Assembly: GCA_029258795.1 (NCBI GenBank)
Contig: JAPDKB010000007.1
Location: 62,001-126,000 of the forward strand
Direction: 5' to 3'
DNA: 64,000 nt
From: an archaeon
GTDB lineage: Archaea; EX4484-52; WAPT01
Below the pieces are notes generated by a model. The model was given only the letters and a program-made list of their open reading frames with translations. It was not told the origin of the DNA and ran no database searches. A program made the position numbers and the translations under genes. Within the stretch, counting starts at the first letter, position 1. Each line of letters opens with the position of its first letter. Below, piece by piece: positions 1 through 64,000 of the stretch.

Positions 1-80
1 CAGGAAATGGAACGGGAAACCGAAAGCCATAATGAGTGATGGTTCATTTTTACTTTCACACTGGCGCAGGTGGAAGGAGG

Positions 81-566
81 ATGGTAAGAGGAAGTGTGGT
101 TGATGAAGCCCCTCATATCAACGATTTTGCCAAGGACCCTTACAAAGACAGAATAGTTGTCGGAGTGATCATCTATATCTTCGATGAAAAGGGCAGAACA
201 CTTCTGTTTAAGAGGAAGAACCACCCGTATCAGGGTTACTGGGAAGCTGTCGGAGGTAAGGTGAACTTTCTGGAAAGGCTGGAGGAAGCGGCTGTACGTG
301 AAGCGGAGGAGGAAGCGGGAATAAAGATAGAGGAGGAAGATCTCAAATTCGTGTGTGTTTTTCAGCATATAGTGAAGAAGGAAAGATATCATCGTGTTCT
401 TGTGGTTTATGCCACCAAGGTTGATTCGTCGGTGCATATAAAACTCAGCGAGCATGATGAGTATGGATGGTTCGAGATGAATAAACTGCCGGAAAAGTTT
501 CTCTGCGGGCCTGTGGAAGAAGCTTACAAAGTGGTGTTCGGTGAAGAACCGTGCTTAAACGACTGA
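81..566 (+). CDS. Nudix family hydrolase
   Basis: Hydrolyses a nucleoside diphosphate linked to another moiety; the substrate cannot be read from the sequence. Counting from the ATG at 81, residues 59-81 form a complete Nudix box (G x5 E x7 RE x2 EE x G) that begins GGKVNFLERL and contains REAEEEAGI, so the metal-binding glutamates are present. A GGAGG lies directly before this ATG, which is close for a ribosome binding site. Alternative in-frame starts are GTG 36, ATG 39 and GTG 96. The 3' end overlaps ftsY by 16 nt in another frame, so the two are probably co-transcribed. The family is clear, the start is not. Confidence 0.85.
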   Translation: MVRGSVVDEAPHINDFAKDPYKDRIVVGVIIYIFDEKGRTLLFKRKNHPYQGYWEAVGGKVNFLERLEEAAVREAEEEAGIKIEEEDLKFVCVFQHIVKKERYHRVLVVYATKVDSSVHIKLSEHDEYGWFEMNKLPEKFLCGPVEEAYKVVFGEEPCLND

Positions 567-1591
567 AGAAAAGACTGGAGAGTATTTTCAAGGATGTGGA
601 AGAAGAACTTGAAGAGAAGGAAGTGGAAGGGCTGGAAGGTAAAGAATCTAAGGATGGGATGGCAAAAGAGGTTAATGGTAGTGGTGAGGTTAGAAAAGAC
701 GAGGGGAGGGCTGCTGAAAAAAGCAAAGCACTGCCATTGTTAACGGTTAAGCTTGATGAGAGTAAGCTTGATGATCTTCTCTGGCAGGTGGAGCTTGCGA
801 TGCTGGAAAACAATGTGGCTGAGGAAGCATCTTCCTTCATCTGCCAGAAAGCGAAGGAAAAGTTGATGGGTAAGGTTGTGAGCAGAAAGGACGTTGGTAA
901 GGTTGTCAAGCAGGCCATAAGGGATGTGATGGAAGAGCTTTTAACATGGGATGATGTTGATGTTGTCAAGATTGTTGAGGGAAGAGCGAAGGAAGGTAAG
1001 CCAGCACTCATTCTTTTCTTTGGATTTAACGGTACGGGTAAGACGACAACCATGGCTAAAGTGGCGAAGATGCTTAAAGATCACGGCTTCAGTGTCGTTT
1101 TTGCGGCAGCAGACACTTTCCGTGCTGCTAGCATAGAGCAGCTGGAGGAGCACGGTTCGAAGCTGGGTATTAGAGTGATAAAGCACAAGTACGGCTCTGA
1201 CCCCGCTGCCGTGATTTTTGATGCCATGCGCTATGCGGAAAGCAAGGGGATAAACGCTGTGCTTGCAGATACAGCGGGGAGGAGTCACGCTGACAGAAAC
1301 CTTCTGGAAGAGCTGAAGAAGATCGTGAGGGTGAACAAGCCAGATCTGCGCATCCTTGTGCTTGAAGCCATAGCTGGCAACGATATAGTGGAGCAGGCGA
1401 GGAGGTTTGAGGAGGCGGGAGTGGATGGGATAATTCTAACCAAGTGGGATGTTGATGAGAGGGGGGGAGCCGCTGTCTCAGTTTCCTACGTATTGAAAAA
1501 GCCCATCCTCTTCATAGGCACGGGACAGAACTATGAGGATTTGGAGAAGTTTGACAAAAAGAGGGTGCTGGACGAGATAATCGGAAACTGA
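551..1591 (+). CDS. ftsY: Signal recognition particle receptor FtsY
   Basis: SRP receptor GTPase that docks the SRP-ribosome complex at the membrane for co-translational targeting. The 346-residue product has a charged Glu/Lys-rich N-terminal segment (about 1-60), a helical N domain, and a GTPase G domain from about residue 150. Visible motifs are GFNGTGKTTT (P-loop), DTFRAASIEQL, DTAGRSHADRNLLEELKK and TKWDVDERGGAA, all typical of the SRP GTPase family. AIAGNDIVEQA matches the usual ALAGND segment. It starts with GTG inside the end of the Nudix gene. Length and motif order are normal for archaeal FtsY. Confidence 0.96.
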   Translation: MLKRLKKRLESIFKDVEEELEEKEVEGLEGKESKDGMAKEVNGSGEVRKDEGRAAEKSKALPLLTVKLDESKLDDLLWQVELAMLENNVAEEASSFICQKAKEKLMGKVVSRKDVGKVVKQAIRDVMEELLTWDDVDVVKIVEGRAKEGKPALILFFGFNGTGKTTTMAKVAKMLKDHGFSVVFAAADTFRAASIEQLEEHGSKLGIRVIKHKYGSDPAAVIFDAMRYAESKGINAVLADTAGRSHADRNLLEELKKIVRVNKPDLRILVLEAIAGNDIVEQARRFEEAGVDGIILTKWDVDERGGAAVSVSYVLKKPILFIGTGQNYEDLEKFDKKRVLDEIIGN

Positions 1592-1629
1592 TATAAAGAT
1601 TTAAATTCTAGTTTTTTGTGGGGGTTGAA

Positions 1630-2097
1630 ATGGTGTTGACAATAAGGAAGATAAAGAGTAAAGAAATGGAAGATGTTGAACTTTCTGAGGTGGAGGCAAA
1701 GATAGAACAATTGAAAAAAGAAGTAGAAGAAAAAAAGAAAAAGGAAAAAACATTGATTAGTAAAAAGAAAGATGATGAAGAAAATAAAAAAATTAAAAAA
1801 GAAATTAGTTCGCTTCATAATGAGGTAGAAATGCTCAAGATGGAAGTTGATAAAATTAAAAATATCGAGAGCTCTGAGCTAAACCAAAAAATCAAAATTC
1901 TTGAAGCCGAATTGAATGGATTAAAACCGGTTGTCGATAATTTGCGTGCTGAGTTTGAATCCAGTGAAAAGAGAAAGGATGATTTGAACAGAATAAAAGA
2001 GCTCGAAAGCCATGTAAAGGAGCTCGAGGACAAGCTTCTGAAAATGGAAGAGACGATGCTCAAGATGCTGGGTCTTATAGAACAGCTAGTTAAATGA
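1630..2097 (+). CDS. Predicted coiled-coil protein, function unknown
   Basis: 155 residues from the ATG at 1630 (a possible GTG-type start lies 12 nt upstream). Almost the whole protein is a heptad-like, Lys/Glu-rich coiled coil, with no membrane segment and no catalytic motif. The base composition is more AT-rich than ftsY upstream. I do not recognise a family. It follows ftsY by 38 nt and has its own AT-rich upstream stretch, so it may be transcribed separately. Dimerisation or a scaffold role is only an inference from the coiled coil. Confidence 0.6.
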   Translation: MVLTIRKIKSKEMEDVELSEVEAKIEQLKKEVEEKKKKEKTLISKKKDDEENKKIKKEISSLHNEVEMLKMEVDKIKNIESSELNQKIKILEAELNGLKPVVDNLRAEFESSEKRKDDLNRIKELESHVKELEDKLLKMEETMLKMLGLIEQLVK

Positions 2098-2107
2098 TAT
2101 GATTTTG

Positions 2108-2272
2108 TGGCGAGCCCGGGGGGATTTCCAGCAGGGCTCAAAAGCCATCAGGTTTTCTTGTAGAAACCCTGATTTTGAACCCCCGACCACTGGCTCCGAA
2201 GGCCAGCGCTCTTTCTGACCGCACAGCTTTACAGAGCGTGGCCGTGCGGAGTCCAGACTGAGCTACGGGCCC
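2108..2272 (-). tRNA. tRNA-Arg (anticodon TCG) with probable introns in the D-loop and T-loop
   Basis: On the minus strand the acceptor 5' strand GGGCCCG (2272-2266) pairs with CGGGCTC, followed by discriminator G and encoded CCA (ending 2108). The D-stem is GCTC/GAGC. The anticodon stem CTGGC/GCCAG encloses loop CTTCGGA, giving anticodon TCG. The T-stem is GGGGG/CCCCC. Two loops are far too long: 48 nt between the D-stem strands (2212-2259) and 56 nt between the T-stem strands (2124-2179). Removing about 39 nt and 49 nt leaves a normal 77-nt tRNA with T-loop TTCAAAT. Both insertions contain internal hairpins (CCGCAC/GTGCGG; ATCAGG/CCTGAT). Exact splice sites are not fixed. There is no canonical 37/38 intron. 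Confidence 0.85.
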
Positions 2273-2350
2273 GCTTGATATACATCAAAATTAAGTCAGT
2301 CATTCTTTAAAATTCTTTCTCTGAAACGCAGCATGCAAAGAGCAAGAATT

Positions 2351-4129
2351 TCACTTCACCGTCACACTCTTCGCCAGGTTTCTCGGCTTGTCAGGGTCAT
2401 AACCGCGCAGCACCGCTATGCGATATGCGAGATACTGGACGGGGAGAATTGAAAGAATGGCATTTCCTATTTCGGTGTGAGGTACCTTTATGAACTCATC
2501 GAAAACCTCATGCCTCCTTGAACCAATTCCTATTATCCACCCGCCCCTGCTCTTCACTTCCATCGCGTTGCTCACAATTTCGTCATGGGTTTCATCTTCC
2601 GGGGCAAAAACGATACATGGCGTGCCCTTTTCTATCAGAGCTATGTTGCCGTGCTTTAAAGCTCCACCAGCGAACCCCTCAGCATGGATGTAGGTGACTT
2701 CCTTTATTTTGAGTGCTGCCTCCAGCGCCATGGCGTGAGATATTCCCCTTCCTATGCAAAAAATGTGGTGCTTCTCCACCATCCTCTCCGCAAGCCCGTC
2801 CAAAAAGTTTCTGTTGCCGGGTGAGAGCACATCCCTGATGTGCGGAACCAAATCCTCATAAGCTTTTCTCACTTCCTTTGCTTTCTGAACGGTTGCATAA
2901 GCCAGAGTTTCCAGTATGGCTAGCTGTGCTGTGAAGGACTTTGTGGCAACCACACATATTTCTGGGCCGCAGTTCATGAGGATTGTGAAGTCCGCCATCC
3001 TCATCAGGGTGGAGCCCATAACATTCGTTATTGCCATTATCCTGGCTTTCTTTTTCTTGGCTGTCTTAACTGCATCAAGCACATCAGCAGTTTCCCCACT
3101 CTGAGATATGGCAACAACAAGCGTCTTGGGGGTTATAAAGTGCTCGTAATATTTGAACTCGGAAGCATCAACCACATTTATGTGTTTTTTTGCCACCTTC
3201 GAGAAAATGTATGAGGATGCCAGCGCCGCGTAATAAGATGAGCCGCACGCCACAAAAAACACACCGTAAGCTTCATTCAACATGCGGGCTGCTTTCTCAA
3301 TAACCTTTTCCGGCTGCATCACAGCTTTGAGTATCGTGTCCTCCTGCTCCATGATTTCCTTTTCCATGAAGTGAGGATAACCCTGCTTCTCCGCTCTGCT
3401 CACATCCCATTCTATGATAATGGGATTCTTTTTCTTTAGGACATCCCTCTCCAAATCAATTATCCACACACCATTCTCCGTCACAACACCCATTTCGTGG
3501 TCATCTAGAAATATTGCTTTTTTCGTGTGCTCTAAAAATGCAACGGGATCACTGCATATGAAGTGGCCGTGGTCAGCCATGCCTATAACGAGGGGTGAGT
3601 CCTTTCTCGCGCATAACAACGCTTTACTGCCACCATGAGCAGCTATAATTGCATAGCTTCCCTTCAGCTCACGTATCGCCTCTCTGAACGCCATCCCAAA
3701 GCTCATGCCCGCCTTCATATTTTCCTCGATGAGGTGTGCCACCACCTCGCTATCAGTGTCTGATGAAAACTCGTGCCCCTTTCTTTCCAGACGCCTGCGG
3801 AGTTCAGCATAGTTTTCTATAATGCCGTTGTGAACTATCGCTATGTTTCCTGTGCAGTCAAGATGCGGATGAGCGTTGGCTTCACACACACCACCGTGTG
3901 TTGCCCACCTTGTATGACCTATGGCTGCATGAGCATTAACCCCATCATCAAATCTTAATGTTGCTTCACTTATAGCACCAACATATTTTTTTACCGCCAC
4001 ACTTGGATTTGAAACAAGGGCAATACCCCAAGAATCGTAACCCCTGTACTCGAGCTTTCTGAGACCGTCCAGAATGATATCCTGCAACTCCTCTCTTTTA
4101 CGTCCGATGTATCCCACTATACCACACAT
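2351..4129 (-). CDS. glmS: Glutamine--fructose-6-phosphate aminotransferase (isomerizing)
   Basis: Makes glucosamine-6-phosphate from fructose-6-phosphate and glutamine, the entry step to UDP-GlcNAc for surface glycans. The 592-residue protein starts MCGIVGYIG, so Cys2 becomes the N-terminal nucleophile of the class II glutaminase domain. GHTRWATHG and HNGIIENY are typical glutaminase motifs. Two SIS sugar-isomerase domains follow, with ACGSSYYAAL and AISQSGETADVLDA, and the family C-terminus ends LAKSVTVK. Length is normal. The start is supported by a TATA-like box (minus-strand TTTATAAGG, 4161-4153) about 25-30 nt upstream, suggesting a leaderless transcript. Confidence 0.97.
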   Translation of the reverse strand: MCGIVGYIGRKREELQDIILDGLRKLEYRGYDSWGIALVSNPSVAVKKYVGAISEATLRFDDGVNAHAAIGHTRWATHGGVCEANAHPHLDCTGNIAIVHNGIIENYAELRRRLERKGHEFSSDTDSEVVAHLIEENMKAGMSFGMAFREAIRELKGSYAIIAAHGGSKALLCARKDSPLVIGMADHGHFICSDPVAFLEHTKKAIFLDDHEMGVVTENGVWIIDLERDVLKKKNPIIIEWDVSRAEKQGYPHFMEKEIMEQEDTILKAVMQPEKVIEKAARMLNEAYGVFFVACGSSYYAALASSYIFSKVAKKHINVVDASEFKYYEHFITPKTLVVAISQSGETADVLDAVKTAKKKKARIMAITNVMGSTLMRMADFTILMNCGPEICVVATKSFTAQLAILETLAYATVQKAKEVRKAYEDLVPHIRDVLSPGNRNFLDGLAERMVEKHHIFCIGRGISHAMALEAALKIKEVTYIHAEGFAGGALKHGNIALIEKGTPCIVFAPEDETHDEIVSNAMEVKSRGGWIIGIGSRRHEVFDEFIKVPHTEIGNAILSILPVQYLAYRIAVLRGYDPDKPRNLAKSVTVK

Positions 4130-4370
4130 GAGAATGTATCGAGAACATCATTCCTTATAAATCTACATTAAGAGTGCGTATTAAACACTAAAATCCGATT
4201 TTTAGATAAGTTTTAAATAGCACCTTTTATACCATCTTGAGATGTCGATATGCTTGAAGGTAAATTTATAAATCTTATCAAAAGTTTACAGTACATTCTA
4301 ACAAAAGCTATTAAAATATTACAAATAATTTTTTAATATCGCTACAATCATTCAACCAGGGTTGTGTTTT
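4130..4370. promoter_or_regulatory. Divergent promoter region between glmS and the winged-helix gene
   Basis: This AT-rich 240-nt spacer holds no convincing ORF. A minus-strand TATA-like TTTATAAGG at 4161-4153 serves glmS. On the plus strand several AT-rich candidates exist, including one at about 4330-4338 that is 30-40 nt before the ATG at 4371. Assignments rest on position and composition only. Confidence 0.45.
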
Positions 4371-5315
4371 ATGCCGTTCATAATAAAGGACGATGGAAAG
4401 ATTCAGAAGATGAAAAGTGCCGAGATAATAAAAGACGCCGGGAAGTTGAGAGCTCTTCTCCACGAAACACGATGGAAGATTCTGGAATTGCTGGCCGAAA
4501 AGCCGAGACACGCGCTCGAAATTGCAAGAATACTGGGGGAGCACGAGCAGAAGATATATTATCACATCAGGCAGCTTGAAAACATGGGTTTGATACGCTT
4601 GGTCAAAAAGGTCGAAAGACACGGCACGATAGCCAAAATCTATACCCTGAAATCTCACGCTTTTATACTCGACCTCCCCGGCGGGACTGAGGAGTCCATC
4701 GACAACCCCATACCTAAAAAAGACAAACATCTTTTGAAGTTTCTGCACCCCCACATAATAAACGGCAAAATCAACACAACCATTGTTGTGGGTTCTCCGG
4801 ACCCTCACGGCCCCTATCAGGTAAGAGCAAGGGACGCCCACCACGCAATAGAGCTTGCGGTTTTGCTTGGGAGCTATGCTCCGGAGGTAGAGAGGGCATC
4901 TGTTAAACTTGATGTCGAGGTGAAGGCCTCAAAAGCTTTTGATTCCAACATGATTCTGGTGGGAGGTGTGCTGACCAACACCATAACCTACGAAATAAAC
5001 CCTCATCTCCCGATAAGGTTTGATACGTCCAGCTTTCCTTTTCGTAAAATGATATCCACGCTTTCCGGCAAAACCTACGAGTATGAGACCTCCGGCCTGA
5101 TCGCGAAACTTCCCAACCCGTTCAACCCGGAGAAATCAATAATAGTTCTTGCCGGAACACGGCATGCCGGAACCAAAGCAGCGATACTTGCCTTATGCAA
5201 GTTCAGTAAAGAAGTGCTGTCAGATTATGAAGGAGAGGATTTGTGGGCGCGTGTGATAAGAGGTATGGATCTTGATGGTGATGGAAGGATAGATAGTGTG
5301 GAAGTTATTGAGTGA
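4371..5315 (+). CDS. Winged-helix regulator fused to an S-layer-like C-terminal domain
   Basis: 314 residues from the ATG at 4371 (a TTG lies 9 nt upstream). Residues about 20-105 form an ArsR-like winged helix (LLHETRWKILELLAEKPRHA followed by IYYHIRQLENMGLIRLVKK). The rest contains SPDPHGPYQVRARDAHHAIE, and the end has AGTRHAGTKAAILAL and RGMDLDGDGRIDSVEVIE. That ending closely resembles the C-terminal domain of archaeal S-layer proteins. There is no signal peptide, so the protein should be cytoplasmic. Proteins with this arrangement are annotated in archaea as predicted transcriptional regulators (I believe COG1777). The C-terminal domain probably senses or oligomerises rather than building an S-layer; that is inference. 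Confidence 0.75.
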   Translation: MPFIIKDDGKIQKMKSAEIIKDAGKLRALLHETRWKILELLAEKPRHALEIARILGEHEQKIYYHIRQLENMGLIRLVKKVERHGTIAKIYTLKSHAFILDLPGGTEESIDNPIPKKDKHLLKFLHPHIINGKINTTIVVGSPDPHGPYQVRARDAHHAIELAVLLGSYAPEVERASVKLDVEVKASKAFDSNMILVGGVLTNTITYEINPHLPIRFDTSSFPFRKMISTLSGKTYEYETSGLIAKLPNPFNPEKSIIVLAGTRHAGTKAAILALCKFSKEVLSDYEGEDLWARVIRGMDLDGDGRIDSVEVIE

Positions 5316-5359
5316 TGTGTGTATAAACTTTTTATTATCGAGTTTTCTTAAAATGGATA

Positions 5360-6394
5360 ATGAAAGAAGTGAAAATAAATATATCCATAACAATAAGTAG
5401 AAGACATTTCTTTATACTATCGGGTTTGCTTATTTTAATTGCATTAACAAATCTCTCGAGTTTTATTAAAGCGGACATTAGTAACGGAGTTTATCACAAT
5501 TTAAGGGACATTGTTACAGATATAGGGGGCGGGTTAGAGAATGTGGCAACATCGGATGGTTACATAAATTCCAAATTTCTGAAAATAACCAGAAACCTGA
5601 ACATGAATGGGCATAATGTGGTTAATGCAAACCAGGTTAGTGCAAATACGATAAAGGAAGGTGGGAGCTTACTGAGCGATAAATATGCCATAAAAAGCCA
5701 CACACACGATACAAGGTATTACACTAAAGGTCAATCAGACAGCAGATTTTTGAATGTTGCTGGAGACACCATGTACGGAGACCTAAACATGAATGGATAT
5801 AGTGTGGTTAATGCGAACAAAATTTCCGGGAACCAGTTGTGCATAGGCACAGAATGTAAAACTAGTTGGAGTGAGATTAGCGGTGGATGCGTAATTGAAG
5901 GGAGGAGAGTTTCCGATGGTGTATGGGTCATACTTGCTGATGCGGCATCAGTAGATACTAATTGTTTCTATGACTGGGGGAGAAATTGTTATAAATTAGA
6001 AGTGGTTTATAGTAGTGGGTTTAGAAGATGGGGTAGCGGTCAGAGAAGGGTAACTAAGAATGGTGCTTTGCTTGGGGTTTGTACTAGTGGCTCAGATCCT
6101 AAAACTTCCGACGGTTATTGGATTAGTGCGGGAACCGATGGCGACTATGGTGGGAATCCTTCTGCAATGAAACAATATTGCGAAAATTGTTTGGGTGGAT
6201 ACGGGGATGTAGAGCAGTTTAGTTGGTATTGGCCAAGCGGGTGTTATTGTACTCGGGTAACTTCGGATTGTCGATGTACCGGCTGTGTTCCTGCAAATAG
6301 CGGTTCTGCTGTGAAAAGTTTTGTTTGTTGTAAACCTGAAACGATATATGATGGTCTACGAGTTAGATGTGGAAGTAACACATACTATTACTGA
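5360..6394 (+). CDS. Secreted or membrane-anchored tail-fibre-like protein, Cys-rich
   Basis: 344 residues. A basic N-terminus is followed by a hydrophobic segment at about residues 19-37, a signal peptide or N-terminal anchor. Two copies of a beta-repeat of the phage tail-fibre type follow (LNMNGHNVVNANQVSANTI; LNMNGYSVVNANKISGNQL), separated by HTHDTRYYTKGQSDSRF, which is also typical of tail-fibre shafts. The C-terminal half is rich in Cys, Trp and Tyr, with clusters such as CENC, CRCTGC and VCC, consistent with a disulfide-bonded extracellular head. No catalytic motif was recognised. A related layout occurs in the gene at 59828-60859. It probably acts at the cell surface; the partner is unknown. 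Confidence 0.65.
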   Translation: MKEVKINISITISRRHFFILSGLLILIALTNLSSFIKADISNGVYHNLRDIVTDIGGGLENVATSDGYINSKFLKITRNLNMNGHNVVNANQVSANTIKEGGSLLSDKYAIKSHTHDTRYYTKGQSDSRFLNVAGDTMYGDLNMNGYSVVNANKISGNQLCIGTECKTSWSEISGGCVIEGRRVSDGVWVILADAASVDTNCFYDWGRNCYKLEVVYSSGFRRWGSGQRRVTKNGALLGVCTSGSDPKTSDGYWISAGTDGDYGGNPSAMKQYCENCLGGYGDVEQFSWYWPSGCYCTRVTSDCRCTGCVPANSGSAVKSFVCCKPETIYDGLRVRCGSNTYYY

Positions 6395-6418
6395 TTTTTT
6401 GATAATATTCGAAATGCC

Positions 6419-7354
6419 TCATTTTTCCTCCTTTTCCTTTATCAGCTTCACGAGCTCATCCGCTTCCTCGATATCGCTCAATTCATCCAAACCTATGGTA
6501 GCCACGCCCTCTATACCCTTCCTTCTGGATTCCCGTGTCAGGAGGAATTTGTGGACGGAACAGAAATCTGCAAAGCTTTTAAACCTCGCTACGGCCCTTC
6601 TATTCACCGTGCTGAGACAGATTTTGGTGGCAATAACTTCCTCTTCCTTTTTCTTTTCTTCCTTCGCAACATTCATCGCGTCTGCAGGAGCTCTCTTCAC
6701 AAAATAACACCTGAAGCCATACCTGAGCATGAATCTATCAAACTTTCTTTCAAGAGTTGTTGAAGGCCTTTCCTTTTCTGGCTGGAACTTCCACTCAAAT
6801 ATGTTGATGGGCTTCGTTATTCTTTCATCGAAGAAGTTTTCGATTTTCTCTACCACCTCCAGACTCGCTTTGCCTTCGCGCTCCATCAAGTATATTGTTT
6901 TTTTGGTCACATTTATTCTCTCGGCCAGATCGTCCATACTCATCTCTCTGGATTTTCTGAGGTCTCTGACCTTGGAAGCATCAACGCTTGCAATTCTCTT
7001 TCCTTTTTTGGATAATGTAAAAACTTCCTCACCCTCTATGATTCGTTTGAAGGTGGAAACAGACACCACTGGAATGTTAAATCTTTCATAAATCACATCA
7101 TCCTCCACTCTAAAGTTCCTGCCTCTCACAGCAATTATGATTGGAGTGGCGTTAAGGACAGATGCCATGGTTTTCAAATTTCTGGCCTGTTCTTCTCCAT
7201 AGCTGTCCACATTGGCAAGAACCTTCGCCAGCAGTATTTTTTCATCTCTTTTTGCTATGATATCAAAGGCCTCACGTTCCATGATCAGAATAGAGTAACC
7301 GCTCTGTAAAAGCACATCCCTGACTTCCTGTAAAAGCTTGTACTGAAGTAACAT
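6419..7354 (-). CDS. Archaeal HTH-type transcriptional regulator (COG1395-like)
   Basis: 311 residues. The N-terminal domain (about 1-115) has the pattern of an archaeal domain with an alpha/beta core (YSILIMEREAFDIIAKRDEK; TPIIIAVRGRNF). An XRE/Cro-type helix-turn-helix follows at about residues 128-185 (MSMDDLAERINVTKKTIYLM). The C-terminal region (about 190-300) repeats the alpha/beta character and ends in a Glu/Lys-rich tail. This order matches the family annotated as putative HTH-type transcriptional regulatory protein in Euryarchaeota. It is divergent from psmA with a 200-nt spacer. Targets cannot be inferred beyond possible autoregulation. Confidence 0.8.
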   Translation of the reverse strand: MLLQYKLLQEVRDVLLQSGYSILIMEREAFDIIAKRDEKILLAKVLANVDSYGEEQARNLKTMASVLNATPIIIAVRGRNFRVEDDVIYERFNIPVVSVSTFKRIIEGEEVFTLSKKGKRIASVDASKVRDLRKSREMSMDDLAERINVTKKTIYLMEREGKASLEVVEKIENFFDERITKPINIFEWKFQPEKERPSTTLERKFDRFMLRYGFRCYFVKRAPADAMNVAKEEKKKEEEVIATKICLSTVNRRAVARFKSFADFCSVHKFLLTRESRRKGIEGVATIGLDELSDIEEADELVKLIKEKEEK

Positions 7355-7562
7355 ATAAATCGCACCTATTTCAATAAAATGTGGTCAATCTTTAAAGATT
7401 TTTTGAATGGAATTGCAATATTTGAATGGAGTAAGTTAGCGGTGCTTCTCGATTCTCGAAATCTTTAAAAAAACTACCTCACGATTAATACATAACTTCT
7501 AGTGGGTTGGAAAAATGAAGTAAATACTGGAGAAAAAGGTGACTGTTTCAGAGGTGTTGAAT

Positions 7563-8267
7563 ATGGATGTTGCGCCGGACATAATGGGATACGACAGGGC
7601 CATCGTGATCTTCTCGCCAGATGGTCGGCTGTTTCAGGTTGAGTATGCGAGGGAAGCTGTGAAAAAGGGTACTACAGCCATTGGTGTGGTGTACGATGAA
7701 GGTGTGGTGTTGGTGACCACAAGAAAGAAGAGCAATGTTGTCATGTCTGGTGAAAAAATAGCTAAGGTGGACGATCACATAGGCATAGCTTCTGCTGGAT
7801 TGGTGGCGGATGCGAGAATTCTGGTTGATATGGCGAGAATAAAGGCCCAGCAAAACCGCTTGCTTTATGATGAGCCCATAACTGTCAAATCCATGGCCAA
7901 GTTTCTGGCTGACAGACAGCAGCTATACACACAGTATGCGGGAGTAAGGCCGTACGGTGTATCCCTCCTTATAGGCGGTTATGATCTCGAGCCCAAGCTC
8001 TTTGAGACGGACCCTTCTGGCGTGATGCTGGAAGCTAAAGCAAGAGCGATAGGAAGGAACAGCGATAAGATAAACGAGGCGCTGGAAAAAAGCTACAAGA
8101 AGGGAATGAAGTTCAAGGACGCAGTAAAGATGGTGATTGACCTCTACAATAAACACGAGAAAGATCTGAAAATAACCAAGGACACATTTTTCGGGGTAAA
8201 GATAGACAGAGAAGGGTTTAAGGAGATTGATGTGAAAGAACTGAGCAAGCACGGGATAAAGCTATGA
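7563..8267 (+). CDS. psmA: Proteasome subunit alpha
   Basis: Alpha-ring subunit of the 20S proteasome; it gates substrate entry and docks the ATPase (PAN). 234 residues from the ATG at 7563, which is preceded by GAGGTG at 7551-7556 with a 6-nt spacer. An upstream in-frame GTG at 7539 lacks such a site. The N-terminal signature MGYDRAIVIFSPDGRLFQVEYA is followed by AVKKGTTAIGV, as in all archaeal alpha subunits. The beta subunit is not in this window. The gene heads the superoperon and overlaps the SBDS gene by 4 nt. Confidence 0.97.
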   Translation: MDVAPDIMGYDRAIVIFSPDGRLFQVEYAREAVKKGTTAIGVVYDEGVVLVTTRKKSNVVMSGEKIAKVDDHIGIASAGLVADARILVDMARIKAQQNRLLYDEPITVKSMAKFLADRQQLYTQYAGVRPYGVSLLIGGYDLEPKLFETDPSGVMLEAKARAIGRNSDKINEALEKSYKKGMKFKDAVKMVIDLYNKHEKDLKITKDTFFGVKIDREGFKEIDVKELSKHGIKL

Positions 8268-8956
8268 GCAGCAAAGAGATAATTGCAAGGATCAAAAAAC
8301 ATGGATTGAAGTTCGAAATCGTTATTGATAAGGACAAATACTTGGAGTACAAGGAAGGGAAGATAAAAGAGCTGCGAGATATATTGATAGGGGATGCTGT
8401 TTTTAGCGATGCGAGCAAGGCGATGCGGGCAAAAAAGGAGGATCTGGAAAAAGCTTTTGGCACCACGGACTTTTTCAAGATAGCAGAGGAGATAATAAAG
8501 GACGGGGAGGTGCAGATAACAACAGAAGAAAGAAGAAAGCTGATTGAGGAAAAGCGAAAGAGAATAGTGGATATGATTTCCAAGAGGTGCATAAACCCCC
8601 AAACCGGCAAGCCACATCCACCCCAGCGTATAGAGATAGCGATGGAACAGGCCAATGTACACATAGACCCATTTAAAAATGTTGAGGAACAATATAAGGC
8701 AGTTGTTGAAGCTCTCAGAAAAATACTGCCCTTAAGGGTTGAATACAGGGATTATGTGGTCAGAATTCCTGTGGAATATGCTGGTAAGGTAAGAAGCGTT
8801 GTTGTTGATATGTGCACCCTGAAGAAAGAGGAGTGGTCCTCAAACTACTGGTATGCTGAAATTGAGATGTTGGCTGCGATGGAGGAAGATGTGTTTTCAA
8901 AGCTCAACTCCATAACGCACGGACATGTTGAAAGCAAACTGTTGAATAAAAGGTGA
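8264..8956 (+). CDS. Ribosome maturation protein SDO1/SBDS homologue
   Basis: Homologue of the Shwachman-Bodian-Diamond syndrome protein, which helps release the anti-association factor from the large ribosomal subunit. The 230-residue product shows the SBDS N-terminal domain (FEIVIDKDKYLEYKEGK, then AMRAKKEDLEKAFGTTD), the central helical segment with TTEERRKLIEEKRKRIVDMI and NPQTGKPHPPQRIE, and a C-terminal ferredoxin-like domain. The start ATG overlaps the psmA stop (ATGA), so the two are translationally coupled. Its place between psmA and rrp4 is the classic archaeal exosome superoperon order. Confidence 0.96.
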   Translation: MSSKEIIARIKKHGLKFEIVIDKDKYLEYKEGKIKELRDILIGDAVFSDASKAMRAKKEDLEKAFGTTDFFKIAEEIIKDGEVQITTEERRKLIEEKRKRIVDMISKRCINPQTGKPHPPQRIEIAMEQANVHIDPFKNVEEQYKAVVEALRKILPLRVEYRDYVVRIPVEYAGKVRSVVVDMCTLKKEEWSSNYWYAEIEMLAAMEEDVFSKLNSITHGHVESKLLNKR

Positions 8957-8979
8957 TGATAAAGAAAAAGGTGAGTGTG

Positions 8980-9690
8980 ATGAGCTCAGATAGTAAAACG
9001 GAAATTGTGTTACCGGGAGATGTTCTGTATAAAGGTAAGAATATGTTACCCGGAAGAGGTACATACCGTTTGGGTGATGAAATCATTGCTAAAGTCGTTG
9101 GACTGAAAGCAATAAAAAACAGAACCGTAAGCGTAATACCTCTTGCCGGAACTTACATTCCAAAAGCAGGAGATTACGTTATTGGAGAGGTTGTGGAGAT
9201 AGGGCTGAACTACTGGCTCATCGATATAAACTCTCCATACCAGGCAGCTCTGCTCATGTTTGACCTGCCGGAGTTTGTGGAGAAAAACACTGATATTTCT
9301 CGCTACTACGACTTCGGAGACATAGTGTTTGCGAAGATAACCAACGTCACCAAAACAAAATACATCAACCTGACAATGAAAGATCCCAAGTGTAAGAAGC
9401 TGATCGGAGGGTTGATAGTGCACATAACTCCAAGTAAAGTTCCGCGACTCATAGGAAAAAAGGGGTCTATGATCAACATGATAAAGAATTTGACCGGCAG
9501 CAAGATTTTGGTCGGACAGAATGGTAGAGTGTGGATAAAGGGTGGAAAAGAAACTCTGGCTGCCGAAGCAATCTACATGATTGATAAGTACTCTCATCAG
9601 AGCGGATTAACCGAGAAGATTGAGGAGTTTCTCAAAAAAGAGTTGGAAAAAGAAGCAAAGGGTGAAATAAATGCCGAAAAAGAAGAGTGA
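8980..9690 (+). CDS. rrp4: Exosome complex RNA-binding protein Rrp4
   Basis: Cap subunit of the archaeal RNA exosome that feeds RNA into the Rrp41/Rrp42 ring. It has an N-terminal domain (VLPGDVL, GRGTYRLGDEIIAKVVG), an S1 domain (about 60-135, PKAGDYVIGEVVEIGLNYW) and a KH domain (VPRLIGKKGSMINMIK). The ATG at 8980 has GGTGAG five nt upstream, like its operon neighbours. In-frame ATGs at 8953 and 8956 would overlap the SBDS stop and have poorer spacing, giving up to 245 residues. The C-terminus is a Lys/Glu tail that overlaps rrp41. Confidence 0.95.
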   Translation: MSSDSKTEIVLPGDVLYKGKNMLPGRGTYRLGDEIIAKVVGLKAIKNRTVSVIPLAGTYIPKAGDYVIGEVVEIGLNYWLIDINSPYQAALLMFDLPEFVEKNTDISRYYDFGDIVFAKITNVTKTKYINLTMKDPKCKKLIGGLIVHITPSKVPRLIGKKGSMINMIKNLTGSKILVGQNGRVWIKGGKETLAAEAIYMIDKYSHQSGLTEKIEEFLKKELEKEAKGEINAEKEE

Positions 9691-10429
9691 GGAAAGTAAA
9701 AGTAATAATAAAGGAGCTGTAAGACCTGACGGAAGGAAGGTGGATGAACTCAGGCCTGTTAAGATGGAAGTGGGAGTGATAGAGAGGGCTAACGGCTCTG
9801 CTTATGTTGAGTTTGGCAAGACAAAGGTTGTGGCAGCGGTTTACGGGCCGGAACCCATGCACCCCAGACATCTTGCTGATCCAGAAAAAGCGGTGCTCAT
9901 CTGCCGTTACAACATGCTTCCGTTCTCGGTGGAGGATAGAAAGAAGCCCGGTCCCGACAGGAGAAGTATAGAGATAAGCAAGGTGATCAAGGATGCTCTG
10001 TCAACCATAGTTGCGCTCGAGGAATTTCCCAAATGCATGATAAGCGTTGACATGGTTGTGTTGCAGGCGGACGCCGGTACAAGAGTGGCTGCACTTACCG
10101 CAGCATCTCTTGCCTTGGCCGATGCGGGCATACCCATGAGAGAGATGATGAGTGCCGTGGCTTGTGGAAGAGCCAACGGGAAGATAGTGGTGGACCTCAC
10201 AAAAGAAGAGGAGGATGCGGAGGATGCGGTTGATGTACCCGTAGCGATGTCCTCTTTAACTAAAAAAATAGCGCTTCTCCAGATGGATGGTGATATGACG
10301 CTGGAAGAGTTTGAAGAGATTCTAAACAAGGCGGAAGAGGCATGTTCAAAAATATACGATATGCAAAGAGAAGCTTTGCTGAATAAATATGAGAAAGAAG
10401 GTAAAGAGGTGAACATAAATGATGAGTAG
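9671..10429 (+). CDS. rrp41: Exosome complex exonuclease Rrp41
   Basis: Catalytic RNase PH-type subunit of the exosome, a phosphorolytic 3'-5' exonuclease. The 252-residue protein shows RPDGRKVDELRPVKMEVGV, GSAYVEFGKTKVVAAVYGP, the phosphate/RNA-site segment PGPDRRSIEISKVI, LQADAGTRVAALTAASLALA, and the acidic active-site region DAEDAVDVPVAM. It has a Lys/Ser-rich N-terminal extension of about 15 residues. The start is preceded by GGTGA six nt upstream (inside rrp4), so it is coupled to rrp4. It overlaps rrp42 by 11 nt. Confidence 0.97.
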   Translation: MPKKKSEESKSNNKGAVRPDGRKVDELRPVKMEVGVIERANGSAYVEFGKTKVVAAVYGPEPMHPRHLADPEKAVLICRYNMLPFSVEDRKKPGPDRRSIEISKVIKDALSTIVALEEFPKCMISVDMVVLQADAGTRVAALTAASLALADAGIPMREMMSAVACGRANGKIVVDLTKEEEDAEDAVDVPVAMSSLTKKIALLQMDGDMTLEEFEEILNKAEEACSKIYDMQREALLNKYEKEGKEVNINDE

Positions 10430-11228
10430 CAAGCTTACTGCTGAATATGTCAGGAGTTTGATTGAGAGAGGTAAGAGATTGGATGGAAGAAAGCTGGACG
10501 AATTCAGAGAGATTAAAATAAATTATGGTGTGTCGGAAAAAGCTGAAGGAAGTGCCGAGGTCATGATAGGCAACACGAGAGTTGTTGCCGGTGTGAAGAT
10601 GGATATTGGCGAGCCCTATCCCGATATGCCCAACAAAGGTGTGCTTGTGACAAGCGCTGAGTTTCTGGCAATGGCCGCTCCCGAATTCGAGCCGGGTTTG
10701 CCGGGTGAGAATGCCATAGAACTGGCGAGAGTTGTGGATAGAGGTGTAAGGGAGAGCGGAGCCATTGACCTTGAGAAACTTTGTCTGGTGGAGGGCGAAA
10801 AGGTCTGGGTGGTATTCCTTGACATATTCGTGCTGAACCACGATGGCAACCTGATAGATGCTGCAGGTATAGCAGCCATAGCCGCGTTGCTGAATGCAAA
10901 GCTTCCAAAAATTACGGAAGATTACGAGATTGTGAGGGATGAGCTGACTGACCCACTTCCGATCAAAGACATACCGATTCCGATAACAATCAGGAAATAC
11001 GGAGAACATCTGTTGCTGGACACTACTGCACTGGAGGAAGATGTGCTTACAGGTAAGTTCACAGTGACCACCAAAATAAACGGAAACATATGTGCTATGC
11101 AGCTCAGCGATGGAATGAGCATGACGAAGGATGAGGTGTTGCAGGCAGCCAGAATGGCAAGGGATGCTGCCACCAAGATAAGGGAAAAACTGTTCAAAGA
11201 TAAGCTCAAGGAGCTCAAAAAAGCGTAA
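10419..11228 (+). CDS. rrp42: Exosome complex component Rrp42
   Basis: Non-catalytic RNase PH-like partner that alternates with Rrp41 in the hexameric exosome ring and is needed for its activity. The 269-residue protein contains GKRLDGRKLDEFREIKINYG, GSAEVMIGNTRVVAGVKMDI, and AIELARVVDRGVRESGAIDL. It lacks the acidic active-site signature of Rrp41, as expected. GAGGTGA at 10406-10412 gives a six-nt spacer to the ATG at 10419. A second ATG follows immediately. It is the last gene before a 48-nt gap and rpl37ae. Confidence 0.96.
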   Translation: MMSSKLTAEYVRSLIERGKRLDGRKLDEFREIKINYGVSEKAEGSAEVMIGNTRVVAGVKMDIGEPYPDMPNKGVLVTSAEFLAMAAPEFEPGLPGENAIELARVVDRGVRESGAIDLEKLCLVEGEKVWVVFLDIFVLNHDGNLIDAAGIAAIAALLNAKLPKITEDYEIVRDELTDPLPIKDIPIPITIRKYGEHLLLDTTALEEDVLTGKFTVTTKINGNICAMQLSDGMSMTKDEVLQAARMARDAATKIREKLFKDKLKELKKA

Positions 11229-11276
11229 CTTTAAAAAAATTTTTCCCGAAAATATGGCTGTTCCGGTGGTGTTCTT

Positions 11277-11600
11277 ATGGCACGCACGAAGAAGATTAAA
11301 TCTGCGGCAAGATTCGGAGCAAGGTACGGTAAGAAGATCAGACACCTTGTTGCAGAGATAGAGTCCTCTTCCCGCGCCAAACATGTTTGCCCTCAATGTA
11401 AAGCCAGGAGGCTTAAAAGAGTCGCCGCGGGAATTTGGGAATGTAGAAAATGTGGCACGAAAGTTGCTGGCGGGGCATATGCCCCCAGCACTACTGCAGG
11501 CAAGATTCTGATGAAGGTTGAAAGGTTGGCCAAAATAAGTGAAGCCGAAAAAGTTAAAGAAGAGCTTGTGGATCTTCTGGAAAAGAAGGCGGAAGAGTAA
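11277..11600 (+). CDS. rpl37ae: 50S ribosomal protein L37Ae
   Basis: Zinc-ribbon large-subunit ribosomal protein shared with eukaryotes. 107 residues; the N-terminus MARTKKIKSAARFGARYGKK is characteristic, and two CxxC knuckles (CPQC and CRKC, about residues 39-60) bind zinc. AGGAYAPSTTAGK is the typical segment after the ribbon. It has a somewhat longer acidic/Lys tail than many homologues. It stands at the start of the rpl37ae-rpoP-pcc1-pfdB part of the superoperon. Confidence 0.96.
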   Translation: MARTKKIKSAARFGARYGKKIRHLVAEIESSSRAKHVCPQCKARRLKRVAAGIWECRKCGTKVAGGAYAPSTTAGKILMKVERLAKISEAEKVKEELVDLLEKKAEE

Positions 11601-11621
11601 AGATGGAGATGGTGATAAAAC

Positions 11622-11762
11622 ATGTCCGAATATATCTGTTACAGATGTGGAGCGAGGGTGGAGCTGAATAATGTGAACACTGTTATCGCATGTCCAAATT
11701 GCGCGTGCAAGATATTGATAAAAGCTGTGCCGAACGTCGTTAAACGCGTTTCCTGTGACTGA
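11622..11762 (+). CDS. rpoP: DNA-directed RNA polymerase subunit Rpo12 (P)
   Basis: Small zinc-binding RNA polymerase subunit (Rpb12/RPC10 family). The 46-residue ORF reads MSEYICYRCGARVELNN and later CPNCACKILIKAVPNVVKRV, giving the CxxC...CxxC zinc ribbon followed by the basic KILxKxxPxVxKRV segment. GGTGAT lies 6 nt before the ATG. It sits between rpl37ae and pcc1, its usual archaeal position. Length is normal. Confidence 0.93.
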   Translation: MSEYICYRCGARVELNNVNTVIACPNCACKILIKAVPNVVKRVSCD

Positions 11763-11764
11763 AA

Positions 11765-11998
11765 ATGCTCAGAGCTTTTCTTAAACTGGAAGAAGAAAAT
11801 GAGGAAGAGGCAAAAAGGGTCTATCTTGCAGCTTTTTATGGAGATGTTGTGGAGGATTCCCGTGTTAAGGTCAAACATCTGCAGAAGGGAAAAGAGATAA
11901 TATTCGAAATTGAGGCTAAGGATCCTGTTGCGATGAGGGCTGTGCTTAACAGCATTTTGAGAAACTATAAATTGATTTGCTCCTTAAAAGATGTTTAA
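11765..11998 (+). CDS. pcc1: KEOPS complex subunit Pcc1
   Basis: Dimerisation and tRNA-binding subunit of the KEOPS complex, which makes the t6A37 modification. The 77-residue product fits the Pcc1/CTAG family: an N-terminal strand MLRAFLKLEEE, helix EEAKRVYLAAFYGD, strands VKHLQKGKEIIFEIEA, and the helix DPVAMRAVLNSILRNYKLI. It starts 2 nt after the rpoP stop. Other KEOPS subunits are not in this window. Confidence 0.9.
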   Translation: MLRAFLKLEEENEEEAKRVYLAAFYGDVVEDSRVKVKHLQKGKEIIFEIEAKDPVAMRAVLNSILRNYKLICSLKDV

Positions 11999-12019
11999 CG
12001 GGAGTGGAGGTGAGTTAAA

Positions 12020-12358
12020 ATGGTTGAGAATAGAGAGATGATCGCACAGTTCAACCAGCTTCAGCAGCAACTTCAGCTGATACTGGTGCAGAAGGAGACA
12101 ACATCTGCTCAAATTCAGGAGCTTAAGAATGCTCTTAAAGAAGTGGAGAAAGCAAAGGGAACTGTGTATAAGGCAAGCGGTATGATAATGATAGAAATGA
12201 CGGCTGAGGATGCAAAGAAGGATATAGAGATGGAACTGGAAACACTTGAGTTGAGGATGAAATCGCTTGAAAAGCAGGAGAAAGTTGTGAGAGATAAGCT
12301 CATGGAGTTGCGCGATAAGATTTACAGCTCACAGGCCGGTGGTGGAGCGGCTGGATGA
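12020..12358 (+). CDS. pfdB: Prefoldin subunit beta
   Basis: Co-chaperone that captures unfolded proteins and passes them to the thermosome. The 112-residue beta subunit shows the typical two long helices with a central beta hairpin (TVYKASGMIMIEMTAEDAKK) and LETLELRMKSLEKQEKVVRDKL. A GGAGGTGAG-type site precedes the ATG. Its place after pcc1 is the standard archaeal order. The C-terminus ends in a Gly/Ala-rich tail. Confidence 0.95.
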   Translation: MVENREMIAQFNQLQQQLQLILVQKETTSAQIQELKNALKEVEKAKGTVYKASGMIMIEMTAEDAKKDIEMELETLELRMKSLEKQEKVVRDKLMELRDKIYSSQAGGGAAG

Positions 12359-12421
12359 AAATAGAGATGATGGATATGTGCAGCCGTTTGATTTAAAATT
12401 CTCCTTCTTTAATTTTTATCC

Positions 12422-13657
12422 ATGCTTTCCGTGCTCAAAAAATTGTTTGGGGATGAAATAACTCTATCTGTTTTTGAATTCATGCTCAAACATGCTGACG
12501 ATCTTATTAGTGTGGATGATATTTCCTCGAAATTCAACATCAAGAAGAATGATGCCAGAAAGGTGTTGGAGAAGCTGGTAAGCATCGGTGTGGTGGAGAA
12601 GAGAGGAGAGGGCTACATTCTTTCCATGGAGCATGAAGTGGTGAGATGGTTGAAAAATGAGGAAGCGGTTCATCACTTCTCCCGTGAAAAAATTTCCAAG
12701 CTCACAGAAATGCTCAAAAAAGCGAGGAAATGCGATATTCTGCTGCACCACAACGCTGATCCAGATGCTGTGGGTAGCGGTGTAGCTCTAGCCATTGGGC
12801 TCAAACAGCTCGGTGTTGAATGCAGGGTTGTTGCGCCTCTCGGGTTGAGTGCTCAGTCAAAAAAGCTTCTTCAGGCTTATCCATACCCCATCGAGGAAGA
12901 TGCCAGCCAGCTTTCAGAAATGGTGATTGTGGTTGATACCGGCTCCTCGGCACAGCTGCCTGCACAAGCGCTGAACAACAAAAAGGTTGTGGTGATTGAT
13001 CACCACACCCCCGGAGATGTTGCCAAGAGTGCTCTTATATCCTTCGTGGATGAAAAATGCAGAGCTACTGCTGTGGTCATATACTACCTGCTGCTCGGCA
13101 TGAATGTGAAAATCACGCGCGAAATAGCCACTTACTTGATCGCGGGCATAGTTGCGGATACGGGTTTTCTCAGAATGTGCAGGAATGAGGAGGTGCATGT
13201 GTTGGACGCGCTCCTCAAAAAAGGTGTGGACCTCCAGCATATAATGAACGTTCTGCACGTGGAGAGGGACTATTCGGAAAGGATTGCCGTGCTAAAGGGT
13301 GTGCGGAGAGTCGAGCTTTATTCTGTGGGGGAAGTTATAGTTGCCATCACGGAGATAGGGAGCTACGAATCCATGGTTGCGCTGTCCTTGCTGAAGCTTG
13401 GCGCTGATGTTGGTGTTGCTGCGAACATTCAGAAAGATGAGATCAGAATTTCGTGCAGGGTGAGGAGCTCCGTTGCCCAACAGATAAATATGCTGGAAAT
13501 TTTCAGCCAGCTTGAAAATCTACTAAATGGAAAGAGTGGCGGGCACATCACAGCCGTTTCATTCAACGGAAAAGCTCCTGAGAACTGGGATAAGGCGAGA
13601 GAACAGATTGTGAAAGCGATATCAGAAAAGCTTGGCAAAAAAGTTAAAAAGATTTGA
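12422..13657 (+). CDS. DHH/DHHA1 phosphoesterase with N-terminal winged helix
   Basis: 411 residues. An N-terminal winged-helix-like domain (about 1-85, LISVDDISSKFNIKKNDARK) precedes a DHH phosphoesterase core. HHNADPDAVGSG, VIVVDTGSSA and the signature VVIDHHTPGD supply the metal-binding Asp/His set. A DHHA1 domain with a GGH element (GKSGGHITAVSF) follows. Related proteins are nanoRNases or 3'-5' exonucleases. The winged helix suggests nucleic-acid binding. It lies 63 nt after pfdB, as in many euryarchaea, with a TATA-like stretch just upstream of the ATG. Confidence 0.88.
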   Translation: MLSVLKKLFGDEITLSVFEFMLKHADDLISVDDISSKFNIKKNDARKVLEKLVSIGVVEKRGEGYILSMEHEVVRWLKNEEAVHHFSREKISKLTEMLKKARKCDILLHHNADPDAVGSGVALAIGLKQLGVECRVVAPLGLSAQSKKLLQAYPYPIEEDASQLSEMVIVVDTGSSAQLPAQALNNKKVVVIDHHTPGDVAKSALISFVDEKCRATAVVIYYLLLGMNVKITREIATYLIAGIVADTGFLRMCRNEEVHVLDALLKKGVDLQHIMNVLHVERDYSERIAVLKGVRRVELYSVGEVIVAITEIGSYESMVALSLLKLGADVGVAANIQKDEIRISCRVRSSVAQQINMLEIFSQLENLLNGKSGGHITAVSFNGKAPENWDKAREQIVKAISEKLGKKVKKI

Positions 13658-13672
13658 ACTGCAGGTATAAAC

Positions 13673-13690
13673 AACTTCATTCTTGAAGTT
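13673..13690. repeat. Short inverted repeat upstream of the UPF0147 gene
   Basis: AACTTCA and TGAAGTT form a perfect 7-bp stem with a 4-nt loop, 16 nt after the DHH gene stop and 42 nt before the UPF0147 start. It could be a transcription-end hairpin for the DHH gene or an operator. No long T-run follows. Confidence 0.35.
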
Positions 13691-13731
13691 AAAGCGCGGT
13701 TTCAAATCTCTGTTTTAGGGAGGTGATGCAC

Positions 13732-13989
13732 ATGGACGCATTACAGGACATAAAAGCCATTCTGAGAGAGCTCGCGGATGATAGAAAGATTCCGAAGAAC
13801 GTGAGGGCTGTTATCGAAGATGCTATAAAGGAGCTGAACAAGGAAGAGCTGCCTGCCAAAACCAGAGTTAATACTGTCATAACCATGCTGGAAGAGGTCA
13901 GCAATGATCCCAACTTGCAGCCCTTCTCAAGAACTGAAATATGGAATGTCGTATCAATGCTGGAGATGATTCAGAAGGATCTGGGATGA
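13732..13989 (+). CDS. UPF0147 family protein
   Basis: An 85-residue conserved archaeal helical protein of unknown function. It contains IRELADDRKIPKNVR-like sequence (here LRELADDRKIPKNVRAVIED), LPAKTRVNTVITMLEEVSND and PFSRTEIWNVVSMLE, which define the family. The ATG at 13732 is chosen because GGGAGGTGAT (13718-13727) gives ideal spacing. The in-frame GTG/ATG at 13723/13726 lie inside that site. Confidence 0.9.
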   Translation: MDALQDIKAILRELADDRKIPKNVRAVIEDAIKELNKEELPAKTRVNTVITMLEEVSNDPNLQPFSRTEIWNVVSMLEMIQKDLG

Positions 13990-14015
13990 TCAAAAGCGCT
14001 CCCTGCTTCTTCATT

Positions 14016-17000
14016 TTATTCACTCTTTTTTGTTCGGAACACTGTAATCGCTGCTAAAGTCAGCACAGCCAGCATTTCTATGAAACCGATACCTGGCTGT
14101 TCGGTGGGTGCTTCGCCCGCTTTTGGTGAGACCACAGTATATCCTATTTTCTTGGGCTCGCTCGCTTCATTAAAGACGTTGCTTTTTGCAGTTACGTTGA
14201 AATAATAGCTACCCTCTTCAAGAGGCTTTATGTTCACAAACACAATTCTTCGTGAGTTAGCGTTGATTAAGAAAGTCACACAGTTTCCTGAGGGGCTCAT
14301 TCCTCCATATTCCATCACTTCCACTCTTGCCCCTCTTCCAAACGGATTGTTAACACACACTGTAATGTTATCGGGTACAGGGTTCAAATTGTAGATGATG
14401 AGAGGCACCCTATATGATTCCATGTTTAATGGAATTATTAATCCTGCTGAGATTGTTGGTGCGCCCCCAATACTGGGTGCTCCTTTAACCTCGCTCAAGG
14501 CGGCGCAACTTCTATCCATCAACCTACATACGTGAGAGAAACATTCATCGTTAGAACTGCAAGCACATCCTGAAGCCTTCTTAACCTCAAACGTTCCTTT
14601 AATTTCCCATCTATTTCCTGAACCATCTTTGAGTTTGAGAGTATAACCGTAAGTTCCGTAGTCCTCACATTTAGTAGGAGTTCTGAAAGTGCATTTCTTT
14701 GAGAGTTCGGGTGTGGGGCTGGAAGCTGAGGCGAAGCATGTTGATGTTGTCATGTTGGTGGTCAGCTCCATATATGTACAGCCCGAATCATCATCCTCAC
14801 ACGTTATGGTGAAGTTGATATAGGAGGCGGTAGATGCTATCTCTGGCTCCACCAGCACGCTGCCTGCTGGCTTTTTCTTATCTATGAAAACCTTCACACT
14901 CTTCCAGTCCTCTTTATTGCCAGCATTATCCACACTACGATAGAACAATTCATCAATGCAAACCTCACCATCAGGACATGTGACCTGTATTGTGGCTGAA
15001 CCGCCATCAACACTTTTCACATTGGATTGCCCTTGTGTGGCATAATAATATTCTATCCGATTACATCCTGATCCTGCAAAATCATTGCAGGTGAGTTTGA
15101 ACTCTACATCCTGATTTGTCCAGGTTCCGGGAGTGTAGGAAGATACACGCTGAGTGATGGGTTTTTGTATGTCTTGTTTGAAGGGATTGCTTTCATGGGT
15201 GGTTTCTTTATTTCCCCATTTATCGATGCTGAAATAGCAAATCTTGTTTTGACACACATAGTTGGAACTAGAAGAGCATTTTAAAGTTAAGGTGATAGAT
15301 TGGAGTTGAGAGGATGAATAATCATTGATATTTGTCGGGCACTGCTCCCCAACTTTAACCACCTTATAATATGTTTTATAACAACCCGACCCGGAAAAAT
15401 CTGTGCACTTCAAGGTAACGCTTACATCCTCATTTGTCCAGTCCACACCATTCGGATTAATGGTGGTGGATGGAGGTTGATTATCTATGAATATTTTCTC
15501 GCACTTCTGTGTCCCTTTGTTGCCTGCTTTATCTACAGAATAATAGCATACCGTCCATGTCACCACCTCGCCCTCTGGCGAGGTTAGAGTGAAAGCTCCA
15601 GTGTACTTGGTGGTGGGGTTGCAGGTGGTGGAGGAAGTGGTCTTGCAGTAGTAGGTTGCTGCGCATCCGCTTGCTGCAGGACTATGGTCGTCACAAATTA
15701 ATTTGACTTCAAAGGTGCTAGAGCTCTTCTTAGTTTTACTCAAGTAAGTTGTTGGAGGTGTGTAATCACATCTTATATATCCGTTGGAAGGATTATACCA
15801 CCACCCTCCCACATTACCATTGACATCCTTGCATCTGAGAGCAAATCTAACCGCGTCGTATTGTTGTGCTTTAAATATGTAGGTTGTTCCGGTGCTCCAT
15901 GAAAGATAGTGCCAACTACCACCATAATATATGGCCAGCTGGTAGGGATATGATGCCAGTCCGACATTATCGGTGCATTTCCAGTTGAGACTGTAGGTGC
16001 AGGATTTTGTCCAGCCTGCCACCACATTTTGCATGTATTTTTCCTCCGCACCTATGGAGACCTTCGGTTCTGGGCTTATATATTTTCGAATTCTTATATC
16101 ATCCACCCACAACCATTGAGAATGGTCTCCCATATCACACCAATCACAGCTATAATCCATAACGATCAATCTTATTCTCACGCTCTGACCCTTGTACCGA
16201 GATATATCCTGACTGAAAAATGTCCAGCCAGTAGGTATCTTTGGTGGTGTGTAGAGTGTGCCAGTTTCAGGGTCTTTTCTGTTGGTACATGCACGGAGAG
16301 CACTCCACCCTCTATGACTGCACGCAAGCCAGTAAACGTTATTGTGAGTACCTCCGCCCAGTTCTATGCACGGCTTTGGTCCATAACCATAACCATCCTT
16401 TTCTATGGCGACACCTTTCAGCCAGCTCCAGTAATCTCCACTCACTTTAGCTTTGAATTCTATCTTGAGTTTGGCAGGTGTTGATGGTAATGTAACAGAT
16501 CTTACCAAGCCCGCATCTCCACAGAAACCACTCCACCCAGTGTAAAGATATGCACCGTAAGGAGGTGATGTGTATGCTGATGCCTTAGTTGTGATTGTAG
16601 ACATGGTATCGGTAGTTGTACATACATCGCGAGTATCTGCATCCCCCTTGTTACAATCGGTAACCCTGTTGATGAAGGATGTGAACCCGCTCGAGCTAAA
16701 ATCATCGAAGAAATCAAATACTGCTGCGCCATTACTTTCGCTTGTTGCTGATGGATTACCGTAGTACATGTAGATCAGTGTTTTCTTGTTTGTTCCTGCC
16801 GGGAGCTTCGGCAGTTTGACCCATATTATGGCTTGTGTTGATGTGCATTTTTCTATATAGTAGCTTAACTTCTGTCCACCTTGGTATGTAACGAATCTTA
16901 TATCCGAGCAATCAGACTTCATCTTTCCACTTGAGATTAATGTGGAGGGGTCAAAAACTATTTTTACAGGATAATTTGTGATTTCTTTTGTAGTGGATGA

Positions 17001-20000
17001 AGTTATTGTGATCAGTTTTCTGTATTTCCAGTTAGCGTTCCACCATCCACTACCTGTTGGCACTCCTGCATCAAAATAGACCAAAGTTGGAGGTTGTGTG
17101 TCTGCATATGTTTCAACTATCACCTCACAATTTAAACCCGCACCATCCGGACAGCAACAGCAACCACCACAACTGTTTCGGCTTGAAGTACCGAAGTGAA
17201 GTTTCCAGTAGTCGTGATACTTTGCCGTATAATATCCTCCTCTCACACTACATTTTGGTATGCTAACTACTCTCCATTTCTTCGTGTTGACATATAGCTC
17301 ACCTTCAACTGCAGCACATCTGGCGCATCCGTAACAACAATCAGCATGCTCTGTTGTACCAATGAGCCTGATCTTCCATCGTGTGCCACTTTCCTTTATC
17401 TTGTTCGCATACCATCCTCTGTAACGAGTACAACAATCTCTACCCGGACGATAGTAGCACCAGTACTCACAGCACCCTCTACACGACGGGTCACTCGGAT
17501 TCAAGCGGAAATTGAATGTTTCCGTATAGGTGAACTGACTGTTAAGGGTGGTGCAGTATGTGCTGCCCACACTTCCGTGGGAAGAGGTGAATGGATGTAT
17601 TGGTCCATATCTAGCGGTTGTCCATTTTACACCCACTTCGGAACATGGAGCAGCGTGAGCGGTTGTTGAGTTGAGCGTTACAAATATCGTGGTGAATGCA
17701 AATAGAAGCACCGTTATTTTCAGAATAAAGGGTGGCGGTACATTGTAGGGTTGTGGGGGCAGCACACTTCCACCACTTTCATTCTCACCTTCACTTTTGC
17801 GTTGGGATATGTATTTTATGAGTAGGTAAATTACTACAACGATCAAGAGGATCAATATCAACACCATCCACCATTTCCTTTCTTTGGTCTTTGATTCCTT
17901 TTTTGCCTCTGCCTGCTCTGCAGAAGAAGGTAAGGTTGCTCCTGTCTGCTTTAATGATAAAGTTTCGGTAACTGAAGCCGATTTTAGGGATTCACCACCC
18001 GGATAAATGATATCAACTCTGGCCTCACCGTATTTGTTTGTGTAGGATGGTGCTCTAAATGTCGCTTTAAACTCGCCGTTCTCATCTGTTGTCACATCCA
18101 TAACATGTTGATTTGTCACTCCATCATAAATTTCCAGTTTCAGATTAGGTACTGGAGTTCCTTCGGTGTCTTGAACTTCTCCTTCCAAAGAAATGTAAGT
18201 TCTATTAAGCTCGTCATGCCATATTTTCTTTTCAGTAATTGTAATTGTGATTAGCTTAGTGGCGTTATTACAAAGTTCGGTAGCTTCCGTTTCTAGCTCT
18301 TTTTCCTTAAATCTGGTATAGAATATAACGCTCTTGTGAATAACTTCTCCATCTTTATACCTGCAGTAAACATCCAACTTATTTTCGCCTTCCTTTGGGT
18401 ATATCCATAAGTCGGTGTCATTCGCTAATGTTGAGTTCAGGCCATTGTTGAGAGAGTAAAGGCAGGTTTGTACGCTCCCTGTGTATGCCGCCCTAAATTT
18501 CACCTCCGATGATGTGTAAATGGCAGCATCTTCAGGATACAATATAGTAAGTTCTCTTTTTTCCTCCCATCCACACTTCACTGAATTATTCTCGATTGTT
18601 TTGTACACACATTTGTTAAGAGAGACATTATAATACCCGTCAGAATAGTAAGTTGTGCCTACGCATTTGTCCGGGCATTCGGTAACCGTTGTTTCCTTAG
18701 AAGGTTGAGTGGTTTCCGTGGGGGCGCCTATTTCAACCGTTTCATCTTCTTCCACCCCTGCACATAGAGGTGAAGAGTACACAACCGTTAAATACTCACA
18801 CTCTCCCGTAGTTGAAATGCATATACCATTGGAATAGTAAGTTGTGCCTACGCATTTGTCCGGGCATGTAACGTCCTGGCATGGATCCACCGTTTCATTA
18901 ACGCTTACCGGTGGCTGTGGTGGTGTTTCTGGCTCTGGAGTGCTTTCTTCACATATGTCGGCATTTTCAATGATGGTAAGATACATGCAATCTCCCGTCG
19001 AGGAATCGCATATACCATCGGAATAGTAAGTTGTGCCTACGCATTTGTCCGGGCATGTAACGTCCTGGCATGGATCCACCCATTCTGATTTACAATCATC
19101 AGGACACGTCTCTGAGTTCTCTCCACTTTCACATATGCCATCACCACACACGGGCTGATAAATCTCTAATTCTTCAATGGGTACTGTGGAATCTTGCATC
19201 GTATAAATATCATCATTACCCTCCCTATCTGACCTCCACACCACATAATAAATGTCATTACTTGAATCATAATAGAGGAAGGGATCTTCATCATTTGCTG
19301 TGGAATTTGTTATGTATTTGCTTGATGACCATCCGTTGGTAGATGAATAAAATGAATAATGGATATCACCTTGATGGGAATATATGGCCAGCAAATTGGT
19401 CGAGTTGCTTATCACCATACAGTTGGATACATTATGAGTCACTACCGATCCTCCTGTTTTAAGAGATTCAAGCCTGTCTCCAACCACTACATTGCAAACG
19501 TTATTTTCAATCCACGAGAGTATGTACTTTCCCCCATAATATGTTAAAACAATTCTACTGGTGTCAGAAGAAAATATTCTTACTTCTGTCTCGTTATTCC
19601 AGTCATCTCCATCCGAACTCCAGCTGCATTTCATCGTTCCAACTATACCCATACCCGTAACCTCCGCAAACTCAAGCCAGCACACCACAAAATGTGTTCC
19701 GTTAAAAATCGCTGTGGTACTTGAAATATCTGCATCATTTGATGGGATGTACAACACACTTGCATTTGTCCATCCTTCTTCGGGAGAATAAGTAGCATAA
19801 TGAATCGCTTTTTCATTAAGCATTGAAGTGATGTTTCTATTCACCCACACTACTAGAAACTTGCCATTACCGTAGGTTACAGAAGGAAATTGGTTCAAAG
19901 TCGTGTTAGAAGTGTTAGATATCGTAGCACCATCAAAAGAAAATGATTTTGAATAGTATGCAGCTACAATATCCCATGTTTCCGAATTCTGTTCAACCCA

Positions 20001-20186
20001 CACAACCATTGTCTCGTTATTGGGACTGATTGACATGGAAGGCATAACTTCATCCATTTCAGTCAGTGTAATTCTGGAAGGGGTCGCAGAAAAAGCTGCT
20101 TGATGTATGTATAGGAACGTTATAGTAATTATTAAAACCAAATAACAGATTCTTCGAATATTGAAAATACGCTGTATTGGGCACAT
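14016..20186 (-). CDS. Giant multidomain surface protein with three membrane-spanning anchors
   Basis: 2056 residues. A signal peptide (about 1-33) precedes a propeller-like region of VVWV-type repeats (about 40-330). Next come a CGDGICESGENSETCPDDC element and three Cys-rich repeats (DPCQDVTCPDKCVGTTYYS type, near 372, 432 and 500). An Ig-like carboxypeptidase-regulatory-type region ends in TM1 (about 770-790). A short basic, Pro-rich stretch leads to TM2 (about 817-843). Then follow another Cys-rich domain, a DUF2341 domain (about 1044-1165, WWNANWKYRKLITI), Ig-like repeats each ending in YSVDKAGNK-type motifs, and a C-terminal anchor GIGFIEMLAVLTLAAITVF with a basic end. Topology predicts both large parts outside. 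Adhesion or cell-wall function is inferred; I see no enzyme motif. Confidence 0.85.
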   Translation of the reverse strand: MCPIQRIFNIRRICYLVLIITITFLYIHQAAFSATPSRITLTEMDEVMPSMSISPNNETMVVWVEQNSETWDIVAAYYSKSFSFDGATISNTSNTTLNQFPSVTYGNGKFLVVWVNRNITSMLNEKAIHYATYSPEEGWTNASVLYIPSNDADISSTTAIFNGTHFVVCWLEFAEVTGMGIVGTMKCSWSSDGDDWNNETEVRIFSSDTSRIVLTYYGGKYILSWIENNVCNVVVGDRLESLKTGGSVVTHNVSNCMVISNSTNLLAIYSHQGDIHYSFYSSTNGWSSSKYITNSTANDEDPFLYYDSSNDIYYVVWRSDREGNDDIYTMQDSTVPIEELEIYQPVCGDGICESGENSETCPDDCKSEWVDPCQDVTCPDKCVGTTYYSDGICDSSTGDCMYLTIIENADICEESTPEPETPPQPPVSVNETVDPCQDVTCPDKCVGTTYYSNGICISTTGECEYLTVVYSSPLCAGVEEDETVEIGAPTETTQPSKETTVTECPDKCVGTTYYSDGYYNVSLNKCVYKTIENNSVKCGWEEKRELTILYPEDAAIYTSSEVKFRAAYTGSVQTCLYSLNNGLNSTLANDTDLWIYPKEGENKLDVYCRYKDGEVIHKSVIFYTRFKEKELETEATELCNNATKLITITITEKKIWHDELNRTYISLEGEVQDTEGTPVPNLKLEIYDGVTNQHVMDVTTDENGEFKATFRAPSYTNKYGEARVDIIYPGGESLKSASVTETLSLKQTGATLPSSAEQAEAKKESKTKERKWWMVLILILLIVVVIYLLIKYISQRKSEGENESGGSVLPPQPYNVPPPFILKITVLLFAFTTIFVTLNSTTAHAAPCSEVGVKWTTARYGPIHPFTSSHGSVGSTYCTTLNSQFTYTETFNFRLNPSDPSCRGCCEYWCYYRPGRDCCTRYRGWYANKIKESGTRWKIRLIGTTEHADCCYGCARCAAVEGELYVNTKKWRVVSIPKCSVRGGYYTAKYHDYWKLHFGTSSRNSCGGCCCCPDGAGLNCEVIVETYADTQPPTLVYFDAGVPTGSGWWNANWKYRKLITITSSTTKEITNYPVKIVFDPSTLISSGKMKSDCSDIRFVTYQGGQKLSYYIEKCTSTQAIIWVKLPKLPAGTNKKTLIYMYYGNPSATSESNGAAVFDFFDDFSSSGFTSFINRVTDCNKGDADTRDVCTTTDTMSTITTKASAYTSPPYGAYLYTGWSGFCGDAGLVRSVTLPSTPAKLKIEFKAKVSGDYWSWLKGVAIEKDGYGYGPKPCIELGGGTHNNVYWLACSHRGWSALRACTNRKDPETGTLYTPPKIPTGWTFFSQDISRYKGQSVRIRLIVMDYSCDWCDMGDHSQWLWVDDIRIRKYISPEPKVSIGAEEKYMQNVVAGWTKSCTYSLNWKCTDNVGLASYPYQLAIYYGGSWHYLSWSTGTTYIFKAQQYDAVRFALRCKDVNGNVGGWWYNPSNGYIRCDYTPPTTYLSKTKKSSSTFEVKLICDDHSPAASGCAATYYCKTTSSTTCNPTTKYTGAFTLTSPEGEVVTWTVCYYSVDKAGNKGTQKCEKIFIDNQPPSTTINPNGVDWTNEDVSVTLKCTDFSGSGCYKTYYKVVKVGEQCPTNINDYSSSQLQSITLTLKCSSSSNYVCQNKICYFSIDKWGNKETTHESNPFKQDIQKPITQRVSSYTPGTWTNQDVEFKLTCNDFAGSGCNRIEYYYATQGQSNVKSVDGGSATIQVTCPDGEVCIDELFYRSVDNAGNKEDWKSVKVFIDKKKPAGSVLVEPEIASTASYINFTITCEDDDSGCTYMELTTNMTTSTCFASASSPTPELSKKCTFRTPTKCEDYGTYGYTLKLKDGSGNRWEIKGTFEVKKASGCACSSNDECFSHVCRLMDRSCAALSEVKGAPSIGGAPTISAGLIIPLNMESYRVPLIIYNLNPVPDNITVCVNNPFGRGARVEVMEYGGMSPSGNCVTFLINANSRRIVFVNIKPLEEGSYYFNVTAKSNVFNEASEPKKIGYTVVSPKAGEAPTEQPGIGFIEMLAVLTLAAITVFRTKKSE
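18819..18891. repeat. Direct repeat copy 1 within the giant surface gene
   Basis: A 73-nt segment that matches 19008-19080 at 72 of 73 positions. It encodes the CPDKCVGTTYYS part of a Cys-rich repeat. The period is 189 nt (63 codons), so recombination between copies keeps the reading frame. Confidence 0.9.
19008..19080. repeat. Direct repeat copy 2 within the giant surface gene
   Basis: The second copy of the 73-nt repeat, differing from 18819-18891 by one base. A third, shorter match (about 36 nt) lies near 18645-18680. Confidence 0.9.
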
Positions 20187-20242
20187 GTACGATTTAACTG
20201 CAAGTTGAATTATATAAAAATTTTGTGGGTGGAAGGATTATC

Positions 20243-20497
20243 ATGGAAATGGATACGTTGTTTTCAATCGGACTATTTTTTATATTACTTGGAATTCTAA
20301 TCATTATTTTCAGCATTGTTCTGGGGGTTTCTAAAGGAGAAGAAAATGTGAAGGCAGAGGGCGCTTTCATCGGTTTTATTGGCCCCATACCTATAGTCAT
20401 AGGCACGAGCAAACAGGCAATCATTACGGCCCTGCTCTTTTTCGGGGTTATGGTGGTGCTGTGGGTGTTGCTGCTGAGAAATCACGGTGTGTGGTGA
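20243..20497 (+). CDS. DUF131 (TIGR00304-like) small membrane protein
   Basis: 84 residues from the ATG at 20243, which follows a GGTGG/GGAAGG stretch. An earlier in-frame start is possible at 20225. Two or three hydrophobic segments (LFSIGLFFILLGILIIIFSI; ITALLFFGVMVVLWVLLL) flank the family motif EGAFIGFIGPIPIVIGT. Archaeal DUF131 proteins have this length and layout; their function is unknown. The stop is 5 nt before the DUF192 start, so the two form an operon. It is divergent from the giant surface gene. Confidence 0.85.
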   Translation: MEMDTLFSIGLFFILLGILIIIFSIVLGVSKGEENVKAEGAFIGFIGPIPIVIGTSKQAIITALLFFGVMVVLWVLLLRNHGVW

Positions 20498-20501
20498 GTG
20501 T

Positions 20502-20888
20502 GTGCGCAAAAAATTCGTGGTGGTGAGGAACACGACCAAAAAGCTTGAGCTAAAGGGCGTGGAGGTGGCAAGCAACATTTTCCAGCTCACCAGGGGGTTG
20601 ATGTTTCGGAATGAGGGAAGCATGCTTCTCGATTTTGGTGTTGAATGCAAACCCGGAATCTGGATGCTGTTCATGCGTTATCCGCTGATGCTTGCATTTG
20701 TTAGCGCTGATGGGGAGGTAAAGGGAGTTGTGAAGCATGCCCCACCCATCACCTTTGATCCGAGAACGTGGAAAGTATTTTATCCTCCCACAAAAATAAG
20801 ATACGTGCTGGAAGTTGATGTTCGTGCGGTTGAGCGTGGTGAATTTAATGCTGATGTGGGGGATGTGCTGGAATTTCTGCCTTCCTGA
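20502..20888 (+). CDS. DUF192 family protein
   Basis: 128 residues from GTG 20502, with GGTGAG a few nt upstream; an alternative GTG is at 20487. The sequence fits DUF192: VASNIFQLTRGLMFR, MLLDFG, IWMLFMRYPLMLAFVSADGE and PTKIRYVLEVD. No signal peptide is apparent, unlike several bacterial members. Function is unknown. It is paired with the DUF131 gene. Confidence 0.88.
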   Translation: MRKKFVVVRNTTKKLELKGVEVASNIFQLTRGLMFRNEGSMLLDFGVECKPGIWMLFMRYPLMLAFVSADGEVKGVVKHAPPITFDPRTWKVFYPPTKIRYVLEVDVRAVERGEFNADVGDVLEFLPS

Positions 20889-20944
20889 AAGCGCGGAGAA
20901 CCATTTTTAAAAGTTGTGCTCCATCTTTATTCCTCGTGCGACTT

Positions 20945-21067
20945 GGGGCCGTGGGGTAGCTTGGCCAGCCTTCCGGCTTCGGGTGCCGGCGACCCCGGTT
21001 CAAATGCCGCGGAGCAAGCTCCTTGTTTCCAGTTACTTCGCGGCTGAGAATCCGGGCGGCCCCACCA
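20945..21067 (+). tRNA. tRNA-Pro (anticodon CGG) with a probable T-loop intron
   Basis: Acceptor GGGGCCG (20945-20951) pairs with CGGCCCC (21057-21063), followed by discriminator A and encoded CCA. The anticodon stem CCGGC/GCCGG encloses TTCGGGT, giving anticodon CGG. The T-stem CCCGG/CCGGG encloses 53 nt instead of 7. Removing 46 nt leaves TTCAAAT and a 77-nt tRNA. The insertion contains a 6-bp GCCGCG/CGCGGC helix and a GGAGC/GCTCC hairpin. Next to the T-stem, TTC can pair with GAA, leaving A-rich and T bulges like a relaxed bulge-helix-bulge. The same T-loop position is interrupted in the tRNA-Arg gene. Confidence 0.88.
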
Positions 21068-21087
21068 CAAAAGATTTGGAGGTGTGC

Positions 21088-23376
21088 TTACTTCTTGAAA
21101 AGCCTGTGTCTGTGCTTGAGAAGGTCGAGAAATGCCATTCTTTCGTATCTTGCCACCAGATACTTGACGTGCTTCAGCTTATCCCTCTCCACAAAAATGC
21201 AATCCACTCCGTGATCCACCAGCAACCTGATGACATCCACGGATTCAACAGCCCTGCCGCTGATCATCACCTTGAAGCCATTACTGTTGAAGTGGGAAAT
21301 GCCAGCAGACAACATGTTCATGAAACCTTTATGGGAAGAGAGGTGTGTTATTGCATCATACCTCACATTCTGAAAAGCTGATCTGAGCAATGCATCAACA
21401 TCGATCAACACTTGATTTATGCTCGCTTTCTTCAGCAATTCGCCCATGAAAAGGGATGCTGGCCTGTCTATCAGCACAGTTACATTTGTTCTTACCCTCC
21501 CAATATTACTGTTCTTTATGGCTGAAGCAATCGTTTCAAACTCATGCGGCAGCAAGAATGATGGAAGCACCACACCCACGTTTCTGAAACCCTTCATGAT
21601 AACATTGGCCACGCTGTTCAGCTCCGCCATCAGGAAATTTCCCGCATCAACGGGATGCAGCTGAACCCATACAGGAAGAGAGGATTCATCCTTGATTATT
21701 CTGGAAAGCAGGGCACTCAATCTCGATACCAAACCGCCTCCATCCGATGAAATTCCTCCGTTCATGCTTTCTCCACCAAAGCCCATGCCTGCACCAAAAT
21801 GAACGCTTTCTCCATACATTGCACTCTCCATAACTTCTCTGCTCACAAGGAACGCTTCCCCTCCTGGAGCTGATCTAATGGTGAAGTTGGGGTGCGGAAT
21901 CACAACTCCAACCTTCACCGCAGTGATCAAATCTTCCATATGGCTGGTGGAGGGAACGACTTCTGTAACATCAGCATGCGAAATAGCATCAGTCATGGAG
22001 ATTGTGCTGAACTCCTCCCTCTCCCTAAGGAGTTTCACGGAATTCTCTGCAGGGTCTATGATAATTTTTGTTCCTTCCGTAATTTCATCTTCCATTAGAG
22101 CTACGCCTTTCTTCAGGTATGATGCGAAGAGCACGGATCTGGATGTGATATTAGCTGCTTTTGTAACTATTCCGTTCAGTTTGTGTAGAGCTATGACGAA
22201 ACCTCTGGATAAATGAGGTACAAATGCTATGCTCCCGTCCAATTCTTCCCTCTGCACCTCCGCTTCAGAAGACACGTGCACCACGATTCCCTCAGCATTC
22301 CATGGTGTAAGGCAAGCAGCTCTTACTTTCCTTTCCTCTTCCCCACTCGCGTCACTCTCCACAGAGTGCCGTGCAACACTCATTGCGCCTGATTTCAAAA
22401 ACGGCAAAGGTGTTACTGACACCACCTGTGCTTTCTCACGCTGGAACACCACATCCACCAGGCAGGAGTCATCTACCGTGCTGCTGATCCTGTCCAGAAT
22501 CTCGTGCACTTTTTTCAGCTCCTCCTCATCAAGCGCCGCTGATCTCTCCAGCGAGCCGTTGAGCGCTTCCCTCCTTATTTCCGTTCTTATAGGATCGGCA
22601 GCATACAGATACCTTTTTTCCCTTACAACTCTTTCTTCCACCTCACCGCTCTCCTTGGAAATCACGAAAAAATCCGCCACGAATTCATTCTCAAAGATGG
22701 GTACGCTGAATCCATAGCATGCTTCAATAACGAACTTGGAGGTACCCTTGGTGGGGTGGAAGGTAAGGGCTCTGCATGATTTTTCGGCATTTACCATTTC
22801 CTGCACAACCACGCTTATCTTGAAGGGGTTTGCACCCATCTTCTTGAGCATGTAAATGTTCTCCGCCTGAAAAGCATCCATCCATGCCCGCATCACGGCA
22901 TTTTTCAGGGTGTTGAGACCCCTTACGTTAAACACAGGTCTTGAAAATACGAAAGGCGCATCCCCAAATACCAGCTTCACAACTACTTTAGAATCGCCTC
23001 TTGCAGCAGAAACGAGGCTCTTTATCTTCTCGCTAAGCTCATAAACATCATCATGCATGCTCATCCGCTGATACGCTTCCTTCAGCTCTGCTGTCAGCCA
23101 CTCAGGGAACTTTGCGGAGAATATGGTTCGCTGCATCCTTTTCGATATATTGTCCAGAGCCATTACATCTTCTTCATCAAGATTGCGGTAATCATCCTGC
23201 AAACTCTGCCCTATACCCGCTTCCTTTATAAAGCGGTAAAAAGCCGCAGGTGTGATTATGAAGCAGTTGGGAACGTCAACACCCGCTTTTTTGCACTCCA
23301 CCAATTTAACTATCTTCTCTCCCAGAAATTCTCTGTGCTTTTCCTCCACATCTTTCAGCCAGAGTATGCTGCTCAT
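21088..23376 (-). CDS. PEP synthase/PPDK-like protein lacking catalytic residues (pseudoenzyme)
   Basis: 762 residues from M at 23376 (MSSILWLKDVEE aligns with the usual PEP synthase N-terminus; an ATG at 23412 is possible). The overall order matches PEP synthase: an ATP-grasp-like N-terminal region, a swivelling phosphohistidine domain, and a C-terminal barrel. The key sites are altered. The VRSSA-type nucleotide motif is replaced by VVKLVFGDAPFVFS. The phosphohistidine segment TxHAAI reads TKAANITSRS (about residue 402), so no His is present. The C-terminal CGQ-type motif reads ISGRAVES, losing the Cys. The reading frame is long and intact, so it is probably maintained, but with a non-catalytic or new function. 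Confidence 0.75.
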   Translation of the reverse strand: MSSILWLKDVEEKHREFLGEKIVKLVECKKAGVDVPNCFIITPAAFYRFIKEAGIGQSLQDDYRNLDEEDVMALDNISKRMQRTIFSAKFPEWLTAELKEAYQRMSMHDDVYELSEKIKSLVSAARGDSKVVVKLVFGDAPFVFSRPVFNVRGLNTLKNAVMRAWMDAFQAENIYMLKKMGANPFKISVVVQEMVNAEKSCRALTFHPTKGTSKFVIEACYGFSVPIFENEFVADFFVISKESGEVEERVVREKRYLYAADPIRTEIRREALNGSLERSAALDEEELKKVHEILDRISSTVDDSCLVDVVFQREKAQVVSVTPLPFLKSGAMSVARHSVESDASGEEERKVRAACLTPWNAEGIVVHVSSEAEVQREELDGSIAFVPHLSRGFVIALHKLNGIVTKAANITSRSVLFASYLKKGVALMEDEITEGTKIIIDPAENSVKLLREREEFSTISMTDAISHADVTEVVPSTSHMEDLITAVKVGVVIPHPNFTIRSAPGGEAFLVSREVMESAMYGESVHFGAGMGFGGESMNGGISSDGGGLVSRLSALLSRIIKDESSLPVWVQLHPVDAGNFLMAELNSVANVIMKGFRNVGVVLPSFLLPHEFETIASAIKNSNIGRVRTNVTVLIDRPASLFMGELLKKASINQVLIDVDALLRSAFQNVRYDAITHLSSHKGFMNMLSAGISHFNSNGFKVMISGRAVESVDVIRLLVDHGVDCIFVERDKLKHVKYLVARYERMAFLDLLKHRHRLFKK

Positions 23377-23456
23377 GAATCTCGCCTTGTAAAGAGAGAT
23401 GGAACTCTGCATAATTTATGGTGGGAATTCTATTAAAATTTGGTGGTGGTTTCAGC

Positions 23457-23762
23457 TCAAATCACACTTTCCAATTTCCTCAATCTTTCATAGAACTCTC
23501 TACCCATGTCAGTTAAATGATATTTTTTCTTATCTCCATTTTCTTCACAATACACCAATCCCAAATCAGCAAATCTATTGAGGAATTTTCTCACACCCGA
23601 ATGTTCCAAATATCTTCCGTCCTTCTTCCGTATTTCTGTAATAGTTAAGCCCTCACCGTTCATCCTATAGAGTCGCTCCATAACATACCTTCCTGTATCA
23701 CTCGCCATTAATTTCAACGATTCCATTAATTTTCGGTAACTTTCCTCATCTTTACTCAGCAA
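23457..23762 (-). CDS. Winged-helix DNA-binding protein
   Basis: About 101 residues. ITEIRKKDGRYLEHSGVRKF and FADLGLVYCEENGDKKKYHL form a winged helix, followed by a helical tail. TTG 23762 is preferred because GGGGGGTGAT lies just upstream. If ATG 23777 is used instead, that consensus falls inside codons 2-4. The gene begins right after the YhaM-like gene stops, in the same direction, so the two may be co-transcribed. The target is unknown. Confidence 0.65.
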   Translation of the reverse strand: MLSKDEESYRKLMESLKLMASDTGRYVMERLYRMNGEGLTITEIRKKDGRYLEHSGVRKFLNRFADLGLVYCEENGDKKKYHLTDMGREFYERLRKLESVI

Positions 23763-23786
23763 GAAATCACCCCCCATGCGGCTTTC

Positions 23787-24755
23787 TTATTCCAGATAGA
23801 TATGGCCGAAAACCTTCGTCCAGATCCATGGATCTTCAGTTTCCGCTTCCTCCCTATACCTTATCATGAGATCAAGCTTGGCATCCATCTCATCCGCGAG
23901 ATGTACGGCCATTGCTTCCGGCAATTGAGGAGTTTTGGGCGAGCCGTAGTGGTTCTTGCCGTGATGGCTGAGAATGATGTGCAATACCTTCAGCATGAGG
24001 TTTTCAGGAAAATCGGGCAGGGCTCTTATTTTCTGGAGCACCATATCCTTGCCGAGCACTATGTGGCCGAGAAGCATGCCTTCACGCGATACATCGATGC
24101 TTGTCGTTATCTCAAACTCTTTCACCTTGCCAACATCATGCAGCAATGCCCCCGCCAGCAATAAATCCCTATCCATGTTCGGATGAATGGAATGAATGGC
24201 AGCGCATATCTTCGCCACATTGACCGTGTGCTCCATCAGCCCGCCTATGTAGTTCTGGTGGTAGTGCATGGCAGCAGGCGCTTTTCTGAACTCTTTCATG
24301 AAGTTCTCATCCCTGAAAAAAGCATTGAGAAGCGAGCTTAAATGGCGATTTTTCACCTCGTCCACGAAGCTCAGAAGCTCCCTCTCAAGCTCTTTCATGT
24401 CCTTCGGGCAGATGCCAACAAAATCCTCTATGTCGTATTCATATTTACTCACCCTGCGCAGCAAATCCTTTGAGTCCATGTTTATTTCCATCCTGTCCCT
24501 GTACTGCACCACCGTGCCGGTTATGTGCACAACATCCCCATTTGAGAAGGAGCTGTAAATCCTCATCACCTCCTCCCTGCTTGCTGAACCCCAGTATTTG
24601 GCGGTGATCTCTCCGGTCTTATCGCTCAACCTCATCTCAAAATAGTATCCCGACTCGTATGGCTTCGGAGGTTTTTTGAACTTGACTGCAAAGAAATCAT
24701 TCACCTGCTCCCCATCCTTGAGCTTGTTTACGAACTGGTGCTTTCGCCTCGTCAT
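23787..24755 (-). CDS. 3'-5' exoribonuclease of the YhaM type (OB fold plus HD domain)
   Basis: 322 residues. The N-terminal OB-fold (about 1-100: EMRLSDKTGEITAKYWG, GDVVHITGTVVQYRDRMEIN) is followed by an HD phosphohydrolase domain (about 160-310) with YIGGLMEHTVNVAKIC, LLAGALLHDVGKVKEF, GHIVLG and HIILSHHGKNHYGSPKTPQL. The HD and downstream His residues that bind metal are all present. This domain order and length match YhaM/CBF1 3'-5' exonucleases acting on RNA or ssDNA. The start is preceded by an AT-rich stretch about 30 nt away, so it is possibly leaderless. Confidence 0.9.
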   Translation of the reverse strand: MTRRKHQFVNKLKDGEQVNDFFAVKFKKPPKPYESGYYFEMRLSDKTGEITAKYWGSASREEVMRIYSSFSNGDVVHITGTVVQYRDRMEINMDSKDLLRRVSKYEYDIEDFVGICPKDMKELERELLSFVDEVKNRHLSSLLNAFFRDENFMKEFRKAPAAMHYHQNYIGGLMEHTVNVAKICAAIHSIHPNMDRDLLLAGALLHDVGKVKEFEITTSIDVSREGMLLGHIVLGKDMVLQKIRALPDFPENLMLKVLHIILSHHGKNHYGSPKTPQLPEAMAVHLADEMDAKLDLMIRYREEAETEDPWIWTKVFGHIYLE

Positions 24756-24813
24756 CCTGTCATGAATTTACGGTGGGAAAACTTAAAAAAGTCATGAAGC
24801 AGAGAAGAATGTC

Positions 24814-25197
24814 ATGCATCCGTACTTTGGCATGATTCACGGAATGGCGATGCTGTCAGCCAATTATATTGTTATGGAGCTTGTTATTGCAATAATTCAG
24901 GTTTTTGCGATTTATATTGCCTGCAAACTTCTGGACATAGATACCTCTTTTGGTTCCGTCATCGTTTTTGTGATAATGGTGTCATTGGTTAAAGGGCTCG
25001 CTCAGTTTGTTTTCGGCGCACTCGGCAGTATTGGAGGTCTTTTCCTTGAGCTGTTCATAGCAAAGCATTACTTTGACATTTCGTGGTTTAAAGCGTTTGC
25101 TCTGTTTCTTGTGAGCGTGATGGTTGTGTTTGTGCTGAGCATGCTAGGTATAGCTGCGGTCATTGCCGCGAGCATCATTTCCTCTTTATCGGTTTGA
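24814..25197 (+). CDS. Small integral membrane protein, unknown function
   Basis: 127 residues with about four hydrophobic segments (YIVMELVIAIIQVFAIYIAC; SVIVFVIMVSLVKGLAQFVF; FKAFALFLVSVMVVFVLSML; GIAAVIAASIISSL). No charged catalytic motif or recognised family. The RNase HII gene begins 10 nt after its stop, which suggests co-transcription without implying related function. Confidence 0.6.
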   Translation: MHPYFGMIHGMAMLSANYIVMELVIAIIQVFAIYIACKLLDIDTSFGSVIVFVIMVSLVKGLAQFVFGALGSIGGLFLELFIAKHYFDISWFKAFALFLVSVMVVFVLSMLGIAAVIAASIISSLSV

Positions 25198-25206
25198 CGG
25201 TGGTGT

Positions 25207-25911
25207 GTGGTGGAACAGAAAGGAAAGGACGGGGATATCATCCTTGGAATAGATGAAGCCGGCCGTGGCCCTCTGCTCGGGCCGATGATCATAGCAGGAG
25301 TGGAAATTGAAAGGAAGGATGAAGATAAACTGGTGGAGCTGGGTGTGAAGGACTCGAAGCTGCTCTCTCACACTTCACGGCTCAGATGCTATGCCGAGAT
25401 CATGAAGATAGCGAAGGCCGTGCATGTCATCAAAATCCAGCCGAAGGAGCTGGACGAGAAGATGGCATTCATGTCCATCAACAGGGTGGAGATGCAGGCC
25501 ATGGCAAAGATAATCAACAGCTCGAAAGCAGGCGTTGTCTATATCGATCTGCCGTCCAACGGCAAGAATTTTGTGCCGGCGCTAAGAGCAAGGCTGAAGA
25601 GGGATGTTGAAATTGTGGCTGAGCATAAAGCCGATGCGAAGTATCCTGTAGTGAGCGCTGCTTCCATCGTTGCGAAGTGCGTGAGAGAAGAGGAGATGGA
25701 CAAGATAAGGAACAAGTACAAGCAGTACGGAGATATCGGATCCGGCTATCCTGCAGATGAAAGAACGATGCGCTTCGTGGAGGAGTATTACAGGAGAGAG
25801 GGTAAGTTTCCGGAAGAAGCAAGAATGAGCTGGTCAACCACAAAGGACATCAAGAATAAGCATGCTCAAAAAACTCTATTCGATGCACGCTCTGATGAAT
25901 CCAAGGAATAA
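25207..25911 (+). CDS. rnhB: Ribonuclease HII
   Basis: Removes RNA primers and single ribonucleotides from DNA. The 234-residue protein shows ILGIDEAGRGPLLGPM with the first catalytic Asp-Glu, VKDSKLLS, VVYIDLPSNG with the third Asp, and HKADAKYPVVSAASIVAK with the fourth. It starts with GTG. The C-terminus overlaps the convergent pyrG gene by 36 nt. Length is normal for archaeal RNase HII. Confidence 0.95.
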   Translation: MVEQKGKDGDIILGIDEAGRGPLLGPMIIAGVEIERKDEDKLVELGVKDSKLLSHTSRLRCYAEIMKIAKAVHVIKIQPKELDEKMAFMSINRVEMQAMAKIINSSKAGVVYIDLPSNGKNFVPALRARLKRDVEIVAEHKADAKYPVVSAASIVAKCVREEEMDKIRNKYKQYGDIGSGYPADERTMRFVEEYYRREGKFPEEARMSWSTTKDIKNKHAQKTLFDARSDESKE

Positions 25912-27546
25912 TGGGTGTGGGTTTAGCGGGCGGCTCTTGAATTCCGGATGTGCCTGCGTTGCCACAAAGAATTTGTGGTTAGGGAGCTCGAGAAACTCCA
26001 TGAGTATGCCATCCGGACTCTTGCCAGAGAACACGAGGCCGTGCTTCTCCAGCACCTCCACATATTTCGGGTTGACCTCATATCTATGGCGGTGTCTTTC
26101 GGAAACTTCCTTTTTTCCGTAGAGCTTGTGCACAAGCGTGCCTTCTTTAAGCACGGCTGGCCACGCTCCCAATCGCATGGTTGCGCCGTACATCTTTTTC
26201 TCTATGAGCTCCTTCTGCTCCGGAATGATGTCCACCACCGGATGTGGTGTGTCCGGATCAACTTCTGTTGTGTGTGCTCCCTCAAGCTTGCACACGTTTC
26301 TTGCAAATTCAACCACAGCCAGCTGCATTCCGAAACATAAGCCAAGGAAAGGTACGTTGTTCTCCCTGCAGTACCTTATGGCCTCTATCTTGCCCCCCAC
26401 ACCGGTTGTGCCAAAGCCCCCGGGCACGATGATACCATCAAATCCCTTCAGCAGGGCTGCCGCTCCCCTCTTCTCAATTTCGGTGGAGGACACCTGCTTT
26501 ATCTCCGGTTTGAGCTCGAGATGATAAGCGGCATGTTTTATCGCTTCCATTACGGATATGTAAACGTCCTTGTGCTCAGCGCTTCCGTAAGCGACGTATT
26601 TGCCCACTATACCCACCCTTACGGGCTTTTTTGCCCTGTCTATCTTTGCCACGAACTCGCGCCACGGTTGCATCTCGTCCTTTCTCTTCTCCAGCCCGAG
26701 TTTTTTCAGAATCTTGGTTATGAGATTCTGCTCCTCGAACAACAACGGCAGCCTGTAGATGGAATCCAGATCGGGATCATCTATTATGTGGTCCTTCGGT
26801 ATGAAGCAGCTTCTGGCTATTTTTTCCCTTCTCGGCTCATCCAGTCCTGTTTCGGAGCGCACCACCACGAAATCCGGAAAGATGCCCGTCTCTCTGAGCT
26901 TTGCTATCGCATGCTGAGTGGGCTTGGTTTTCAACTCGCCCACATTCTTCAAGAGTGGTGCATAGGTAACCATGACCGCCACGGAAGGGTACTCGTTCAT
27001 CAAGCTCCTTATGGCAAAGAGAAACACGAGGTTCTCTATGTCTCCCGTCGTGCCGCCAACCTCAACTATGGAAACATCATAACCCTGTGAAGCTTCCAGA
27101 ATCCTTCTCTTTGCTTCATTCATCACATCCGGGATGATCTGCACGTCTCTGCCCCCATATTCAAGTGCACGCTCCCTCTTTATCACCTCAAGATAAACCT
27201 GCCCTGTCGTTATGTTGTTTTTCTTCGGAAGGTTCATGTTGAGAAATCTCTCATATGTGCCCAAGTCCTGATCTATCTCGCCACCATCATCGGTGACAAA
27301 AACCTCTCCATGCTCCGTCGGTCTCATCGTGCCCGCATCTATGTTCACATACGGATCTATCTTGATGGCAGTGACTTTGTAACCGTATGCCTGAATCACC
27401 TTGGCTATGGAAGCTGTCACCACACCCTTACCCAGTCCGGAGAGCACACCCCCTATTACAAAAACAAAGCGTGGCCACTCTTTCGTACTCATTTCCTGCG
27501 CACCGTTGTTCCTCTTTCCCGGTGATGAAACACCTGAAGAATTCAT
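25876..27546 (-). CDS. pyrG: CTP synthase
   Basis: Converts UTP to CTP with glutamine. The synthetase domain begins FVFVIGGVLSGLGKG (P-loop) and has IKIDPYVNIDAGTM, EHGEVFVTDDGGE and EVGGTTGDIE. The glutaminase domain has GGFGTTGVGGK and GLCFGMQ with the nucleophile Cys, and ends with the catalytic QAHPEFKSRP. 556 residues from ATG 27546, which has a TATA-like ATTAAATTTAA about 25-30 nt upstream. A second ATG at 27492 would drop an 18-residue extension not typical of the family. It overlaps rnhB tail to tail. Confidence 0.96.
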   Translation of the reverse strand: MNSSGVSSPGKRNNGAQEMSTKEWPRFVFVIGGVLSGLGKGVVTASIAKVIQAYGYKVTAIKIDPYVNIDAGTMRPTEHGEVFVTDDGGEIDQDLGTYERFLNMNLPKKNNITTGQVYLEVIKRERALEYGGRDVQIIPDVMNEAKRRILEASQGYDVSIVEVGGTTGDIENLVFLFAIRSLMNEYPSVAVMVTYAPLLKNVGELKTKPTQHAIAKLRETGIFPDFVVVRSETGLDEPRREKIARSCFIPKDHIIDDPDLDSIYRLPLLFEEQNLITKILKKLGLEKRKDEMQPWREFVAKIDRAKKPVRVGIVGKYVAYGSAEHKDVYISVMEAIKHAAYHLELKPEIKQVSSTEIEKRGAAALLKGFDGIIVPGGFGTTGVGGKIEAIRYCRENNVPFLGLCFGMQLAVVEFARNVCKLEGAHTTEVDPDTPHPVVDIIPEQKELIEKKMYGATMRLGAWPAVLKEGTLVHKLYGKKEVSERHRHRYEVNPKYVEVLEKHGLVFSGKSPDGILMEFLELPNHKFFVATQAHPEFKSRPLNPHPLFLGFIRACIE

Positions 27547-27585
27547 ACGTTATGTAAGAGACCGTTAAATTTAATAAGATGTTCA

Positions 27586-28686
27586 TTATCTCTCCCGCTC
27601 CCCTCTTATAAACTCTTCAAGCATCTCCCTTGCTTTGAAATCCGGAATTTGCACGGGAGGGTGCTTCATAAAATAAGCTGAAGCCGCAATCAGCGCTCCA
27701 CCCACACCTCTATCCATTGCAAGCTTCGCACATCTCACGGCATCGATCATCACACCGGCGGAATTCGGACTATCTTCCACGCTGAGCCGAAGCTCGATCT
27801 CGACGGGCACGTCTCCGAATTTCCTCCCCTCAATCCTTATGTAGCATACCTTGTTGTCCTTCAGCCACGGAACGTAATCACTCGGCCCGATGTGAATGTT
27901 CTCATCCGCAAGCTTCTCCTTGTTCATGCTCCTCACCGCTTCCGTTTTGCTTATCTTCTTGCTCTTCAGCCTGCTCCTTTCCAGCATGTTCAGAAAGTCC
28001 GTGTTTCCTCCGAAGTTGAGCTGGTATGTCCTGTCTATTTTCACCCCACGCTCAGCAAGCAACCTAACGAGCGTTCTGTGGACTATGGTGGCTCCCACCT
28101 GCGATTTGATGTCATCGCCTATGGCCGGGATGCCCGCTTCTCTGAAACGGGATTCCCATCTTTCATCCGAGACGATGAACTCCGGAATAGCATTTATGAA
28201 CGCTGTGCCCGATTTCAGACAGGCTTCCGCATAGTATCTTGTGGCATGATAGCTTCCGACGGGCATGTAAGAAATGAGCACATCAGCATTTTTCTCCTCG
28301 AGCACTTTTGCAACATCAACTTCTTCCTCCTTGCTTATCGTGAAAGTTCTGTCCTCGGGCCATTCTCTCATGTGGGATGAGAAGCCATCAAGCACGGGAG
28401 CTTTCTCAACCACCACTCCTATTTCAGGAATATCCTTGCAAAACACGGTTGTGCAGTTTGGTTTTGCAAAGATCGCCTCGCCTAAATCCTTGCCCACCTT
28501 TCTGGCATCTATGTCAAAAGCCGCAACCACCTCTATATCCCTGATCCGATAACCTCCGAGCACGTTATGCATTAATCCCGGCACAAGCTCGTCATTCTTG
28601 TCAACATGCCTGTAATAGTAAAGTCCCTGCACAAGTGCGGATGCACAGTTACCCACACCTGCTATAGCAAGCCTTATCCTGCTCAT
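27586..28686 (-). CDS. ips: Inositol-3-phosphate synthase
   Basis: Converts glucose-6-phosphate to inositol-phosphate with NAD, supplying archaeal inositol lipids and, in thermophiles, di-myo-inositol-phosphate. 366 residues from ATG 28686, which is preceded by GGAGGTGAG (an upstream in-frame ATG is at 28701). The Rossmann motif [17 protein letters not shown], the segment [25 protein letters not shown] and [14 protein letters not shown] (catalytic lysines) are visible. The C-terminal part has [19 protein letters not shown]. Three shared operators and a divergent PadR-type gene lie directly upstream. Confidence 0.93.
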
Positions 28687-28705
28687 CTTGCTCACCTCCA
28701 CGATT

Positions 28706-28721
28706 TTTACAGTATCGTAAA
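28706..28721. promoter_or_regulatory. Operator 1 (palindrome) in the ips/padR intergenic region
   Basis: TTTACAGTATCGTAAA: arms TTTAC/GTAAA around a 6-nt core. It lies just upstream of the ips ribosome binding site and downstream of AT-rich promoter DNA on the minus strand, so a bound repressor would block ips. Confidence 0.7.
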
Positions 28722-28727
28722 AATTAA

Positions 28728-28745
28728 TTTTACAATACCATAAAA
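28728..28745. promoter_or_regulatory. Operator 2 (imperfect palindrome) in the ips/padR intergenic region
   Basis: TTTTACAATACCATAAAA: the same TTTAC-N6-xTAAA pattern with one weak half. Its centre is 23 bp from operator 1. Confidence 0.6.
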
Positions 28746-28762
28746 TTCTGATGTTTATAAAG

Positions 28763-28778
28763 TTTACGATATTGTAAA
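28763..28778. promoter_or_regulatory. Operator 3 (palindrome) in the ips/padR intergenic region
   Basis: TTTACGATATTGTAAA: arms TTTAC/GTAAA around a 6-nt core. It lies between a TATA-like TTTATAAAG (28754-28762) and the regulator start at 28785, a position suited to autorepression. Its centre is 34 bp from operator 2. Confidence 0.7.
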
Positions 28779-28784
28779 TATTTC

Positions 28785-29129
28785 ATGCAGAAGCCGAGCG
28801 AGAGGTTGAAAAGAAAGGTGGAGAAGGAGAATCTATGGCTGTTCATTCTGACTTTGCTTAGAGATAACGGCAAGCTCACTGGTGCGGAGATCAGGAAATT
28901 GTTGCTCGAGAAAATGAAAGTGAGGGTTGGAACGGTCACTTCCTACAAGGTGCTCTACCTTCTGGAGAGAGGAGGATACGTGAAGCGAGAGAAAGAGGGC
29001 AGGAGGAAGCTGTATTCTATAGCTGAAGCAGGGATGGAGGAACTCATGAAAGCTGAAGAATTGTTGCAAAACTATGTGAAGCTTCTCCGGAAGCATGCCA
29101 GGGGCAAGAGAAAAGTCAGGATAGGCTAA
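28785..29129 (+). CDS. PadR-like winged-helix transcriptional regulator
   Basis: 114 residues, strongly basic. LWLFILTLLRDNGKLTGAEI and VRVGTVTSYKVLYLLERGGY, followed by VKREKEGRRKLYSIAEAG, give the PadR winged helix, with a C-terminal helix for dimerisation. It is transcribed away from ips. Three palindromes with consensus TTTAC-N6-GTAAA sit in the 98-nt spacer. The simplest reading is an autoregulated repressor that also controls inositol-phosphate synthesis. The TATA position suggests a leaderless mRNA. The ligand is unknown. Confidence 0.82.
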   Translation: MQKPSERLKRKVEKENLWLFILTLLRDNGKLTGAEIRKLLLEKMKVRVGTVTSYKVLYLLERGGYVKREKEGRRKLYSIAEAGMEELMKAEELLQNYVKLLRKHARGKRKVRIG

Positions 29130-29186
29130 TCTTTCACCATTTTCCTCGAGCTTCCATATTTAAATTTTGTTAACAAAGCATCTTTC

Positions 29187-29540
29187 ATGCCGTTTCTTGG
29201 GGAGAGCGCAAAGGAGAAAAAGATAGCCGATGTGAACGAAGAAGACTTCATCGTGTGGATAGAGGGAATGGTTATCTCCAAGGGAGAAGGAAAGATGGTT
29301 GTGGATGATGGCTCCGCCACCGTAGAGGTCTATGCTACTCCCGCCTACATGGATGATGTGAAAGAGAATGACTATGTGCGCGTTATAGGCAGGGTTTTTC
29401 CAACGCCTTCTGGCATTGAAATTCATGCTGACATCATAAGAAAGCTTGAGATCAAGGACCTCAAAACGTACATGAAAGCGAGGGAACTATGGCTGAAATT
29501 CAACACGAAAGTGGATGAGATGATCAAAAATCTGTTTTAA
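29187..29540 (+). CDS. Single OB-fold nucleic-acid-binding protein
   Basis: 117 residues. Residues about 20-90 read as an OB fold (FIVWIEGMVISKGEGKMVV, GSATVEVYATPAYMDDV, NDYVRVIGRVFPTPSGIEI), similar to archaeal RPA-associated or RPA32-like proteins. A C-terminal amphipathic helix follows. It has a TATA-like TTTAAATTTTG about 27 nt before the ATG. Lying upstream of PCNA in the same direction, it may take part in replication or repair; that is an inference. Confidence 0.65.
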   Translation: MPFLGESAKEKKIADVNEEDFIVWIEGMVISKGEGKMVVDDGSATVEVYATPAYMDDVKENDYVRVIGRVFPTPSGIEIHADIIRKLEIKDLKTYMKARELWLKFNTKVDEMIKNLF

Positions 29541-29561
29541 AATGCTCAAAGTTCTTGCAGC

Positions 29562-29580
29562 AGCAACCTATAAAAATTTT
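29562..29580 (+). promoter_or_regulatory. Promoter element of the PCNA gene
   Basis: AGCAACCTATAAAAATTTT contains a strong TATA box with purine-rich BRE upstream. The identical 19-mer occurs at 39841-39859 in front of hsdM. Confidence 0.6.
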
Positions 29581-29638
29581 AGAATTTTAGGATTTAGTTA
29601 CCGGACGTGTGAAAGTTTTTCATGATGAGGTGATGAAT

Positions 29639-30391
29639 GTGGCGTTCAAAGCTGTGTTTCTGGATGCTACCCTCTTTAGGGATGCTGTCCGCGCAATAAA
29701 CGACCTCATTGCCGAGGGCATCTTCCGCTTCACCAGTGACGGGTTGAAATTTGTGGCTACTGACCCAACCATGGTGGCGATGGTGGACTTGTACATCAGC
29801 AAGGATGCGTTTGAAGAGCTGAACGTGGAGGGTGAGGAGGAGCAGATTCCGGTAAATCTGGACAACCTGCTCGCTGTGCTCAAGAGAGCCAAAAAAGCCG
29901 ACAGATTGATCCTGGAGAAGGAGCAGGAGAACAGACTTGCTGTTGTGCTGGAAAGCAGTGTTAAGAGGAAGTTCGTCATCCCGCTGATCGACATGGAGGA
30001 GCAGAAGGTTCCGGAGCTCAATCTGCAGTTCCTCGGCACGGCTGAAGTTCTCAGGCAGGTGGTGGAGGAGGGCATAACCGATGCTGCTGTTGTGAGCGAC
30101 ACCATCATGTTCTCCATGGATCAGGACAAGTTCGTGATGACTGGAGAGGGCGATTTATCCAAAGCTGAGGTGGTTGTGGAGAAGGGATCCGAAGCGCTAA
30201 TCTCGCTTGATGTGAAGGAGCCCGCAAAATCCAAGTTCTCTCTGGATTACCTGAAGAAAATGATAAAGGGAATGAAGCTCGGAGATCTGGTAAAGATAAG
30301 TTTGGGCAACGACTTCCCGATGGAGATGGAGATAAAGGCGGGAGAACTCGCAAAGCTGAAGTACGTGCTTGCTCCACGCGTGGAGGGCTGA
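29639..30391 (+). CDS. pcn: DNA polymerase sliding clamp (PCNA)
   Basis: Trimeric clamp that tethers replicative polymerase and repair enzymes. 250 residues from GTG 29639, chosen because GAGGTG (29627-29632) lies 6 nt upstream and because the family usually begins at FKAVFxDA. GTG 29609 and ATG 29633 are alternatives. Typical elements are LFRDAVRAINDLIAEGIFRF, GLKFVATDPTMVAMVDLYI, the interdomain connector region IDMEEQKVPELNLQF, and SKFSLDYLKKMIKGMKLGD. The C-terminus KLKYVLAPRVEG is normal. Confidence 0.95.
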   Translation: MAFKAVFLDATLFRDAVRAINDLIAEGIFRFTSDGLKFVATDPTMVAMVDLYISKDAFEELNVEGEEEQIPVNLDNLLAVLKRAKKADRLILEKEQENRLAVVLESSVKRKFVIPLIDMEEQKVPELNLQFLGTAEVLRQVVEEGITDAAVVSDTIMFSMDQDKFVMTGEGDLSKAEVVVEKGSEALISLDVKEPAKSKFSLDYLKKMIKGMKLGDLVKISLGNDFPMEMEIKAGELAKLKYVLAPRVEG

Positions 30392-30457
30392 GGGTAAATG
30401 TACTAGATTTGCCTTCCTTCTCACTATTTTGTTTTTCACCTTCACACTGCGCAGAGC

Positions 30458-31816
30458 TCATTTGAGCAGATACTTGAGAATGGGCGGAAGTACAAGGTTA
30501 AGAATGAGAAGAACAAGCGTCATCATCTCGATAACCCTAAACGCTCTCTTTCTTCTCTTATTCTCCATGAGTTCGTACAGCATCAGTCCGCCATCGAGCG
30601 GCCTTATAGGAAGGAGGTTGGCCACGCCGATTCCGAGGTTTAGCATGGCAAGAAAGTTCAGCAGGGTTATCAAGCTGAGCAGGATGTACGGAATCCTCTC
30701 TCCAATAACTTCCCTTACTTCCTGCTTCACCGTTATGTTCGTTTTTATGCCCGCAATGCCTATGAAAGCCATGCTCCTGTTTTCGGGGTGTGGTGAGAGC
30801 TTGACCGTGTAATTGCAGTGGTTTACGGTCAGCACGACCGTGTCGTTCGGCTCGAACTTTGACAGAACTTCCTTGAGATCACTTATGGTGTTTATGGGCG
30901 TGCCGTTTATAGCTGTCAGCGTTCCACCGGGCGGGATGACGGAATGTGCATAGGTTCCGTTGATGGTGGATGTGTAGATTATTCCGGCCGGCTGGAATAT
31001 CAAACCCGCAACGTAAGTGAGTAACGTCATGATCAGCGCAAATATCACGGCAAATGTGAAGTTGCTCATGGATCCAGCGCCATAAACCGCGAGCTTCTTT
31101 CGTTTTTGAGCTTTCTTCAGCTGCTCCTCGTCTGGCTCTGCAAATCCCAGCGGGATTATGGCGAGGAATCCGTAGCCGATGGACTTGACCCTTATTCCGT
31201 GAGCCCTTGCCACCAGAGCGTGAGCGAACTCGTGCACCACCACGATGACAAGGATGGCCGTGATCCAGTAGGGAAGCGGGACGTAAAAGATCGGGGCTTT
31301 GGTTGTCTTGATGGGCAGCACCAGCTGTACAGAAGGTGCTGCACTTAGCGGTTTCAGGAGTGCGGATATCAGATTAATTAGCAGGTAGGTGGGAGCAATA
31401 GTCACCACACCTCCGAAGAAAAAGAGCGGTATGTAAGCGTATCGATAAACCTGCACACCCGCATGATAAAAGAGTAAAGCAAGGAAAAACGATATTATGG
31501 CGCCAATGAGGGCAAGTATCTTCATTCTCCTCCCGTCCTTAATCACCACCCTGCTTCCAAGCAGACCGAGAGAAATGAAGATCGAAAGATCACCGAAGAA
31601 CTGAAACAGGTTCTTATGCTTCTCCGCCTGTTGCTCTATAAAACGAAGTCCTCTCTTCGTCCTTCTCAGCAACATGATTCCTTCCTTCTCGAAGTTCCTT
31701 CTGTCAATGGTGTAGATCAGCAGGGTTAGAAGGGCTAGTACAGCGATGGATATAATGTTTTCCCTTCCGATCTTTTCCATCAGAAGGTGAGCAATGCGTG
31801 CCACGTTTAACATCAT
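30458..31816 (-). CDS. Site-2 protease family membrane zinc metalloprotease
   Basis: Intramembrane protease of the M50/S2P family. 452 residues with six or more hydrophobic segments. The zinc motif VVVHEFAHALVA is at about residue 199. The second metal motif NLLPIRPLDGG is at about 400, inside a membrane segment. Between them lies a PDZ-like domain (VIPPGGTLTAINGTPINTIS). An N-terminal soluble loop follows the first membrane segment. It lies head to tail after rqcH with a short spacer. The substrate is unknown; relatives cleave membrane-bound regulators. Confidence 0.92.
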   Translation of the reverse strand: MMLNVARIAHLLMEKIGRENIISIAVLALLTLLIYTIDRRNFEKEGIMLLRRTKRGLRFIEQQAEKHKNLFQFFGDLSIFISLGLLGSRVVIKDGRRMKILALIGAIISFFLALLFYHAGVQVYRYAYIPLFFFGGVVTIAPTYLLINLISALLKPLSAAPSVQLVLPIKTTKAPIFYVPLPYWITAILVIVVVHEFAHALVARAHGIRVKSIGYGFLAIIPLGFAEPDEEQLKKAQKRKKLAVYGAGSMSNFTFAVIFALIMTLLTYVAGLIFQPAGIIYTSTINGTYAHSVIPPGGTLTAINGTPINTISDLKEVLSKFEPNDTVVLTVNHCNYTVKLSPHPENRSMAFIGIAGIKTNITVKQEVREVIGERIPYILLSLITLLNFLAMLNLGIGVANLLPIRPLDGGLMLYELMENKRRKRAFRVIEMMTLVLLILNLVLPPILKYLLK

Positions 31817-31849
31817 TCGAAATTATCCATCCACACTCTTTTATATGTG

Positions 31850-33781
31850 TTACCTTGCAATCTCTCCTCCTCCTGCGGGAAGTCTGGCTATGATCTCGTC
31901 AATGCTCATCGATTCAAGCACCTCTTTCTCCTCCTTGGAAAGGAGGTTCATCAGCTTCGACTTAACCCGCTCCGCAAGCTCTTTGGGCTTTGTGGTGCCC
32001 GGCTTTATGACCACGAATTTGTTGGTTCTGCTCTTCACCGCTTCCACAGGCCACACCACAAGCTCATTATCCAGCAGAGCCACAGCAAGCGAGAGCTCGG
32101 CCTTAATCCAGTTTCTCTCGCCGTAAATCATGAAAGCTCCTTTTCCCATGTACTCCCCAGCCGGTGTTTTCTTGCTCACCTGCTCCGGCTTGACATAAAA
32201 CACCTGCAGAGCCGTGACACCTTCTCTCCAAGCTCTGGAGAAGGACGCCACGAACTGAGCCATCTCCCTTAAATCCTGCAGAGGAGCTTTATCAAGTGCT
32301 CCCTTCAACAAACCAAATGGCGCGCCCTTGTAATCAGCATGGAAAACCCAGTCCTCTTTCTCAGCATATTTCTTGATGAGCACCTCGTTGGTTGTGGCAT
32401 CTCTAGCGCACACACCCAGAAAGCCGGAAGAAGAGATGAACCACCTGAACTTCTCGTACCACTTCTTTTTCTTCTTTTCCTTTTTCACGATGATCTTCTT
32501 TTCTATCTCTTCTTCCACCATTTCTTCCTTCTGCCTCGCTTCCTCCAGCTTTCTTTTCGTTTCCTCCATCTGGGACTTTAGCGTCTCCACTTTCTTTCTC
32601 ATGCGCTTCGCTTCCTCGAAATGCATCGATGCAATCTCGTGAATGTTCCTGTCAAGCTTGAGTTTAATCTCCACACCGTCCAGCTCGATGACCACTTCTT
32701 TTTCTTTGGCCGATGCTCTCTTGACAAGGGGGTGATGCATAATTTCATGCAGTTCCATCGTGCTGAATTTGGAAAGCATCTCCTCCACTTTATCGTAGTG
32801 CTCGTAGATTTTCTCGCCCGCTTTCCTCAGCTTTTCTTCCATTTCCTCGTATCTTTTCAGAGCTTCCATCTGCATCTCCAGCCTGTGCTCTAAACGTTCC
32901 GCTAAGCTGTATCTGCTCTTTCCCTTTCTCATTTCCTCGGCTTCCTTTACCTTCAGCATCTCCACAAAATAATCGTTGATGGCATCGTTGAACGATTCGT
33001 AGTGCTTCAGCTTCATCTTCTCGTAAACCTTAAGGCGGAAAGGAACGACATCCACCATATTACCCTGATCATCAAGAACTATGGCAGGACCGGGTTGTTT
33101 TTCAAAAAGCCCCCTCGCAGCTTCAACAATACTCTCCACATTTTCCTCACCAAGCTCGTGACACTTCTTGCTCTTCTCCACCCCTGCCCGCAGACACACC
33201 TCTTCTGCATACACTCCGCTCAGTCCCATTCTTTGAGCAAGGAAAACAACCACCTTTTTATCGCTTTCCTTCCTCATTTCCTTCAGCAGCTCCTCCATAC
33301 TGACATTTCGTGGATCAAGGGGAGGAGCGGGTCTTTCATACGTTCCGTGTATCCTGAGCTCCCTGAATCTCAGATTCTTCTTTATCAAACAGCTCCAGAT
33401 TATGTTCTTCTGGTTATCCACAAAGAAAATGTTCGGTTTGGGGAGTATCTCCACCACAAGCTTGTAGTCCTGCGTTTTAAGAACCACTATTCTATCAAAT
33501 CCAAGCTGCTCAAAACTCTCAACTCTCTTGCCTCGCAGATGCTTTCTCAGAAGCATGGCAAAGTTAGATGGCTTTTCTGGCCTTGGCACTTTGTAGTTGA
33601 GAAGCGCGACAAAGTCTCCGCCAAGCAAAAGCTCCTGCTGGCCATGGCTCGCTTTGTAAAGCTGCAAGAGCAGCTTGTCTTCCTCCAGCTGGTAAATCTT
33701 GCGGATGAGCGAGCCCTCCACTTTATCTTTTATTTCCTTCAGCAGGTAATGAAGGTCTAGAGCGGTAAGCTGCGATTTCAT
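31850..33781 (-). CDS. rqcH: Ribosome quality control protein RqcH/NEMF homologue
   Basis: Binds stalled large subunits with peptidyl-tRNA and directs C-terminal tailing of the nascent chain. The 643-residue protein has the NFACT-N domain (MKSQLTALDLHYLLKEI) with the GFDRIV segment holding the Asp-Arg pair needed for tRNA binding in characterised relatives. A helix-hairpin-helix region and long coiled coils (about 270-440) follow. The NFACT-R domain contains ARDATTNEVLIKKYAEK, WVFHADYKGAPFGLLKG and GERNWIKAEL. Domain order and length are normal, and the tRNA-binding pair suggests it is functional. Confidence 0.93.
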   Translation of the reverse strand: MKSQLTALDLHYLLKEIKDKVEGSLIRKIYQLEEDKLLLQLYKASHGQQELLLGGDFVALLNYKVPRPEKPSNFAMLLRKHLRGKRVESFEQLGFDRIVVLKTQDYKLVVEILPKPNIFFVDNQKNIIWSCLIKKNLRFRELRIHGTYERPAPPLDPRNVSMEELLKEMRKESDKKVVVFLAQRMGLSGVYAEEVCLRAGVEKSKKCHELGEENVESIVEAARGLFEKQPGPAIVLDDQGNMVDVVPFRLKVYEKMKLKHYESFNDAINDYFVEMLKVKEAEEMRKGKSRYSLAERLEHRLEMQMEALKRYEEMEEKLRKAGEKIYEHYDKVEEMLSKFSTMELHEIMHHPLVKRASAKEKEVVIELDGVEIKLKLDRNIHEIASMHFEEAKRMRKKVETLKSQMEETKRKLEEARQKEEMVEEEIEKKIIVKKEKKKKKWYEKFRWFISSSGFLGVCARDATTNEVLIKKYAEKEDWVFHADYKGAPFGLLKGALDKAPLQDLREMAQFVASFSRAWREGVTALQVFYVKPEQVSKKTPAGEYMGKGAFMIYGERNWIKAELSLAVALLDNELVVWPVEAVKSRTNKFVVIKPGTTKPKELAERVKSKLMNLLSKEEKEVLESMSIDEIIARLPAGGGEIAR

Positions 33782-33880
33782 GACTCTGACTTTGGATGAG
33801 AGGTTTTTAAATGGTAACGGTTGTGGTTTTCGGGTTTGAAATCCAAACGTTTTTAAAATCTGTGTGGTAATTACTTATGG

Positions 33881-34459
33881 GTGGTTAAAACGAAGGTGGG
33901 ATGGAAAAATCCCGAAATAAGAGAAATTTATGATGATGTCGTTTCGGACTACCGTAATGGAAGGAAAGTGGAGATGGATGTTGTTGTTAAGCTGAAGTTC
34001 GGGTATCCTGCATTTCCTTCTGAGGAGGAGTTAGAGTATGCTGCCAGAAGGACGGGAGGTGTTGAATGCGAGAGGGTTTTCACGGATGGGGATAAAAGGA
34101 AAATTGATGCTGGAAAGGTGCTTGATGAGAGCGGTGGTGCGGAAGCAATTTACAAAGTGGTTTTGAAAGGAGTCACGTATTTTGAAGAGATAAGAGATGT
34201 CCTGTGGAATATATCCAAATATCTTAAAGACAAAAAAGGTGGTGTGCTACCTCTTACTGAAGCAGTGATTGACGAGTTGCATGTGCATTATAAGGATTGT
34301 GGACTGAAGTTTTCTGTGCTGGATGGAGAGGTTGTACTTGCTCCTTCGGAATTGAATTATGTGTGCGGCGGAAAGAATGATATAGTTTACCCTTCAAAAT
34401 GTCCTTATCGAAGCAAGGAGTTTTGCAAGAAGTTTGCGAGGGAAGAGCCGGAGGATTGA
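33881..34459 (+). CDS. Conserved-looking hypothetical protein with C-terminal cysteines
   Basis: 192 residues starting at GTG 33881. Mixed alpha/beta character without membrane segments. The C-terminal 40 residues hold three cysteines (YVCGGKND, SKCPYR, EFCKKF) that could bind a metal. No family recognised. It stands directly before dcd, with the dcd start 12 nt after its stop. It could be the first gene of a dcd-metzincin operon. Confidence 0.55.
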   Translation: MVKTKVGWKNPEIREIYDDVVSDYRNGRKVEMDVVVKLKFGYPAFPSEEELEYAARRTGGVECERVFTDGDKRKIDAGKVLDESGGAEAIYKVVLKGVTYFEEIRDVLWNISKYLKDKKGGVLPLTEAVIDELHVHYKDCGLKFSVLDGEVVLAPSELNYVCGGKNDIVYPSKCPYRSKEFCKKFAREEPED

Positions 34460-34470
34460 GGTGGTTTGGT

Positions 34471-34995
34471 GTGCTGCTCGGTAAGGATGAAATAATGGAA
34501 CTCGTTGATGAGGGCTGGCTTGTACAGGGCATGCTTGATCCTGAGGTGCAGGTGCAGCCAGCAGGCATTGATTTGACGCTCGCCAAGATTTTCAGGCTGG
34601 AGGGAGAGGGTGCAATAGATTTCTCCAACGCCAAAAGAAAGCTTCCGGAATACGTGGAGATTGAGCCGGATGAGGATGATTGCTGGAAGCTCGATAAGGG
34701 CACTTACAACGGCACGATGAACGAGTACATAAAGCTTCCAAACGATGTTGCAGCGATTGTGTTACCGAGGTCGTCCGCTCTGGTGTGCGGCATAGAAGCT
34801 CATTCCGCTCTCTGGGATCCGGGATATGAGGGGAGGGGCTTCCTGCACTTCACCATAACGAGGCCTGTGAGGATTTACAGGAACGCGCGAATAGTGCAGA
34901 TGATATTCTTCAGGGTTAGCAGTGAGACGGAAGGTTATGATGGAGTGTTTAAGGGAGAGGATCTGCTTAAGAAAAGCAGGAGAGGTAGGGAATGA
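34471..34995 (+). CDS. dcd: dCTP deaminase (possibly bifunctional with dUTPase activity)
   Basis: Makes dUTP or dUMP from dCTP for thymidylate synthesis. 174 residues from GTG 34471, supported by GAGGTGG (34458-34464) six nt upstream. A longer frame from 34399 would overlap the previous gene. Family elements are LLGKDEIMELVDEGWL, VQPAGIDLTL, VLPRSSALVCGIEAHSALWD with PGYEGRG (substrate and catalytic region), and the end PVRIYRNARIVQMIFFRV. The choice between mono- and bifunctional enzyme cannot be made from sequence alone. Confidence 0.9.
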   Translation: MLLGKDEIMELVDEGWLVQGMLDPEVQVQPAGIDLTLAKIFRLEGEGAIDFSNAKRKLPEYVEIEPDEDDCWKLDKGTYNGTMNEYIKLPNDVAAIVLPRSSALVCGIEAHSALWDPGYEGRGFLHFTITRPVRIYRNARIVQMIFFRVSSETEGYDGVFKGEDLLKKSRRGRE

Positions 34996-34996
34996 T

Positions 34997-35764
34997 ATGG
35001 TGGTTCTTGACAGAATTTTTGAAACCGTGTACGACCACCTCAGAAGAATTGGAGATGAAACAAATGAAGTGTCATTCAACCACTTCAAAAAATATGTGGA
35101 TGAGGGTCGGTTTTTGAAAGCTGTGTGCGGCTCGGAGAAAATACTGAAAGGGGCTCTTGAAGGTGAGTTGAAGTGCGTTATCTATTACATCGCAAAAGAT
35201 AAGGAAGGTATTACCCTAAATGAGAGTTTTAAAACCCTCTCCGAACTGTTCCGGGAGCTGGATTCTTCCATCAAAATTGAAGTTTATGGTAGGGTGTTGA
35301 GCTATGATGAGATAGGAGAGGATGAGAGGAAAATTGGAAACAAGTATTCCGGTTATGTCCTGACTCCGAGAAGAGTAGGGCAGCTCCACACCAAAATTTA
35401 TGAGCAAATAAAAGACGATGACCTGCTCAGAGAGAAGCACGTTGATGAAACAACTGCCAAGATGGTCGTGTTCGAACGTGACTTTGAGAACAGCGGTGTC
35501 TCATGCGCGAGAGAGGAGAACGAAAAGATCATTAAGGATTATGCACTCTGCTTTTGTGGTATAAGAGATGTTGTTACATGGGCGCACGAGCTGGGACACA
35601 AACTCGGTTTGATGCACGTGCTTGACCCCCATGACATTATGTATGAGAGCTCGCATCCCTTTTCCTGCATCCCCATCCCCAGAAAATTCAGGAAATGGTC
35701 AAAGAAACAATGGAAGTATATAAAAAAGCGCATTAATTGGGCGGGATCTGCTGAAAAAAGGTAA
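34997..35764 (+). CDS. Metzincin-type zinc metalloprotease
   Basis: 255 residues from ATG 34997, just after the dcd stop, with a purine-rich site upstream. At about residue 197 it has HELGHKLGLMH, a perfect HExxHxxGxxH zinc motif, followed by the Met-turn DIMYE about 10 residues later. These are the hallmarks of metzincins; spacing and size recall archaemetzincin-like proteins. No signal peptide, so it is probably cytoplasmic. The N-terminal 180 residues show no family I recognise. The next gene is a paralogue with a broken catalytic motif. Confidence 0.82.
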   Translation: MVVLDRIFETVYDHLRRIGDETNEVSFNHFKKYVDEGRFLKAVCGSEKILKGALEGELKCVIYYIAKDKEGITLNESFKTLSELFRELDSSIKIEVYGRVLSYDEIGEDERKIGNKYSGYVLTPRRVGQLHTKIYEQIKDDDLLREKHVDETTAKMVVFERDFENSGVSCAREENEKIIKDYALCFCGIRDVVTWAHELGHKLGLMHVLDPHDIMYESSHPFSCIPIPRKFRKWSKKQWKYIKKRINWAGSAEKR

Positions 35765-35778
35765 AAGAGGTGAGAGTC

Positions 35779-36480
35779 GTGATACGAAAGATACTGCAAT
35801 ACTTAAAACCGGGTAAGGGTGATTCTTCATCGGAAATATCGAGCTTGATGGACGCGAATTTCGGCACAATAAAAAGGATGTTGAGTGAGAGAAAACTGGA
35901 TGTGATTTTGTATCCGGTTGATACTGCGTGGCATTCATGGAACGATCTTTATGAAGATTATGTCAGGGTTTATGCTGCTGTGCGCAAGGGATTTAAAGAA
36001 CTTGGTGGTGTGAATGCTGAGGTTTACTCTTTCAGACCAAACATGAGTCCTGAAACTTTTGAAGAATACTCGACCTTGCTTGACCTTAGCTTAAATAAGA
36101 TGAAGACACTCCACCAGACAATATATGAGGATGTTATGTTCCCGCAAAAACTCGAGAATCTTCATGAAGATATAAGTGTTGTGAAGGTGGTTATTCTCCC
36201 CACCAAAAAAGGCGAAAATAGTTATGACGGAGGGGTTATCCCTCCACGCGAAGCAGAGTCAGGGAGATATGTGAGAGATTATGTGGTTATCAAGAGCGAT
36301 AAACTTGATCCCGGTATGATTTTGCACTATCTCGGACATATGTGTGGATTAACTCACGTTACAGACGGGAAGGATGTTATGTTCTCACCATCTCCGGGAT
36401 GTCCTTCCGAAGTTCATTCTCATAAATTCGGAAGGAAAAGCAAAGAACGATGGTCTAAAATAAAAAGATATTTCTCATGA
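35779..36480 (+). CDS. Metzincin paralogue with the catalytic Glu replaced (predicted inactive)
   Basis: 233 residues from GTG 35779 (GAGGTGA five nt upstream; GTG 35770 is also in frame). The C-terminal part aligns by eye with the preceding protein. The zinc motif is HYLGHMCGLTH at about residue 184, keeping three zinc-binding His but with Tyr in place of the catalytic Glu. A Met-turn-like DVMFS follows. Both proteins end in a basic W-S-K-x2-x-W/R-x-x-I-K helix. The frame is intact, so it is probably a non-catalytic zinc protein, perhaps a partner or regulator of its neighbour. Confidence 0.75.
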   Translation: MIRKILQYLKPGKGDSSSEISSLMDANFGTIKRMLSERKLDVILYPVDTAWHSWNDLYEDYVRVYAAVRKGFKELGGVNAEVYSFRPNMSPETFEEYSTLLDLSLNKMKTLHQTIYEDVMFPQKLENLHEDISVVKVVILPTKKGENSYDGGVIPPREAESGRYVRDYVVIKSDKLDPGMILHYLGHMCGLTHVTDGKDVMFSPSPGCPSEVHSHKFGRKSKERWSKIKRYFS

Positions 36481-36486
36481 TAGGCT

Positions 36487-37068
36487 TTAAGCTTCATCCT
36501 TCTTGTTTTTTCTCTCATCTGATTTTTCCTGTGCTTCGCTTTTTTCTTCCTTTTCCTCCAGATCCTCCTCCCTTATCTTCAGCTTTTCAAAGTATTTTTT
36601 GAGTTCTGCCTCACTCTTCAATCCAAAATACTTCAGGAGGGTTTTGGTTACCCTGAGTTCTTTCGTGTGTCCTTTTGGTTTGACGGTGACGAATCCGCGC
36701 TTCACAAGCTCCTCTATTTGCTCGTAAGCCCTGTTGCCCCTGACTTTAACGACATCGCTCTGCTTGACAGGGCTTTTGTAAGCTATCAGCGCAAGGGTTT
36801 TAAGAGTGCCCGGTGAGAAATCCTTTTCTGGAGCGAGCTTCTCCACATGTTTGAGGTATTGCTCCCTCACATGCATTTCGTAAACGTCATTGCCCAGATG
36901 CCTCACAACCAATGACGTGTTTTCGTATCTCCTCTCCAGCTCCTGAAGGGCTGAAAGAACAGCATCCTTCTTCAAACCTGTGATTCTCTTTATTTCATCT
37001 ACGCTTAACGGCTTGCCCGCCATGAAAAGAGCTGCCTCAACTATGTTAGCATCATTGTTGTTCTGCAT
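36487..37068 (-). CDS. scpB: Segregation and condensation protein B
   Basis: Kite-subunit of the SMC-ScpAB condensin. 193 residues: two winged-helix domains (NIVEAALFMAGKPLSVDEIK; TLALIAYKSPVKQSDVVKVRG) and YEQIEELVKRGFVTVKPKG are diagnostic. A Lys/Glu-rich tail of about 30 residues ends the protein. It begins 6 nt after the scpA stop. It is transcribed with scpA and the small HTH gene. Confidence 0.92.
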   Translation of the reverse strand: MQNNNDANIVEAALFMAGKPLSVDEIKRITGLKKDAVLSALQELERRYENTSLVVRHLGNDVYEMHVREQYLKHVEKLAPEKDFSPGTLKTLALIAYKSPVKQSDVVKVRGNRAYEQIEELVKRGFVTVKPKGHTKELRVTKTLLKYFGLKSEAELKKYFEKLKIREEDLEEKEEKSEAQEKSDERKNKKDEA

Positions 37069-37074
37069 AAGCTA

Positions 37075-37806
37075 TTATTGATTTTTTGGCTTTATTAAAA
37101 TTTCACCGAAGAGAACGGGCTGCTCGCACACGATTTTCTCGTCCCTTATGAGATGGAGAAGAGATGCAAAATCCCTTATTATCTCTTCCTTCGTCTTGCT
37201 TTTGACAAGCTCGGAGAAGAACACCACACCACTCGGATACAAAAGCTGGAGAATCCTTTCATAGATCTTTTCGATGTGCTCCGAGAAATCCTTTTGATTC
37301 AGCTCGAGGTTGACCATGAAATGGCGCAGCTCCCTTCTTTTCTTCACCTTCATCGCTTTGTTGAGAGCTTCAACCAGCTCCTCAAGCGTGATGCGTCTTT
37401 TGAACTCCCTTCTGATGGGTAAGCGTAACGGAGGAATCACCACTTGCTGCCCTCCACCCAGCTGTGCCTGCTCTTCCGTACCCTGCTGTTCTTGCTGTGT
37501 CTGCTCATCAGCTTTTCCTTCAGCTTCAACGCCCATCAGAGCTTCGCATTTCATTCTGTAGATGATGCTTGCGGCAAGGATTATCCTTGCCGGGATGCGA
37601 AGATTTTCATCCCTCATTTTCTGCAGGATGGTCGTGAATCTATCGCTGAGCTTAACTATGTCTATATCCCAGGGGTCCATATCCTGCACTAGCATTATAA
37701 GTACCTGCTCCCAGTCATCGTAGAGTATGGCTCTTATTAACTCTTCCTCGTAGTCCTTTTCAGAGGTAAAGCTCACTCTTTCATTTTCTGCAAGCACCTC
37801 AGGCAT
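37075..37806 (-). CDS. scpA: Segregation and condensation protein A (kleisin)
   Basis: Kleisin that bridges the SMC heads. 243 residues: the N-terminal helical domain has LIMLVQDMDPWDIDIVKLSD (typical DPWDIDI). A Gln-rich linker follows (about 105-130), then a C-terminal winged helix (LLYPSGVVFFSELVKSKTKE, ASLLHLIRDEKI). It is coupled to scpB. The smc gene is in the same direction but 13 kb away, on the other side of the accessory island. Confidence 0.92.
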   Translation of the reverse strand: MPEVLAENERVSFTSEKDYEEELIRAILYDDWEQVLIMLVQDMDPWDIDIVKLSDRFTTILQKMRDENLRIPARIILAASIIYRMKCEALMGVEAEGKADEQTQQEQQGTEEQAQLGGGQQVVIPPLRLPIRREFKRRITLEELVEALNKAMKVKKRRELRHFMVNLELNQKDFSEHIEKIYERILQLLYPSGVVFFSELVKSKTKEEIIRDFASLLHLIRDEKIVCEQPVLFGEILIKPKNQ

Positions 37807-37819
37807 GTTGATTACCCTT

Positions 37820-38023
37820 CTACACCCACCAGACCACTCGCTTTCTCATGCCGATCTTCTGGGCTTCTGTCCTCCTTTTAACTTTGCCCTCAGCTTTAAG
37901 TCTGTATAGGTGCATGTTTGCTGTGCTCCAGCTTATGCCGAGCTCTTTTGCTATCTCGTAGGTTGAAAGAGGTCCCTTTTTGGAAAGCAACTTCACCAGC
38001 TCTTCATCCACAGACCTAGGCAT
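37820..38023 (-). CDS. Small winged-helix DNA-binding protein
   Basis: 67 residues. LSTYEIAKELGISWSTANMH is a clear helix-turn-helix, followed by a basic wing (KVKRRTEAQKIGMRKRVVWW). AAGGGGGAT lies a few nt before the ATG. It is the first gene of the HTH-scpA-scpB transcript (14-nt gap to scpA), and its mRNA leader carries an 8-bp hairpin. An autoregulatory role is possible but not shown. Confidence 0.75.
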   Translation of the reverse strand: MPRSVDEELVKLLSKKGPLSTYEIAKELGISWSTANMHLYRLKAEGKVKRRTEAQKIGMRKRVVWWV

Positions 38024-38048
38024 GTTTTATCCCCCTTACTGGTCATCT

Positions 38049-38068
38049 CCGCCTGAAGAATCAGGCGG
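38049..38068 (-). promoter_or_regulatory. Leader hairpin of the HTH-scpA-scpB transcript
   Basis: CCGCCTGA and TCAGGCGG form a perfect 8-bp stem with a 4-nt loop. A TATA-like TATATAAATA lies upstream on the minus strand (38100-38091), so the hairpin would be in the 5' leader, 25 nt before the start codon. In the leader, CTTAC before and GTAAG after the hairpin could extend the stem. ACTTACCCGCCT also occurs in the hairpin at 42690-42753. Confidence 0.55.
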
Positions 38069-38184
38069 GTAAGTTTAGGTAGTGCTCAGCTATTTATATA
38101 CTTTTATATGGTGAGTTTTTTATATTGGCGCGTCTAAAAAGATGGTGTTATATTGAGATATTTTGAAGAGGTTCCTGTGAGGGA

Positions 38185-39468
38185 TCATAGGTAGTATGCA
38201 GGCACTCTATATATTGTACAGCCGTTCCTTTTTTCCTTTCCGAACTCGTTGAGGGTGATGACCAGAGCCCTCTCTGGTCTGTACTCGTTCAGAAAGCTGT
38301 AAAATGACCTTCCCAATCTACCAGAGGTGAGCTTTACTTCCACCGGTACTATGGTGTTTTCGTCCCTTATCAGCACGAAATCCACTTCAGCTTTACCTGT
38401 TGTGCGCCAATAACAAAGCTTGTACTCCTCAAACCCTGTGAATAGCTCCCTGAAAACGAAGTTTTCCAGTAGGGCTCCAGCATCACTCCTCGTCTCGAAC
38501 TCGGAGAAGTTGTTTATTATTGCATTTCTTATCCCCATATCCAGAAAATATATTTTCGGAGTTTTTCTCAGCTCTGTTACAAGGTTTCTATGAAACGGTC
38601 TTAAAGTTTGCACGATATACGTGTGCTTGAGTATGCTGAGGTATTCCTCAGCTTTGTAGAAGCTGATGTTGAGCTGTGATGCGAGAGAAGATGTGGACAT
38701 CAGAGATGCTGTTTTGAATGCCAGCAGCTTCAAAAAATCCTCGAACCTTTCCACCTCCTTTATCCCGAAGTGCACCACAACGTCTTTTTCGAGATATAGA
38801 GTGTAGATGTTTTTGAGTACGAGCTGCTTTTCCTCCGTGCCCTCTGTCTTTATCACTTCGGGATAGCCGCCGAAGATCATGTAATCTTTCAGGTGAGTCA
38901 GCAATTCCTTCTGGAAAATTGGCGGAGCGGGCTCGTCCCTTCCCTTAAGGAAGTTTTTTACTGAAGCGTGCTTCTCTCTGAAGACTCTGGCAAGACCATC
39001 ATCCCTGGCTATCAGAAACTCCTCGAAATCGAAAGAGTAGAGCTCGAAAAGAAAGAGCCTCCCTACCAAGTACGGAAGCACATTTGTTCTTAATTCCAAG
39101 GATGAAGAGCCGGAGAAGATCACTTTTACATCTTCCGCAAAGTGATCGTAGATCAGTTTGAGCTTCTCTCCCGCATTTTTGACACGCTGAATCTCGTCCA
39201 GAAAGAGGAACAGCCTTTTTCCCTCTTTTTTGAATCTTCTCACAAAGTTTAAAGGGTCATCCTCAAGAGCGCGTCTCATATCTGGAAGATCAAGATTTAT
39301 GAACGCTTTTTCTTCATTCTGTATTTTTTGGAAGAGGAGTTGAAGGAGGGTTGTTTTTCCCACCTGTCTTGCACCCCTCACACCCAGCATCTCCTTCCTG
39401 TCCAGCAGCTTCAATAACCTGTCCTCAAGCTTCCTCTTGTAGATTTTATTTGCACCAGCTCCATCCAT
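38185..39468 (-). CDS. AAA+ ATPase with DUF4143 C-terminal domain
   Basis: 427 residues. Walker A GVRGARQVGKTTLL, Walker B RLFLFLDEIQRV and a sensor segment VIFSGSSSLEL form the N-terminal ATPase. The middle has the ELYSFDFEEFL and MIFGGYPEVIKTEG elements of this archaeal/bacterial family. The C-terminal DUF4143 region contains a nuclease-like fold (WRTTGKAEVDFVL, VPVEVK). These ATPases are common accessory genes of unknown role, often near toxin-antitoxin or mobile loci. Here it marks the left side of the accessory island. Confidence 0.88.
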   Translation of the reverse strand: MDGAGANKIYKRKLEDRLLKLLDRKEMLGVRGARQVGKTTLLQLLFQKIQNEEKAFINLDLPDMRRALEDDPLNFVRRFKKEGKRLFLFLDEIQRVKNAGEKLKLIYDHFAEDVKVIFSGSSSLELRTNVLPYLVGRLFLFELYSFDFEEFLIARDDGLARVFREKHASVKNFLKGRDEPAPPIFQKELLTHLKDYMIFGGYPEVIKTEGTEEKQLVLKNIYTLYLEKDVVVHFGIKEVERFEDFLKLLAFKTASLMSTSSLASQLNISFYKAEEYLSILKHTYIVQTLRPFHRNLVTELRKTPKIYFLDMGIRNAIINNFSEFETRSDAGALLENFVFRELFTGFEEYKLCYWRTTGKAEVDFVLIRDENTIVPVEVKLTSGRLGRSFYSFLNEYRPERALVITLNEFGKEKRNGCTIYRVPAYYL

Positions 39469-39689
39469 GCAATTCTATTTTTACTCACAACTATTTAAAA
39501 TTTATTCTATAATTTTTGAATTGAATTTGAAAATTCTAGAGATAAAAAAAGGACTCCAGTCATGAGTTGGATTGAGTCATGTAGTGTTAGATTTTGCTAA
39601 CGGTTGTTAGAAAGTTGTGATAATTCATCACAAGCCGAAACTGGTAAGAAAAACGTTCCAGACAGAGTGTGCAATTATTGGTAGAATTA

Positions 39690-39723
39690 TAGCAGGGTCA
39701 GGTTAAGGAACTCGACCCTGCTA
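39690..39723. repeat. 10-bp perfect inverted repeat (hairpin)
   Basis: TAGCAGGGTC and GACCCTGCTA are perfectly complementary across a 14-nt loop. It is GC-rich relative to its surroundings. It could be a terminator, a small RNA or a mobile-element remnant. No T-run follows on the plus strand. Confidence 0.6.
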
Positions 39724-39808
39724 AAACGCAATTTAAATGCCGGGGCTCATACTTTGTGTGGCTTGTATTGAATATTTTTGGTTAAATTTTTAATTCTACC
39801 TTTCTAAA

Positions 39809-39831
39809 TAGGTTAAAATGCATTTAACCTA
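39809..39831. promoter_or_regulatory. Palindromic operator candidate upstream of hsdM
   Basis: Perfect 9-bp arms TAGGTTAAA and TTTAACCTA flank a 5-nt centre. It ends 16 bp before the TATA box of hsdM, so a bound factor could control the RM operon. Confidence 0.6.
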
Positions 39832-39840
39832 TAGCTTAAG

Positions 39841-39859
39841 AGCAACCTATAAAAATTTT
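39841..39859 (+). promoter_or_regulatory. Promoter of the type I RM operon
   Basis: AGCAACCTATAAAAATTTT, a strong TATA box about 25-30 nt before the hsdM ATG, predicting a leaderless transcript. It is identical over 19 nt to the promoter of the PCNA gene at 29562-29580. Confidence 0.65.
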
Positions 39860-39877
39860 TAAACCCACATAAAAACC

Positions 39878-41575
39878 ATGTCATCAAAGGCCTTTGAGCC
39901 GTGGATCCGGATTAGATATCAGATTCTGCTTAAAGAGTTCGGAGAGCGAGAATTCACAAGAAAGGATGCGGAAATTGCTTTAAGCAAGCATGACAAACCC
40001 TTACTAAACATAAACGAGCTCTTCAGCATCTTGGCAAAAGAGGGCTTGTTACAATCTAAAGAAAAAAACGGTAAGCACTTCTACAGGCTCACACCACCTA
40101 CAGAAGAGAAAGTTAAGGCTACGAGGGACCAAATTATAAGAGTTCTGAAAAATGGGGCAGATATCATCAGGAATAGGGAATACAGAATGCTGCTTGTTCT
40201 CTTGTTCTATAAAGCTCTGAGTGATAGGTGGGTCAAGAAGGTGGAGGAATATCTTAAAGAGGTTGATGATGTCAAGGCTGCTTATCATCTCGCAAATATC
40301 GAATACTATTACCTTTATGATGAGCCAGAAGATAAGCTTTATACATGGGATGAGGTTGTAAAGGATAAGGTTAATCTGGTAAACAACTTCATAGTGGCCT
40401 TGAATAGGATTGCTGAACTAAATGATAAGCTGGCCGATATTAAAATTCTTGTCGATAAACTTGGATTTGCAGGATTTGTAGCCAATGAGGAGAACTATCT
40501 ATTGTTTAAGGATCTTGTAGAGAGTTTTAACAGGTTGGACTTGAGGGAAGCTAACTATGATATCATTGGAGATGCTTATGAATGGATTCTGTCCTATTTT
40601 GCTCCAACCAAAGCAAAGGCAGGAGAGATCTATACACCTAGAGAAGTTATCCGCCTGATGGTTGAGATTCTTGATATTCCTCCCAATTCAGATGTTCTTG
40701 ATCCTGCATGTGGTTCATGTGCCATGCTCATAGAAGCGTACAAATACGCTAGTGAGAAATACCAAGACGGTAAAACTTTGAGGCTTGAAGGTCAGGAATG
40801 GGATGATCTAACTTGTGTGCTCGGAAAACTTAACCTTGTTATGCATGGAATCACAGAAAACTACACGGTGCATCTTGGGGATAGCTTGATAAACCAGAAG
40901 TTTTCTCAAGCAGATTATGTTCTGGCCAATCCGCCTTGGAATTTAGATTATGACATCAACAAATCCATGAATGAGAAACTGAAGGAGATTTACAAGTATG
41001 GCATCACTCCAAAACAAAGTGCTGACTGGCTTTGGGTTCAGCTCATGATTCACTTTGCAAGAAAAAAGGTGGCTGTTGTTCTGGATAACGGTGCTTTGTT
41101 TAGGGGAGGAAAAGAGAGGATAATAAGGGAAGGTATAGTTAAAGATGATCTGGTGGAGTGTGTTATCTTGCTTCCTGAGAAATTGTTCTACAATACAGGA
41201 GCACCAGGAATTATAATGATTCTCAACAAAAACAAACCAGAAGAAAGGAAGGGAAAGATTCTGTTTATAAATGCTTCTCAGGAGTTTGAAAAACACCCGG
41301 AAGTCAGGAAATTGAACATCCTAAGCAGGAAAAACATCAACAAAATCGTGAAAGCTTACCGCGAGTTTAAGGACATTGAAGGATTCTGCAGAGTCGTGAG
41401 CTTGGAAGAAATCAAAGAGAATGATTACAACTTGAACGTCACGCTTTACGTTTTCCCACAGGAGGAAGTTGAGGAAATTGACGTTAAAAAGGAGTGGGAG
41501 GAACTGAAGAGGGTTGAGGAGGAGATAAAGGAGGTTGAGAAGAGGGTTGAAGAATTTATTAGGGTGGTGAAGTGA
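39878..41575 (+). CDS. hsdM: Type I restriction-modification system methyltransferase subunit HsdM
   Basis: N6-adenine DNA methyltransferase of a type I RM system. 565 residues. The first 70 residues look like an added winged helix (FTRKDAEIALSKHDKPLLNI). The HsdM helical domain follows (ATRDQIIRVLKNGADIIRN, YRMLLVLLFYKALSDRW). The catalytic domain has YTPREVIRLMVEIL, DVLDPACGSCAMLIEA (SAM motif I, about residue 274) and VLANPPWNLDY (NPPW, about 350). A C-terminal coiled coil binds HsdS. The stop overlaps the next gene by 4 nt (GTGA). Confidence 0.95.
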   Translation: MSSKAFEPWIRIRYQILLKEFGEREFTRKDAEIALSKHDKPLLNINELFSILAKEGLLQSKEKNGKHFYRLTPPTEEKVKATRDQIIRVLKNGADIIRNREYRMLLVLLFYKALSDRWVKKVEEYLKEVDDVKAAYHLANIEYYYLYDEPEDKLYTWDEVVKDKVNLVNNFIVALNRIAELNDKLADIKILVDKLGFAGFVANEENYLLFKDLVESFNRLDLREANYDIIGDAYEWILSYFAPTKAKAGEIYTPREVIRLMVEILDIPPNSDVLDPACGSCAMLIEAYKYASEKYQDGKTLRLEGQEWDDLTCVLGKLNLVMHGITENYTVHLGDSLINQKFSQADYVLANPPWNLDYDINKSMNEKLKEIYKYGITPKQSADWLWVQLMIHFARKKVAVVLDNGALFRGGKERIIREGIVKDDLVECVILLPEKLFYNTGAPGIIMILNKNKPEERKGKILFINASQEFEKHPEVRKLNILSRKNINKIVKAYREFKDIEGFCRVVSLEEIKENDYNLNVTLYVFPQEEVEEIDVKKEWEELKRVEEEIKEVEKRVEEFIRVVK

Positions 41576-42678
41576 AAGAAAATATCTATCCTATAGGTTT
41601 TTGGAATAAGGAAGAGTTAATAGATATAATTAAATCTAATTTGCCAGAGGACATATGTGTGAAAACGATTGATTCAAAGTCTTTTCAAGAATTTCTTATA
41701 TTGTCCGATGATCATGGAAAGATAATTCTTAATTATGATAAGAGTGGACACTTTATTTTAAACTTGACACAATGTAAAGAACCTGAAAAAATACAACAAT
41801 CGCTAGAAAAGGCACTCAATTTAGACTACACTCTTCCAGGAAAATACAGAACTAAAACGTGGAAGTTAACTTCTCCTAATTTATCTCGAGAACTTTTGGA
41901 GATTTTAATAGATAACTTTCCTAACCAGGTCAAAAAAATAAAACACACCCCAGACATGTATTTTCAGTGCAAACTTATCGGCAAAAATACACTAACTCAT
42001 ATGAAAAATGGTGATCTCCACTTAAGAGTCGAGCACCGGAATAAAGCAATTGATGAAATTTATGAGATAATTGAATCATTTTTAAAAGATAAAATATCAC
42101 AGAATATGCGAAAATTAAAAGAAATTGATGTAGGCAAAGAAAGCTACGAAGATTTTATCAAAAATCATATTTCTATAGACATTGTTCAGTATATTGATAA
42201 AGATGTTTACAATTATCTTTCAGGAAGAGACGTTTGGGAAATATCGGATGGATTAAGAATTTTTCATATGATAAAAATCGGAAATATCCCATTAAAAAAT
42301 TATAAATGCTTAGTAAGAAATTTTTCTATTGCATTTGAAGGGTTTTTAATTAAATACTTTCTTGAAATAGGTTTCATTGATAAGGAAGAGTATGAGCAAG
42401 ATCCAACCACGGCTAGGATATTTAGCTGTATTAATCGATTGAGAAAGGAGTATGGAGAAATAATTAATCGACGTGAAAAAGGTCTGACAGGAACACTTTC
42501 TGGATTATGGGTAGAGTGTAGGAATAATTATTTGCATTCTGATATGTACAGTTTTTCACACCTATACACAATAAAGGAAGCAGAGTCAAAAATTATTGAG
42601 ATCTTACTCACAATGAAAAGATTGCTCAATGTGTTGCCTCTAATAAGAAACAATAATACAAATGGAGATGAGTCATGA
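41572..42678 (+). CDS. RnlA-like protein with C-terminal HEPN RNase motif
   Basis: 368 residues. The N-terminal half (about 1-150) has mixed alpha/beta repeats resembling the tandem domains of RNase LS (RnlA). The C-terminal helical domain (about 225-350) has AFEGFLIKYFLEIGFIDKEE and WVECRNNYLHSDMYSFS. RNNYLH (about residue 316) matches the RNxxxH catalytic motif of HEPN ribonucleases. It is translationally coupled to hsdM, so it belongs to the RM operon. I infer a toxin or anti-phage RNase. No separate antitoxin gene is obvious; the neighbours or the RM complex may restrain it. Confidence 0.65.
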   Translation: MKENIYPIGFWNKEELIDIIKSNLPEDICVKTIDSKSFQEFLILSDDHGKIILNYDKSGHFILNLTQCKEPEKIQQSLEKALNLDYTLPGKYRTKTWKLTSPNLSRELLEILIDNFPNQVKKIKHTPDMYFQCKLIGKNTLTHMKNGDLHLRVEHRNKAIDEIYEIIESFLKDKISQNMRKLKEIDVGKESYEDFIKNHISIDIVQYIDKDVYNYLSGRDVWEISDGLRIFHMIKIGNIPLKNYKCLVRNFSIAFEGFLIKYFLEIGFIDKEEYEQDPTTARIFSCINRLRKEYGEIINRREKGLTGTLSGLWVECRNNYLHSDMYSFSHLYTIKEAESKIIEILLTMKRLLNVLPLIRNNNTNGDES

Positions 42679-42689
42679 AAATTAACATC

Positions 42690-42753
42690 GGCGGATCCGT
42701 ACCGGCGCGAATGTGCACCATCCGGTGCACGGCCGAGTACGGACTTACCCGCC
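42690..42753. ncRNA. Highly structured GC-rich element, possible RNA or mobile-element end
   Basis: A 64-nt imperfect palindrome: GGCGG/CCGCC (outer), TCCGTAC/GTACGGA, CGGC/GCCG and GTGCACC/GGTGCAC around an ATCC loop. That is 23 base pairs with only small bulges (A; CTTAC; GCGAAT; G). It is much more GC-rich than the flanking genes. It begins 11 nt after the RnlA-like gene and precedes a TATA-like element (about 42775) of the next gene. The strand is unknown because both strands fold. It could be a regulatory RNA, a terminator or a transposon end. Confidence 0.55.
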
Positions 42754-42896
42754 TAAAAGATAATTATGAGTCGGATTATATAAAACTTTCGATTTAGAAA
42801 TTCGCGGAAAAATCGGAAAGAACTGGAAAGATATTGATAAGTGATAAAAGTAGATAGAAAAGATGATTAACTTACTGAAATAGTGAGTGTGGTCCT

Positions 42897-44360
42897 ATGA
42901 CATCTTACAAGGAAATTGAGGGATGGTTTGTGGATCTCATAGAAACATTTAGACGGGAGTATGAGAAACTCAGCGATTCAGAAAAATCGCAACTTTTGAA
43001 CAGTTTTGATTATACTTTTCCCTGTCAAATCGAGGTCTTTTGGATGAATGACCCAATAGAATATCAAGTTATAGTTGTAACCCACGATGAAGATAGGAGT
43101 GATATGGAAATAATAATTCATGGTCCTTTTAAAGCTCATGAGTTTTTAGAAAAAATAGAAAAAATCATGGAAGAGTCCCGATGGCAAAAAGTTGCATATA
43201 CGCGTCACCCTCATAAAGAAGTAGTAAAATATTCCGATCTCTTTATCTCAATACTCAGCAATCTATTTAGGATAATCAAAAATTCTATTTTTTCGAAAGT
43301 TAGTAAAGGGTATATCGGAGGAGTAGCTCTAGGAGCTAGAGAATGGTGTTGGTATGTTTCGGGTAATGTTATAGAACTTGATCCCTACGAGTTAGTAAAG
43401 AATTCAATTGACGAAATGAAGTACAGAGTAAAAAATAAAACTTCTCAGGGAGAAGAAACAATCCAATTATCTCGTATTTCTGAAAATAGATTGAAAGGTT
43501 ATGGGACATACTTCTATCCTATGGTCTGGATAGGAAAAATACCTGAACCGACATTTAAAGAAAAGGTCACTGGAGAGTACAATTTATCTTCAAGTAAAGT
43601 TTTCGACACAAAATTTAATACTTTCAAACTTATCGTAAATTCAGACGGATTTATAGGAATAGTCACTGAAGACAGAACAGAAGCCATTAGGATTTTAAAC
43701 CTGATCTTCGGTGTGGCGTTAGTATTAGGCCATACTTGCTTTGCTGTAAGGGAGTCTGAAATAGCTGAAATAGAAGTCGATCCTCAATCATTAGAAATCT
43801 GCTCAATTTCAATGCCATATTTATCCCTAAAAACTCTATTTATAGATCATTTGAGACCAAAGATTACGTATTTCGGGATGAAAGAAATTTCTGAAAGTGA
43901 CATTAGAGAAATCATAAAAATAGCTGAAAAAATAAATAAAAATCCATACTTGTCAGAACTCTTAATTTTTCTACTTGAAGGAAGTACCCACTATGTAAAT
44001 GCAGAATATTCGCAATCCTTCATTATGAATTGGGTCATAATTGAAAGATACATCGATAAATTGTGGAGAGAATTTTTAGATGAAAAACAAATGTCTAATA
44101 GGCGAAAAGATAAACTTACTAATCCTGCTTTATGGAACATAGATTCTATACTCGAAGTGTTAAATTTAAGTGGGAAACTTGATGATGAGGGTTATGAATT
44201 GTTACGTGATCTAAAAAATAAGAGAAATAATTTCGTCCATAGAGGGCGACTTATTGATAAAGAAAGCGCGAAAGAGTTGCTAAATTTTAGTTATGTGATT
44301 GTCAAGAACGAATTATTCGATTTCTTGAATCTTGAAAATAAGCAAGAGGTGAGGGAATGA
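42897..44360 (+). CDS. HEPN-domain protein in the RM operon (RNxxxH motif)
   Basis: 487 residues, soluble. The N-terminal 330 residues are alpha/beta without a family I recognise. The C-terminal domain (about 350-475) is helical with SFIMNWVIIERYIDKLWREF and ELLRDLKNKRNNFVHRGRLI. RNNFVH (about residue 442) is an RNxxxH motif like that of ApeA-type HEPN proteins. The small membrane protein starts in its stop codon (ATGA). A role as RNA-cleaving effector with an N-terminal sensor is inferred. Base composition is AT-rich compared with core genes. Confidence 0.65.
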   Translation: MTSYKEIEGWFVDLIETFRREYEKLSDSEKSQLLNSFDYTFPCQIEVFWMNDPIEYQVIVVTHDEDRSDMEIIIHGPFKAHEFLEKIEKIMEESRWQKVAYTRHPHKEVVKYSDLFISILSNLFRIIKNSIFSKVSKGYIGGVALGAREWCWYVSGNVIELDPYELVKNSIDEMKYRVKNKTSQGEETIQLSRISENRLKGYGTYFYPMVWIGKIPEPTFKEKVTGEYNLSSSKVFDTKFNTFKLIVNSDGFIGIVTEDRTEAIRILNLIFGVALVLGHTCFAVRESEIAEIEVDPQSLEICSISMPYLSLKTLFIDHLRPKITYFGMKEISESDIREIIKIAEKINKNPYLSELLIFLLEGSTHYVNAEYSQSFIMNWVIIERYIDKLWREFLDEKQMSNRRKDKLTNPALWNIDSILEVLNLSGKLDDEGYELLRDLKNKRNNFVHRGRLIDKESAKELLNFSYVIVKNELFDFLNLENKQEVRE

Positions 44361-44677
44361 ACGAAAAAATGGTCATAAGTATACTCGTAACCGGACTAAT
44401 AGGAGGTCTCTTTTTTGGAATTAGCTTAAAAACTGGGGAAAGTGTCAATCCAGAATCGATAATGATAAAAATGGGTAAATTGATTTGTGAAGAAATTGAT
44501 AATCCCGAACTTTCTTCCACATGTAAGTTCAATATCCAAATCGTATCACTTATAGCAGGGATTTCAGGAATTATTGAAACCTTTTCGGTTGCTAAAAAAG
44601 CCGGTGATATTAGAATTGGTCTAATGTTATTGTTTGTAGGATTTATGTTTGGATTACTGATTTCATTGGTGAGTTAA
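44357..44677 (+). CDS. Small membrane protein in the RM operon
   Basis: 106 residues with two or three hydrophobic segments (VISILVTGLIGGLFFGISL; IQIVSLIAGISGIIETF; GLMLLFVGFMFGLLISLVS). No family recognised. Overlapping the HEPN gene upstream and abutting hsdS downstream, it is translated from the same mRNA. A membrane-acting effector or anchor for the HEPN protein is a guess. Confidence 0.65.
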   Translation: MNEKMVISILVTGLIGGLFFGISLKTGESVNPESIMIKMGKLICEEIDNPELSSTCKFNIQIVSLIAGISGIIETFSVAKKAGDIRIGLMLLFVGFMFGLLISLVS

Positions 44678-45931
44678 ATGGAAAAGACCTTTGTCGGACA
44701 AATTCCGAAAGATTGGGAAATTGTAAGAGCTGGTCACATCTTTGATATTTACGGCGGCACAACACCATCAACTAATAATAAAGAATATTGGAACGGTGAC
44801 ATATTATGGGTAACTCCTACAGATGTAACTAAATTAAACAATACTCCCTATTTAGATGATACCGAAAAGAAGATAACAGAAAAAGCTGTAAGAGAGTGTT
44901 CATTAAAAATTTTACAACCTGGAACGCTTTTATTGACTTCTAGAGCTACAATCGGATTTACTGCAATAAACAAAAAGCCAGTTACAATCAACCAAGGGAT
45001 AACCGCACTTATTCCAAAGAAAAAAGATATGGTCGATGTTTTATTTTATAATTATTATTTTAGATTGCTAAGAACCTATCTTCAACAACTCGGAGCAGGA
45101 AGCACATTTAAAGAAATTTCTAGATCGATAATTAAGAAGCTCAAAATCCCACTCCCACCCCTCCCCGAACAAAAAAAGATAGCCGAAATTTTAAGTACAG
45201 TAGATAAAGCAATCCAGAAAGTCGATGAAGCGATAGCGAAGACTGAAAGGCTGAAGAAGGGTTTGATGCAGGAGCTTTTGACGAAAGGCATAGGGCACAA
45301 GGAGTTTAAGAATACGGAGATTGGCAGGATTCCGAAGGAGTGGAAAATAGTAAAGTTGGAGGATGTAGCCAAAGTGTTTGATTGCAAACATCGGACGCCC
45401 ACGTACTATTCTGAAGGCTTTCCGGTTTTACTTCCGAGAAATGTTCAAGAGGGACGCATATCTTTAGAGGATGCTCCGAGAACAAGTTACGAAGAATATC
45501 TCGATCTCACAGAAAAATACAAACCTGCAAGAGGCGATATTATTTATACGAGAAACGCTAAAGTAGGAGTTGCAGGAATGGTGATGACTAATGAAGAATT
45601 TGCACTAGGACAAGATTTAGTAGGCATAAGACCTCTCAAAAAAGTCGAGTCCAATTATTTGTTATATGTGTTGAATTCTAGTATAATCAGGAGATATTTG
45701 ATAAAAGCCCAAACAGGTTCTACCTTTAAAAGGATAAATCTAAGTTTAATTAGAAAATTAAAAATTCCACTCCCATCACTCGAAGAACAACACAAGATCG
45801 CCGAAATTCTCTCAACAGTTGATAGAAAGCTCGAACTCGAAAGGAAAAGAAAGGAGAAGCTTGAAAGGATTAAGAAGGGTTTGATGAATGATTTGTTGAC
45901 GGGGAGGAAGAGGGTGAGAGTAGAATGTTAG
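44678..45931 (+). CDS. hsdS: Type I restriction-modification specificity subunit HsdS
   Basis: DNA-recognition subunit. 417 residues with two target-recognition domains (starting near IPKDWEIVRAGHIFDIYGG and IPKEWKIVKLEDVAKVF). Each is followed by a conserved helical spacer with the same pattern: LKIPLPPLPEQKKIAEILST and LKIPLPSLEEQHKIAEILST. The symmetric layout of half-sites implies a bipartite target. It starts directly after the membrane-protein stop. The repeated spacers are typical places for recombination that switches specificity, but no silent cassettes are seen nearby. Confidence 0.95.
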   Translation: MEKTFVGQIPKDWEIVRAGHIFDIYGGTTPSTNNKEYWNGDILWVTPTDVTKLNNTPYLDDTEKKITEKAVRECSLKILQPGTLLLTSRATIGFTAINKKPVTINQGITALIPKKKDMVDVLFYNYYFRLLRTYLQQLGAGSTFKEISRSIIKKLKIPLPPLPEQKKIAEILSTVDKAIQKVDEAIAKTERLKKGLMQELLTKGIGHKEFKNTEIGRIPKEWKIVKLEDVAKVFDCKHRTPTYYSEGFPVLLPRNVQEGRISLEDAPRTSYEEYLDLTEKYKPARGDIIYTRNAKVGVAGMVMTNEEFALGQDLVGIRPLKKVESNYLLYVLNSSIIRRYLIKAQTGSTFKRINLSLIRKLKIPLPSLEEQHKIAEILSTVDRKLELERKRKEKLERIKKGLMNDLLTGRKRVRVEC

Positions 45932-46893
45932 CAGATAGTTTAATTGTTAAGGGAAAAGTTTTCGTTAATCTACCCTTCAGAGAGTATAGAAAATTAAAAG
46001 ATGCTATAATAGAATTTATGAAAGCTGAAGGCTATGATTTTATTTCGCCTTTTTCTCTTTTTCATGAATTCTTATCTTTAACATTCACATTACGGTTCCC
46101 CAATGAAGTTCCAATTTCCTTACGAATCAAAAAGTTTCTTAACATTATCGACCATACCAAGTTTCGCGAAAAGGTGTATTTTTACTATCTCTTACGTGTA
46201 AGAAACGACGTACCTTTTGAATTGACTATTCTCCTCTATCCTGGAAAAATGAAAAGGAAAGATGGTATCATACTTGAAATAACAGCCAAACCCACCATTT
46301 ATTTCAAACTTACACAACTCCACACAAAAACAAAATTAATTAGTGAAGAGGACTATAGTTTCATAATATTTGAAAATAAAGAATTTATAAAGAAAATAGC
46401 CAGATCTATTGGTGGGTACATAGTAGAAGAGCCAAAACCGTTGTTAGAATATGTAAAAAGTGAAGTCTCTGAAAAATTAAGAAAATTTGAATTTGATAGG
46501 TTAGCTAAAATATTAGAAGAGAGCAAAGCAAAAATAGAAACTGGTAAAATCAAAGAAGGTATGGACGATTTGCGAGGGTTCATTGAAAACTTTTTCTTTG
46601 AGCTTGTTTCTAGAACTGGAGAAAAACCAAAATCGAGAGATCAACCTGAGAAAAATCTAGAAATTTTAGAAAAAGTAGGATACATAAGTGGAGAAATAAA
46701 AGGATTAATTTATTCTTCACTTATCAATGGAGTATATAGAAAAATCTTATCTGAAAAACATCATAAAAGAGAATCCTCTGATCTATTCACAGCAAGATTA
46801 TGTGTTAAGATAGTAGAAAACGTCGTTGATATTCTATTAGAGTTGGTTTATCATTATAAAATCAAGATACGAAATAATGAGGGTGTCCCCTAA
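45925..46893 (+). CDS. Uncharacterised RM-operon protein with possible HEPN-like C-terminus
   Basis: 322 residues, overlapping hsdS by 7 nt and touching hsdR. The N-terminal 150 residues are alpha/beta with no recognised motif. The C-terminal part is helical: LRGFIENFFFELVSR, then IYSSLINGVYRKILSEKHHK and TARLCVKIVENVVDILLEL. The pattern of a loop with HHKRESSD before the last helix recalls abortive-infection HEPN-like domains, and R-x6-H is present near residue 271. This assignment is tentative. It could also be an accessory or immunity factor. Confidence 0.5.
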   Translation: MLADSLIVKGKVFVNLPFREYRKLKDAIIEFMKAEGYDFISPFSLFHEFLSLTFTLRFPNEVPISLRIKKFLNIIDHTKFREKVYFYYLLRVRNDVPFELTILLYPGKMKRKDGIILEITAKPTIYFKLTQLHTKTKLISEEDYSFIIFENKEFIKKIARSIGGYIVEEPKPLLEYVKSEVSEKLRKFEFDRLAKILEESKAKIETGKIKEGMDDLRGFIENFFFELVSRTGEKPKSRDQPEKNLEILEKVGYISGEIKGLIYSSLINGVYRKILSEKHHKRESSDLFTARLCVKIVENVVDILLELVYHYKIKIRNNEGVP

Positions 46894-49800
46894 TGTCCCT
46901 TGAAAAAGCTTATCTTGATGAGTTTTGTAAAAAGCTGGAAGAGATTGGGTGGAAAGAGTTAAAGCCTCAAAGCTTGGATAATCATTTAATCAAAGAAATT
47001 TTTGAGAAGAAGGTGGAGGAGCTGAATAAGGACGTTCTTGATGCTTATGCGGAGCAGAAAGATAAGATCATGAATCAGGTTTATTTGACTATCCAGAATG
47101 CTGATGAAGTGAAGATGCTTGATATTTTGAGGTTTGGTGCTGACATCGTGATCAAAAAATGGAATTCTTTGATTCCTTTGAATATAAAGCTGATTGATTA
47201 TGAAAATGTCCGAAGAAATAAGTTCAATTACATAAGAGAGCAGGAAATAAAGCATGGGAATAATGTTGACAGGCCTGACATTCTGCTTTTTGTTAACGGA
47301 ATTCCTCTTGTTTTGATAGAGGGTAAAAGTCCGATCATGCAGAGTTTCGGCGAGCCGTATTATGAAGGACTAAAGCAAATAATGAGGTATCAAAAGGAAA
47401 TAAGATCCCTCTTCAAATTCGTTCAGTTTGGTGTAGTTGCAGCAGATAGAAATCCTTACATCCCCACGTTCCCGAGAGAAGAAATAAAATCTCCTGCCGG
47501 CTACGGATTCTGGAAAGTAAATAGAAAGGAGAGCATCTTTGATCTGTTAAAACCTGACAGATTGCTTGATGTTATAAGACACTTCATATTTTTCACGAGA
47601 GACAAGAAGGGAGAGAGAACAAAGATCATAGCAAGATACATGCAGTATTTTGCCACAAAACGAGCAATGGAAAGGATCAGCAAATATTTGGAAAACAAGG
47701 ATAACAAAAATCAGGGTTTGATATGGCATTGGCAGGGATCGGGTAAAACATACACAATGTTCTTCATTGCTTACCAGTTCCTTCTCAGGTATAACAAAAG
47801 GAATCCACTTGTGTTTTTTGTTATTGACAGAATAGAGCTGGAGAAACAGCTGGAGGATGTGTTTAAGTCAATAGAACACAAAAGAGTTGGAGATGTTAAA
47901 AGAATAGAAAAGATAGAAGAACTGAAAGAAGTCATAAAAAATGCAGATAGAGAATGGGGACTTAAAATAACCACGATACAAAAATTCCAGCCTAGGGAAC
48001 TAGACATAAAAGAAAAGGTTGAGAAGAAAGAAGTCCTCTTTCTGATAGATGAAGCTCATAGAAGTCAATATGGAGATTTAGCAGCCACAATGAGAAAAAT
48101 ATTTAGCAAAGCCATCTTCATTGGATTTACCGGCACGCCAGTATTCGTAAACGAAAGAAACACATTCAAGCACTTTGCTTACCCTCCTGACGAAATATAT
48201 CTTGATGTTTATTTCATTCAGCAGTCTCAGGAAGATGGCTTTACTTTACCTATAATTTTCAGAGTGATCGAGGAGAAAAAAGAGAAAATAGGGGGAATAG
48301 ACATACTGCTAAGCGAGGATGATATAAGGGCGATATTAGAAGCTTACAAAGAGGATGAAATGGAAGTTGACAGCATCTTAGAAGGTGAGATAGCAAGGAA
48401 GTTAAAGAAGCAACTAAGGAGCAAAATTAGGAAGACAAGAATAATTCTAGAGAACGAAAAAAGAATTGAGAAGGTGGTGGAATACATAAAGGAGAATATA
48501 AGGGAAGACACGGAAAACTTTACTTTCAAGGCAATGATAGTAGCGGCAAATAGGACAGCTTGTGTAAGGTACAAGAAAATAATGGATAAGCACTTCCCAG
48601 AAGAATTTAGTGAAGTTGTGATGTCATACCAACAAAATGAAAAAGAAGAAATCCACACGTTTAAGGAGAAATTCCTTAAGAGATACAACACAAGGGACTG
48701 GAATGAAGCTAACGAAAAGGTAAGAGAAAACTTCCTTAAGAAGGAGTATCCAAAAGTTCTTATCGTTACTGACATGCTGCTAACTGGATTTGATGCTCCC
48801 ATTCTCAAAGTGATGTATTTGGATAAGCCGATATTTTATCACAGATTATTACAAGCAACAGCAAGGGTTAATAGGCCTTATCCTGAACTGAATAAAAAAC
48901 ACGGGTTAATTGTGGATAGTGTCGGATTGCTGGCCCACATACAAAGAACCCTGAATATCTACCAATATCTAGCGGAAGAGAATTCAGAAAAAATAAGGGA
49001 GGATTTGAAAAATGCATTTAAAGATAGTGAGAAAGAGCTGGAAATTTTAAAACAAAAAATAGATTACCTGAAAACCAAACTAAAGGATTATGGTATCGAT
49101 CTGGAGATGATAGCTAAATGTCTAAAGAACAACGATCTAAGCTTTTATGAGGATCTTAAGGAAAAAATAAGCGGTCCTAATGGTATGGCGATGTATTTCA
49201 CAGAAAAAGAAGATGTTAGAAAAATGATGAGATTCGTCAAGGAAGCCTTGGAAATATACAAATCGCTTGGTGCTTATCCTAAAAAGCTGGATTATAAGTG
49301 GGAAAAAGATGCTCTTTTTGTAATCTATAATATGTTTTTGAAAACAGTCAACAAAGGAAGGAAAAAGGTTGTTGGCGAGGTGTGGGATAAATTAATTGAA
49401 CAAATTCACAGGTCAACTGTAGTAGAAGAGCTCATAGATAAGGTGGAGAAGGAAGTAAAAGCTGTAAAGCCTATAAAACCCCAAATCAAAGAGGCTGCTG
49501 TAACGTTCTATGAGATTAGGAACGTTGTTATGGATAGACTTCACAACCCTCTCTACAGAGAGATTTACGAGAGGTTAGAAAGATTACGAAAAATGTGGCT
49601 TGAAAGAAACATCGGCGTTGAGGAGTTCATAAAGGAGCTTGAAAAAGAGCGGGAGGAGGTAGAGAAACTTGAAAAGTTAGAACAAAAACCAGGTTGGGAA
49701 AAAATCTACAAAATGACCTCCGAATATTTACAGAAAAATCTTGGTGAAAGATTGGAAATTCCAGAATTGAAAAATAAGTTGAAGGATATCTTCGAGAGAA

Positions 49801-49946
49801 ATAGATTTTTAGAGGTGGATGAAAAGGAAATCAGACTGATTGTTGCGAAAGCTTTATTGAGACATAAGATGGATCCTAAAAAACGTTATGAATTAGAAAC
49901 AAAGATCGTAGAAATGATAATAGACGAAGTTAGGAGATCGCTATGA
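46893..49946 (+). CDS. hsdR: Type I restriction-modification system endonuclease subunit HsdR
   Basis: ATP-dependent translocase and nuclease. 1017 residues. The N-terminal nuclease domain has RPDILLFVNGIPLVLIEGKS (PD-(D/E)xK type, EGK at about 143). The motor domain has HWQGSGKTYTM (Walker A, about 280), LFLIDEAHRSQYG (DEAH, about 385) and FIGFTGTPVF. The second RecA domain has LIVTDMLLTGFDAP and LLQATARVNR. The C-terminal 250 residues are helical and bind the rest of the complex. All parts are intact. It starts at TAATG overlapping the previous gene. Confidence 0.95.
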   Translation: MSLEKAYLDEFCKKLEEIGWKELKPQSLDNHLIKEIFEKKVEELNKDVLDAYAEQKDKIMNQVYLTIQNADEVKMLDILRFGADIVIKKWNSLIPLNIKLIDYENVRRNKFNYIREQEIKHGNNVDRPDILLFVNGIPLVLIEGKSPIMQSFGEPYYEGLKQIMRYQKEIRSLFKFVQFGVVAADRNPYIPTFPREEIKSPAGYGFWKVNRKESIFDLLKPDRLLDVIRHFIFFTRDKKGERTKIIARYMQYFATKRAMERISKYLENKDNKNQGLIWHWQGSGKTYTMFFIAYQFLLRYNKRNPLVFFVIDRIELEKQLEDVFKSIEHKRVGDVKRIEKIEELKEVIKNADREWGLKITTIQKFQPRELDIKEKVEKKEVLFLIDEAHRSQYGDLAATMRKIFSKAIFIGFTGTPVFVNERNTFKHFAYPPDEIYLDVYFIQQSQEDGFTLPIIFRVIEEKKEKIGGIDILLSEDDIRAILEAYKEDEMEVDSILEGEIARKLKKQLRSKIRKTRIILENEKRIEKVVEYIKENIREDTENFTFKAMIVAANRTACVRYKKIMDKHFPEEFSEVVMSYQQNEKEEIHTFKEKFLKRYNTRDWNEANEKVRENFLKKEYPKVLIVTDMLLTGFDAPILKVMYLDKPIFYHRLLQATARVNRPYPELNKKHGLIVDSVGLLAHIQRTLNIYQYLAEENSEKIREDLKNAFKDSEKELEILKQKIDYLKTKLKDYGIDLEMIAKCLKNNDLSFYEDLKEKISGPNGMAMYFTEKEDVRKMMRFVKEALEIYKSLGAYPKKLDYKWEKDALFVIYNMFLKTVNKGRKKVVGEVWDKLIEQIHRSTVVEELIDKVEKEVKAVKPIKPQIKEAAVTFYEIRNVVMDRLHNPLYREIYERLERLRKMWLERNIGVEEFIKELEKEREEVEKLEKLEQKPGWEKIYKMTSEYLQKNLGERLEIPELKNKLKDIFERNRFLEVDEKEIRLIVAKALLRHKMDPKKRYELETKIVEMIIDEVRRSL

Positions 49947-50227
49947 GGAACCTGAAAGATTTAGTCGAGGAAATTAAAAAGGAACTTGGAATTGAAGAAA
50001 AAGTAAAGATCGAACTTAAGAATTATAAGCGGTTGATAGCCTCTACGTCCCTTGAGAAAAACATTATAAGAATAAACAGAAAGATATTGGACAAAGATTT
50101 CGTGGAGAAAAAGCTAGGATATGAAAATCATGAAGAATTCGTGATGAAAGTGCTGAAACACGAACTAATGCACATAAAACTAAAAACACGATGGCACGTT
50201 CCGCAATATTTTGAAAAATTGATGTAA
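49943..50227 (+). CDS. Minimal zinc metallopeptidase-like protein (HExxH)
   Basis: 94 residues, overlapping the hsdR stop by 4 nt. VMKVLKHELMHIKLKT contains an HExxH motif. The size is much smaller than SprT/YgjP (DUF45) proteins, which are often encoded beside hsdR. A third zinc ligand is not obvious; a His in RWHVPQYF is one candidate. It may be a reduced member of that group. The C-terminus FEKLM shows no further domain. Confidence 0.65.
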   Translation: MRNLKDLVEEIKKELGIEEKVKIELKNYKRLIASTSLEKNIIRINRKILDKDFVEKKLGYENHEEFVMKVLKHELMHIKLKTRWHVPQYFEKLM

Positions 50228-50277
50228 CGGCAGATTCTTTGGCGAGGAACTCTTTGTGTCCGCCATTTATAAATGTT

Positions 50278-50331
50278 TTTCCACTTGGGCAAAAACTGCT
50301 TGCAATTTGTTTCCACTTGGAAAAGAACTGC
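50278..50331. repeat. Two imperfect 22-nt direct repeats
   Basis: Copies at 50278-50299 and 50310-50331 share TTTCCACTTGG and AACTGC and match at 19 of 22 positions, with a 32-nt period. They lie in the non-coding gap between the mini-peptidase and mntA. Two copies are too few for a CRISPR call. They may be a binding site or decayed repeat. Confidence 0.4.
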
Positions 50332-50452
50332 AGGTAGTTTTTGACCAGATGGAAAGAAATATTAGATCCTGCTGAACGTAACATCCCGTGCGGAATTAAT
50401 ATCAAAAACAAAACGTTAGATTTAAATAACAATTGTTACAAAAATCTAACAT

Positions 50453-50986
50453 ATGTTAGAAAAATGTGACGAGTTTAAATTGATGGAGTTGTTCTTCAGG
50501 AAGCCACTGTACAGATATCACTTTCGTGAGTTATGCAGGTTGCTGGGCTGGAGCCCCTCCAAGCTCAGGAGCAAAATAAACATCTTGAAAAGGATGGGTC
50601 TCGTGAAAGAAATGAAAGAAAAAAACATGAAAATATTCATTGCCAACACGGAAAATGAAAACTACAGGAGATACAAAATCGTTTACAATCTTCTAAATGC
50701 TTACAAAATTGCGGATTATCTCGAAAAAAACCTGGAATACTTCGATGTCATTATCCTTTTTGGCTCAGCGGCTGATGGAGAGGATACTGAAACCAGCGAT
50801 TTCGATATATGCATTATGGGCAGTAAAGAAACACCTCTAAATCTCGAAACCCTCGAAAAAAAGCTCGGAAGAAAGATCTCGTTGCTTTTCATTGAAAACA
50901 TAAATATGTTGCAGAAAAGAAACCCCGAACTTTTAAACAATATTCTGAACGGCTTTGTTATTAAGGGTTATCTGAAGGTGTTCTGA
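50453..50986 (+). CDS. mntA: MntA-type nucleotidyltransferase antitoxin with N-terminal winged helix
   Basis: 177 residues. A winged helix (about 10-65: YRYHFRELCRLLGWSPSKLR) precedes a minimal nucleotidyltransferase domain with VIILFGSAADGEDTETSDFD, the GSx..SDxD signature. In characterised HEPN/MNT pairs this enzyme AMPylates the HepT toxin. The following gene starts at its stop codon, as expected for such a pair. The ATG lies about 20 nt after an AT-rich promoter-like stretch. Confidence 0.82.
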   Translation: MLEKCDEFKLMELFFRKPLYRYHFRELCRLLGWSPSKLRSKINILKRMGLVKEMKEKNMKIFIANTENENYRRYKIVYNLLNAYKIADYLEKNLEYFDVIILFGSAADGEDTETSDFDICIMGSKETPLNLETLEKKLGRKISLLFIENINMLQKRNPELLNNILNGFVIKGYLKVF

Positions 50987-51255
50987 TGCAATGGGATGAG
51001 TGTATGAAAAAGAATTTGGTAAAAATGAAAAGAAAAGATCCAGAACTGGCGAGATCATTGCTAAAAATCGCAATAGAAAGGGTTAAATTCTTTTCATCCA
51101 GAGATGTGTCTGTGTTCATGCTGGAAGGTATCTATGAAGCCATACTCGAAGTTTGTCATGCATTTCTGGCTCTGGAAAAATATATTTCCAAAGAGCTGGA
51201 AATTTTCGAAATTCTGAAGAATGAGCTTGAAAAGCGCCTGAAAATTCAATCCTAA
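50986..51255 (+). CDS. HepT-like HEPN protein, probably C-terminally truncated
   Basis: 89 residues. VSVFMLEGIYEAILEVCHAFLALEKY matches the central helices of the HEPN partner in MNT/HEPN pairs. In intact members a further region carrying the R-x4-6-H active site follows; here the protein ends about 40 residues early and no such motif is seen. The end lies 17 nt from the convergent smc gene, at the right edge of the accessory island. It is probably a remnant without RNase activity. Confidence 0.6.
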   Translation: MQWDECMKKNLVKMKRKDPELARSLLKIAIERVKFFSSRDVSVFMLEGIYEAILEVCHAFLALEKYISKELEIFEILKNELEKRLKIQS

Positions 51256-51272
51256 ACTTAAGATAGAAACAC

Positions 51273-53834
51273 TCACCCTGCCTCCACCCCAGCCTTGCTT
51301 CTTGCTGTAATCTTCCTGTCCAGCACGAGCTTGCCGTTCTCGTCAAACTTCACGCCAAAGACTCTCGAGATTCCGCCTTCCATCACCACGCCGTATATGC
51401 GAGATGCCTTTTTAACCGTTATGTCGTTGTGAGAAATAACTATGAACTGCGAACTCTTGGAATACATGTTGATCAGATCGCCGAGCTTTTCAGAATTCAC
51501 AGGATCCAAAGCTGCATCTATCTCATCCAGAGCATAGAACGGATACGGCTTGTACTGCTGCACAGCGAACAGAAAAGCTATGGCAACCATCGTTTTTTCT
51601 CCGCCGGACAAAGCGTCAATGCTCGTGATCTTCTTGTTTTTCGGCCTCACGTTTATCAGCAAACCGCTTTCTATGTCATCTTCCCTCTCAAGCTTCAGCT
51701 CCACACTTCCACCGATCAGCTCATCAAAAACCTCGTTGAACTTTTCATTCAGACCTCTCAGCGTGTCCATAAAAACGCGCTTCCTCTTCTCCTCGATCTC
51801 CTCAATCATCCCGAGTATCCTGGCTTTCTCCTCCCTCAGCTTCTTAACCTTTTCAGCAAACTCCTCATAGTCTTTTCTGAACTCCTCGTAATCCTCTATA
51901 GCTTTAAGGTTGACAGGAGAGAGAGCACGTATCCTCATCTCTATGCTCCTTATCTCAGCCTGCAACTGCTGCGGGTCCTTCTGCTCCAGCCCCTCCCTGT
52001 CCTTATACTTCTCAAATTCAATCATGATGTTCTCCAGCTCTCCCTCCAGCCTCGCCTTCCTTATCTTCAGCTGGTTAACCTCCGCTTCCAGCCGCAACCT
52101 CTGCTCCACCTTGAACCTTCTTTCTTCCTTCAGCTTGGCAAGTTTCTCCATCAACTCCTTCTTCTTCTCTTCCAGCTTTTTGACCTCCTGATTCTCCTCC
52201 TTCTCGCTCCTTCTCTTCTCCTCAAGCAGAGAACTCAAGTCCTTTATCTCCTGCTCCAGCTCCTCCATCTCCTTATCTATTTCAGCAAGCCTTCTCTCAT
52301 ACTCCTTGATCTTGGCCATTTCAACTGCCTGAAGCTTCTTCTTAGCTTCCTTTATGTGCCCGCCAATTATCGCTCCAGACGGTTCGAAAAGCTCGCCCTC
52401 AAGCGTAACAACCCTGACCCCTCTTGTCCTTCTCGCAGCTTCAATATCTTCAGCTACAAGCGTATCTCTGAACACGTACCTGAAGGCCTTCTCGTATTTC
52501 TTGTCGAATTCCACCAGATTGATTGCAAAATCCACTATACCCGGCATCTTTGCAGCTTGCTCTGCCTTGCCGGAAATCGGATGCTCTTCCAGCCTGTCAA
52601 GAGGTAAGAACCTCAACCTTCCAAGCTTTTCTCTCTTCAGATAATTTATGGCTTGAATGGCTACATCTTCGCTTTCAACAACCACATCATCGAGATGATT
52701 TCCTGCTGCAACCTCTATAGCTGTGCGGAACTTCTCGTCAACCTTCATGAGCTGTGCTATAGTGCCAATGACACCATCCATGCCAAGAGCAAGCAGCTGG
52801 CTCAATGCTCTGTTTCCGGCATCGATAGCTGAGCTTACCCTTTTGAGATGAGCAATCATCTCTTCAACATTCTTCCTCTCTCGCTTAAGTGCTTCAAGCT
52901 TCGCATGCCTCTTGTTTATCTTCATCACAAGTTCCTCTATCTCCCTCCTAAGCTCCGCATTCACACTCTTCTCTATTATCTCCTGGTTCAGCTTTTCAAT
53001 TTCCTTCTCAATCCTCTCTATCTCCTCATCACTCTCTCCTGCCTTGGAGCTTATGGCTTCAAGCTCCTTCTCCTTGACCTCAAGGTTTCTTTTCACACTC
53101 TCCAGCATGGACTCAACCGCTTTAAGGCGGGAATAAGCAAGGTTTGCCTTCAGCATGTCAAGCCTTTCCTCCAGCTTTCTGTATTCAATGGCAGCATCCC
53201 TCTCCTTCTTCAGCTTCTCCACAATCTTCGTCTTCTCTTCCAGAATTATCTCCGCTTCCGCAAGCTTTCTCTCGGCTTTTTCCAGCTCCTTCAATGCCTT
53301 CTCCTTCTTCTCGTTGTACTCCCTTATACCGGCAATGTCATCGATTATCTCCCTCCTCTCCTTCGGCCTCATCTCAAGCAATCTTGTAATATCCCCCTGC
53401 TGGATTATGTTGAATGACTCCGCATCTATACCTATGCTTCTCAGCACCTCAACCAGCTTTCTCCTTGTCACCGTCTTGCCGTTTATTTTGAAAACGGATT
53501 TCCCGCTCCTGTCAACCTTTCTGGAGATCACAAGAACATCATCCTCAACATCCTCCACAACTTTTCCGGAATTATCCAGATGAAGCTCAACAACCGCATA
53601 ATCTGCTGGCTTCCTGCCGTTACCTCCGTTGAAAATGACCTGAGCAAGCCTCTCGGCTCTTATGTTGGAAGACCTTGAACCGAGAACGAACACCAACCCA
53701 TCGATTATGTTGGACTTGCCCGAACCGTTTGGACCTATGATCGCGTTGAACTCCTTCTCCAGCGGTATCTCTACCCTGCCAGCGAAGGACTTGAAGTTCT
53801 CGAAAACTATGCGCTTTATGTGGGTGGTGCTCAT
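51273..53834 (-). CDS. smc: Chromosome segregation ATPase SMC with short coiled-coil arms
   Basis: 853 residues. N-terminal head: FKSFAGRVEIPLEKEFNAII and GPNGSGKSN (Walker A), IIQQGDITRLLEM. Coiled coil 1 runs about 170-335. The hinge is about 340-495 (VIGTIAQLMKVDEKFRTAIE, EPSGAIIGGHIKEAKKK). Coiled coil 2 runs about 500-700. C-terminal head: signature DALSGGEKTMVAIAFLF and Walker B YALDEIDAALD. Archaeal SMCs are normally near 1170-1190 residues; the missing length is split between both arms, so the protein looks complete but compact. Partners ScpA and ScpB are encoded at 36.5-37.8 kb. Confidence 0.93.
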   Translation of the reverse strand: MSTTHIKRIVFENFKSFAGRVEIPLEKEFNAIIGPNGSGKSNIIDGLVFVLGSRSSNIRAERLAQVIFNGGNGRKPADYAVVELHLDNSGKVVEDVEDDVLVISRKVDRSGKSVFKINGKTVTRRKLVEVLRSIGIDAESFNIIQQGDITRLLEMRPKERREIIDDIAGIREYNEKKEKALKELEKAERKLAEAEIILEEKTKIVEKLKKERDAAIEYRKLEERLDMLKANLAYSRLKAVESMLESVKRNLEVKEKELEAISSKAGESDEEIERIEKEIEKLNQEIIEKSVNAELRREIEELVMKINKRHAKLEALKRERKNVEEMIAHLKRVSSAIDAGNRALSQLLALGMDGVIGTIAQLMKVDEKFRTAIEVAAGNHLDDVVVESEDVAIQAINYLKREKLGRLRFLPLDRLEEHPISGKAEQAAKMPGIVDFAINLVEFDKKYEKAFRYVFRDTLVAEDIEAARRTRGVRVVTLEGELFEPSGAIIGGHIKEAKKKLQAVEMAKIKEYERRLAEIDKEMEELEQEIKDLSSLLEEKRRSEKEENQEVKKLEEKKKELMEKLAKLKEERRFKVEQRLRLEAEVNQLKIRKARLEGELENIMIEFEKYKDREGLEQKDPQQLQAEIRSIEMRIRALSPVNLKAIEDYEEFRKDYEEFAEKVKKLREEKARILGMIEEIEEKRKRVFMDTLRGLNEKFNEVFDELIGGSVELKLEREDDIESGLLINVRPKNKKITSIDALSGGEKTMVAIAFLFAVQQYKPYPFYALDEIDAALDPVNSEKLGDLINMYSKSSQFIVISHNDITVKKASRIYGVVMEGGISRVFGVKFDENGKLVLDRKITARSKAGVEAG

Positions 53835-53883
53835 ACAGTTTAATTTTGATGCAGAAGGTGTATAAATTATTTTTTGAGGAGAT

Positions 53884-54762
53884 TCACAACCTCAAATTCT
53901 CCTGATCAACCAGCCATGCTCCAAGAATTATCAGAAGCAAGCCGATAATGGGTGCCGGTATTATTGGCTCGTGGATGATGAAGTAGATGAAGATAAGCGA
54001 GACAAACGGCGTTAAAAACACAATGGATGCCGGTCTTGCCACCTCTCCCAGCTCTATGGCTTTAAACCACAAAAATGTTGCGATTCCATCGGTAAAGGCG
54101 CCTATCCACCCCACCCCAAAAAGCTCTAGCATGCTCAACTTTCTGATATGGATGAAGGGTGAGAATGTTAAAAGCGCGAGCAAGCATGCGAAAAGATAAT
54201 AGTGGAAGGTGGCGACGAGCTTGTCGTACTTGAGCTTTTTGCCGAGAGCGAAAAACAGACCTGTGGTGAAAGCAGCAAGCACAGCAATAACATCTGCAAG
54301 CGGGTTGAAGGTGAGCATACCACCATTCCCTCCCAGAATTATTACCATAGCCCCTCCAAATCCGAGTGAGACTCCCGCGAGCTTGGTTTTTGTTAGCTTT
54401 TCATTGAGGAGGAAGCTTGCAAACAAGACAAGCGCCACAGGCCACAGGTAATTCAGAATGAAAACTTCCTGCGCACTTCCAATGTCCAGCGCTGCAAAAA
54501 AGAGGAAATAGTACATATAACAGCCCAAAAATCCCATAAATGCAAAAGTACCGTAATCTTTCAGGGTGTATCCTTTCAATGCTCCCAACCCTTTGTCCAG
54601 AGCAATGGCAATTAACAGTGCAAGAACAGAAAAAGGAAAGCTATAAAACAAAAGCTCAAAGCTGTTCATGTTTTGGAGAGTGATCTTGCCCACAGCCGGC
54701 GTGGTGGCCCATAAAAACACCACTGCCAAAGCAAGCATTATTTGTAGTTTGCTGCGATGCAT
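53884..54762 (-). CDS. EamA/DMT superfamily transporter
   Basis: 292 residues with about ten predicted membrane helices in two homologous halves, as in drug/metabolite transporters. The N-terminus has MLALAVVFLWATTPAVGKIT, and the second half has FIYFIIHEPIIPAPIIGLLL near the end. EKLTKTKLAGVSLGFGGAMV and the C-terminal GLLLIILGAWLV are the usual end-of-half segments. The substrate cannot be inferred. It lies between smc and EF-2 in the same orientation, with its own AT-rich upstream region. Confidence 0.9.
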   Translation of the reverse strand: MHRSKLQIMLALAVVFLWATTPAVGKITLQNMNSFELLFYSFPFSVLALLIAIALDKGLGALKGYTLKDYGTFAFMGFLGCYMYYFLFFAALDIGSAQEVFILNYLWPVALVLFASFLLNEKLTKTKLAGVSLGFGGAMVIILGGNGGMLTFNPLADVIAVLAAFTTGLFFALGKKLKYDKLVATFHYYLFACLLALLTFSPFIHIRKLSMLELFGVGWIGAFTDGIATFLWFKAIELGEVARPASIVFLTPFVSLIFIYFIIHEPIIPAPIIGLLLIILGAWLVDQENLRL

Positions 54763-54834
54763 AAAGGGTTAATTACTCGCTTGAGGCATATAAATGTTCC
54801 TCAAAAAGTAAAGTAAGAAAGGGAAAATACAGAA

Positions 54835-57033
54835 TCACTCCTCCTCGATCCTCGGCATTTCCAGCTTCATTCCCTTCCTCTTCCTGATGTCCATGATGTA
54901 TTTTTCCTGCAGCTCATCGGGCACCTTCTCATAGATGATGTCAACCAGCGACTGGAATCCTCTTCCTCCAGTTGCTGACTTAAGCGCTGCTTCAAATCCG
55001 CTTATCTCCGCAACTGGCAGCTTGACCTTCAGTATTGTCATTCCGCTTTCTTCATTCATCTCCAAAATCTGTCCTCTTCTGTTCTGCACTTCCTTGATGA
55101 CATTACCTACGGTTTCTGATGGCGCGTCTATACGGAGAATCTGTTTCGGCTCGAGCAGCATCGCTCCAGCATCAAGCATCGCATTCCTTATAGCTTGCTT
55201 AACCGCTGGATAGACCTGCGCTGGACCTCTGTGGATGGAGTCCTCGTGCAGCTTGGCATCCATCAGCTTGACCTTCAGGCCAAAGCACGGCTCTCCTGCA
55301 AGAGGGCCTTCATCACATATCTGGCGGAAAGCATCTATAACAAGCTCCTTAACCTCCTCTATCTGAATTATACCTCTGGTCATGTTGAGGATGATGTTCG
55401 TGTCATATATGTCCCACACGTTCCTAGCTTCCTCCCTGTCCATGCCCAGAGCGACGAGCTTCTCCGTTATCTCCTTCACGTCCTGTCTTCTTATCTTGGC
55501 AACCTCAAGCTCCTTGCGGAACAGTGCTTCCACCACGCTCTGCTCGAGGGGCTCGACCATGATGTAGAACTTGTTGTGCTTGTTGGGCGACTTACCCTCG
55601 AATATTCTGGATTGCTTCCTTACACTCTCTCTAAAGATGACGATCGGTGGTGAAACAATGATATCTATGCCCTTATCCTTCAGGAACCTCTCCACCTTGG
55701 CTTCTATGTGCAGTTCTCCAAGTCCGGAAACAAGCGTCTCGCCAGTATCCTCTGAAATCTGTACTCTCAGTGTTGGATCCTCCCTTGCGCGCTGTCTCAA
55801 AAGCTCTATCATCTTCGGCAGATTTTTGACATCCTTGACTTCAATGGATTTGGTCACGACAGGCTCGAATATGTGCTTTATCTCTTCAAACGGCGCAACT
55901 TTCATTCCCGGATCGCACACTGTTTCTCCGGCAAAAGCATCCAGCAGACCGGTCACAGCAATTATGTTTCCTGCGGGAATTTCAGGCACAGCAAACCTTC
56001 TCGGTCCGAGGAAGAGTGCAACCTGCTGCACCCTCTCCTTCTTGTCCTGTGTTACCAGATACACCTCCTGCCCCTCTTTTATCGTACCGCTGAATATACG
56101 CATGGTTGTAACTGTGCCGGCATGAGGATCAGAAGCCACGTTCGTGACGACTCCAACAAGCGGGCCGTTGCTGTCACACTCAACCATTGATTTACCTTCA
56201 GGCGTGTCAAGGTCTCCAGTCCATATAGTCGCTATTCTGTACTTCTGAGCTTCCTTGGGGGAGGGTAAGTGTCTCACCACCATATCCAGCAATACCTGAT
56301 GCACCTTTGCTTTCTTTGCAAGCTCGTCCTCCTTTCCGGCATTCGTAAGCTCAATTATGTCCTTGAATGTTATGCCCGTCTTCTGCATGAACGGGAAGGA
56401 TATGGCCCATCTTCTGTAAGCCGAACCGAAGGCCACCTTGCCGGACTGCACGTCAACAAGCCACTTCTCCTTGTATTCATCAGGAGCGTACTTTCTTATC
56501 AGGTTGTTAACATCGTTTATGTGCTTCATCAATCTCTGCTGCATCTCTTCCGGAGAGAGCTTCAGCTCCTTGATCAAACGATCAACCTTATTGATGAAGA
56601 GCACGGGCTTGACCTTTTCCTTGAGCGCCTGCCTCAACACGGTTTCTGTTTGAGGCATCACGCCCTCAACAGCACAGACAAGAACTATAACTCCATCAAC
56701 TGCTCGCATGGCTCTTGTAACATCTCCACCAAAGTCAACGTGTCCGGGGGTATCTATCAGGTTTATCAAATATTTTTCTCCACCATACTCGTGAATCATG
56801 GAAGCGTTAGCTGAATAGATGGTTATACCTCTCTCCTGCTCCTGCTTGTCGAAGTCCATGAAAAGCTGGCTTCCCGCAAGCTCCTCAGAAAGCATGCCCG
56901 CTCCTGCAAGCAGGTGATCGGAAAGAGTGGTCTTACCGTGATCTATGTGGGCAGCGATACCTATGTTTCTTATCTTGGTTGGATCCTTCGATATCTTCTT
57001 AATTTCATTTATCATGTCCTCAACCTTACCCAT
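54835..57033 (-). CDS. fusA: Elongation factor 2
   Basis: Translocation GTPase. 732 residues: AHIDHGKTTLSDHLLAGAG (P-loop), RGITIYSANAS, LIDTPGHVDFGGDV, VLFINKVDRL, and domain IV with HEDSIHRGPAQVYPAV. The His in IHRG (about residue 598) is the position modified to diphthamide in archaea and eukaryotes. Length is normal and there is no intein. The start is preceded by a GGTGAGGTG-type site. It is divergent from the RNase P subunit gene. Confidence 0.97.
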   Translation of the reverse strand: MGKVEDMINEIKKISKDPTKIRNIGIAAHIDHGKTTLSDHLLAGAGMLSEELAGSQLFMDFDKQEQERGITIYSANASMIHEYGGEKYLINLIDTPGHVDFGGDVTRAMRAVDGVIVLVCAVEGVMPQTETVLRQALKEKVKPVLFINKVDRLIKELKLSPEEMQQRLMKHINDVNNLIRKYAPDEYKEKWLVDVQSGKVAFGSAYRRWAISFPFMQKTGITFKDIIELTNAGKEDELAKKAKVHQVLLDMVVRHLPSPKEAQKYRIATIWTGDLDTPEGKSMVECDSNGPLVGVVTNVASDPHAGTVTTMRIFSGTIKEGQEVYLVTQDKKERVQQVALFLGPRRFAVPEIPAGNIIAVTGLLDAFAGETVCDPGMKVAPFEEIKHIFEPVVTKSIEVKDVKNLPKMIELLRQRAREDPTLRVQISEDTGETLVSGLGELHIEAKVERFLKDKGIDIIVSPPIVIFRESVRKQSRIFEGKSPNKHNKFYIMVEPLEQSVVEALFRKELEVAKIRRQDVKEITEKLVALGMDREEARNVWDIYDTNIILNMTRGIIQIEEVKELVIDAFRQICDEGPLAGEPCFGLKVKLMDAKLHEDSIHRGPAQVYPAVKQAIRNAMLDAGAMLLEPKQILRIDAPSETVGNVIKEVQNRRGQILEMNEESGMTILKVKLPVAEISGFEAALKSATGGRGFQSLVDIIYEKVPDELQEKYIMDIRKRKGMKLEMPRIEEE

Positions 57034-57216
57034 AACACCTCACCACCGCTCGAAATCACTTGCAAAAGCAAAACGCGACAGAAGCGCTGAATGAGGTTTA
57101 ATAATGATTCGATAGATTTAATAAGGTTTTGGTTTTTGAAAATGCTTGGTTTTAGAATTTGAAGTTTACAGCACATATTAATTTTTGCGGTTGCCGTTAA
57201 AATCTAAGTGGTGTGG

Positions 57217-57588
57217 ATGTCTGCATCATCCCAGAAAACAAGAAGGCCCTCCCGCAAGCCAAAATGGCAGAAAGAAATAGCAAGGGAGAGAATTGAAATT
57301 CTCTTCAAGCTTGCGGATGAGGAGTTCCGCAATGGCAGAAAGGATCTTGCCAACAGGTATGTGAAGCTTGCAAGAAAAATAGCGATGAAATACAATGTGA
57401 GGATTCCACGGTATCTGAAAAGAAGGTTCTGCAAAAAGTGTCATGCTTACCTGAAGCCGGGTGTGAACGCAAGGGTGCGCGTGAGATCCAAGCAGAAGTA
57501 CGTGCTCATAACCTGCCTTGAATGCGGACATAAGATGAGATTTCCCTATGTCAGGGAGAAAAAAACAAAAAAGCGGGAAGAGGTATAA
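57217..57588 (+). CDS. rnp4: Ribonuclease P protein component 4 (Rpp21)
   Basis: Zinc-binding RNase P protein that works with Rpp29 on 5' tRNA maturation. About 123 residues from ATG 57217 (a GTG at 57208 is also possible). It is highly basic. The helical N-terminus (IARERIEILFKLADEEF, LANRYVKLARKIAMKYNVRI) is followed by a zinc ribbon with CKKC (about 71-74) and CLEC (about 99-102). These features are diagnostic. The next small gene begins 2 nt after its stop. Confidence 0.93.
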   Translation: MSASSQKTRRPSRKPKWQKEIARERIEILFKLADEEFRNGRKDLANRYVKLARKIAMKYNVRIPRYLKRRFCKKCHAYLKPGVNARVRVRSKQKYVLITCLECGHKMRFPYVREKKTKKREEV

Positions 57589-57590
57589 AC

Positions 57591-57713
57591 ATGCAGAAGT
57601 CATTTTCCAGTTTGCGAAGAAAGTACTTGAAGCTTAAGGCAAGAGCTCTTAGAGATGAGGATAGGAGGTTCAAAGAATTTGTGAAGCGGATAGTGAATAA
57701 ATATAATGGCTAA
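57591..57713 (+). CDS. Small basic protein, unknown
   Basis: A 40-residue ORF, rich in Lys and Arg (MQKSFSSLRRKYLKLKARAL at the start). It sits 2 nt after rnp4 and overlaps the next gene by 8 nt. Its GAGGTATAAAC leader resembles a ribosome binding site. Tight packing suggests it is real, but I recognise no family. It might bind RNA given its charge and its neighbour. Confidence 0.45.
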   Translation: MQKSFSSLRRKYLKLKARALRDEDRRFKEFVKRIVNKYNG

Positions 57714-57999
57714 ATATAATGGCAAAGTTGTTGTAATTCTCTTCGGCTCGCGGGCCAGAAAAGCTGACTACGATGTTTTCGTGGTGGTTGAAAAGATAAG
57801 GGACTACTGGAAGGAGCTCGAAAGTATGTATCATCTCAAGCCGAGATTTCTTGAGGTGGATGTTGTGCTTGCGGAAGAAAAGGATGTGATCAACTATTAT
57901 CACGATGATGTTCTCACGCGAGAAGCGCTGAAAGGCAAGTGGCTGCACGACGGTCTTAAGCTGAAGGAAAAGCTCTCCCGAGTTCTAAAAACCAGTTGA
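57706..57999 (+). CDS. Minimal nucleotidyltransferase-like protein
   Basis: 97 residues. VVVILFGSRARKADYDVFVV carries the GSR...DYDV motif of the MNT nucleotidyltransferase fold with a shortened loop; a third Asp could be in LEVDVVLAEE. There is no adjacent HEPN partner. It overlaps the small basic ORF upstream. The function may be protein or RNA nucleotidylation; not certain. Confidence 0.7.
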   Translation: MAKYNGKVVVILFGSRARKADYDVFVVVEKIRDYWKELESMYHLKPRFLEVDVVLAEEKDVINYYHDDVLTREALKGKWLHDGLKLKEKLSRVLKTS

Positions 58000-58135
58000 A
58001 GGGAGCGCTCATTTACCCCGGAACAGATCATCTGCAGATCAGCGCTCAGCCTCTGACGGTAAAATCATCGCGCCCCAGAAAAAGTTTGTGGTGGGAATTT
58101 TAAAACCGTTTCAGTAAAAATCGAACAGCTGGGAG

Positions 58136-58939
58136 TTACAAATACTCGTGAATTAACATGGTATCTTTACCGTTTATACCTCTTCCAAACTCAACAACCC
58201 AGCCGAATCCGTTTCCGTTGCCGTTATTTCTTTTGAGCGCACTTCCGTTTTGCATCACGCGTGAATAGTTGCCCTGCAACAGCTTTTTGGTGTGGTAATG
58301 TCCGAAATCGACAAGGTTTGGTGGATCGAATCCCTTCTTTACGGCTTTGGAAATGTAATGATCCGCATACTTTGTGATGCACTCCCCGTTGTTTCCCTTC
58401 GGGTGAATCAGGTCAAGAGTATAACGATTATTGAGTTTGACCCTAACAAAACCCGCGCCCATCACCTCTATATCAGTCCTGTCGTCAAGCAATTCCCTGA
58501 AAATTTCCGCCGCACCCTTATATGATATCTTTCCATCATCTCTATCTATGAGAAAAGATGCAGCATGAATATCATGATTGCCAAGCACCACATAATATTT
58601 GTTATTTTCCACCTCCGGTAAGCTCTTTTTCAACCCTTCTATCTGCTCGTAAACTATCTTTTCACCAATATCCTTTGGAAGTTTGAGATTATAGGCGCTT
58701 TCCACCACATCCCCGACTATAAAATGCGTTCTCACACCATAGTTAATTGCATCCATGAAATACTTTTGAATTAACGGTTCATCGCAATCCGCATGCCCGC
58801 AATGGAAGTCGGAGGTTAAAGAAAAAATCGTTCGATCATTAAACTCAATCTCTTTCGGCGACTTGAGGTGGGAACGAATCATTTTCCAGTAAGCATTGAT
58901 CCATTTTATGGTGCCGTTCTTTTTGGATCCCATCCTCAA
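58136..58939 (-). CDS. Calcineurin-like metallophosphoesterase
   Basis: 267 residues. Dimetal phosphoesterase motifs occur in order: SDFHCGH (about 43), FIVGDVVE, VVLGNHDIHAA, LDLIHPKG and DFGHYHTKKL. All metal ligands are present. The N-terminal 35 residues are a basic extension. Substrate unknown. It starts just downstream of a transposase remnant region and has no operon partner. Confidence 0.88.
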   Translation of the reverse strand: MRMGSKKNGTIKWINAYWKMIRSHLKSPKEIEFNDRTIFSLTSDFHCGHADCDEPLIQKYFMDAINYGVRTHFIVGDVVESAYNLKLPKDIGEKIVYEQIEGLKKSLPEVENNKYYVVLGNHDIHAASFLIDRDDGKISYKGAAEIFRELLDDRTDIEVMGAGFVRVKLNNRYTLDLIHPKGNNGECITKYADHYISKAVKKGFDPPNLVDFGHYHTKKLLQGNYSRVMQNGSALKRNNGNGNGFGWVVEFGRGINGKDTMLIHEYL

Positions 58940-59030
58940 TCCCTACCAACATGTCGAGATATCAATGCTTCACAATTGAGAGTTCCATTCATTAACTATT
59001 TAAATGTTTTGCACGTCTCGATTGGACATA

Positions 59031-59574
59031 TCAACTTAACTCCCCCTTAGCCCACACAACCATATTATACAAGCCGACAAAACTTTCGACAAAACACTCA
59101 ACACACCCACCAACATCTCTGGCATTCCTTCTAAAACAATTATAAAACCTCCTTGTCCTATGCTTCAGAACAAAAACCATGACTCAACAAAACTTCTCTT
59201 TCCAAATCTTTCATGCTTATATCTCAATCCAAATCTCTCCAGAGCCCGTATATACCATGGAGCTTTATCCACCAAAATCAACTCCGGCTTACCAGTACAT
59301 TTGCTCAAAACTTTCTTAACAAAAACAAAAGCGTCCAGAGAGCTTCTCCCTTTGCTTACATGCAGAGCTATTACCTCCTTTCTTTCCAGATCTCTTGCAA
59401 TCCATACATAAAAGCCATCAAGTTTTGTCTCATCATTGCTATCGTTTTTCTTTTTACTGGCTTTATTTCCCTGAGAAATTCTTTCGTTTTTCTGAATAAC
59501 TTTCTCACGTTCTCATGGCTCATATCTGTTTCATCTCCTGCTTTTCTGTATGATAATCCCGAGAAATAAAGCAA
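59031..59574 (-). pseudogene. Decayed DDE transposase (IS6-like archaeal family)
   Basis: Minus-strand fragments in different frames join into one transposase. The N-terminal part (59574-59371) begins MLYFSGLSYRKAGDETDMSH. A second frame carries DETKLDGFYVWIARDLERKE, VSKGRSSLDAFVFVKKVL, PELILVDKAPWYIRALERFG and HERFGKRSFVESWF. A third carries LKHRTRRFYNCFRRNARDV and ends VVWAKGELS. At least two frameshifts (about 59410-59480 and 59150-59175) break it. The DE(T)...D...E pattern fits a DDE catalytic core. No intact copy is in the window. Confidence 0.8.
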
Positions 59575-59647
59575 TACTGGCTTTATCTTGTTTTTCTTTC
59601 AGCTTTTTGTTTCTTTTAAATATCCTTGAGAACATTTCATCTATATG

Positions 59648-59713
59648 GGGGCTCAGCATGGTATATCACATCCTTTAATGTGTGTTTTGCAAAATCAAGA
59701 TATGCTGAGCCCC
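59648..59713. repeat. 13-bp perfect inverted repeat
   Basis: GGGGGCTCAGCAT (59648-59660) and ATGCTGAGCCCCC (59701-59713) flank 40 nt. The element lies between the transposase remnant and the next surface gene and could be a miniature inverted-repeat element or a terminator-like hairpin. No clear target-site duplication is seen. Confidence 0.6.
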
Positions 59714-59827
59714 CTTATTTCGATTTTTATGCTAGAGTGGAGAAATTGGTTCTTAAGTTGACATGCTCACTCAAATTTTCTTATGCTTTTGTTTCAGATT
59801 TTACCTTTCAAATTCATATTCATAGAA

Positions 59828-60859
59828 TTAAGAAAAATCAGGACAAAGCCATAGATAAACTCCATCGTTGTTCGGATTGGAGCAAAGTCTTACATACCTC
59901 CACTTATAGGTTGCACGGATATAAGGAGGGCCGGATGGAGAAGAGGCACACCACACTTGACCTGTGTGTGGATTCACATGTATGTAACAAAATTCACATC
60001 CTTTCCCCCAATATAAACCACATGCAGCCGGATATTGCGACATATAACAGGGAGACCAACAAAATAGGTCGCCTATAGCCGCTACTCCTTTATCAACGTA
60101 ATGTTTGGGACATTGAGGAGGCGGCTCAGGGGGAGTGCTGCCATCGGACCCACCACAACAATCTCCTCTAATAGCTAAACAATTGGAATTATTTCCGCAG
60201 AACTGGGCATCCACATCTGCAAAATAACCACTAGTATCGACTATCCTATAGAACCTCCTATTTCCCATAAAAATTACACCCACATCCCTCTCTACATCTT
60301 GGGTATCATTATAGCTGAGAGGGGAGAAAACCACACCTCCTAAATCAGGGTACTTCTCTCCCCTCCAAAACATCATGTACCACTCAAACTCATGAACAGA
60401 ACACCAGTGATAACCTTTCGGCTCATCTGGTTTTAAGGATATTGAGGGTATAACCATTCCGCTTGGCAAAACTATTTCCTTTGGCGCTTTTCCGGAGAAG
60501 TTATACTTGTGTTTGCTTAGTATCGGCATCGGCATAAGTTTTGCTCCTGTAATTTGCTGCAGGGTCTGTAAGTTTACAGCATCCCCCGGATCAGAAGGAG
60601 CAGCCAGCCCAGTTATTTTATTTCCCTGAAGATCAAGCTCCTTGTTTATCTTTAACTGATCTGCCTCAAAACTTAACCATTCTGAGAGCTGATGGTACTG
60701 ATTGTTTATCAAGACATAGATATCAGTGATGAGATGAAAAGCAGGGCTTTGCTGAACAACTTCATCCAAAGTTAAAGCTTTAACAGACAAATTTAGAGTT
60801 AGCATACAGAATAATAAGATGATGACCATCCAAACATGTGAGGTTTTCATACCTAGCAT
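59828..60859 (-). CDS. Secreted tail-fibre-like protein with Cys-rich C-terminus
   Basis: 343 residues. A signal peptide (about 1-29, VWMVIILLFCMLTLNLSVKA) is followed by a helical stretch and the tail-fibre-type repeat ELDLQGNKITGLAAPSDPGD with AVNLQTLQQITGAK. The central part (HWCSVHEFEWYMMFWRGEKY) and the C-terminal half are rich in Cys, Trp and Pro, including a CGGSDGSTPPEPPPQCP linker. This layout parallels the gene at 5360-6394. An extracellular location is likely. It is flanked by transposase-related remnants on both sides. Confidence 0.65.
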   Translation of the reverse strand: MLGMKTSHVWMVIILLFCMLTLNLSVKALTLDEVVQQSPAFHLITDIYVLINNQYHQLSEWLSFEADQLKINKELDLQGNKITGLAAPSDPGDAVNLQTLQQITGAKLMPMPILSKHKYNFSGKAPKEIVLPSGMVIPSISLKPDEPKGYHWCSVHEFEWYMMFWRGEKYPDLGGVVFSPLSYNDTQDVERDVGVIFMGNRRFYRIVDTSGYFADVDAQFCGNNSNCLAIRGDCCGGSDGSTPPEPPPQCPKHYVDKGVAAIGDLFCWSPCYMSQYPAACGLYWGKGCEFCYIHVNPHTGQVWCASSPSGPPYIRATYKWRYVRLCSNPNNDGVYLWLCPDFS

Positions 60860-60912
60860 TTTGTAAATCTATATTATTTAAATTTATTTTTTTGATTTTG
60901 GGTGTGGGAATG

Positions 60913-60940
60913 TCAACTTAACTCGCCCCTCGCCCACGAC
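60913..60940 (-). mobile_element. Remnant 3' end of a second copy of the transposase family
   Basis: TCAACTTAACTC (60913-60924) is identical to 59031-59042, and 24 of 29 aligned nt around it match. On the minus strand both encode WA(K/R)GELS then stop. Upstream of this motif no further transposase is readable, so only the element end remains. Confidence 0.45.
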
Positions 60941-60989
60941 TTCTTCGGAAACCTTTGGTTTTCTCGACCCTTACATTCGTTCTGGGAGT

Positions 60990-61076
60990 TTAACAGGCAT
61001 TAAACGGCTCGGCTCTTGCAGAGCCTCGACCCAAACTTTGCCTATCGGCAAAGCTTCGTTTAATGTCAAATGTTAA
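60990..61076. ncRNA. Three-way-junction-like structured element
   Basis: TTAACA/TGTTAA (60990-60995 with 61071-61076) and CATTAAACG/CGTTTAATG (60998-61006 with 61057-61065) enclose two hairpins. These are GGCTCT/AGAGCC (61011-61025) and CTTTGCC/GGCAAAG (61036-61053). All stems are perfect. A TATA-like TTTTTAAAG at about 61098 implies that it lies upstream of the infB transcript rather than in its leader. It may be a separate small RNA or a mobile-element remnant. Confidence 0.45.
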
Positions 61077-61129
61077 CAGAACCCACGCTTCCGAGCCCTT
61101 TTTAAAGCTATCCCGCATAATACAAATCC

Positions 61130-62899
61130 ATGCCCATAAGACAGCCAATAATCAGCGTGCTTGCTCACGTTGATCACGGAAAGACGACGCTGCTGGATTA
61201 CATCAGAGGTACTGCCGTAACTGCAAAGGAAGCCGGAGGTATAACCCAGCACATAGGAGCGAGCGAGGTGCCGGCCGAGATCATAAAGCAGAAGTGCATG
61301 CCATTCCTCAAGAAGTGGAACATCGAGATAAGGATTCCCGGCCTGCTCTTCATAGACACTCCGGGACATGAGGCCTTTACGCTTCTGAGGAAGAGAGGAG
61401 GTGCTTTAGCAGATATAGCGATTTTGCTTGTGGATGTGACTGAAGGTGTCAAGCCACAAACCGTCGAGTCCATCCAGATTCTGAAGCAGTATAAGACACC
61501 GTTTGTTGTGGCGGCCAACAAGATAGACAAGATTCCGGGATGGGTGGTGCACAGGGATGCCTGCTTTCTGGATTCTTTGGCGCATCAGCCGGAAAGGGTT
61601 AAGGCCATGCTTGAAACCAAGATTTACGAGCTGATCGGGCAGTTAGCTGAACACGGAGTTTATGCGGAGCGCTTTGATAGAATAGACGATTTCACAAAAA
61701 CGGTGGCTCTCATTCCCATCTCGGCAAAAACGGGCGAGGGCATTCCGGAACTCCTCGCGATAATAACGGGCTTGGTGCAGAAATATCTGGAGAAAAAGCT
61801 GGAAATAGATCCGGAGGGTACGGGCAAGGGCGTCATACTCGAGATAAAGGAGGTTACCGGCCTCGGGAAGGTGGCAGATGTCATTCTTTACGATGGAATG
61901 ATAAGGAAGGATGACATCCTTGTGATAGGTGGGCTGGAGGGCACGATAGTAACAAGGGTTAAGGGTCTTTTCAAGCCAGCTCCGCTGAAGGAGATGAGAG
62001 TTGAAAAAAGATTTGTCCAGATCAAAGAAGCTTCTGCCGCCTGTGGAGTTAGAGTTGTCGCTCCTGAAATAGAAAAAGCTGTGGCTGGCGCGCCCATTTT
62101 TGCTGTGAGAAGGGAGGAAGAAGTTGAGAGAGCGAAGCAGGAAGTCAGAATGGAGATAGAGAGCCTGGATATCAAGGAAGAGGGAGAGGGTGTGGTGATA
62201 AAAGCCGACACGCTGGGTAGCTTGGAGGCGCTGGCAAAAATGTTGAAGGAAAAGGACGTTCCGATCAGGAAGTTTGGAATAGGGACGGTTAGCAAGAAGG
62301 ACCTCGTGTGGCTGGAGGAGATGAAGGAAGAGTACAGGGTTGTTTTCGCTTTCAACGTGAGGGTGAGTGAGGAAGCGGAAGAGTATGCGAAGCAGGCCAA
62401 GATAAAGGTGATAGAAGGACGTGTCATTTACAAGCTAATTGAGGCCTATGAATCATATCTGGAAGAGCTGAAGGAAAGGAAGAAAGCTGAGGTGCTTGCG
62501 CGCGTTAAAATGCCGGCCAAGATAAGATTCCTGCCGGACTTCGTTTTCAGGCAGAGCAAGCCAGCGATAATAGGTGTGGAGGTGCTTGCTGGTACGCTCC
62601 AGCAGAAGGTCGATCTGATGGATGAGGAAGGCAAGATCGTCGGAACTGTTCACGCGATCCAGAAGATGGGGGAGAATGTGGGTAAAGCGGACATCGGAGA
62701 GAGGGTGGCTATTTCCGTTGATGGTGGTGTGGTGGATAGGAATTTGAAGAGAGGAGCCATATATTATACTGCGCTCTCCAACGAGGATTACAGGCTGCTG
62801 AAGGAGAATGAGGAGCTGCTTGCCGACCATCACAGGGTAGCGCTGGAAGAGATCGCGGAGATAATGAGGAAGAAGGATAAGTTCTGGGATGTGTTTTGA
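61130..62899 (+). CDS. infB: Translation initiation factor aIF5B
   Basis: GTPase that promotes subunit joining. 589 residues: ISVLAHVDHGKTTLLDYIRG (P-loop), AGGITQHIGASEVP, FIDTPGHEAFTLLRKRGG, VVAANKIDKIPGW, then domain II (GLGKVADVILYDGMIRKDD), domain III (VIKADTLGSLEALAKMLKEK) and domain IV with the long helix. The C-terminus is of archaeal/eukaryotic type. No intein is present. The start ATG lies about 25-30 nt after a TATA-like box, so the mRNA may be leaderless. Confidence 0.97.
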   Translation: MPIRQPIISVLAHVDHGKTTLLDYIRGTAVTAKEAGGITQHIGASEVPAEIIKQKCMPFLKKWNIEIRIPGLLFIDTPGHEAFTLLRKRGGALADIAILLVDVTEGVKPQTVESIQILKQYKTPFVVAANKIDKIPGWVVHRDACFLDSLAHQPERVKAMLETKIYELIGQLAEHGVYAERFDRIDDFTKTVALIPISAKTGEGIPELLAIITGLVQKYLEKKLEIDPEGTGKGVILEIKEVTGLGKVADVILYDGMIRKDDILVIGGLEGTIVTRVKGLFKPAPLKEMRVEKRFVQIKEASAACGVRVVAPEIEKAVAGAPIFAVRREEEVERAKQEVRMEIESLDIKEEGEGVVIKADTLGSLEALAKMLKEKDVPIRKFGIGTVSKKDLVWLEEMKEEYRVVFAFNVRVSEEAEEYAKQAKIKVIEGRVIYKLIEAYESYLEELKERKKAEVLARVKMPAKIRFLPDFVFRQSKPAIIGVEVLAGTLQQKVDLMDEEGKIVGTVHAIQKMGENVGKADIGERVAISVDGGVVDRNLKRGAIYYTALSNEDYRLLKENEELLADHHRVALEEIAEIMRKKDKFWDVF

Positions 62900-62939
62900 G
62901 CTGAGCCATCAAAATAATGGAAAAGAAAGGAAAGGGTCT

Positions 62940-63758
62940 TTATTCTTCCACGAAGTACTTGAGCGCTTCAGCCACGCTGCTCACTTCCACCACCTGAATT
63001 CCAAGTTCTTCCTGCAGGTTCACCTTCTTCGGTATGAGCTCCGTCTCGCAGTAGGTAACGAAGCCAAACTTCTCGCAGTGTCTCTTCGGCTCGTACTGTA
63101 CCTGATAGCTCTGTCCGAGCGGCACGAGGAAAATCTTCATTCCGTGCTCCGCTGCCGCCTTGCCTTTCTCGAGCACTCCTCCAACCGGCCCTATGGTGCC
63201 GTCCGAGTTTATCGTGCCGGTGATTGTGACATCATTTCTCAGGGTTTTGTTCTCCAGCACCGCTATCGTGGCTATGGTTAAGGCTGCTCCTGCCGACGTG
63301 CCCTCAATCACCGTAGCATTAGCTTCTATTGTGTAAATGAGGTCAACGTTATCCAAGCTTGTGTTGAGGTAACGCTCCGCAACCCTTCTTGCCATCCTCA
63401 CGCTGTGCTGCGTGTCAGTCCAGAAAAGCAGGTTGTCGATGTTCACCAAGCTTCTTCCGCTTCCTGGACGTGCTTCCACAATCAGCTTTGCCAGCACTCC
63501 ATTTCCGTTGCTGTCCACAGCCGGGATGTAAAGTTCAACTCTTCTCGTTTCCTTGAGTGGCGCGACAGCACTCTTCTCTTGCTGCATCTCAGCGGGAGCG
63601 TGGTGTCCTATCGTCACAGTACCCGTCTGCCTGTTCACCGATATCTCTATGCTCGATGCCTTCAGCAGGTAGAAGAACATCACGCTCTGTGCCAGCACTG
63701 CCAGCACTACAATTACAAGCAAAACTTTGGTGAGAACATCGGAATTTTTCGCCTTCAT
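62940..63758 (-). CDS. Membrane-anchored Lon-like serine protease (COG1750 type)
   Basis: 272 residues. One N-terminal membrane segment (about 10-31, VLLVIVVLAVLAQSVMFFYL) is followed by an extracellular-type linker and a Lon proteolytic domain. TVIEGTSAGAALTIATIAVL contains the catalytic Ser (about 155). GTINSDGTIGPVGGVLEKGK with AAAEHG contains the catalytic Lys (about 197). There is no ATPase domain, as in archaeal COG1750 proteins. Function is unknown; quality control at the cell surface is possible. Confidence 0.88.
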   Translation of the reverse strand: MKAKNSDVLTKVLLVIVVLAVLAQSVMFFYLLKASSIEISVNRQTGTVTIGHHAPAEMQQEKSAVAPLKETRRVELYIPAVDSNGNGVLAKLIVEARPGSGRSLVNIDNLLFWTDTQHSVRMARRVAERYLNTSLDNVDLIYTIEANATVIEGTSAGAALTIATIAVLENKTLRNDVTITGTINSDGTIGPVGGVLEKGKAAAEHGMKIFLVPLGQSYQVQYEPKRHCEKFGFVTYCETELIPKKVNLQEELGIQVVEVSSVAEALKYFVEE

Positions 63759-63831
63759 GATTAACCTTTAATTCAGGAGTTAGATTTAAGTGGGTTGCGA
63801 TGTTGTCAAAATAGATAAATCCTCATGGTTA

Positions 63832-64000
63832 TTATCGACTGTGAACTCCAACAACCCTCCGAATCTCCTCGTAAAACTCCCGCAGCGCGTCCATGTAGTC
63901 CTTCCTTCCCATTTCTATTTCGTCCATCACGCTCTCCACTATCCTCGTTCTCTCCTCCGAGACAAAATCCCCGTAGTTCTCTCGCAAGAACCTCTCAACT
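63832..64000 (-). CDS. Type IA topoisomerase or reverse gyrase, C-terminal fragment (cut by window edge)
   Basis: Only the last 56 codons are inside the window. They read VERFLRENYGDFVSEERTRI, then ESVMDEIEMGRKDYMDALRE and FYEEIRRVVGVHSR before the stop. The pattern (SEExTR, helix ending MDxIExGxxDY, LxxFYEEI) is that of the conserved end of topoisomerase IA domains, and closest by eye to reverse gyrase. Which of the two it is needs the missing part. Confidence 0.6.
   Translation of the reverse strand, partial: VERFLRENYGDFVSEERTRIVESVMDEIEMGRKDYMDALREFYEEIRRVVGVHSR

Follow-up and report, generated by a model that had tools for sequence, protein, structure and literature searches.

The window, a 64,000-nt stretch of archaeal DNA, contains a tRNA-Arg(UCG) gene that is interrupted twice. 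The gene occupies 165 nt of the minus strand, from its 5ʹ end at 2272 to 2108, and encodes its own CCA (2110-2108); the first-pass annotation had placed it correctly at 2108-2272 and left the strand unsaid. A custom mechanical scan, whose criteria are four stems plus a few conserved bases and nothing else, returned the anticodon TCG with a D-loop of 48 nt, an anticodon loop of 7 nt and a T-loop of 56 nt. All stems pair: 7 bp in the acceptor (one of them G-U), 4 bp in the D stem, 5 bp in the anticodon stem and 5 bp in the T stem. The earlier description of four paired stems, an encoded CCA and the two enlarged loops was thus reproduced. The gene lies within a 310-kb contig, with a coiled-coil gene on one side and glmS on the other. 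By eye, the minus-strand sequence GAAAGAATTTTAAAG, about 35-45 nt upstream of the gene (window 2273-2345), resembles an archaeal BRE/TATA promoter.

Read from 2272, the exons are GGGCCCGTAGCTCAGTCTGGAC, AGAGCGCTGGCCTTCGGAGCCAGTGGTCGGGGGTTCAAA and TCCCCCCGGGCTCGCCA, with an insert at each junction. Exon 1 (2251-2272, minus strand like all parts of the gene; tRNA positions 1-20a) supplies the 5ʹ strands of the acceptor and D stems and the D-loop as far as GGAC, and pairs with exons 2 and 3. Predicted intron 1 (2213-2250) follows in the D-loop. Exon 2 (2174-2212; positions 21-59), delimited by comparison with sister genomes and by the ARAGORN splicing test described below, comprises the 3ʹ strand of the D stem, the anticodon arm (UCG), the 5ʹ strand of the T stem and UUCAAA. 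Predicted intron 2 (2125-2173) interrupts the T-loop, and exon 3 (2108-2124; positions 60-76) completes the T and acceptor stems with their 3ʹ strands and ends in the discriminator G73 and CCA (2108-2110).

The unspliced gene is matched by neither ARAGORN nor the Rfam family RF00005, and ARAGORN makes no call when just one of the two inserts is removed. With both inserts taken out, a canonical tRNA is restored, and ARAGORN calls tRNA-Arg(tcg) of 78 nt including CCA, one more than the 77 nt first proposed for the mature tRNA. The minus-strand fold of the gene is more stable than all of 200 shuffles (200/200; z -4.4). A plus-strand fold of 2108-2272 is not meaningful, as the tRNA gene is on the minus strand.

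Two sister genomes of the same genus, G001 and G002, have an orthologue of this tRNA gene adjoining glmS (L003 and L004), with exons identical to those here; syntenic orthologues with identical exons in two genomes exclude chance. Both orthologues carry a diverged 47-nt insert at the same point of the D-loop, and in both the T-loop is uninterrupted, reading GGGGGTTCAAATCCCCC. These precise empty sites fix the boundaries of the T-loop intron. tRNA-Arg(TCT) confirms the D-loop insertion point, since its gene is interrupted there by an intron in this genome and reads GGACAGAGC, an empty site, in G002 (GGAC|AGAGC at the junction). From the empty sites in relatives, the introns measure 38 nt (2213-2250, between 20a and 21) and 49 nt (2125-2173, between 59 and 60); of the sizes first estimated, about 49 nt stands and about 39 nt is one too many. 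By sequence alone the exact T-loop bond is ambiguous within a repeated AAA; it was placed at 59/60 from the register of the bulge-helix-bulge (BHB) motif and from all other T-loop introns of the genome. Because it is common to the genus, the D-loop intron is old. Elsewhere in the order, the introns of tRNA-Arg(UCG) lie in the D-loop in some members, in the T-loop in others, or in both loops, as in the order-level relative L007.

Sequences able to form splice motifs were found at both junctions. At the T-loop site, a BHB has a central helix UUCA/UGGA (4/4 pairs) and two 3-nt bulges, AA^A and AA^U, with the T stem outside; its inner helix CAGGG/CCCUG sits behind one U-C mismatch next to the bulge. 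At the D-loop site, a central helix CUGG/UCAG (4/4) is accompanied by a 3-nt 5ʹ bulge, AC^U, and a 9-bp inner helix; the 3ʹ site, AA^A, lies in an internal loop, and a proper outer helix is missing on that side, giving a relaxed, HBh'-like form. Owing to the U-C mismatch in one and the missing outer helix in the other, both motifs are relaxed in part. Both sites nevertheless fall within what is accepted for archaeal BHB introns (3-nt bulges with a 4-bp helix, or the relaxed HBh' and hBH forms), both positions, 20/21 and 59/60, are on the published list of non-canonical intron sites (PMC4090602), and the genome encodes an EndA endonuclease and an RtcB ligase. BHB-type pairing at both sites, together with the exact empty sites in relatives, supports the original proposal of two introns leaving a standard tRNA. 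The two observations named at the outset as grounds for abandoning that proposal were the absence of a BHB at both junctions and an intact second tRNA-Arg(TCG); the BHB search that had been recommended found the motifs, and no such second gene was found.

The pairing at these sites recurs in other genes. Of 24 T-loop introns of this genome scored in one fixed register without per-gene optimisation, 22 show all four central pairs and the other two show three, compared with 2.8% of shuffled introns with four. Seven of the 24 had been located by a pattern that fixes some of the tested bases; in the bias-free subset, located through Rfam hits, 17/17 have 4/4 pairs. Among D-loop introns of this genome and its relatives, 8/10 have 4/4 central pairs, against 4.7% expected by chance, and the pairing is kept through base changes (CUGG/UCAG, CUGG/CUGG, CUGG/CCGG and UUGG/CCAA), including a C-G to U-A replacement.

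The predicted energy minimum of the precursor, however, is not the BHB at the T-loop. An alternative exon-intron hairpin of 10 bp, in which GGGUUCAAAA pairs with UUUUGAGCCC, gives -75.5 versus -71.8 kcal/mol for the full BHB fold. This is a real caveat on the in silico folding and no refutation of the predicted splice motif. The 3.7 kcal/mol gap could mean that the D-loop insert alone works as an intron and that the T-loop insert, through the competing hairpin, blocks or regulates splicing; in keeping with this, homology of the T-loop insert to the genome's main family of T-loop introns is not supported (best z 4.3). Yet the 59/60 register yields 4/4 central pairs at the very place used by the genome's other T-loop introns, and no other gene was found to supply tRNA-Arg(UCG), which leaves this explanation highly unlikely.

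A decaying pseudogene, in which the T-loop insert (and perhaps the D-loop insert) is disabling and another tRNA reads CGA and CGG, would account for the failure of standard tRNA finders and for the lack of a T-loop insert in both sister genomes. The codons concerned are in use, 42 times for CGA and 32 times for CGG among the 17,179 codons of the window's genes. A second tRNA-Arg(TCG) gene was absent from this genome among Rfam hits down to E 10 and among pattern hits, so a pseudogene is improbable. Moreover, neither broken stems nor an intact replacement, the marks of a tRNA pseudogene, were seen: every one of the four stems is preserved, as are CCA and the conserved bases of the loops, the exons match those of the sisters exactly, and both junctions can form BHB pairing. 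Finally, 25 other tRNA genes use the same T-loop intron site and cannot all be dead; decay is very unlikely. That unrelated sequence was joined into the gene by misassembly or misbinning has next to no likelihood: although the assembly comprises 23 contigs, at least one of them (C11) bacterial-looking, the gene is embedded in its 310-kb contig between two other genes, and its counterparts in two further genomes of the genus also adjoin glmS and carry a D-loop intron at the identical position. Synteny, the intact exons and the single copy led to the rejection of both the pseudogene and the artefact. The gene is, with high probability, functional and single-copy, with two putative protein-spliced archaeal introns.

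For the precursor, the proposed splicing model is that exon CUGG in the D-loop and exon UUCA in the T-loop would pair with the 3ʹ ends of the adjacent introns, giving two BHB or relaxed BHB motifs. EndA (P0001) would cut the 3-nt bulges and RtcB would ligate the exons, setting both introns free; the T-loop intron is one of many at 59/60. The model is built on gene structure, pairing potential, empty sites, single copy and the presence of EndA and RtcB genes; transcription, cleavage and the mature tRNA are predicted.

T-loop introns are common in this genome. Among 40 archaeal tRNA genes found, at least 26 have a T-loop intron, 4 a D-loop intron and 8 an anticodon-loop intron, and 6 contain two introns. 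The census combined relaxed-threshold Rfam hits, a T-loop intron pattern and the custom scan, covering these searches plus selected stretches, and is hence a lower bound; within it, tRNA-Gly(CCC) was assigned by eye, the scanner's model of tRNA-Leu(GAG) is uncertain, and four tRNA types of bacterial look on contig C11 are omitted. An interrupted tRNA is therefore not unusual for this genome, although the first reading had expected two introns to be unusual for a euryarchaeal-type genome; tRNA-Arg(UCG) is the only gene found here that combines D- and T-loop introns. The tRNA-Leu(GAG) genes (L195, G000:C2:63750-64400; L177) appear to carry a long insert, in or after the anticodon arm. Contig C11, of 9 kb, carries a bacterial-type tRNA array of Thr, Gly, Tyr and Thr (L032, G000:C11:1-1822) and is probably a contaminant despite a reported contamination of 0%.

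In the sister genomes, T-loop introns occur in 7/33 and 9/34 tRNA genes. Across 34 comparable tRNA species, a T-loop intron is present only here in 13, both here and in the sisters in 8, and only in the sisters in none. Ten T-loop introns of the genus, taken from different tRNA species, cluster at z above 6 against shuffles. Homology between introns of unrelated tRNAs favours transfer between tRNA genes over loss of ancestral introns and suggests that most of the 59/60 introns specific to this genome spread recently among its tRNA genes. The homologous introns (TGCTGCGGA...TCCGCAGCTGAAAA) are seen in Glu, Gly, Cys, Ala and Pro tRNAs, and in the sisters in Leu and Glu, and look copied from gene to gene; genome-wide examples in G000 are L048, L053, L153, L147, L057 and L059. 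The window itself holds a second intron-containing tRNA gene, an unannotated tRNA-Pro(CGG) (20945-21067, plus strand) detected by the custom scan and reported by neither ARAGORN nor Rfam. Its 46-nt T-loop intron at 59/60 clusters with those of the Pro(TGG), Cys, Glu, Gly and Ala tRNAs. The T-loop intron of tRNA-Arg(UCG) falls outside this group, and its homology to the main family is unsupported; it could accordingly have been gained here or lost in the sisters, and L007 also has one.

The nearest relatives of the FtsY protein are from metagenome-assembled genomes (MAGs) labelled Nanohaloarchaea, Aenigmatarchaeota and other DPANN, which makes the original "euryarchaeal-type" label doubtful; the lineage is probably DPANN and not euryarchaeal. 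The genome has one RtcB gene (contig C3, E 2e-175) and a single detectable EndA gene (contig C6, L001:1216-1806). Profiles PF01974 and PF02778 and an order-specific profile (the last two at E up to 10) detected no second EndA subunit in this 96% complete genome; a very divergent beta subunit may escape these profiles. Neither a beta gene nor a three-unit fusion, as in the (alpha-beta)2 and epsilon2 enzymes, was seen, the product being one 197-aa protein, and order members with a strong EndA hit carry just a single copy. Reviews associate non-canonical introns with (alpha-beta)2 or epsilon2 EndA and deem alpha4 and alpha'2 enzymes narrow (PMC6379350, PMC4090602); the EndA here is of the type thought to have narrow specificity.

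The catalytic triad of this EndA is also incomplete. Y126 and H143, the catalytic Tyr and His, do not vary among 27 sequences, and the position of the catalytic Lys is Ala or Ser throughout the order (L001, L076-L101), whereas it is Lys in M. jannaschii, N. equitans, ARMAN-2 and M. kandleri. In ARMAN-2 EndA, Ala at this site abolished activity (PMC12397907). As the only EndA found lacks the usual lysine, cleavage cannot be taken for granted. Immediately ahead of the catalytic His, the order's enzymes have an invariant NPYK motif, within an insert of the form NPYKxGxK or, more fully, RG(V/I)NPYKxGxK, and we infer, tentatively, that its Tyr-Lys pair may stand in for the missing lysine.

Precedents exist in Thermoproteales and Nanoarchaeota. 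The two intron positions, the use of BHB motifs, tRNAs with several introns and large-scale intron transposition are already known from Thermoproteales and other archaea, as is intron polymorphism from Caldiarchaeum. In Thermoproteales, single tRNAs can contain multiple non-canonical introns, as in tRNA-Pro(UGG) of Pyrobaculum islandicum; P. calidifontis has 71 introns in 46 tRNA genes, and large-scale transposition of introns between tRNA genes has been reported (PMC4090602, PMC8450103). The genome studied here is similar in having two or more BHB or relaxed BHB introns in one tRNA, non-canonical sites and many affected tRNA genes. It differs in its DPANN-like lineage, in the concentration of introns at T-loop 59/60 (26 of about 40 genes), in a lower number of introns per gene than P. 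calidifontis (about 0.95) and in its single detectable EndA gene, the Thermoproteales enzyme being an alpha-beta pair. Nanoarchaeum equitans is likewise a small-genome archaeon with non-canonical introns, and ahead of the catalytic His in its EndA alpha subunit lies a lysine-rich insert (GVIPKKGKRSEREH) that aligns with the one found here. Its (alpha-beta)2 enzyme, however, has two subunits and keeps the catalytic Lys (STRKK), where the one gene found here has Ala (NIRAK). The epsilon2 EndA of the ultrasmall archaeon ARMAN-2 (Micrarchaeum) has broad specificity and carries on an extra loop, the ASL, a Tyr-Lys pair that is essential (PMC12397907), and a YK pair is present here too. Nevertheless, the ARMAN-2 pair (Y160-K161) belongs to the N-terminal portion of the catalytic unit and K282 remains essential, whereas here the pair is flanked by the catalytic Tyr and His, and Ala or Ser occupies the K282 position. 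Caldiarchaeum populations also show presence or absence of introns between close relatives and two introns in one gene, tRNA-Thr(GGU), where intron gain has been linked to a candidate mobile element (PMC3293823).

Given that two-intron tRNAs are known, the gene alone is a modest addition. In the literature searched, no paper on DPANN tRNA introns was found, though such papers may exist, nor any description of single-site T-loop concentration in a DPANN-like genome or of this unusual EndA. It is conceivable, at somewhat less than even chances, that throughout this DPANN order the tRNA introns of the D-, T- and anticodon loops are spliced by an EndA that is encoded by a single gene, is probably homotetrameric, has lost the textbook Lys and uses instead an invariant Y133-K134 on a new loop between the catalytic Tyr and His, and that with this enzyme one genome of the order recently filled most of its tRNA T-loops at a single site.

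Many tRNA genes in genomes of this kind escape standard tRNA finders, which is a warning for their annotation. The spread of the introns can be put to the test, as at least 13 fixed-site T-loop introns have no counterpart in two genomes of the same genus, homologous introns lie in unrelated tRNAs and exact empty sites are available. The endonuclease poses a further question, since current rules link non-canonical introns to an (alpha-beta)2 or epsilon2 enzyme with special loops, and this order appears to have a single-gene EndA without the usual Lys.
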